Shown: positions 1 to 24,137 of the stretch, piece after piece
Position numbering within the stretch: the first letter of the stretch is position 1
How the letters are laid out: every line of letters starts with the position of its first letter
From: a virus
Direction: 5' to 3' (one strand)
Length of the DNA stretch: 24,137 nt
IMG/VR virus record: IMGVR_UViG_3300050821_004857
Span: 1 to 24,137 of that record
The notes under the pieces: model-generated
Databases searched by the model: none
What the model saw: the letters and a program-made list of their open reading frames with translations, nothing else
Told to the model about the DNA's origin: nothing
Translations under genes and position numbers: made by a program

Positions 1-1114
1 CGCGCCAGAGCACGTCGTGCCCGCCCGCGTGGTCGGGAAAATCGAGCGCATAGCTCGCGAGGTCGATCGTGGACGCGAGGTCGAGCCCGGCGTAACACTC
101 GCGTTTGTCAAGGTCAGCGGCCTGGCCGGGCGCGTTATCCCAGACGGCGAGGTCGATCGCGCGGCCCGCTTGCTGCGATTGCTGATTGAGCCGGTATTGC
201 CGGAACGCGCGCTCGGCCGCGGGGTTCTCGATCGCCTTAGCGCACTCTGCGCGCAGTATCCGCGGGTCGAGATAGTCGCCGAGCGCCGGGTTCGCCAGCT
301 TCCAAACGCGCTCGTCTGTCCAGTCGGCGTCGAGCGGCACGCTATGCAGCACGACCAGCCGCGAGCGGTCTAGCTCGGGATCTTCGATCACGCGCTCGGA
401 CCATGCGCGCTCGCTGGCGGCGAACCCGCTCGGGTCGTTATCGGCCGTGGTCGCGAGCACGAGCACGGGTTGCGCCCGCGTGCCGAACCCGGTTCGCAGC
501 GCGTCGTATAGATTCCGGTCGGGTTGGGTCAACAGCTCATCGATATAGGCGCCGTGCGGGCCGACGCCGAGCGCGCCGAGCGCATCGCCCGCGGTCACGG
601 CGAAGACGCTCGCGGTCTGCTCATCGATGATCCGGCGCGCCGCTTTGGCGATCGCCAGCCGCGCCGCGAGGATCGGCGACAGTTGCACCATGCGGACGGC
701 GACCAGATACGCGAGCGCCGCTTGATCCTTATCGAGCGCCAAACCGTAAATCTCGGCGGATTCCTCGTCGTCGGCGCAGAGCAGGTAAAGCATGATCCCG
801 GCGATCAGCTCGGTTTTGCCGTTTTTGCGGCCCGTGCTCAGATAAAACTCTCGGTAGCGGCGGACGTAGCGCTGCCATCCGGCGTCGAATTCGACCGTGC
901 CGAACAGCGGCACGATAACCTCGTCGCGTTCCCAGTCGGCCGGGATGAAAGCGCGCCGAGCCCAATCGCCCTTAGTGTGAACGAGCAGCTCGGTAAAAAA
1001 CGCGAGCGCGTGCCGCCAGCGCGGGCGGCACAGATGCTCGCCGCGGCGCATACAGACGTCGCCATCGAACACGCGGCGGCACGGCGGGAATCGGCGCCGA
1101 TCGGCTCGGGCCAT
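1..1114 (-). CDS. terL: Terminase large subunit (TerL), 3' end beyond the left edge
   Basis: This is the packaging motor ATPase and nuclease that drives phage DNA into the prohead. The 371 visible residues hold a Walker A-like motif LSTGRKNGKT at about residues 92-101, a Walker B-like GAYIDEL near 188-194, a coupling motif ATT at 221-223, and the start of the nuclease domain (GLDLAST, first acidic residue) close to the window edge. The rest of the nuclease domain lies outside. ATG at 1114 is the first start after an in-frame TGA only two codons upstream, so the N-terminus is well fixed; no strong ribosome site is visible. TerS lies two genes upstream (2018-2482), the usual packaging order. 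The fold assignment is firm; the subfamily (Terminase_1-like) is inferred from motif spacing. Confidence 0.93.
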   Translation of the reverse strand, partial: MARADRRRFPPCRRVFDGDVCMRRGEHLCRPRWRHALAFFTELLVHTKGDWARRAFIPADWERDEVIVPLFGTVEFDAGWQRYVRRYREFYLSTGRKNGKTELIAGIMLYLLCADDEESAEIYGLALDKDQAALAYLVAVRMVQLSPILAARLAIAKAARRIIDEQTASVFAVTAGDALGALGVGPHGAYIDELLTQPDRNLYDALRTGFGTRAQPVLVLATTADNDPSGFAASERAWSERVIEDPELDRSRLVVLHSVPLDADWTDERVWKLANPALGDYLDPRILRAECAKAIENPAAERAFRQYRLNQQSQQAGRAIDLAVWDNAPGQAADLDKRECYAGLDLASTIDLASYALDFPDHAGGHDVLWR

Positions 1115-1268
1115 AGCTCATAATGCCGTCCCGCCGGAATGCCCGCCAGAGCGCGCCCCGTTCGCGCCTACCGGCCCGGCGCTAATGGTCACTTATGAGC
1201 GGACCCGGCTCGATCTCGGGCCGTTAGAGCCCCGCTTAGCGCCGCGCACGATACGATCGGCGGTAAGT

Positions 1269-1307
1269 GCCCGCGCCCCTTCGGTTTGGTCCCTTCGGGG
1301 CGCGGGC
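1269..1307 (-). promoter_or_regulatory. Hairpin presenting the GAAGGGACCAA motif in its loop
   Basis: Perfect 11-bp inverted repeat GCCCGCGCCCC (1269-1279) with GGGGCGCGGGC (1297-1307) and a 17-base loop. On the minus strand the loop carries GAAGGGACCAA (1286-1296), the same 11 bases that precede four genes here. No ATG, GTG or TTG follows within the usual distance, so it is not acting as a simple ribosome-binding site. There is no T-tract, so an ordinary intrinsic terminator is uncertain. Confidence 0.6.
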
Positions 1308-1424
1308 GCGGCTAGCGGCGGCTCGGTCGGCAATCGAGCCGCGGGGGAATCCGAGACTGGCGGTACTCGCGGGCAAGTGCTCGGATCGCGCGGATTGGCG
1401 GGCAGACCGCAGGCACGACGACGA

Positions 1425-1455
1425 GCCCCGGCCGGGCTACGTTCCCGGCCGGGGC
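1425..1455 (-). terminator. 12-bp GC hairpin downstream of the 104-aa gene
   Basis: Perfect stem GCCCCGGCCGGG (1425-1436) and CCCGGCCGGGGC (1444-1455) with a 7-base loop, about 65 bases past the stop of the 1522-1836 gene. It is very stable and symmetric, so it could act in both directions. No T-tract follows on either strand, as is common for hairpin terminators in high-GC actinobacteria. The terminator role is inferred. Confidence 0.5.
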
Positions 1456-1504
1456 CGTCTAGCGAGCGCCCGCCGTTGCATGGGGACCGGCGGGCTCGGT
1501 CAGT

Positions 1505-1533
1505 CGCGGGCGCGCGCCGGGCTAGCGCCCGCG
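1505..1533 (-). terminator. 9-bp hairpin spanning the stop codon of the 104-aa gene
   Basis: Perfect stem CGCGGGCGC (1505-1513) and GCGCCCGCG (1525-1533) with an 11-base loop. The TAG stop at 1522-1524 lies in the loop. It may terminate or stabilise the transcript end together with the hairpin at 1425-1455. Confidence 0.35.
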
Positions 1534-1836
1534 CCCTACGCGGGTCGTGATCGAGTGCGCCGTAAACTGCCGAATCATGTAATCGCCCGCCAGCGCCGCC
1601 GCCAGATGTTCCGGCAGATGCTCGCGCAGGTCGGCGAGCGCGTTCGCCTCGCCCTCGATCCCGAATTCGCGCCCGTAGGCTTGCCGGTCATCGGGCGTGA
1701 TCTTAAACGTGATCTCGCAGATAACCCAGCTCGGCCGGGCCAGATCGAGCGGCTCGGCTTCGGGGTCGTGCGGCTCGTGCGGATCGCACGGCTCGGGCAG
1801 CTCGGGCACGGCGGCGCCCGCATCGCTACTCATCAT
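1522..1836 (-). CDS. Hypothetical 104-aa protein between TerS and TerL
   Basis: I do not recognise a family. The protein begins MMSSDAG and has an acidic, proline-rich N-terminal third. A compact region with alternating hydrophobic residues follows (WVICEITFKI, about 38-47), then helical segments and the C-terminal sequence MIRQFTAHSITT. No membrane segment or metal site is visible. ATG 1836 (or the next codon) is chosen because the GAAGGGACCAA motif ends 5 bases upstream. Its place between the two terminase genes suggests a packaging or head-related accessory, but nothing in the sequence proves this. Hairpins follow its stop. Confidence 0.75.
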   Translation of the reverse strand: MMSSDAGAAVPELPEPCDPHEPHDPEAEPLDLARPSWVICEITFKITPDDRQAYGREFGIEGEANALADLREHLPEHLAAALAGDYMIRQFTAHSITTRVGRGR

Positions 1837-1841
1837 GACGG

Positions 1842-1852
1842 TTGGTCCCTTC
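1842..1852 (-). promoter_or_regulatory. Start-associated motif copy for the 104-aa gene
   Basis: Minus strand reads CGGAAGGGACCAACCGTC before ATG at 1836. The GGAAGG part can pair only partly with the actinobacterial anti-Shine-Dalgarno, while the conserved ACCAACC part is not explained by ribosome binding. Confidence 0.7.
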
Positions 1853-1967
1853 CGGTAATCAGCCCGTCGCGAGTGCGCGACCGGCGGTTACGAGAATACG
1901 GCTAGCGGCGCGCCGAAACTGCCCGAACGCGCGCAGACCAAACCCGGCCCGCTAACGTAGCTGATCA

Positions 1968-2017
1968 GCGAGCCCGCGCGGTCTGGTCGGTTGGTCCCTT
2001 CCGGCGCGCGGGCTCGC
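1968..2017 (-). promoter_or_regulatory. 13-bp hairpin after terS with the GAAGGGACCAA motif in its loop
   Basis: Perfect stem GCGAGCCCGCGCG (1968-1980) and CGCGCGGGCTCGC (2005-2017), starting one base after the terS stop codon (2018-2020). The 24-base loop contains the motif (1991-2001) in the minus-strand sense. No start codon lies close downstream; the next gene begins 130 bases further on, behind its own copy. It could be a terminator, an anti-terminator or a protein-binding RNA hairpin. Confidence 0.6.
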
Positions 2018-2482
2018 CTAACTCAACAGCCGCCCGGCCGACAGACCGCCGCCGATCGCGTGCTCGACCTTAAGCGGCTGCCGCGCCGATGGCGTGAACC
2101 CAAACTCGCGAGCCCACATGCGGACCGCCGCGGACGCATCGCGCACCATCGCGACCGCCGGGTTTTTACGCGGCCCCGGATCGCCGTCCCGCCCGGCCAC
2201 GATCGGCCCGGTCGCCTCGACCTCGCGCACGAGCCGCGCCAGCAACGCGACCGATTCGCAATACGCCGCCAGCGCCGAAGCGTCGACCGCCTTAGCCGTC
2301 CCCATCGCGACCAGATCGGGCAGCACGCGCCGCCATTCCTCACGCGCGCCCGCGGTCAGCCAATCGGGCTCGGTCGGCAGCTCATCACGCGGGCGCGGCT
2401 CATCACGGTTGATCCGATACGGCCGGTCGCCCTTAAGCACCCTAAGCGCGGTCGGCGTCGGCGCCGGTCCCGACCTACCCAT
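2018..2482 (-). CDS. terS: Terminase small subunit, P27 family
   Basis: TerS recognises phage DNA and hands it to TerL for cutting and packaging. This 154-aa protein has the features of the P27 family: LKGDRPYRINRDEPRP near residues 16-31, a W-containing segment after it, a helical core with AREEWRRVLPDL and DASALAAYCES, then KNPAVAMVRDA and the C-terminal FGFTPSAR. Length is typical. The start ATGGGTAG overlaps the stop of the upstream 67-aa gene by 8 bases. It is followed at once by a motif-bearing hairpin. TerL is not the next gene: a 104-aa gene and a long gap intervene. Confidence 0.9.
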   Translation of the reverse strand: MGRSGPAPTPTALRVLKGDRPYRINRDEPRPRDELPTEPDWLTAGAREEWRRVLPDLVAMGTAKAVDASALAAYCESVALLARLVREVEATGPIVAGRDGDPGPRKNPAVAMVRDASAAVRMWAREFGFTPSARQPLKVEHAIGGGLSAGRLLS

Positions 2483-2678
2483 GGTCGCGCCCGAGCGCGA
2501 GCAGCACGTTAACGTCGCCCTCGCGCAGCTCGGCGGTAAGCGTCACCTGACCGGGCGAATACTCGACCGTGAGCGCCCGCCCATCCGGCAGCGCCCGCGT
2601 ATCCCTGATCACGCGCGGGAATTCCTCGCCCGCGATCACGAGCGGATCGCCGCTCAGATCGAACGTCGCGCTACCCAT
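2475..2678 (-). CDS. Hypothetical 67-aa protein upstream of terS
   Basis: Small acidic protein starting MGSATFDLSGD with several short beta-like segments (RALTVEYSPGQVTLTAEL at about 38-55) and the C-terminal sequence NVLLALGRDHG. No known motif or membrane helix. Both ends overlap neighbours by 8 bases, and both junctions use the same 8-base sequence ATGGGTAG, indicating translational coupling with terS and the zinc-ribbon gene. Function unknown; the packaging-module position is the only clue. Confidence 0.75.
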   Translation of the reverse strand: MGSATFDLSGDPLVIAGEEFPRVIRDTRALPDGRALTVEYSPGQVTLTAELREGDVNVLLALGRDHG

Positions 2679-3225
2679 GATCGCCGCCCGCCCCGAACAG
2701 CGGCTCGCCCCGGACCCATCGGCTTATAGGGCTCGCCGGGTCCGCCAGCGTGCCGACCGGGCGCGTCCAATCGTGGCAGTTGCCGCAATAGCCCTCGCGG
2801 ACGTCGTCCGGGTTATGGCTGGTCATGCCACAGCGCGGGCACGTAAACGAGTCGCCGAGCGCCTCGCCGATACCCGCCACGATCCGGGGCCGAAGCCAAG
2901 ACCAGAGATTGACCGTGCACGCGCAGCGATCCGGGCAATCCGGCCCGGTCATCGGGCACGCGGCGCGCAGGTCGAGCACGGCGCCGCCGGGCAGCTCGCC
3001 GCGAACCCGCTCGATCTCGCGCGCCATCGTGCCGCCGGGGTCGGCGAGCCGCATCGCCTCGACCAGATCGCGGGACGGCGACCGCAACCCGAGCGCCCGC
3101 CGAACCGCCTCGATCGCGGTCGCAAAACGGGAACCGCCGCCCGCCGCGCGGTGTCTCGTTTTGTCAACCTTTGTCAACGCGCCGAGCGCCCCGGCCTGGC
3201 CGAGCCCGCCATCGCCGCAGGTCAC
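2671..3225 (-). CDS. Zinc-ribbon protein, 184 aa, unknown function
   Basis: A cysteine-rich protein. The C-terminal half has CPRC and CGNC about 17 residues apart, a classic four-cysteine zinc ribbon. Before it is a second cluster (CPMTGPDCPDRCACT) that could bind another zinc. The middle contains a helical stretch, RDLVEAMRLADPGG. GTG at 3225 is chosen because it forms a GTGA overlap with the stop of the 48-aa gene; the frame is open further upstream but that part reads as low-complexity arginine-rich shadow. The final sequence overlaps the 67-aa gene by 8 bases. A nucleic-acid-binding role in packaging or transcription is an inference only. Confidence 0.75.
   Translation of the reverse strand: MTCGDGGLGQAGALGALTKVDKTRHRAAGGGSRFATAIEAVRRALGLRSPSRDLVEAMRLADPGGTMAREIERVRGELPGGAVLDLRAACPMTGPDCPDRCACTVNLWSWLRPRIVAGIGEALGDSFTCPRCGMTSHNPDDVREGYCGNCHDWTRPVGTLADPASPISRWVRGEPLFGAGGDHG
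3160..3178 (-). repeat. Tandem GTTGACAAA pair inside the zinc-ribbon gene
   Basis: Minus strand carries GTTGACAAA twice with a 10-base period, an AT-rich island in a GC-rich gene. Each copy contains TTGACA, the consensus -35 hexamer, but no matching -10 is placed 16-18 bases downstream. Confidence 0.4.
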
Positions 3226-3368
3226 AGCGCGCCGAGCCGCCCGAGCGCGTGCAATACGCGACAGAGCACGCGCCGCGAGCAATACAGCGACCCCGGCCGC
3301 GCAGGTCGGCACAGACAGCCGATGCAGACCACGACGAGCCGCTCGTCGCCCTCGACCTCGCCGGGCAT
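3222..3368 (-). CDS. 48-aa cysteine-rich mini-protein (putative zinc knuckle)
   Basis: This short frame was found by reading the gap between larger genes. It begins MPGEVEGDERLVVV and then has CIGCLC (residues 15-20), YC at 29-30 and a further cysteine at 36, a spacing that suits one bound zinc ion. The stop TGA overlaps the GTG start of the 184-aa zinc-ribbon gene (GTGA), so the two are coupled and perhaps work together. A purine-rich GGGATGGGGG precedes the ATG. No family recognised; DNA- or protein-binding is inferred. Confidence 0.65.
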   Translation of the reverse strand: MPGEVEGDERLVVVCIGCLCRPARPGSLYCSRRVLCRVLHALGRLGAL

Positions 3369-3389
3369 CGGCGCCCCCATCCCATCCGA

Positions 3390-3635
3390 TCACGGGTCGC
3401 CCCCGATCTTCCCATCGCCGCACGGATCGCCCGGCCCGGTCCGCACGCCGCCGGGCGGCAGACCGATCGAGCCGAGCGCGGTCGCCATCTGCGCGAGCAT
3501 GAGCCCGAGCGCGGCGCCGATCTGTTCGGCTGCCGCGGCGAGCTGGCGGCCGAAGTCTGGCGGCACGAGCGGCGTCGGCGCCCCCGAACCCGGCGCAACC
3601 CTCGCGCGGCTCTGTCGGCTGTGCGGTCCGCTCAT
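3390..3635 (-). CDS. Hypothetical 81-aa protein with an alanine-rich helix
   Basis: Starts MSGPHSRQS and has one clear amphipathic to hydrophobic segment (about residues 30-57, FGRQLAAAAEQIGAALG then LMLAQMATALGSIGL), followed by a glycine/proline-rich tail. The segment is too interrupted for a confident membrane helix and may be a coiled or packing helix. A strong purine site (GGGGGGTGAG) touches the ATG. It lies between the HNH gene and the 48-aa gene. Function unknown. Confidence 0.65.
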   Translation of the reverse strand: MSGPHSRQSRARVAPGSGAPTPLVPPDFGRQLAAAAEQIGAALGLMLAQMATALGSIGLPPGGVRTGPGDPCGDGKIGGDP

Positions 3636-3656
3636 CTCACCCCCCGGCCCGCGGGG

Positions 3657-4112
3657 TCACCCCCCACCCATCCGAGCGCCGACCGAGCCGAGCGGGGCCG
3701 ACGTCGTCACGAGCCGCAGCGCCCGAGCGCGTTCGGCCCTCTGCGCCGAGATCGGCGCGATTGCCGTTCCCGACAGCACAGCGCCGAGCCGCCGGATCGC
3801 GCGTGCTTTCGCCGCTTCGGCTTGCGTGAACCGCTCGTGACAACCCGAGCAGAGCGAGACGAGCAGCTCGTCGGCTTCGACGTGTCGCGCTACGTGATGC
3901 ACTTCGGTTGCGGGCGCGCCGCAGGATCGGCAGCGGTGCCCATCGCGGGCGAGTATCCGGGCTTGGGTTGCGGCCCATCCGGGCGGCATCACGCGGCCCG
4001 GCGTGCCATCGGCCCAGCGGTTAGCGTGCGGGTGGTCTGCGCATCGGCCGTGGTCTGTTTGGGTGGCCGGGCATCCGGGGTTGGTGCATCCGGTCGGGGC
4101 GCGGGTAGGCAT
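3657..4112 (-). CDS. HNH endonuclease
   Basis: HNH nucleases next to terminase genes commonly assist cutting of the packaged DNA concatemer. The 151-aa protein has an N-terminal cysteine/histidine cluster (CTNPGCPATQTDHGRCADH) and the core WAATQARILARDGHRCRSCG, then EVHHVARHV, then LCSGCHERFT: two CxxC-type zinc pairs bracketing the catalytic HH and final H. The residue aligned with the usual Asn before the second zinc pair appears to be Leu (DELLVSLC), a possible deviation from the classic H-N-H triad. Start ATG overlaps the upstream stop as TAATG. A C-terminal helical tail follows. Confidence 0.88.
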   Translation of the reverse strand: MPTRAPTGCTNPGCPATQTDHGRCADHPHANRWADGTPGRVMPPGWAATQARILARDGHRCRSCGAPATEVHHVARHVEADELLVSLCSGCHERFTQAEAAKARAIRRLGAVLSGTAIAPISAQRAERARALRLVTTSAPLGSVGARMGGG

Positions 4113-4495
4113 TAGCGGCGGCGGCGATGGGCCGTGCCCGTGCGGGTCGAGCGGCGGGCCGGGGTCGAGCGGCGGCGGGCCGTGGTCGAGCGATGGGCCG
4201 AGCTACGGCGGGCGGCGGCGAGCGCGTTTGATACCGAGCCGTAGCGTTTGCGTAGCCTCGCCTCGATCGCCGACCGGCTCGACGCCGTGTTGCGCTGTGA
4301 TGCTCGGCCGAGCGCGGCGCGGACGTGCCGCGGGTCGATCGGATAGCTCGGGCGCTTGCCTCGATCTTTCCCGGCGCCGCGCGGGTAGGCATAGTTCGCG
4401 GTCTTCCACGAGCGGGTGACGCCGACGCCGTACATGCGGCGACCGCGCGCCGATAGGGTCGCGCGGCTGGCGGTCCGGGCTCGCCGGGTAGTCAC
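4112..4495 (-). CDS. Basic 127-aa protein with a DUF6582-like segment
   Basis: The centre reads YPRGAGKDRGKR, then SYPIDPRHVRAALGRASQ and a basic helix (RSAIEARLRKRYG). This pattern (YPID...HARAAL.RV.Q...) is typical of a small segment seen in phage maturation-protease and stand-alone phage proteins (DUF6582-like); the match is from memory. The C-terminal 35 residues are almost only Arg, Ser, Thr, Ala and His, encoded by imperfect DNA repeats, and suggest nucleic-acid binding. The start is a GTG at 4495; a start at the later Met (MYGVG) is possible. The TAATG overlap couples it to HNH. Confidence 0.65.
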   Translation of the reverse strand: MTTRRARTASRATLSARGRRMYGVGVTRSWKTANYAYPRGAGKDRGKRPSYPIDPRHVRAALGRASQRNTASSRSAIEARLRKRYGSVSNALAAARRSSAHRSTTARRRSTPARRSTRTGTAHRRRR

Positions 4496-4530
4496 GGGCT
4501 CTAGTCTGCCCTGCGGGCGGCGGCGAGGTC

Positions 4531-4592
4531 TAGACGGCAGCGTGCCCGCCGCCGATGGGGGGGTTATCAGCGGCGGGCACGCGGCCCGTCTA
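4531..4592 (-). terminator. Long hairpin between early operon end and packaging module
   Basis: Perfect 13-bp stem GCGTGCCCGCCGC (4540-4552) and GCGGCGGGCACGC (4570-4582), extended by a second helix TAGACGG/CCGTCTA at its base. The 17-base loop contains seven consecutive G on the plus strand. It begins at the stop codon of the 4590-5075 gene, so it is best read as the early operon terminator, and it separates two modules. The outer 4496-4589 gap holds nothing else. Confidence 0.65.
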
Positions 4593-5075
4593 GGGCATCA
4601 TGCGGGGCGGTCGGGCGGCGGTCAGGATGACGTGCCAGTCGTGCCCCTGCGCCACGAGCCCGGCGTGATCCATGCAGACGGCAACGCCGCCGATGATCGT
4701 ATCGGCGGCGGGCGCCTCGCCGGGCTCGGCGTACAGATGCACGGCGCAGTAAATCGCCGGGCGGTCGGGCTCGCCGCCGTCCCGCTCGATCGCCGATTCG
4801 ATCCGGCGGGCGATCTCGTGCCATGCCCGCCCGTCGCCGTGCTGCCCGTGGTCGGTCGCCAGCTCGGCGGCCGAGCGCAGCGCCCGCGCGGCGGCGAGCG
4901 CGGTATTCCCGGTTAGGACCACGCGCCGCCCGGCGAGCCGGGCGGCGGCGGTCTGGAGTGTCTCGACGGCGTCGACCGCGGCGACCGGATCGCCGATCAT
5001 GCGCTCGGCGAATAGCCGCTCGGCGAGGTCGCGCAGCGCTTCGGCGAGTTGCTCGTTCGTGCGCTGATCGGTCAC
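4590..5075 (-). CDS. Hypothetical 161-aa early protein, last gene of its operon
   Basis: Not recognised. Begins VTDQRTNEQLAEALRDLAERL and is helical with many Ala/Arg/Glu residues up to about residue 95. A more beta-rich C-terminal part follows, containing IYCAVHLYAEPGEAP, TIIGGVAVCMDHAGL and GHDWHVILT, with scattered Cys/His but no clear metal motif. GTG 5075 is supported by its GTGA overlap with the upstream stop; the frame upstream is an arginine-rich shadow. The terminator hairpin begins at its stop codon. Confidence 0.7.
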   Translation of the reverse strand: MTDQRTNEQLAEALRDLAERLFAERMIGDPVAAVDAVETLQTAAARLAGRRVVLTGNTALAAARALRSAAELATDHGQHGDGRAWHEIARRIESAIERDGGEPDRPAIYCAVHLYAEPGEAPAADTIIGGVAVCMDHAGLVAQGHDWHVILTAARPPRMMP

Positions 5076-5311
5076 GGCGGCGACTCGGCGTCGATCCGGG
5101 CGGCGGCGGCGCGCAGCGACCCGGCGAGGTTGTCGGCGAGCGTGCGCGCGGTTTCGGCGATGACGGCGGGCTCGATCCATTCGCCCGTGATCTCGGCGAC
5201 TAGAGCGATCTTGATCGACGGCGTGCCGCCGGGGCCGGGTTCCTCATCGCCCCGGACCACGTCGACCGATACCCGCTCGTGCGGCGCGTGCCCATCGGCG
5301 GCGGCGGTCAT
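5072..5311 (-). CDS. Hypothetical 79-aa protein
   Basis: Begins MTAAADGHAPHERVSVDVVRGDEE. It has a beta-type segment (PSIKIALVAEITGEWIEP) followed by one long amphipathic helix (AVIAETARTLADNLAGSLRAAAARI). The pattern looks like a small soluble protein with a helix able to pair. ATG 5311 overlaps the upstream stop (ATGA), and its own stop overlaps the next GTG. No family recognised. Confidence 0.7.
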   Translation of the reverse strand: MTAAADGHAPHERVSVDVVRGDEEPGPGGTPSIKIALVAEITGEWIEPAVIAETARTLADNLAGSLRAAAARIDAESPP

Positions 5312-5511
5312 ACGTGCCGCCAGTCGGCGAGGTAGGTTGCGGCGCGGATCGGCTCGGCGCAGCCCGCGCAGACCGCGATCAGCGGGTAAGCGGTCGGGTC
5401 GAGCAGCGATGCGGGCTCGCTCGTTACGGTCCGCTTGACGCTCGCGGGGTCGGGTCGGCACTCGTGATCGAGCCCGCCCGCTAGGACGGTTAGGGTTGGT
5501 CTTCCGCTCAT
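5308..5511 (-). CDS. Hypothetical 67-aa protein behind a start-associated motif
   Basis: Begins MSGRPTLTVLAGGLDHEC and has a CAGC pair near residues 49-52 (VCAGCAEPIRAATYLADW), which with the earlier Cys/His could form a small zinc site. ATG 5511 is chosen because the motif GAAGGGACCAA ends 8 bases upstream. The first coding bases contain a degenerate second copy (GGAAGACCAACC, about 5493-5504), so motif-like sequence lies on both sides of the start codon. ATGA overlap with the next gene. Function unknown. Confidence 0.7.
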   Translation of the reverse strand: MSGRPTLTVLAGGLDHECRPDPASVKRTVTSEPASLLDPTAYPLIAVCAGCAEPIRAATYLADWRHV

Positions 5512-5519
5512 GTTGGGGG

Positions 5520-5530
5520 TTGGTCCCTTC
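5520..5530 (-). promoter_or_regulatory. Start-associated motif copy for the 67-aa gene
   Basis: Minus strand reads CGGAAGGGACCAACCCCCAAC before ATG at 5511. It lies in the short gap after the stop of the DUF3846-like gene, so it may allow independent translation of the downstream set 4590-5511. Confidence 0.7.
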
Positions 5531-5548
5531 CGGTCGTGCTGTAGTCGG

Positions 5549-6229
5549 TCAGTTGGCTGATTGCGGAGGGTGACCCGGCGGGCCGGGAATGATCGCAATC
5601 GGGGTTACCATGCCCGCGGCGTCGTTTCCGAACCGGAAATACTGCTCGCCATCGGGCGCGGTCGGATCGTATGCCTCGACTTGCCAGCTCTGCCCGGCGG
5701 CTTCGGCCCGCTCGACTTGCTCGCGGTGTCTGGCGGCGATGGTGGCGCCGTCTACGTGCGGGCCGTGCGGTTTGCCGGGTTCGGGGTCGTGCTGCCCGAT
5801 CCATGTCTCGTCGGCGACCTCGCCGTCGATGTAGAGCCGCATTCGTAGGCGCATCACGGGGCGGCGCGGTTGCGGGCGGGCGCCGGGGTCGGCGATGCTC
5901 CATAGCCGCTCGGGCACGTCGACCTCGTTTGGTCCCGAGCGGCCGAGAAACACGATCACGCCGAGCAGGATCGGCCCCGGCCCGCGGTGCCAGCCGCCGA
6001 GCTGGCGGGCGATCGTGTCGGCGACAAAATTCGGCGGCTCGTTCCGCTCGGCGGCTTCCTCGGCGGCGTAGGCGACCCAATCGCCGCCAGCGACCGGGCA
6101 GCAGAGGTAACCGCCGATCGCCTCGTGTATGGCGGCTGCCATCGCGGCGGGCTCGGCGGGTAGGGTCACGAGCGCCGTCGAGCCGTTCGGCTCAACGATC
6201 AGCGCTCGCGGCCCTACGCCGCTAGGCAC
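5549..6229 (-). CDS. DUF3846-like protein, 226 aa
   Basis: The N-terminal 110 residues resemble DUF3846, a family common in actinophages with unknown role: ALIVEPNGSTALVTLP, then AIGGYLCCPV, a short turn, and a later ILLGVIVFLGRSGPNEVDVP. The C-terminal half is additional: RLRMRLYIDGEVADE, a proline-glycine stretch with a histidine-rich patch, a helix (AARHREQVERAEAAG), and a final WQVEAYDPTAPDG part. The GTG start at 6229 overlaps the upstream 35-aa gene's stop by 8 bases. Longer than a bare DUF3846 domain, so it may be a fusion. The family assignment is from pattern memory. Confidence 0.75.
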   Translation of the reverse strand: MPSGVGPRALIVEPNGSTALVTLPAEPAAMAAAIHEAIGGYLCCPVAGGDWVAYAAEEAAERNEPPNFVADTIARQLGGWHRGPGPILLGVIVFLGRSGPNEVDVPERLWSIADPGARPQPRRPVMRLRMRLYIDGEVADETWIGQHDPEPGKPHGPHVDGATIAARHREQVERAEAAGQSWQVEAYDPTAPDGEQYFRFGNDAAGMVTPIAIIPGPPGHPPQSAN

Positions 6230-6329
6230 GCCGCCGCCGTATGTGCGGGTCGAGCACGAGCAGGATCGCGCCGACCAGCGCGAGCAGCGCGGCGGCGAGC
6301 AGACCGCCGTAAATCACGACCAGGATCAC
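6222..6329 (-). CDS. 35-aa single-pass membrane mini-protein
   Basis: This short frame fills an otherwise empty gap. GTG at 6329 overlaps the upstream stop (GTGA), and its TAG overlaps the next GTG by 8 bases. The peptide is one hydrophobic helix (VILVVIYGGLLAAALLALVG and four more residues, about 2-26) followed by DPH and a run of four arginines, giving a membrane anchor with a basic end. Such peptides can be superinfection-exclusion factors, holin modulators or membrane tethers. Its early-operon position argues against lysis. The coding call rests on the two overlaps and the coherent hydrophobicity. Confidence 0.65.
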   Translation of the reverse strand: MILVVIYGGLLAAALLALVGAILLVLDPHIRRRRA

Positions 6330-6655
6330 GGCAGCTCGGCCCGGCGCCCGCGGACGTAGCGGCAGAGCGGCCGATCGCCGATATAGACCGTGACCGGCCC
6401 GCCGCGGGTCGAGTGCCAGTGCGCGCGGTTGACGGCGTTGATCGCGCCGCCGCCCGACTCGTCTCGGTCGAATGTGTCGAGCGGCTCGCGCTGGCCGTCC
6501 CGCATGACCCGGTAACAGCGCCGGGCGGGCGGCGGCTCGGGCGGGGCGAGCGGCGTGATCACGACGCCGCCCTCGACCAGTACGGCGGCGAGGTCGGGCG
6601 CGGGCACTTGCACGAGCCGCGAGCCGGGCACCTGCTCGATATCGGCCCGGCTCAT
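6326..6655 (-). CDS. Hypothetical 109-aa protein downstream of lsr2
   Basis: Begins MSRADIEQVPGSRLVQVPAP and alternates short beta-like segments (LAAVLVEGGVVITPL, RCYRVMRDGQ, GPVTVYIGDRPLC) with a proline-rich linker. It contains NRAHWHSTRGG and a basic C-terminus. No recognised family. ATG 6655 overlaps the lsr2 stop (ATGA), so it is translated with Lsr2 and may be its partner, but this is only a positional inference. Confidence 0.7.
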   Translation of the reverse strand: MSRADIEQVPGSRLVQVPAPDLAAVLVEGGVVITPLAPPEPPPARRCYRVMRDGQREPLDTFDRDESGGGAINAVNRAHWHSTRGGPVTVYIGDRPLCRYVRGRRAELP

Positions 6656-7065
6656 GCGGTGCGCCCGCCGGTCGCCGCGCGCCATTCGGCGATAACGCTC
6701 GCGGCGATCCGGCCGCGCTCGGCGACCGTGACGCCGGGCTGGTCGGCTGCCCACGCGCGCAGCGCGACCCGCTCGGCCGGGGTTAGCGGCTGATCGCCGT
6801 TCGCGGTCGGCGGGCGGAATGTCGCCGCCGGGGCCGAGCTGCCGCGGCTCGTGGCGCCGGGTTTCCGGCCGCGCTTGCCCGGCTTGCCGTTCGCCGCTAT
6901 GCGGGCGGCGTCGACGTAGCGGGCGAGCGCGCCGCGCAGTTTCCCGGCGTTCGGCGCCGATAGGTCGATCTCGTATGCCTGGCCGTCGAGCCCGAATCTG
7001 ATCGTGTCTTCGGCGGCCGAGCCGTCTAGGTCATCGACCAACAGCACGTTCGTAATCGTGGTCAC
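6652..7065 (-). CDS. lsr2: Lsr2-family nucleoid-associated protein
   Basis: Lsr2 is the actinobacterial H-NS-like protein that oligomerises on AT-rich, often foreign, DNA and silences it. The N-terminal dimerisation domain is well kept: LLVDDLDGSAAEDTIRFGLD and AYEIDLSAPNAGKLRGAL (residues 8-47). The C-terminal DNA-binding domain is present too: LTPAERVALRAWA and ERGRIAASVIAEWRAA, with the minor-groove RGR at 117-119. At 137 aa it is longer than host Lsr2 (about 112) because the linker is extended and holds an extra AT-hook-like KRGRKPG at 64-70. GTG start; GAAGGGACCAA ends 5 bases upstream. It may silence host or competitor genes, or control phage genes. Confidence 0.9.
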   Translation of the reverse strand: MTTITNVLLVDDLDGSAAEDTIRFGLDGQAYEIDLSAPNAGKLRGALARYVDAARIAANGKPGKRGRKPGATSRGSSAPAATFRPPTANGDQPLTPAERVALRAWAADQPGVTVAERGRIAASVIAEWRAATGGRTA

Positions 7066-7070
7066 CTGAT

Positions 7071-7081
7071 TTGGTCCCTTC
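7071..7081 (-). promoter_or_regulatory. Start-associated motif copy for lsr2
   Basis: Minus strand reads CGAAGGGACCAAATCAG before GTG at 7065. This copy has CGAAGGG rather than CGGAAGGG, matching the copy in the 1269-1307 hairpin. Confidence 0.7.
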
Positions 7082-7086
7082 GTATC

Positions 7087-7106
7087 GGGTTGGGTTGGGT
7101 TCGGGG
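7087..7106 (+). other. Possible G-quadruplex sequence upstream of lsr2
   Basis: The plus strand reads three G3 tracts each separated by TT, then TTC and G4, in 20 bases. This fits the simple four-tract quadruplex rule. It lies in the 58-base gap between the 98-aa gene and lsr2, on the template strand for leftward transcription. A structural role is inferred from sequence alone. Confidence 0.45.
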
Positions 7107-7123
7107 TTGCGGATTCCCGGCAA

Positions 7124-7420
7124 TCACTCTATGCCGTGCGCGTCTCCGGTTTCCACACTCGACGCGCGATATGTGGATAACCCGAGTATCTCGCCGATCG
7201 GGCGGATACCGGCGAGCCGGATCATCTCGTCGTCTACGCGGGCGCCGAGCGCTAGTAGCGCCTCGATCAGCTTCGCGAATGCCTGCGGGTCGATATCGTA
7301 TGCGGCGCGCAGGTTCTCGGGTTCCTCGCCGCCGTTCGCCGCGGCGATGGCGGCGAGCGCGTCGTCGGCTTGCTGCCGCATCGCCTCGCTTGTGGTGATC
7401 ATGAACCAATGTCCGCTCAT
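7124..7420 (-). CDS. Hypothetical 98-aa protein
   Basis: Begins MSGHWFMITTSEAMRQQADDALA; mostly helical and acidic, with NLRAAYDIDPQAFAKLIEALLAL and the C-terminal IRPIGEILGLSTYR. No metal site or membrane segment. A good ribosome site (AAGGGGG) lies 11 bases before ATG 7420, overlapping the preceding stop region. It ends 58 bases before lsr2. Unknown function. Confidence 0.7.
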   Translation of the reverse strand: MSGHWFMITTSEAMRQQADDALAAIAAANGGEEPENLRAAYDIDPQAFAKLIEALLALGARVDDEMIRLAGIRPIGEILGLSTYRASSVETGDAHGIE

Positions 7421-7434
7421 TGGGTGATGCCCCC

Positions 7435-7701
7435 TTACGGGTCGTCCACGAGATACAGCATCGGCCCGCGCCGCTCGGGCCGGTAATCAACGGTCACGAC
7501 GTCCTCACAGGTCGGCGAGATCAGATCATGACACGCGCCGAGATACCAGATCACGTCGGCGGCGGTGAGGTCGCCCGCGTGATGTTCGATCCATCGGCGG
7601 AATATCTCGGTTACCGCCGGGTCCGATGCGATGAAATGAAAAGCCATCCCGGCCGTCGCGCGGGCGGCGTCGAGATCGGGTTCGGGTATGCCGCGGGTCA
7701 C
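7435..7701 (-). CDS. Hypothetical 88-aa protein
   Basis: Begins MTRGIPEPDLDAARATAG. The central part is helical (VTEIFRRWIEHHAGDL, DVIWYLGACHDLI), with a short C-terminal beta segment (DVVTVDYRPERRGPMLYLVDD). Two Cys and several His do not form a clear motif. Start overlaps the upstream stop (ATGA). Family not recognised. Confidence 0.7.
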   Translation of the reverse strand: MTRGIPEPDLDAARATAGMAFHFIASDPAVTEIFRRWIEHHAGDLTAADVIWYLGACHDLISPTCEDVVTVDYRPERRGPMLYLVDDP

Positions 7702-8039
7702 TCGGGATCGCCGGGCATGGGGAACGGCAGCGGGTCGGCGTCGGGCGTGTCGAGCCGGTCGAGTGTCTGATCGGCGCGGGTGAGCACGTCGGCGACCCGG
7801 CGAAAATCGGCGGCGAGCGACACGAGCGAGAGATTCGCGGCGAGCTGCCCGGCGTAGTGCCCGCGCTCGCCGACCTGCGCGATATGCAGCTCGATCCGGC
7901 CCATCGGATCGGCGGCGTCGAGCAGCCGCGCGTATTTGAGCACAGAGCGGGCGAGGTTGCGCGCCATGTCGAGCGGGTCGATCTCGGGCGGCGCTTCGGG
8001 CGCCCCGGCCTGGCCGGGCGCCTCGTTTGTGCTGGTCAC
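7698..8039 (-). CDS. Hypothetical 113-aa helical protein
   Basis: After a proline-rich N-terminus (APGQAGAPEAPPEIDPLD) comes a mainly helical body: MARNLARSVLKYARLLDAADP, RIELHIAQVGERG and LSLVSLAADFRRVADVLTRA. The tail is acidic and proline-rich. GTG 8039 forms a GTGA overlap with the upstream stop. It looks like a small helical-bundle early protein; no function can be assigned. Confidence 0.7.
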   Translation of the reverse strand: MTSTNEAPGQAGAPEAPPEIDPLDMARNLARSVLKYARLLDAADPMGRIELHIAQVGERGHYAGQLAANLSLVSLAADFRRVADVLTRADQTLDRLDTPDADPLPFPMPGDPE

Positions 8040-8317
8040 AGCTTCCCCCTACAGGGTTTGCGGGCGAGCCGGTTACTAAACGGCTGTTCGCACTTGAAAC
8101 AGCCCGGCCCCTGGAATTGAACGAGATTCTCGCGGTCCATCAGCTTTATGACGTCGGGGTCGGCGGCCGAGCGCGGGTCGGCGATGATCCACGCGGCGAC
8201 CATAACCCACAGATGCGCGCCGGGCCGGTCGGCCGAGACGAGCCGCCGTTCCATCGCGCTCGCGGGTATCGGCTGATACGTGACCGGGATCGCGCCCGCG
8301 CCCGGCGCGCCGGTCAC
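8036..8317 (-). CDS. Hypothetical 93-aa phage protein with a CxxC motif
   Basis: Contains HLWVMVAAWIIADP, then LMDRENLVQFQGPGCFKCEQPF and a final KPCRGKL. The ENL...GPGC.KCEQ...PC ending is one I associate with small, uncharacterised actinophage proteins; CFKC plus the later Cys may bind a metal. GTG 8317 gives a GTGA overlap with the IPT-type gene upstream. The same frame continues upstream through GFSA and could instead be entered by a -1 frameshift from that gene (see findings). Confidence 0.7.
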   Translation of the reverse strand: MTGAPGAGAIPVTYQPIPASAMERRLVSADRPGAHLWVMVAAWIIADPRSAADPDVIKLMDRENLVQFQGPGCFKCEQPFSNRLARKPCRGKL

Positions 8318-8619
8318 GGCTGAAAACCCGTTCCGCGGATCGTTACCCGCGTGCCGCCGAGCCCGCGATCGGGCTCGACCGCCTCGATAGTCGGCGGGCG
8401 GGGCGGCTGTTCGGCGTAAAACGCGCCGGTCGCGGTCGCGGTGCCCGCGCTCGTGATCACGGTCACGTCTTCGGGGCCGTCGCCGCCGCCCATATACGGG
8501 GCGATCAGCTCGGTATCGCTGATTACCTCGACCATTCCGGGCGGCGCTTCGTTCGGGCCGATCCGCACGCGGGTTCCGCCGGTCGGGGTTGCGCCGACGC
8601 CGGGCTGGCGGGCGCTCAT
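8314..8619 (-). CDS. IPT/TIG-like protein, 101 aa, ending mid-domain
   Basis: The sequence looks like parts of two IPT/TIG immunoglobulin-like folds. Residues about 15-70 resemble the second half of one repeat (VISDTELIAPY, then DVTVITSAGTATATGAF). Residues 71-99 match the beginning of the next (PPTIEAVEPDRGLGGTRVTI then RGTGF), which stops abruptly at QP. IPT domains are usually cell-surface, tail or transcription-factor modules, so an early-operon gene of this type is odd. The last sense codons sit on a GGGTTTT heptamer. ATG 8619 overlaps the upstream stop. Confidence 0.7.
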   Translation of the reverse strand: MSARQPGVGATPTGGTRVRIGPNEAPPGMVEVISDTELIAPYMGGGDGPEDVTVITSAGTATATGAFYAEQPPRPPTIEAVEPDRGLGGTRVTIRGTGFQP

Positions 8620-9065
8620 TTGCGGCCCCTTCCGCGCGGTCCCTTACCGGGCTCGTCGCCGGGCTCGCCGCCGGGCGGGTCGCCGGGCGGCGGGTCGATC
8701 GTGCCCTCGCCGGGCTCGTCGGGGTCGGCTGGCGAGGTCGGGTCGCGCATCGCCTCGAATGCCGCCTCGATCTCTTGCTCGAATTCAAACGCGAGCTGTT
8801 CGCCGCCGATCGTGCGCGCTTGCGCGGCGCGGCGGATCATCAGCTCGGCGTTTGGCAGATCATCGGGCAATAGCGGCTCGACCCGGCGGATTCGCACGGT
8901 CGCGACCGTATCGGACACGTCGTAATCCTCGGTTCCGCGGCGCAGATCGAAAATAATCAGCGCCGCGCGCTTGCGGGTCGGGTCTTTGAGTAGCTCGTCG
9001 GCGATTGCCGCGAGCCCGTTTGCTTCGCCCTTCGGCAGAATCGCGTTTGCCTTGACGTCTGGCAT
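8616..9065 (-). CDS. Hypothetical 149-aa protein with an acidic glycine/proline tail
   Basis: The first 100 residues look like a compact fold: LPKGEANGLAAIADELLKDP, RAALIIFDLRRGTED, TVATVRIRRVEPLL and AELMIRRAAQAR. The last 45 residues are Pro/Gly/Asp/Glu-rich and end in GPRGRGRK. An acidic disordered tail after a small folded core is reminiscent of single-strand DNA-binding proteins, but no OB-fold signature is clear, so I leave it unnamed. The ribosome site GGAAGGGG lies directly after the stop of the replication gene, TAGGAAGGGG. Confidence 0.7.
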   Translation of the reverse strand: MPDVKANAILPKGEANGLAAIADELLKDPTRKRAALIIFDLRRGTEDYDVSDTVATVRIRRVEPLLPDDLPNAELMIRRAAQARTIGGEQLAFEFEQEIEAAFEAMRDPTSPADPDEPGEGTIDPPPGDPPGGEPGDEPGKGPRGRGRK

Positions 9066-9077
9066 CGGTTCCCCTTC

Positions 9078-10148
9078 CTAAAACGGGTACTCGTCGTCGG
9101 CGGGCTCGGTTAGCTCGCCGAAGTCTTCGGGGTCGGGTTCGGGTGGGTCGGCCCGGCCGGGGTTATCCGCATCGCCCCGGCCGGGCCGGTCTTCGGGGTC
9201 GGCGGGCTCGACGTGCCATTCGCCGTCTTCGCCCTCGACCTCGCGCCCGCCGCCGAGCCCGAGCGGGTCGCCCTGGTCGTCTTCGGCGGTCGCGATGGCG
9301 GGTTCGGCTCGCCGTTGGGCGGCGATCTCGGCGACCTGCGCGCGGGCGAGCGCCTCGCCGTGCAAGCGGGCGGCGGGGTCGGGTTCGGGGTCGCCGAGCC
9401 GGGCGGGCCGGTTCGCTAGCCCCTTCCGCGCTTCCTCGGCTCGGGCGGCGCGCTGATCGTCGGTTGCGGGTCCGCCGGGGCGGTGCATGTCGGCGATGAT
9501 CTGCGCGGCGGGCCGGGCGATCGGGCGCCCGCGGCGGGCGGCGGCTGGCGGCTGGTCGAGTACGCCGCTCGGCGACCAGCCCTCGCCGTCGTCGCGCGCG
9601 GGCGCGCCCACGCGCCCCGGCGCGCGCGCGCGACGTTTGTCTCTGTCTCTGTCTATGTCTGGCATACGATCCGCATTGCGACTCGCATTGCCCGCCGTAT
9701 CAGTGCCCTCTGACCAGCGGGTAAGCGCCGCCGTTCGGCCCGCGGCCGACACTTTCGCGGCGTGGTCGAGTGTCTCGGCGCGCGTTCCGTTCCGCTTGAC
9801 GTAGGCACGAACGAGATAGCCCGCCGTATGCGAATCGCTTTGCGGTTCGCTATGCGGTCCGTTATGCGATCCGCTCGGGTCGATCAGCCGCGCGTCGGCC
9901 AGCAACGCGACCAGACCGGCGGCGAGGTCGGCGGGCAGCGGGTAGGCGAGCGCGCCGATCTCGGCGGCGGGCACGAACCCATCCGACAGATTCTCGCGGC
10001 AGTAGCAAGCCATCGCGAGATAGAGCCCCCACGCGGCGAACCCGCGCTCGCCGTGCTCAACGATCATCGCGCGGACCTTCTTAGACCGCGGCCAGCGCAC
10101 GTCGAGCGGGATATAGATGATCCCGCTCGTGATTCCTCGCGGCATCAT
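9078..10148 (-). CDS. Replication-initiation-type protein with an N-terminal helical DNA-binding domain
   Basis: Starts MMPRGITSGIIYIPLDVRW, then RSKKVRAMIVEHGERG, GLYLAMACYCREN and LPADLAAGLVALLADARLID. This order (short intro, small winged-helix-like region) is typical of phage replication proteins of the DnaD/replisome-organiser type. The middle has KRNGTRAETLDHAAKVSAAG and LTRWSEG, like the HTH linker seen in such proteins. The C-terminal 150 residues are charged and proline-rich, probably disordered. Two clusters of 12-bp DNA repeats lie inside the gene. ATG 10148 follows AGGGGGCGA and overlaps the upstream stop (ATGA). The role is inferred; no helicase motifs are present. Confidence 0.7.
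   Translation of the reverse strand: MMPRGITSGIIYIPLDVRWPRSKKVRAMIVEHGERGFAAWGLYLAMACYCRENLSDGFVPAAEIGALAYPLPADLAAGLVALLADARLIDPSGSHNGPHSEPQSDSHTAGYLVRAYVKRNGTRAETLDHAAKVSAAGRTAALTRWSEGTDTAGNASRNADRMPDIDRDRDKRRARAPGRVGAPARDDGEGWSPSGVLDQPPAAARRGRPIARPAAQIIADMHRPGGPATDDQRAARAEEARKGLANRPARLGDPEPDPAARLHGEALARAQVAEIAAQRRAEPAIATAEDDQGDPLGLGGGREVEGEDGEWHVEPADPEDRPGRGDADNPGRADPPEPDPEDFGELTEPADDEYPF
9663..9698 (-). repeat. Second, degenerate cluster of 12-bp iteron-like repeats
   Basis: Three adjacent 12-base units, CATACGATCCGC, ATTGCGACTCGC and ATTGCCCGCCGT. The first matches the TATGCGATCCGC unit of the 9827-9874 cluster at 10 of 12 positions, the second at 8 of 12. A GTCTCT hexamer repeat lies immediately to the left (9639-9662). 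Confidence 0.45.
9827..9874 (-). repeat. Four tandem 12-bp repeats, candidate replication iterons
   Basis: Units TATGCGAATCGC, TTTGCGGTTCGC, TATGCGGTCCGT and TATGCGATCCGC follow each other without spacer. They encode the low-complexity peptide SGSH-NGPH-SEPQ-SDSH within the replication-type protein. Iterons placed inside the initiator gene are known from the lambda O gene, so this is a candidate origin. Direct evidence of replication is lacking. Confidence 0.5.
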
Positions 10149-10495
10149 TCGCCCCCTTCCGGGTCTGCCCGCTCGGGTGCATATCCAGCCTCGACCGCCC
10201 ATCCGATCGCGACCTCTAGCGGAACGATCACCATCGCCCGGTTAACCGATCGCTCGCCGAGCCCCGGCGGCAGGTAGACGAGCCATGCCAGCTCGCCGTC
10301 TGCCGCGTAGCCCGCCGCTTGCTTAAGCCACGCCGCGCGCCATTCGGCGCCGGTCTTGACCTCGATCGCGATGCCCGGCGTACCGAGCAGATCGCGGCCC
10401 TTCCGGCTGTTCGGCGTAGCTTCGGCGGTCGGGAACCACGGGCGCAGATACTCGGCGACCCATCCGGGCGCGCGGTTCCCTCTGCCCCGGCTCAT
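10145..10495 (-). CDS. PD-(D/E)XK nuclease, Holliday-junction-resolvase-like
   Basis: A 116-aa protein with the catalytic pattern of small phage resolvase or VRR-type nucleases. An N-terminal helix comes first (PGWVAEYLRPWFP), then RKGRDLLGTPGIAIEVKTG with Asp35, Glu45 and Lys47 as the metal-binding D...ExK triad. A helix with KQAAGYAADGE then precedes a beta segment (AWLVYLPPG). It probably resolves branched recombination or replication DNA before packaging. ATG 10495 overlaps the methyltransferase stop (ATGA), and its own stop overlaps the replication-protein start. Confidence 0.82.
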   Translation of the reverse strand: MSRGRGNRAPGWVAEYLRPWFPTAEATPNSRKGRDLLGTPGIAIEVKTGAEWRAAWLKQAAGYAADGELAWLVYLPPGLGERSVNRAMVIVPLEVAIGWAVEAGYAPERADPEGGE

Positions 10496-11184
10496 GCCGC
10501 GGCCCGAACTTGAGTCATGAGGTCGGCCCCGATATCTGCCGTGTAAGCGGGCGGGATCGCCTCGCCTAGCTCTTTTTTCCGCATCCATCCGATACCCATC
10601 GCGCGGCGGGCGGTCGCGAGCGGTATATACCGCTTGCCGTGCCCGCCGCCGCCGGGGTCGCGCGGCGTGAGGTAGAACGCGCCGTTTTTGATAATCGAGA
10701 TCGCCGGGCCATCGTGGACGCACGGCGGGCGCAGCGCGAAACCGCCCCATGATGTCTCAAACCAGCGCTCGCGCACGAGCAGGTATCCGTCCGCGCCGAG
10801 CCCATACATGCAGCCGCATAGCCGGTAATCGGGGCGCAGCGGCGCGCCGGGCACATTCTCGATTACCCATGGCGCGCCGGTCGAGCGGAACCGCTCGCGG
10901 ACGGCGTCGAGCAGCCAGCCCGTCCCTTGCTCGATCGCCCACGCGGCGCGATACCGCATGTGATCGACGCACGGCGGCGAGCCGTGATAGGCATCGAACC
11001 CGGTTAGCGGCGCGTCCATGCAATCGCCGAGCACGAAACAGCCGGGGTATCGCGGTTGCGGCTTAATGTCGAATCCGACCGTATGGAACCCGGCGAGCTG
11101 ATAGCCGTAGCCCGCGCCGCCCGCGCCCGAGCACCAGTCGGCGAGCACGGGACCGGCGTCATAGCCGCATATCGGGCAGCTCAT
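10492..11184 (-). CDS. DNA cytosine-5 methyltransferase (compact, 230 aa)
   Basis: Transfers a methyl group from S-adenosylmethionine to cytosine in DNA. Motif I is LADWCSGAGGAGYGYQLAGF (14-33), the catalytic motif IV is GSPPC (Cys72), motif VI is ENVPG (109-113), a motif VIII-like RERWFETSW follows, and motif X is GEAIPPAYTADIG near the end. The order is normal, but at 230 aa it is shorter than classic enzymes (over 300) and leaves little room for a target-recognition domain. An N-terminal CPICG adds a cysteine pair. It probably protects phage DNA from host restriction; no cognate nuclease is next to it. Confidence 0.88.
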   Translation of the reverse strand: MSCPICGYDAGPVLADWCSGAGGAGYGYQLAGFHTVGFDIKPQPRYPGCFVLGDCMDAPLTGFDAYHGSPPCVDHMRYRAAWAIEQGTGWLLDAVRERFRSTGAPWVIENVPGAPLRPDYRLCGCMYGLGADGYLLVRERWFETSWGGFALRPPCVHDGPAISIIKNGAFYLTPRDPGGGGHGKRYIPLATARRAMGIGWMRKKELGEAIPPAYTADIGADLMTQVRAAA

Positions 11185-11714
11185 CGGCGCACCTTGAATG
11201 ATGCGGCGATCACGAATTCGGGCGGCAGATCGGCGACCCGGTAAGCGCGGAACGCCGAGCTACGGTCGCCGTTCGCCCGGTCGCGCCACGGCCGGGCGCG
11301 GTATCCGAGCGCGGTCGCGTGCCATAGCCGGAAAACCGCGAGGTCGCCGAGCAGCCATCGGGACAGAGCGAGCGGGTCGGCGGGGTCGGCGAATCCGTAA
11401 AACAGGTAATCGCCCCATCCCGATATGATCTTGCTCAGCTCGGTTTCGGTGCCCGATGGGCGGCTCGCGCGTAGCGTGAATTCGTCGCCGTAGCGGTCGG
11501 CGTACTCGGCCCGGCGGATTCGGACGGCGATCCGCTTCGGCGCGAGCGTGAGCACGATCAGATCGGTATTGTGCCGCATGTCTTCGGCGGCGGGCGCCTC
11601 GCTTACGAGATAGTTCGCGGCGATCTGCTTGATCCGCGGCAGTATCGGCCGGGTCCATTCGTACTCGGCGCGGCGGTCGGCGGGCAGCCGGTCGGCGATC
11701 TCGGTTTCGGTCAC
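11181..11714 (-). CDS. Hypothetical 177-aa protein with a degenerate PD-(D/E)XK-like pattern
   Basis: Core pattern: MRHNTDLIVLTLAPKRIAVRIRRAEYADRYGDEFT, given here in pieces as HNTDLIVL (about 48-55), KRIAVRIRRAEY and DEFTLRASRPSGTETELSK. Then IISGWGDYLFYGFADP and a C-terminal basic part. The beta-D-beta-helix order and the final Y/F-rich segment recall nuclease-fold proteins, but the expected ExK reads as RIR, so activity is doubtful. GTG start with a GTGA overlap. It sits directly upstream of the cytosine methyltransferase, to which it is coupled (ATGA). Confidence 0.65.
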   Translation of the reverse strand: MTETEIADRLPADRRAEYEWTRPILPRIKQIAANYLVSEAPAAEDMRHNTDLIVLTLAPKRIAVRIRRAEYADRYGDEFTLRASRPSGTETELSKIISGWGDYLFYGFADPADPLALSRWLLGDLAVFRLWHATALGYRARPWRDRANGDRSSAFRAYRVADLPPEFVIAASFKVRR

Positions 11715-11887
11715 AGCGCCGCCCGCATGAGCACGGCGCGGGCTCGCTCGACCGCGGCCCGCCAGCGCCGCGCGCGCGGGCGATGCCGCTCGATCCGGTC
11801 GCGCAGGTCGGCGAGTGTCCGGGTCGGCTCGATCCGGTCGGCGACCTCGCGCAGCTCGGCCCGTAGGCGAGTCTCAAAATCAGACAC
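11711..11887 (-). CDS. 58-aa helical mini-protein
   Basis: Starts at GTG (VSDFETRLRAELREVADRIE) and is a single highly charged helical region rich in Arg, Glu and Ala, with DLRDRIERHRPRARRWRAAV after it; probably a coiled coil or nucleic-acid-binding helix. The start overlaps the upstream stop by 8 bases and the stop overlaps the next GTG (GTGA). Function unknown. Confidence 0.65.
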   Translation of the reverse strand: MSDFETRLRAELREVADRIEPTRTLADLRDRIERHRPRARRWRAAVERARAVLMRAAL

Positions 11888-12218
11888 GGCGCGCCGCCGA
11901 TCCGGCATACCAACGGGGATCGAGCGCCCGCGCGGCCCGCTCGCACGTTTCCGTATGCACGTCGTGCCACGGCGCGCGCGCGCTCCATCGGCCGAGCTGC
12001 CAACCGCCATCGGCAGCAAAGCGGCAGACCCAGCAGCACCAGACGTCGCCGCCGGTCGGCCGACCGCAACCCGGACAGCGGCGCCGATGGCGGGGCACGT
12101 ACTCGGCCAGCTCGGGCGGACCGGCGCGCCATACGAGCGACGTCGCGGGCATGAGCGCGGTCGGCGGCTCGGGCAGCGAGCGGGCGGCTCGGCGCAGACG
12201 GCGCCGGGGCCGGATCAC
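11880..12218 (-). CDS. 112-aa zinc-binding protein, unknown function
   Basis: A basic N-terminus (VIRPRRRLRRAARS) is followed by LVWRAGPPELAEYVP and then a zinc-ribbon-like core, RRRCPGCGRPTGGDVWCCWVC (cysteines about 64, 67, 77, 78 and 81). A histidine-rich WHDVHTETCERAA comes later. The GTG start at 12218 overlaps the adenine methyltransferase stop (GTGA); longer frames upstream are arginine-rich shadows. Its position between methyltransferases is compatible with a DNA-binding accessory, an inference only. Confidence 0.7.
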   Translation of the reverse strand: MIRPRRRLRRAARSLPEPPTALMPATSLVWRAGPPELAEYVPRHRRRCPGCGRPTGGDVWCCWVCRFAADGGWQLGRWSARAPWHDVHTETCERAARALDPRWYAGSAARRV

Positions 12219-12820
12219 AGCGCCCCTAGCGCGAACAGCGCGCCGGGGTCGTCGCCGGGGTCGGCCGGGGTCGCCGGGTTCGGCTGCCAGCCCTCGACCT
12301 CGACGTCGGAACCGACCCGGTTTCCCCATGCGGCCCATCCGGGGCGATGCCAGCGGGCGAACAGCTCTAGCCGCGGCGCCGGGCTCACCTGCTCGGCGAG
12401 CCGGTAAAAATCGTCGGGCTTGCGCGAGTGCGACCCGCGCGGCCAGCAATACCAGCTCGATAGCGGCACCTGCTCGGGCGGCATCGCCCGGCCGCGGGTC
12501 GCGAGTATGGCGTGCTCGGTATTGTTCCGCAGGTAGTAACCGACGCCGGGGCCGGGCTTGCACCATGTGAGCATCGTTACGGGGCGGAATCCCCACGCGC
12601 GGGCTACGGCGTGCGCTTCGGCGACGAGCCGGTTAATCGCCCATATCCACAGATGCGCGTCGGGGTCGGCGAGGTCGGCGATCGGTAGCGCGATGATCTC
12701 GGGCACGGTCATAACCGGGTAATGCCGTTGCGGGTGACCCCGGCCGGGGTTCGCCGAGCGGACCCCGCGCATGGTCGGCCATGGCGGATCGGCGACGATC
12801 GTGCGGTAAGTGTCGGTCAC
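12215..12820 (-). CDS. MT-A70-family DNA N6-adenine methyltransferase
   Basis: Methylates adenine N6 using S-adenosylmethionine. The catalytic DPPW is at residues 11-14 (TIVADPPWP). Then come HYPVMTVPEIIALPI, AHLWIWAINRLVAEA, WGFRPVTMLTWCKPG and NTEHAILATRGR, ending with SHSRKPDDFYRLAEQ and RLELFARWHRPGWAAWGN: the full MT-A70 order with the late RxElFAR motif. 201 aa is normal. A short proline-rich tail follows. GTG 12820 overlaps the upstream stop (GTGA). Together with the C5 methyltransferase the phage would modify two bases, most likely to escape restriction. Confidence 0.9.
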   Translation of the reverse strand: MTDTYRTIVADPPWPTMRGVRSANPGRGHPQRHYPVMTVPEIIALPIADLADPDAHLWIWAINRLVAEAHAVARAWGFRPVTMLTWCKPGPGVGYYLRNNTEHAILATRGRAMPPEQVPLSSWYCWPRGSHSRKPDDFYRLAEQVSPAPRLELFARWHRPGWAAWGNRVGSDVEVEGWQPNPATPADPGDDPGALFALGAL

Positions 12821-13035
12821 GGCGCGGCCCCGGCGGCTGGCCAGTAGGGCACGGGCTCGTCGCCGAGCCGCTCGGCCGGGTCGTTAACGACGAACAGCCG
12901 GGCATTGATCGCGCCGCGCAGCACGAGCAGATGCCGATCCCACGCGCCCGAATGGATCGCCGACCACGCCGCGAACGCCGCGGGCGCTTCGGCGTCGGGC
13001 ACGTCGTCCCACGGGTCGCCGGTCAGCTTGACCAA
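12817..13035 (-). CDS. Hypothetical 72-aa protein, TTG start
   Basis: The sequence contains VKLTGDPWDDVPDAEAPAAF, then AWSAIHSGAWDRHLLVLRG and INARLFVVNDPAERLGDEP. No recognised domain. There is no ATG or GTG near the upstream stop. TTG at 13035 is preferred because GAGGG lies 7-8 bases before it; a TTG at 13059 or a GTG at 13110 would lengthen the protein within the same frame. It overlaps the 54-aa gene by 13 bases and the adenine methyltransferase by GTGA. Confidence 0.55.
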   Translation of the reverse strand: MVKLTGDPWDDVPDAEAPAAFAAWSAIHSGAWDRHLLVLRGAINARLFVVNDPAERLGDEPVPYWPAAGAAP

Positions 13036-13187
13036 AACTCGGCCCTCGCGTATGGCCAATCGGGTACGGCGCAGTGCGGCCCGCAAAAATACGGGTTGGG
13101 CCAATGGCACATAGAACAGTGCCGGTCGGTCTGATACCAGACGAGCCGGGTTGCCCGGATCGCGAGCGGCTCGACCGGGCGGCTCAT
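13023..13187 (-). CDS. 54-aa zinc-finger-like mini-protein
   Basis: Begins MSRPVEPLAIRATRLVWYQT and has CSMCHW (residues 24-29) and, eight residues after the second cysteine, CGPHC (35-39), four cysteines and two histidines spaced for one zinc ion. The last residues are aromatic. Start ATG overlaps the upstream stop (ATGA). It resembles tiny phage zinc-finger proteins of unknown role; DNA or protein binding is inferred. Confidence 0.65.
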   Translation of the reverse strand: MSRPVEPLAIRATRLVWYQTDRHCSMCHWPNPYFCGPHCAVPDWPYARAEFWSS

Positions 13188-13492
13188 GGCGCCTCGCCGA
13201 TCTCGGCGGCGTGCTGGCGGTCGGTCGCGACCGCGGCGAGCCCGCGCCCGGCGGGGCGGCGCGGCGAGCGGTCCGCCCACGCGGCGAGCGTGCGATATTC
13301 GGTGTCGAGATCCGCGTATCGCTGGCGGCAGCTCGTGAGCAGCGCGACGTCGTGCGAGTGCTGCCGCCGCATGTCGGCCAGCTCGGCGAGCAGCTCGCGC
13401 AGATCGTCGTCGCGCAGCGAAGCGATATCGCGGTAATCGGTCCACAAACCGACCCGCTCGGCGATGGCGGCGAGCGCCGCATCGGTCATCAT
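13184..13492 (-). CDS. Hypothetical 102-aa coiled-coil-like protein
   Basis: Starts MMTDAALAAIAERVGLWTDY and then has a long helical region with regular Leu/Ala spacing (LRDDDLRELLAELADMRRQH, then DVALLTSCRQRYADL) likely to form a coiled coil. The tail is basic and less ordered. ATG 13492 overlaps the RecT-like gene's stop (ATGA), so it may be a partner of the recombination proteins; this is positional only. Confidence 0.68.
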   Translation of the reverse strand: MMTDAALAAIAERVGLWTDYRDIASLRDDDLRELLAELADMRRQHSHDVALLTSCRQRYADLDTEYRTLAAWADRSPRRPAGRGLAAVATDRQHAAEIGEAP

Positions 13493-14553
13493 AGCGGCGG
13501 CTCGGTATCGGGCAGCGGCACGTCTTCGGCGCCCGCGGCCTGGCCGGGCGCCTCTTGACCTGCGAGTTTGCGCAGCTCGCCGACATTCCCGAGCACCGTA
13601 TGCGCTTCGTCCGCGGTGAGATTCTTAGTGCTCGTGATCTTGTGGCCGATCCAGTCGGCGATATGGGCGAGCGCGGTCGCCCGGTCCCAACCCAGCTCGC
13701 GGAACACGATATGCAGCCGGTCGAGTTGCGGTTTGCGGATCGACTCGGGCTCGGCGTCGAGATCCGCGCGCTCGGGCTCGCCGACCGGCGCGATCGGCTG
13801 CCCGCCCGGCGGTCCGCTCGGCAGCGCGGGCAGCGCCGCGCGGCTCTTGCGTTGCGTGCGGCGGCGTTTGCTGCCCGGCGCCTCGCCGTTGCCCGCCTCG
13901 ATCGCCGCGGCGCCGCCCTCGATCGCGAGCGGGTCGGCGCCCTCGATCTGGTCGGTCAATTCCTCGGCGACATACGGGATACCGAGAATCGCGTCGGCGG
14001 CGACCCATCGCGCCGCTTCGGCGGTCGCCCGCGCGACCAGCATCGCGGTTGGCTGCCGCCGCCATTGCGAGCGCTCGGTGCCCGGATAGAGCCCGAGCGT
14101 CTTCGCCCGGTCGAGTGTCCATACGCTCTGTTGCACGTCGTCGGTTCCGGCGCGGCGGGCGCGCACGATCGCGCGGGTCGCGTTGCTCTCGGCCACGACC
14201 CAAATATCGTGACCGGCGTTCTGTAGGATCGCGCGCAGCGTGAGCGCGCTTAGGGCTGGCGTGTTATTGATGATCGCGATCGAGCGAAGCGAAGCCATCA
14301 CGTCGAGCCCTAGTTCTTTCCCGGTCATGATCGCGGCGGCGGCGGTCGCCGTGGTCGCCTCGACGTCGAGCCGGTATGCGCGCCCATCTTTCCCGTTGAG
14401 CGGGAACCCTCGCTCGTCCATGTGATAGCGGCGATGCGAGTCGGGCAGAAACGCGGTCGGCGCGAGCTGGCGGGCGATGCTGGCGGCGGCTTCCAGCTCG
14501 GCGACCCATTCGCGCAGCGCGGCGTCGTTCGGCTGGCGGCGGGCCGGGCTCAT
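13489..14553 (-). CDS. RecT-like single-strand annealing recombinase, 354 aa
   Basis: RecT proteins anneal complementary DNA strands during phage recombination. The core carries ATAAAAIMTGKELGLDVMAS, then LRSIAIINNTPALSA, the GHDIWV strand, VWTLDRAKTLGLYPG, and QWRRQPTAMLVARATAEAAR followed by AADAILGIPYVAEELTD, the order seen in RecT-family proteins. After a long Pro/Ala linker there is a small C-terminal helical domain (DRLHIVFRELGWD... TADEAHTVLGNVGEL). Start ATG 14553; a 21-aa frame ends on it. The exonuclease gene lies upstream, the usual pairing. Confidence 0.85.
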   Translation of the reverse strand: MSPARRQPNDAALREWVAELEAAASIARQLAPTAFLPDSHRRYHMDERGFPLNGKDGRAYRLDVEATTATAAAAIMTGKELGLDVMASLRSIAIINNTPALSALTLRAILQNAGHDIWVVAESNATRAIVRARRAGTDDVQQSVWTLDRAKTLGLYPGTERSQWRRQPTAMLVARATAEAARWVAADAILGIPYVAEELTDQIEGADPLAIEGGAAAIEAGNGEAPGSKRRRTQRKSRAALPALPSGPPGGQPIAPVGEPERADLDAEPESIRKPQLDRLHIVFRELGWDRATALAHIADWIGHKITSTKNLTADEAHTVLGNVGELRKLAGQEAPGQAAGAEDVPLPDTEPPL

Positions 14554-14615
14554 GAGCGGCTCGGCGCGTCGGCGTGGTTAATCCGGGTATGCGCGGGTAG
14601 CTGCGATATGGTCAC
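14550..14615 (-). CDS. Possible 21-aa leader peptide before the RecT-like gene
   Basis: A GTG frame (VTISQLPAHTRINHADAPSRS) ends in a TGA that overlaps the recT-like ATG as ATGA, the same coupling as real genes here. An 8-codon GTG frame (VDEIGLAR) in turn ends on its start. The gap has no other gene. The peptide has no recognisable feature, and chance is quite possible. Confidence 0.25.
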   Translation of the reverse strand: MTISQLPAHTRINHADAPSRS

Positions 14616-14656
14616 CTTGCAAGTCCAATCTCGTCCACGGTGGTTGGGCTTACGCT

Positions 14657-14686
14657 CGGGCCGGGCGTGTCAGCGCGACCGGCCCG
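14657..14686 (-). terminator. 8-bp hairpin downstream of the exonuclease gene
   Basis: Perfect stem CGGGCCGG (14657-14664) and CCGGCCCG (14679-14686) with a 14-base loop, in the 149-base gap between the exonuclease stop and the RecT-like start. It could be a partial terminator or an RNA-stabilising hairpin within the early operon. Confidence 0.35.
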
Positions 14687-14702
14687 CGCGCTGCATATGC
14701 GG

Positions 14703-15611
14703 TTATGTGAGCGCCGCCGCCGCGAACGGACCGGCGGCAGCGCTCACCCATTCCTTACGCTCGTCCTCGTGGTGATAGAGCCAAGCTAGGTACGTGAACG
14801 TTTGCCACACATCGGGGCCGGTATCGAGCGGCACGAGATCCCATCCGTCGCCGCGTATCCAGACCGCGCCGCAGCGCTCGACCTCTAGCCATTCCATCGG
14901 CCGCTCTGTGCCGTCTTCGGCGATGAAAACCTCGGCCCCGGCGTAACCGGCGACCTGCATCGCGGTTTCTGGCCAGATGCCCGAGCGGTTCGTTTTGGCG
15001 TCGAGCAGCCAGCGCGCGGGCGGGATGATCGCGCCCTCGACCTCGATCGGGCCGAGATCGGCGATCAGGTCGAGCGTCCCGCAATAGCGGTGCGCGCGGT
15101 TCCCGATCACTAGCTCGACCGCGAGCACCTTCGGCTCTAGCCGGTCGAGAAAATCGCGGTATGCCTCGACGTGCCCGGCCAGCTCGTCGGCGTAGGGCAC
15201 GTTTTCCTCGCCCGCGGCGATCCGGGCGGCGACCCGATGCACTTCGGTTCCGCGCCCGGCGGCGGCGTCCCGCTCGGCATACTGCCCGGCGTATAGCGCT
15301 TTGAGCCGGTCGGCGGGCGCCATCGCGGCGAGGGTATCCCAGTTGTTTACGGCGTATTCGGCGGTCGCCGTGCCCGGATACTTCGCCAGCGCGCCCGACT
15401 TATAGTGCCCCGTGATCGTGGTCACGCCGGGCACCTTGACGCCGTCGATCCGGTATCCGTGGTTTCGGCCGTAGTTTCGGCGCTTGATCGACCCGGACAA
15501 CGTCGCCGTTGTCGGCGCGGTGCCGCCGCTCATACCGCCGCCGCTCGTGCTCTTGGTCCCAGACCCCGCCGCCGAGCGAGCAGGTCGGCGACCGCTAGCG
15601 GCCCTAACCAT
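14703..15611 (-). CDS. RecB/Cas4-like PD-(D/E)XK exonuclease
   Basis: This is the nuclease partner expected next to a RecT-like annealing protein. Key elements: VPGVTTITGHY near the N-terminus, GTEVHRVAARI with its His, HRYCGTLDLIADLG (catalytic Asp), WLLDAKTNRSGIWPETAMQV (D-A-K in place of ExK), and QVAGYAGAE with the RecB-type Q-x3-Y. The C-terminus is ERKEWVSAAAGPF. ATG 15611 gives an 8-base overlap with the upstream stop; ATG 15533 (MSGGTAPTT) would drop a low-complexity Ser/Gly leader and is equally possible. It probably resects DNA ends to supply single strands for annealing. Confidence 0.82.
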   Translation of the reverse strand: MVRAASGRRPARSAAGSGTKSTSGGGMSGGTAPTTATLSGSIKRRNYGRNHGYRIDGVKVPGVTTITGHYKSGALAKYPGTATAEYAVNNWDTLAAMAPADRLKALYAGQYAERDAAAGRGTEVHRVAARIAAGEENVPYADELAGHVEAYRDFLDRLEPKVLAVELVIGNRAHRYCGTLDLIADLGPIEVEGAIIPPARWLLDAKTNRSGIWPETAMQVAGYAGAEVFIAEDGTERPMEWLEVERCGAVWIRGDGWDLVPLDTGPDVWQTFTYLAWLYHHEDERKEWVSAAAGPFAAAALT

Positions 15612-15870
15612 TCCCGGCCTGTTCAAACGCACTTTGCCGAGACTTGACGTGCTCGTCGTCTGCCGTTTGCCCAACCGCGGCGGTCGGGATCGGCTGGCGC
15701 ATCGCGTCCAGATCGTTTAGATCGACCTGTATTCGGCGCGGCCCGAGCCGCTTCGCCGGTAGCAATCCCTGCGCGATCCATCGCCGCAGGGTCGAGCGCG
15801 GCACTTTCGAGTAAATCGCGGCTTCGGCTAGGGTCGCCCAGCGCGGCGCGGGCGGGCGGCGAGACGGCAT
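15604..15870 (-). CDS. HTH_17/MerR-type DNA-binding protein, putative excisionase
   Basis: 88-aa protein with a winged-helix pattern WATLAEAAIYSKVPRSTLRRW then IAQGLLPAKRLGPRRIQVDL (residues about 11-52), the signature of excisionase-type helix-turn-helix proteins. The tail is polar. ATG 15870 has GAGGG 7-8 bases upstream. It is the first gene of the leftward early operon and is divergent from the integrase cluster across the repeat region, which fits Xis or an early regulator such as Cro. The choice between these cannot be made from sequence. Confidence 0.75.
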   Translation of the reverse strand: MPSRRPPAPRWATLAEAAIYSKVPRSTLRRWIAQGLLPAKRLGPRRIQVDLNDLDAMRQPIPTAAVGQTADDEHVKSRQSAFEQAGNG

Positions 15871-15923
15871 AGGTGAACCCTCGATCCGGGGTCGGCGGTC
15901 AGCAAAGCGGGTAACCGCTTCGG

Positions 15924-16053
15924 GTCTGACCTACGCGACCCGGCGAGGGTAGGCGAGCCGGTTACGCCGGGCTCGGTACGGCGGCGAGGTCTGGCCTACG
16001 TGACCTCGCGAGGGTCGGCGAGCCGATCACGCCGGGCTCGGTACGGCGGCGAG
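15924..16053 (+). repeat. Two tandem 65-bp direct repeats
   Basis: Copies 15924-15988 and 15989-16053 match at 58 of 65 positions. Each starts with GTCTGRCCTACG and contains a CGAGCC/GGCTCG dyad (15954-15975 and 16019-16040). The same GTCTGACCT-type half site recurs as the inverted repeat at 16185-16250, which suggests one DNA-binding protein recognising all of them. Confidence 0.8.
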
Positions 16054-16184
16054 CGCGAACGCTCACTAGCAACTAATACGCCGCGGCGACGTCGCACGTC
16101 AACCCATACGGCGCGATCAGCTCGGGCGGGCTCGGCGACCTGCGCGAGTGTCGCACGTAGGTTGCACGCGGCGGCGGCTATAGG

Positions 16185-16250
16185 GTCTGACCTGCGATGT
16201 TCGTATATTGCGCATCTCTTAACGGGAATACCCATCGCCGCAGGTCAGAC
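16185..16250. repeat. 12-bp perfect inverted repeat flanking an AT-rich core
   Basis: Arms GTCTGACCTGCG (16185-16196) and CGCAGGTCAGAC (16239-16250) with 42 bases between. The centre is the most AT-rich sequence of the region and contains TATATT. It could be an operator pair around a promoter or paired integrase/excisionase arm sites. Confidence 0.75.
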
Positions 16251-16334
16251 GGCATAAGCGCAGGTCGGGGCATAGATTCGTGCGCATCGGCGTTACCCAC
16301 AGTGCACCACTACAGACCACAAAGCTAGACTGTG

Positions 16335-16368
16335 TTACGCACGGTTTACGCACGGCGGAAGGGACCAA
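16335..16368 (+). promoter_or_regulatory. 11-bp tandem repeat plus start-associated motif copy
   Basis: TTACGCACGG occurs at 16335-16344 and again at 16346-16355. Directly after is CGGAAGGGACCAAACCA, with the conserved 11 bases at 16358-16368, 4 bases before ATG 16373. This is the only rightward copy of the motif. A TAGACT at 16325-16330 is a weak -10 candidate. Confidence 0.65.
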
Positions 16369-16372
16369 ACCA

Positions 16373-16654
16373 ATGTTCAAAGTCAGCTACTACCATCACG
16401 CGGGCGGCGACCGCTACCGCGTGTCGCGCGCGTTCGGCACGATCGAGCTAGCGCAGGAATTCATACACGTCAACGCGCTAGTCTGCGCGCTGCCCGGCGT
16501 GCTGTTGATCGCGGTCGGCTCGACCGACCCGGATTCGGCATGGTGCCAGGAACACGGGCACGACGGCTTTATGCCCGGCTCGGTCTGCGCGCTCTGCGAT
16601 GCGCTCGCCGCCGCGGGCGCGGTCGCCGACCCGTTCGCTCGGGTGACCTCATGA
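16373..16654 (+). CDS. Hypothetical 93-aa protein, first gene of the integrase cluster
   Basis: Begins MFKVSYYHHAGGDRYRVSRA; a longer frame reaches back to 16280, but the motif copy fixes ATG 16373. It has a helix (TIELAQEFIHVNAL), a hydrophobic stretch (VCALPGVLLIAVG) and a C-terminal CQEHGHDGF...CALC with Cys/His pairs that may bind zinc. No family recognised. ATGA overlap with the next gene. In this position one might expect a repressor, but no helix-turn-helix is visible. Confidence 0.7.
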   Translation: MFKVSYYHHAGGDRYRVSRAFGTIELAQEFIHVNALVCALPGVLLIAVGSTDPDSAWCQEHGHDGFMPGSVCALCDALAAAGAVADPFARVTS

Positions 16655-16860
16655 ACGGCGCGACACGCGCCGCCGCGCGGCGGCACTACGACGCCGCGCT
16701 CGTGCTGCCAGACGCCGACCTCGCCGCCGAGCTACGAATGATGGCGATCGGCGGGCCAGACGGAACCCGGCCGAGTAAGCGCATCGGCCTACTGTTCGCC
16801 GCCGCCGACCGGCTCGCGCCGGGCACGCCGGGCACGATGCCTCTGGCACTCGCGCCATGA
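16651..16860 (+). CDS. Hypothetical 69-aa protein upstream of the integrase
   Basis: Begins MNGATRAAARRHYDAALVLP and has a mid segment AAELRMMAIGGPDGTRPSKR followed by IGLLFAAADRLAPG. It is Ala/Arg-rich with probable helices, no motif. Start overlaps the previous stop and its stop overlaps the integrase ATG (both ATGA), so the three are co-translated. A longer frame upstream is a shadow of the preceding gene. Possibly a recombination directionality or regulatory helper, unproven. Confidence 0.65.
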   Translation: MNGATRAAARRHYDAALVLPDADLAAELRMMAIGGPDGTRPSKRIGLLFAAADRLAPGTPGTMPLALAP

Positions 16861-17990
16861 GCCGCCGATCCCGCTTCGGCTCGATCCGTAAGCTACCGAG
16901 CGGTAAGTATCAAGCGACGTACATGGTCGGCGGCCAGCGCTATAACGGGCCGACCACGTTTCAGACCAAAGGCGATGCGGGCGCTTTCCTCGCTCGTATG
17001 CAGACCGAGATCGGGCGCGGCGATTGGACCGAGCCCGCCGCGGCCCGCCGGTCGGCCGTGCCGGTCTTCGGCGAGTACGCCGCCCGGATCATCGCGCAGC
17101 GAGTCGCGGGCGGTCTGTCGGCGAACACGGCGAGCAAATACCGCGGGTTGCTTAACGGGCACTTGCTGCCGACCTTCGGCCCGGTCCGGGTCGATTCGAT
17201 TACGGTCGCGATGGTGAACGATTGGCACGCCGCATACGGTCGGCGGCTCGGCGGCACGCGGGCGAACGCTTACCGCTTGCTCGCCTCGATCATGCGCTCG
17301 GCGATCGATGAAGGGTTGCGCGAGGGTTCGCCGTGCCGGGTCCGGGGCGGCGCGGCCGACCCGCGGCGGGCGGTCGACGCCGAGCCCGCTTCGCCCGAGC
17401 AGGTCGAGCGGCTCGCCGATGCGATGCGGCCGAGCTGGCGAATGCTGGTCATGCTCGGCGCTTACTGTTCGCTGCGCTTCGGCGAGCTGGCCGAGCTACG
17501 GCGGCGCGACGTCGAGATCGGGAACGGTAGCGCCGTGATCCGTATCCGGCGGTCAGTCTCGCGGGTCGACGGCGAGCTGATCGTCGGCCCGCCGAAGTCT
17601 GCCGCGGGTCGCCGGGCGGTCGCCGTGCCGCCCGATCTGGTCGGCGACCTCGCCGCCCATATGGCCGAGCACGTCGGCCCCGGCCGTGATGCGCTCGTGT
17701 TCACGGCGGCGAGCGGCGCGCAGCTCTACAGCGCGAAAATTTACCGGGATTGGAACCGGGCGCGGGGCGAGGTCGGCTTGCCCGGCTTCCACTTTCACGA
17801 CCTGCGGCATACCGGCGCGACTTGGCTCGCCCGGAACGGCGCGACCTTGAAAGAGCGTATGCACCGTCTCGGGCACTCTGATTACCGCATGGCGGCGCGT
17901 TACGAGCACGCCGACGCCGAGCGGGACGCGCTGATGGCTTCGCGGCTATCCCGGCCCGCCTCGACCTCGCAGCGGGCGGGCGCGGCGTGA
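16857..17990 (+). CDS. int: Tyrosine recombinase (phage integrase)
   Basis: Integrates and excises the phage by site-specific recombination. 377 aa with the normal layout: an N-terminal arm-binding region (RFGSIRKLPSGKYQATYMVG, about 6-25), a core-binding SAM-like domain (about 70-160) and the catalytic domain. Active-site residues are visible: Arg207 (SLRFGELAELRRRDVE), Lys247 (PPKSAAGRR), His314-x-x-Arg317 (HFHDLRHTG), His340 (RLGHSD) and the nucleophile Tyr349 (ARYEHAD). Overlaps the upstream gene as ATGA and the downstream gene as GTGA. A candidate attP region lies upstream (15924-16250); no tRNA-like attachment sequence was seen. Confidence 0.95.
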   Translation: MSRRSRFGSIRKLPSGKYQATYMVGGQRYNGPTTFQTKGDAGAFLARMQTEIGRGDWTEPAAARRSAVPVFGEYAARIIAQRVAGGLSANTASKYRGLLNGHLLPTFGPVRVDSITVAMVNDWHAAYGRRLGGTRANAYRLLASIMRSAIDEGLREGSPCRVRGGAADPRRAVDAEPASPEQVERLADAMRPSWRMLVMLGAYCSLRFGELAELRRRDVEIGNGSAVIRIRRSVSRVDGELIVGPPKSAAGRRAVAVPPDLVGDLAAHMAEHVGPGRDALVFTAASGAQLYSAKIYRDWNRARGEVGLPGFHFHDLRHTGATWLARNGATLKERMHRLGHSDYRMAARYEHADAERDALMASRLSRPASTSQRAGAA

Positions 17991-18391
17991 AGCGCGACGG
18001 GCTCGGGGCGCAGCGCCGCGCGACCGGCGATGCCGCCGCCGCGGCGCGGCCCGAGTATCGCGTGCTGATCTGGCGCGGTCAGTCGCCGCCGAAAACTCTC
18101 GTGTTCGCCGAGCCGGTCGACGCGCTTACGGCCGGGGTCGAGTATCTGCGCGAGGGTTATCAGGTTCGGCTCGGCGCCGAGACGGTCGATCGGCTTCGGG
18201 GCGATCATGTCGCCGAGCCGGTTTGGTTCCCGAGTCTGCCCGATTGGCGGTTGCTCGCCGGGATGCTCGGGCGGGCGCTGGAGTCGCCCGGTTTCTTCCA
18301 TCCTGCGGCCGAGCAAGCGGGCCGGTCCGCGGCCGAGCGGCTAGAGAACCGGATTCGCGCGGTTATCCATCGGATCGAGCGGGCGCTATGA
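17987..18391 (+). CDS. Hypothetical 134-aa protein downstream of int
   Basis: The GTG start overlaps the integrase stop (GTGA). After a basic N-terminus, a small alpha/beta region is seen: YRVLIWRGQ, KTLVFAEPVDALTAGVEYLR, YQVRLGAETVDRLRG. A helical C-terminus follows (WRLLAGMLGRALES, then AAERLENRIRAVIHRIERAL). No family recognised. It is coupled to the next gene by ATGA. Confidence 0.68.
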   Translation: MKRDGLGAQRRATGDAAAAARPEYRVLIWRGQSPPKTLVFAEPVDALTAGVEYLREGYQVRLGAETVDRLRGDHVAEPVWFPSLPDWRLLAGMLGRALESPGFFHPAAEQAGRSAAERLENRIRAVIHRIERAL

Positions 18392-18801
18392 CCGAGCCCG
18401 AGCCCCGATTCTGCGTCTTGACCGGCGGCGTCTGGCATCACCTGATCGGCGCGACCGCGGCGACCGATAGCGGGCTCGACGTCGATCGCGCTTACTGTCC
18501 CGAGCACGACCAGCCCACGGCCGAACAGCTCGACCCCTACCGGGCGGCGATGGACGATGCCCTGCGGCAGCTCGCCGACGACGTCGGCGTGCCCGCCGGG
18601 ATTCTCAATTACGGCGCGATGCTGGCGCGCGCGGTCGAGCTAAACGAGCGGTTCGCCGGGCGCTGGCATGTCTGGTTTATCGCGCTGGCGGGCCGGGTCG
18701 AATGGCTCGCCCGGCCCGCGGACGCCGAGCCGCACGGCGAGCCGACATTCTCGGCGTGGTCGCCCGGCGAGCTGATTAACAAGATCGCCCGGCATATGTG
18801 A
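18388..18801 (+). CDS. Hypothetical 137-aa protein, last gene of the integrase cluster
   Basis: Begins MTEPEPRFCVLTGGVWHHLIG, with a CPEHDQP segment that with the first Cys and the His pair could bind metal. Then YRAAMDDALRQLADDVGVP, LARAVELNERFAGRWHVWF and a terminal GELINKIARH. ATGA overlap with the previous gene fixes the start; the longer frame is a shadow. The terminator 18812-18853 follows its TGA. Unknown function. Confidence 0.7.
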   Translation: MTEPEPRFCVLTGGVWHHLIGATAATDSGLDVDRAYCPEHDQPTAEQLDPYRAAMDDALRQLADDVGVPAGILNYGAMLARAVELNERFAGRWHVWFIALAGRVEWLARPADAEPHGEPTFSAWSPGELINKIARHM

Positions 18802-18811
18802 GCAGACACGA

Positions 18812-18853
18812 GCGAGCCGCGCCCCGTGAGCGGAATTCCGGGGCGCGGCTCGC
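18812..18853. terminator. Strong bidirectional hairpin terminator between convergent genes
   Basis: Perfect 15-bp stem GCGAGCCGCGCCCCG (18812-18826) and CGGGGCGCGGCTCGC (18839-18853) with a 12-base loop. It sits between the stop of the rightward cluster (18801) and the stop of the leftward secreted-protein gene (18866). No T-tract on either side. Confidence 0.8.
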
Positions 18854-18865
18854 CGTCGTCGGGCG

Positions 18866-19318
18866 CTAGCTAGCGCTTGCCGCCGGGGTCACGTAGGCGC
18901 TCGGCGAGTCGGGCGCCGGGTATCCGGTCGGGGTCGGCTCGGTTTCCTGCGCGAACGGGCGCGTCACGTCGAACACGGTCAGATGCTCGCCCTGCTCGCA
19001 GACTTCGGCGAGTTGCTCGACCTTGACCCGCTCGGCGGCGGGCTTGCCCTTGCTGCCGTAGTCGGGCGCGGCGGTCTGCGAGCCGTACCCGCCGCCGACG
19101 TCCTGCCCGGCGTTGTCGTGGTCGGCTGCCGAGCCGGTCAGCAAGACCAGCTCGCAATGCTTCGGCGCGTGATGGTGCGCGCCATAGCTGGCGATCGGCG
19201 CCGGGGTCGGCGTCTGGCCAGCGAACGCGGCCGTCGAGCTGCCAGCGATCAGCGCGAGCGCGCCGAGCGGAACGAGCACAGCGCGAGCCCGGAACCTAGA
19301 AACGATCGAGTGCGTCAT
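18866..19318 (-). CDS. Secreted protein with a Sec signal peptide, unknown function
   Basis: 150 aa. Basic n-region (SRFRAR), a hydrophobic core AVLVPLGALALIAGSS and a cleavage site AAFA-GQ after residue 33, a convincing Sec signal. The mature part has a histidine-rich start (APIASYGAHHHAPKHC), a Gly/Ser middle, a charged helix with the second cysteine (VEQLAEVCEQGEHL), a beta segment (LTVFDVTRPFA) and a Pro/Ser/Thr tail. The two Cys could pair outside the cell. AAAGGAAA precedes the ATG. A lone gene bounded by terminators, it has the layout of a lysogenic-conversion (moron) gene; the function is not recognised. Confidence 0.78.
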   Translation of the reverse strand: MTHSIVSRFRARAVLVPLGALALIAGSSTAAFAGQTPTPAPIASYGAHHHAPKHCELVLLTGSAADHDNAGQDVGGGYGSQTAAPDYGSKGKPAAERVKVEQLAEVCEQGEHLTVFDVTRPFAQETEPTPTGYPAPDSPSAYVTPAASAS

Positions 19319-19630
19319 AGCGGGTGGTTTCCTTTCGGTTTGGGCCAGCCCCCCACGGCTGGCGTCCCGACGATATCGGCCGGGCTCGGATTAGTCCCGA
19401 GCCCGACGCCGGATCGTTAGCCCGCTCACAGCCTCGCAGCGCTTAGCGCGTTTCTAAGCGCCCCGGCGGGCCGTGCATCCGGTTACAGCGCCCGAGCCGC
19501 TACAGCGCGCGTCCGCTGATCGTGGCAGCGCGGGCGGGCCGTTCCGGGCTATGCTCTGCCGTGCTGGCGGGCGCGCCCGCCAGCCCCGGAGAAACCCGCC
19601 CGGCCTGGCCGGGGCCGTTTTAGCGGCCCG
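19319..19630. other. Hairpin-rich gap between the holin and secreted-protein genes
   Basis: No convincing gene. In order from the left: a 7-bp hairpin (19344-19363), a 9-bp hairpin CGGGCTCGG/CCGAGCCCG (19381-19405), an 8-bp hairpin GCGCTTAG/CTAAGCGC (19439-19461), one copy of a 34-bp repeat (19511-19544), a perfect 22-bp palindrome (19563-19584), and nested short hairpins with TTTT (19599-19628) that abut the holin stop. The last set probably ends the late operon. A promoter for the secreted gene should lie in the left half; CGATATCG at 19370-19377 is the only AT-leaning spot. Confidence 0.65.
19511..19544 (-). repeat. 34-bp repeat copy in the gap, duplicate of a holin segment
   Basis: Matches 19688-19721 at 32 of 34 positions, 177 bases apart in the same orientation. 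The other copy encodes residues NGPPALPRSTD of the holin tail. This copy is outside any gene. Confidence 0.7.
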
Positions 19631-19936
19631 CTACGCGCCGTCTTCGCCGCCGGGTCCGTTCATAGCTGGCGGCTCGCCAGCGCCGCCGTCCGTTGATCGT
19701 GGCAGCGCTGGCGGGCCGTTCGGCGGCGGGCGCCGCGCGGCGATGTATCCGCCGATGTACCCGCCGACCGCGCCGACCGCCGCGCCTAGCACGGTCGAGA
19801 GTGTCGCGACTTCCTCGGTCGTGACGGTCCGGTCTTTATTCAGGAACGCGAAAACCTCGCCGATGATCACGGCGGCGACCACGCCGAGCGCGAGCACGGC
19901 GGCGGCGACCCCGCGCCAATCGACCCCCCGGCGCAT
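19631..19936 (-). CDS. Holin, two-helix type
   Basis: Holins open the inner membrane at lysis. 101 aa with two membrane helices: residues about 10-32 (VAAAVLALGVVAAVIIGEVF) and 46-67 (LSTVLGAAVGAVGGYIGGYI), separated by a short charged turn (NKDRTVTTEE). The C-terminal tail is Pro/Gly-rich and partly encoded by a 34-bp repeat found again in the gap. The start overlaps the fibre gene's stop as TAATG. Late operon, two genes after the endolysin; the assignment is from topology and place, as holins share little sequence. Confidence 0.8.
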   Translation of the reverse strand: MRRGVDWRGVAAAVLALGVVAAVIIGEVFAFLNKDRTVTTEEVATLSTVLGAAVGAVGGYIGGYIAARRPPPNGPPALPRSTDGGAGEPPAMNGPGGEDGA

Positions 19937-21459
19937 TAGCCGGGCAGCGGGAACGGCGGCGGCAGCGGGTCGAGCCGGTTAGTCTCGCGGCGGCGCTCGC
20001 CGGTCGGCGGCCACGGCGGCGCGCTGGTCGGAACGAACCGGATCGCGTCGAGAAACAGCACTTGAAATGAGGTCGCCCCCGGCCAGTCGGACGGGGCCGA
20101 GTACATCTGTAGCTGATAACCCTGCACGATCATCACTTGCGCGCTTACCCGCCCGCCGCCCGGCGCGACCACGATCGCCGGGCATGTGTAGATCGACGTC
20201 GGGCAGTAGAACCCGAGCGGGCACGCGCCGATAACGGTTCCGGCGTTCGGCAGCCCGCCGCCGGTCCATTGGATATAGCCGCCAATCCAGCAGACGCCGC
20301 GGTGATAGTAGAACCGCAGCGGCGGCTCGGGCGGACCGGCGACGTTGCCGTCGACCCATCCGGGGCCGAGCGAGATCGGCACGCCATACGGCGCGGCGAC
20401 CAGCTCGGCGCGGGTTACCTCGCCGTCAGCGCCGCGCGCGCCGGTCGGCCCGGCCGCGCCGGTCGGTCCCTGCGGCCCCGGCTCGCCCTGATCGCCGAGC
20501 GGGCCGGGCGGTCCGGTCGGTCCCTGCGGGCCGAGAAACCCGATCGGCCCGGCCGGTCCGGTCGGCCCTTCGGGGCCGGTCTGCCCGTCGACGCCGGGCG
20601 CGCCATCCGGGCCGGGCGGTCCCTGCGGCCCCTGCGGGCCGAGAATCGTTCCGATATCGACCCATCCGAGCGGGTTATTCACCTGCGAAACGAACCCGTA
20701 TAGCTGGCCGTCGAGCGGGTCGCCGTCGCGATGGTAGAGCAGAGCATCGCCGATCCGGCACTGATAAGCGGGCTGGCCGGGCCGGTCCCAATCGGCGGGC
20801 AGATACCCGGTCGGCGGCAGATCGGCCGGCGTTTTCGTGACGCCGAACTGCCCGACAATGATCGCCGCGGCGCCATCCTGGCCGGGCGGACCTTGCACGC
20901 CGGTTTGCCCGGTCAGACCTTGCACGCCCTGCGGCCCGGCCGGTCCCGCCTCGCCGCGCGCGCCCTGCCCGCCCGGTATGCCCTGCGAGCCGGTCGAGCC
21001 CTGCGGCCCCATCTCGCCGCGGGCGCCCTGCGGCCCCGGCGGTCCCTGCCCGCCCTGCGGCCCGGCGGGTCCGCTCGGCCCCGGCGGGCCGGGCGGCGAT
21101 TGCAAGACGCCGGGCGTAATCCACGGCTGCCCGCCGGGGTTGAGCCCCTCGCCCACGAACGTCCACAGCTCGCCGAGCGGGTCGAAAATCAGCGACCAGC
21201 CGAGCTGTATTTGCGTGTCGGCGACCGGGCGCCCGAGCCCGTCCCAATCGGCCGGGATCATCCCATCGGGCGGCAGCTCGGCCGGGGTCCGGGTCGCGCC
21301 GAACGTGCCGACAATGATCGTCGCCTGCCCGCCGGGGCCGGGCGGTCCCTCCGGTCCCTGCGCGCCGGGCGGGCCGGGCGGTCCCTGCTCGCCCGGCATT
21401 CCCGAGATCACGTCCACGAATCCCGGCGGGCGCGGCACGGTTACATCTATCTCGCTCAT
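19936..21459 (-). CDS. Collagen-like tail fibre or baseplate protein, 507 aa
   Basis: Three Gly-X-Y collagen blocks (about residues 21-44, 122-196 and 274-345) alternate with two copies of a 75-residue module: [19 protein letters not shown] at 46 and [19 protein letters not shown] at 198, each followed by a PADWD sequence and a W/Y-rich end. The C-terminal 150 residues are beta-rich ([37 protein letters not shown]) and are likely the receptor-binding or trimer tip. ATG 21459 is supported by ATGA overlap with the baseplate gene; a longer frame upstream is a shadow. Collagen-like stalks form trimeric fibres in many actinophages. Confidence 0.85.
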
Positions 21460-21830
21460 CGGGTCACGTCCGGTTCTACGGTTACGGCGCCCTTGATCAC
21501 GGTCAGCACGCGACCGCCGGGAAACGAGAGCTGCATATCCCAGCGGCCCGGCGGCGTATTCTGCGATTGCCCGGCGGACAGATGCGCGAACACGTAATTG
21601 GGTAGCACGATCGCGCACGTCAGATCGACCGAAGCGCGGTCATCGGGCGAGCGGCGGATCTGCGCGGCGACCGCCGTAACCTGCGCGAGATCGTATGGCT
21701 CGGTCGCATCGGCGTCGACCCATAGCCGGAATGCCCACGAGCGCGAGTCGCCCCGGTACACGTAGAGCGGGACGTCCTGCGGCGCCTCGCCCGGCGGCGA
21801 GGTCGCCCGCGCTTCGGTCGCCGCGGTCAT
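21456..21830 (-). CDS. BppU-like baseplate or minor tail protein, 124 aa
   Basis: A single beta-rich domain: [19 protein letters not shown], then [43 protein letters not shown] and [18 protein letters not shown]. This order (YRGDS..F.L, AQIR, W/Y-D, V..G.V.V..DVTR) is common in phage tail-fibre-associated domains like the BppU N-terminus. It probably links fibres to the baseplate. ATGA overlap with the endolysin stop sets the start. Assignment from pattern, not search. Confidence 0.7.
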
Positions 21831-22591
21831 GAGATCGGCGCCGTCCATGTCATCGACCACGTTTGCGGGCCGACCTTGCCGTCCACGGTTAGCCGCTTCT
21901 CGCTCTGGAATGAGCGACAGACCCGCTCGGAACCCGGCCCGTAAATCTGATCGACGTCGATCGACCAGCCGCGCGAGCGCATCTTGCTTTGCCACGTTCG
22001 GACGTCGGCGTGCCGCGAGTTGGTTTTCTGGTCAAAATACGGGTTGGCCGAGAACTTCGGCGCTTGCGTGCCGCCGCCGCCGCCGCTCGGCGGCGGGCTC
22101 GACGGCGCTTGCCCGGTCGCGCGGCGCAGAATCTCGGGGCGCATGTTGAGCCGGGATTGAGTCGGGCACGCGGTATTGACCGCCATACGGTGATAGCCGA
22201 GCCCCCGTTGCCCGTCCGCATTCGCGAGCGCGTTCGCCCATCCGTGCACGCGCATCCCTTCGGCGTAGAGCCGGGCGAACGCCGAAACCTGCGCGTCCGT
22301 GAGCGGCTCGGTCGGGTTGTTCGGCGGGCAGCCCTCAGTCTCGACGCCGACATAGCGGCTGTTTAGGCTCATGCCGTGCCACGCCTGGCGGCTCGTGTCG
22401 ACGTATTGCTCGATCGCGCCGTTTTTGCCGATCCAGAAATGCGCCGACACTTTCGCGCTCGGGTTGTTAAACCAGCCGTAGAGCCCGCCGTTACCGCCCT
22501 GATGGTGCAAGATCGCGCCGAGATACCCGGCGACGTTCCCGCCGTAGTTGACCGAGATCGGGCGCCACGTAGCGCACGCGAACCGCGCCAT
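21827..22591 (-). CDS. N-acetylmuramoyl-L-alanine amidase endolysin with a peptidoglycan-binding domain
   Basis: Cuts the amide bond between muramic acid and the peptide stem of peptidoglycan. 254 aa. The Amidase_2 catalytic domain (about 1-165) shows LHHQGGNG with a zinc His, WHGMSLNSRYVGVETEG with the Glu, and GYHRMAVNTACPT with the His/Cys ligands. After a Pro/Gly linker (SSPPPSGGGGG) comes a PG_binding_1 domain: HADVRTWQSKMRSRGW, IYGPGSERVCRSFQSE and VDGKVGPQTWSMTW. No signal peptide, so it depends on the holin. TAATG overlap gives the start. Confidence 0.92.
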   Translation of the reverse strand: MARFACATWRPISVNYGGNVAGYLGAILHHQGGNGGLYGWFNNPSAKVSAHFWIGKNGAIEQYVDTSRQAWHGMSLNSRYVGVETEGCPPNNPTEPLTDAQVSAFARLYAEGMRVHGWANALANADGQRGLGYHRMAVNTACPTQSRLNMRPEILRRATGQAPSSPPPSGGGGGTQAPKFSANPYFDQKTNSRHADVRTWQSKMRSRGWSIDVDQIYGPGSERVCRSFQSEKRLTVDGKVGPQTWSMTWTAPIS

Positions 22592-22749
22592 TAGCCCTCG
22601 CCCCCTACCTCGTCGTCTTCGGCGTCGGGGTCCGGTCCCGCGCCCTCGTCGTGTAGCTCGCCGTCTTCGGGCTCGCCGGGCTCGGGCTCGGGCGGCTCGG
22701 TCACGGTCGCCCGGACCGGCGGCACGAATGGCGCGTGTGCGGTCGTCAT
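22591..22749 (-). CDS. 52-aa acidic mini-protein between fibre and endolysin genes
   Basis: The frame fills the gap with TAATG overlaps on both sides. It begins [20 protein letters not shown] and is then very acidic (EPEPGEPEDGELHDE, PDPDAEDDEVGGEG), probably disordered. No membrane segment. It may be a small tail component or a spacer peptide; nothing more can be said. Confidence 0.6.
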   Translation of the reverse strand: MTTAHAPFVPPVRATVTEPPEPEPGEPEDGELHDEGAGPDPDAEDDEVGGEG

Positions 22750-24137
22750 TACTGATTACCTCCATAGGTCGTCGCTTCGCGGGCTGGCGAAGCGATAAAG
22801 CGGCTCAATCGCGAGCCGCGGAATGTGATCGTCTGCGCGCCGGTCGCCGACCATCGGGCAGTGAGCCCGACAGTCAAGTCGGCGCCCGGCGTGACCGCCG
22901 AAGTATCGATCTGGCTTACCGCGCCGATACTCATATTTCCGGCCGTCCACGTCGAGTGCGCGGGCCGGGGTGACATGAGCGCTTCGGTCCAATGCAGAAT
23001 GAGCGCCGTCGAAACGACTTGATAGAACGAGCGCAGCGCCACGGCAAACGGCGCGTTTGCCTGCCAGTTGCTTACGGCGAGGTCGATATACCGATCGGTT
23101 AGCGCGGCGTTGAATCGCTGCCCGGCGACGAGCAGCCCGCTACCCGCCCAGGTTCCCGAGCCCACGGCGTGAACCTCAAACCAGCTACCGGGTATTAGCT
23201 CGCCCGCCGGTATGACCCATAGCCGGGTAACCATGATCGCTTGCGTGACCGACCCGGCGACCGGGAACGAGCCGCTATCGGATTGGAATGTGCCGGTCGC
23301 CGCGCTCGGCGGTCCCTGCGGGCCGGGCGGTCCCTGCTCGCCCTGCGGCCCGCGCGGTCCCTCGATACCGGGCGGACCTTGCACGACGGCCGGGCTAAAC
23401 CATTCGCCCTGCGGCCAGTCGGCCCCGGCGTATGTCCAGAGCGCGCCGCTCGGCTCGTAAACGAGACTCCATCCGATCTCGACTTGAGTCGCGGTCGCCG
23501 GTCGGCCGGGGCCGTCCCAATCCGCCGGAATGAGCCCGCCCGGCGGCAGATCGGCGGGCTCGGTTTGCTGCCCGAACGTGCCCACGATCAGCGTCGTCTG
23601 ACCGGCTTCGCCCTGCGGTCCGCGCGGCCCTTCCGGTCCGGTCGGCCCGGCCGGTCCCTGCGGTCCGGGTCCGCCGACCTCGCCCGCCGGTCCCTGCGGC
23701 CCCGTCTCGCCCGGCCCGCCCGCCGGTCCTTCGGGGCCGACCCCGCCGGGCGGTCCGCTCGGGCCGGGGTCGCCCTGCGGTCCGGGCGGTCCGCCGGGCT
23801 CGCCGGGCGGACCCGGAACGCCGCTCGGTCCCTGCGGCCCGGCCGGTCCGGGCGGGCCGGGCGCGCCGGGTCCGTAGTCTGGCGCCCGCGGCGTTAGGGT
23901 CATGTCCGCGGCCGAGTCGGCGCCCGCCGGTATCTCGACCTCGCCGAGCATCACGCCGTGCCGGTCGGGGTCGGGCGCGAGCACGGCGAGCCGGAATGTC
24001 GCCGACTCGACCTCGACAACTTCGGCCCATAGCTCGTCGGTCCGGTCGTCTTCGGGATCGCCGGGCAGCACGGGCACGAGCACGGCGACCGGCGAAGCGA
24101 GCACGGCGATCGAGCCGTCTTCGGCATCGGCGAGCGC
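22749..24137 (-). CDS. Collagen-like tail fibre protein, 5' end beyond the right edge
   Basis: 462 residues are visible and the frame is open to the window edge, so the true start lies outside; the first GTG (24104) is unlikely to be the start. An N-terminal beta domain ([19 protein letters not shown]) comes first. A long Gly-X-Y region (about visible residues 90-178) follows, then one copy of the [18 protein letters not shown] module, which also occurs twice in the 19936-21459 fibre. A short collagen block comes next, and a C-terminal beta-rich tip ([40 protein letters not shown]). TAATG couples it to the acidic mini-gene. Confidence 0.85.

Follow-up and report, generated by a model that had tools for sequence, protein, structure and literature searches.

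Background

The closest described counterparts of the locus analysed here are the start-associated sequences (SAS) of actinophages. In cluster K, for which conservation beyond pairing with the anti-Shine-Dalgarno (anti-SD) has been argued, these are short, over-conserved, asymmetric repeats at the ribosome-binding position of some of the genes, and the inverted repeats upstream of them (ESAS) were argued not to form RNA hairpins (PMC3203893). The role of SAS in actinophages, either as plain ribosome sites or as factor-binding sites, has been debated since 2011. Outside the phages, the STAB-SD of Bacillus cry3A is an SD without initiation for which 30S binding and stabilisation of the mRNA were proposed (PMC4113751), and a polypurine-dependent stabilisation was described for the katG mRNA in mycobacteria (PMC2358910). 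The repeated motif of the present locus shares the above repeat traits of the cluster K SAS. Two of its copies lack a start codon and lie in hairpin loops, which may point to a decoy or a message-stabilising element.

Genome fragment and gene context

The window, i.e., the whole stretch of DNA analysed, comes from a soil virus in IMG/VR; it is a linear fragment with a length of 24,137 bp and 71% GC. It encodes an Lsr2-like protein, a type usual for actinobacterial phages. The TerL matches among genome contigs reached only about 40% and were scattered over many phyla, so that no host could be assigned. In the collections searched, the same locus was carried by one near-identical contig alone (L001/L008). 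The terminase region is organised as follows:

1..1114, minus strand: N-terminal part of terL (terminase large subunit; the gene is complete in L001)
1115..1521, minus strand: non-coding gap of 407 nt upstream of terL, with a chain of hairpins including HP1
1522..1836, minus strand: 104-aa orphan gene between HP2 and HP1 (codon-position GC 0.72/0.49/0.84)
2018..2482, minus strand: terS (terminase small subunit; PF05119, E 3.8e-24; phrog_83, E 5.6e-34)

The PHROG and Pfam searches gave no match for the 104-aa gene, and a search for its relatives returned the near-identical contig alone. Elsewhere in the window, two minus-strand genes (19936-21618 and 22749-24104) have collagen-like Gly-X-Y repeats with a 9-nt periodicity and probably encode tail-fibre proteins. 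A 65-nt unit is present in two head-to-tail copies, 89% identical (15923-16052), directly preceding the block of plus-strand genes with the start motif at 16358, and is a possible operator or replication region.

A repeated motif at gene starts

The 11-mer GAAGGGACCAA occurs in the window in six exact copies. The first-pass annotation had described it as a motif that starts genes, and this was confirmed for four of the six, located 5-9 nt upstream of an ATG or GTG:

1842..1852, minus strand: start-associated copy, ATG at 1834-1836, 104-aa gene
5520..5530, minus strand: start-associated copy, ATG at 5509-5511, 67-aa gene
7071..7081, minus strand: start-associated copy, GTG at 7063-7065, Lsr2-like protein
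16358..16368, plus strand: start-associated copy, ATG at 16373, 93-aa gene of the plus-strand block

These four copies are unstructured, the longest perfect stem enclosing them being 3-5 bp. The motif is predicted to pair over 8 bp with the anti-SD at -10.2 kcal/mol, as calculated with the textbook actinobacterial 16S 3' end; the same computation gave -10.1 kcal/mol for the cluster K SAS and -10.8 kcal/mol for the cluster EF SAS. The ACCAA tail of the motif lies outside the pairing and is kept in the loop copies too. Because of its ribosome-site position, an anti-SD pairing like that of the K and EF SAS, and a tail conserved beyond this pairing, GAAGGGACCAA is, as judged from the sequence, a Shine-Dalgarno-like start-associated sequence of this phage, of the SAS kind found in cluster K and EF actinophages. 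A partial motif, GGGACCAAAC, was also seen in a 10-bp hairpin at 5905-5943 within the coding frame of a weakly DUF3846-like gene (5549-6229); it may be there by chance.

Two start-less copies in hairpin loops

The remaining two copies have the orientation of the minus-strand genes and are exposed, as had been noticed earlier, in hairpin loops closed by perfect stems of 11 and 13 bp:

1269..1307, minus strand: HP1, perfect 11-bp hairpin GCCCGCGCCCC / GGGGCGCGGGC with the 17-nt loop GAAGGGACCAAACCGAA, between the 104-aa gene and terL
1286..1296, minus strand: start-less motif copy in the HP1 loop, exact GAAGGGACCAA
1968..2017, minus strand: HP2, perfect 13-bp hairpin GCGAGCCCGCGCG / CGCGCGGGCTCGC with a 24-nt loop, starting at the first base past the terS stop
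1991..2001, minus strand: start-less motif copy in the HP2 loop, exact GAAGGGACCAA

Indeed, no ATG, GTG or TTG opening a frame was found within 22 nt downstream of either loop copy, in line with the first-pass statement that they precede no start codon. Two of its other statements on the hairpins had to be corrected. Instead of flanking the terS-104aa-terL segment, they are inside it, with HP2 between terS and the 104-aa gene (132 nt upstream of its SAS gene) and HP1 between the 104-aa gene and terL (154 nt upstream of the terL start), together bracketing the orphan gene. The stems, taken before to be unrelated in sequence, have in common an 8-bp block, GCCCGCGC/GCGCGGGC, that is in register with the motif in both. 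For the resemblance between the 5' arms, P was 0.006 against random segments of the window and 0.03 against its other hairpin arms. In view of this shared block, HP1 and HP2 may be paralogous, one element having been copied and diverged, instead of having arisen independently. A scan for the shared stem block together with the motif found no further hairpin copy, the near-identical contig excepted.

Relatives and other phages

In the TerL relatives at 62-78% identity (L009-L016), GAAGGGACCAA is absent. One of them, G008/L010 (TerL 77% identical), has the variant CGGAAGGGACACC upstream of three genes and one start-less copy, CGGAAGGGACCCGG, in a hairpin loop (L010:2297-2334; a stem of 9 bp, or of 13 bp with a G-U pair). 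This hairpin is located between terS (1157-1573) and terL (6988), 112 nt upstream of an SAS gene, and its stem differs from those of HP1 and HP2. The gene that follows it is an orphan, for which a search for relatives found none. Among 232 distinct GAAGGGAC sites across all the loci examined, the combination of a start-less copy with a strong hairpin loop was limited to HP1, HP2 and G008/L010.

In the relative L009 a different start motif, AGAGAGGTAACC, is repeated, and hairpins lie about 50 nt upstream; at L009:4725-5190, the repeated start motif CCCAGAGAGGTAACCACC and similar upstream hairpin blocks were seen ahead of small genes. Strong motif-less hairpins are present in the terS-terL interval of L009 and L012-L014, and their homology to HP1 and HP2 is not demonstrable. 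An identical 15-bp hairpin with a 6-nt loop and no motif is found upstream of terL at L012:2513-2548, L013:1199-1234 and L014:1823-1858.

A scan for the motif-before-ATG pattern gave mostly single chance matches and exposed G001/G002/G003, G005 and G004/G006 as phages with repeated AAGGGACC. In three other phage groups, represented by L205 (G001), L208 (G005) and L211-L213 (G006), AAGGGACC with an A/C-rich spacer is a repeated gene-start motif. The unrelated phage G001/L117 has 13 start-associated AAGGGACC copies and one start-less copy in an inverted repeat between convergent genes; in the motif strand the stem of this repeat contains an A-C mismatch, and only the other strand, via a G-U pair, gives a perfect stem. 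It lends the pattern weak and strand-ambiguous support; relatives of the L117 endolysin, looked for to test its hairpin, were not found. A start-less copy at G006:101608 was discarded because it is within a coding frame. In the cluster K phage Anaya, start-less SAS copies are outside hairpins, and no SAS copy lies in a stem of more than 5 bp.

Chance estimates

Of random 11-nt positions of the window, 0.5% are enclosed by a perfect stem of 11 bp or more, compared to 0.02% when the flanks of the motif are shuffled. With the random-position null, finding two of the six copies in such stems has a probability of about 4e-4; this null gives the fair figure because GC-rich hairpins are frequent in the window, which has eight perfect stems of that minimum length, compared to approximately 2.4 in Markov shuffles. 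Hairpins without the motif were found at gene ends at 4540-4582 (13 bp, immediately past the stop codon of a gene that ends at 4590) and at 18812-18853 (15 bp, between convergent genes). Across five phages with such a start motif, all four intergenic start-less full-motif copies lie in a long inverted repeat (the L117 case being imperfect), compared to none of about 30 start-associated copies. The presentation of the motif in loops looks selected. As roles of the loops, the first-pass annotation had put forward sequestration of a shared factor, decoy action or anti-termination; all three stay hypothetical.

Folding, strand preference and a competing hairpin

HP2 folds better in sense (-43.3 kcal/mol, z -6.4) than in antisense (-37.8 kcal/mol, z -3.9), and so does the L010 hairpin (-35.6 against -29.0 kcal/mol), and both gain G-U pairs in that strand. 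HP1 has no energy advantage in sense (-33.6 kcal/mol, z -4.0, against -35.9 kcal/mol, z -3.0, in antisense), and the L117 hairpin is better in antisense (-36.5 in sense, -48.1 kcal/mol in antisense). The 407-nt gap (1115-1521) is more structured in sense, with a z of -5.3 compared to -2.35 in antisense. Weak GG/CC pairs are predicted within part of the loop. Another loop of the 407-nt gap, GTCCCCATGCAA (1468-1495), has 5 nt that could pair with the motif in the HP1 loop.

An alternative structure also makes use of one arm of HP2:

1946..1974, minus strand: alternative 11-bp hairpin (with G-U pairs, sense strand), sharing the 3' arm of HP2 and extended by GACCAGACC/GGTTTGGTC

Its 54-nt version has a z of -3.4, and the 11-bp part a P of 0.047 by shuffle. 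In a 191-nt context of HP2 the two are nearly isoenergetic (-94.7 kcal/mol with HP2 forced and -93.7 kcal/mol with the alternative forced), and the predicted structures of the growing transcript alternate between them. With a GC content of 71%, this predicted switch is a lead and not a result. The sequence GGGTTTGGTCTG (1936-1945, minus strand) shares the gap with HP2 and participates in the competing hairpin. Outside the copies, it alone on the minus strand is complementary to the motif tail, and this single anti-motif place gives no sign of a dedicated antisense partner. The whole window was without a match in Rfam up to E = 1. No T run follows HP1 or HP2, whereby the U tract that accompanies the GC-rich hairpin of an intrinsic terminator is absent. 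Simple scans for promoters and terminators gave negative results, with no sigma-70-like promoter on the plus strand.

Interpretation

The reading favoured here, tentatively, is that HP1 and HP2 are intercistronic hairpins of the minus-strand terS-104aa-terL transcript which display a start-less ribosome-binding element and might act like a STAB-SD or a decoy. Docking of the 30S subunit, or of a factor reading the start motif, on the loop would occur without initiation, and the hairpin with its docked partner would serve as a local stabiliser or processing barrier, setting the expression of the downstream genes (the 104-aa gene and terL); on abundant late transcripts an additional decoy effect might be expected. 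A ribosome at the terS stop, to which HP2 is directly adjacent, would cover the 5' arm of this hairpin, so that the folding of HP2 may depend on terS translation. The explanation is consistent with the start use of the motif at four genes, its predicted anti-SD pairing and the ACCAA tail kept in the loops, and with the dichotomy between unstructured start copies and start-less copies in 11- and 13-bp stems. A start-less loop copy is found again between terS and terL in G008/L010 on another stem, and HP2, the L010 hairpin and the terL leader are better folded or more structured in sense; precedents exist in STAB-SD and in the katG mRNA stabilisation. On the other hand, the energy of HP1 is not better in sense and that of the L117 hairpin is better in antisense, the known STAB-SD are near 5' ends and undescribed in the loops of strong stems, and the weak GG/CC pairs in the loop part and the near-equal competing hairpin at HP2 are unfavourable as well. 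Moreover, a recent functionless duplication is possible since one near-identical contig alone carries the locus.

The main rival is a gene-end hairpin with an incidentally copied loop, that is, HP1 and HP2 as ordinary terminators lacking the U tract or mRNA 3'-end hairpins, being paralogous duplicates with an incidental copy of the motif. This is somewhat unlikely. The window does have other gene-end hairpins without the motif (4540-4582 and 18812-18853), HP2 starts at the terS stop with 8 bp of stem common in register, and the L117 hairpin is between convergent genes; however, the U tract is absent, the L010 hairpin is 112 nt ahead of a gene and not at the end of a gene of the same strand, and the motif recurs in the loop of the relative on an unrelated stem. 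It is very improbable that the juxtaposition arose by chance in a hairpin-rich genome of 71% GC: although long stems are frequent in the window and L150 is one chance-like start-proximal case, the probability for two of six copies is already low by random positions and far lower by shuffled flanks, and the arrangement is repeated in G008/L010.

Three other readings are each less likely than the main rival. As an RNA sponge, the loops would titrate a phage or host RNA-binding regulator of the start motif in the manner of CsrB/RsmZ for CsrA. One motif at the ribosome sites of several genes and in non-coding hairpin loops, conserved positions beyond the anti-SD pairing and the highly structured sense strand of the 407-nt gap would fit this, but the terminase transcript has no more than two loop copies, separated by 700 nt, the target copies are unstructured, there is no candidate binder and Rfam found no known RNA, which makes a sponge clearly unlikely. 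The inverted repeat with its central motif could instead work at the DNA level, as a protein site, a recombination boundary or a packaging site near the terminase that brackets a moron-like orphan gene. The position of HP1 and HP2 around the orphan gene between terS and terL, and of the L010 hairpin among orphans in that interval, agrees with this idea; since the motif is one-directional and start-associated elsewhere, and the full L010 stem requires a G-U pair and hence RNA, it is still less likely. Even less probable is an antisense function, in which the loop of a plus-strand RNA, TTGGTCCCTTC, would repress phage ribosome sites by loop-to-SD kissing like the 6C/B11 sRNA or the icaR 3'-UTR. 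TTGGTCCCTTC is perfectly complementary to these sites by construction, the L117 hairpin is perfect in the antisense strand only, via its G-U pair, and precedents are the C-rich loops of B11 (PMC10470900) and the UCCCCUG motif of the icaR 3'-UTR (PMC3868564). Against it, the neighbouring genes are all on the minus strand, the scan found no sigma-70-like plus-strand promoter, HP2 and the L010 hairpin prefer sense, and the 407-nt gap is far less structured in antisense.

If the favoured explanation of a start-less ribosome-binding element in intercistronic hairpins is extended, the locus could represent a class of RNA elements of phages, each with a conserved start-less SAS copy in an intercistronic hairpin loop and with freely changing stems. 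By binding the 30S subunit or a dedicated start-motif factor, such elements would control the neighbouring genes, with HP2 coupled to terS translation via the stop codon and the competing hairpin; this wider proposal is doubtful. A start-less full motif in a hairpin loop separates binding from initiation, and therefore the question of the SAS role becomes directly testable.

Comparison with known systems

In comparison with the regulatory RNAs, the locus is similar to the CsrB/RsmZ sponges (PMC7652899, PMC4005645), as far as the parts of these accounts considered here describe them, in that an SD-like motif is placed on non-coding RNA competing with ribosome sites. It differs from them in having two hairpins rather than many, inside an operon, and no known CsrA partner; compared to the multiple GGA loops and the CsrA-family protein typical of these sponges, HP1 and HP2 offer two loops with GGGA. 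The 6C/B11 sRNA and the icaR 3'-UTR, with their RNA base-pairing to the SD, are comparable only in the antisense reading, whereas the sense strand of the window holds the SD itself and not its complement.

Closer to the locus are the actinophage SAS. As an over-conserved repeat of about 11-13 bp just upstream of several starts (four exact copies), the window motif belongs with the cluster K SAS in the way it works; its sequence, GGAAGGGACCAA, differs from the cluster K consensus GGGATAGGAGCCC. The cluster K ESAS is a 17-bp imperfect inverted repeat just before the SAS and the start, while in HP1 and HP2 the motif is inside the repeat and a start is absent. The cluster EF Microbacterium phage SAS, GGGAAAGGACCCC (PMC7302621), resembles the window motif in its purine core followed by ACC, its position and the predicted anti-SD pairing; in the sections of that report considered here, start-less hairpin-loop copies are not described. 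Finally, the STAB-SD are located near the 5' end, as opposed to the strong intergenic hairpin loops of the window, and the loop copies resemble them, by sequence only, in being able to pair with 16S rRNA (predicted over 8 bp) and in lacking a start codon (none within 22 nt).
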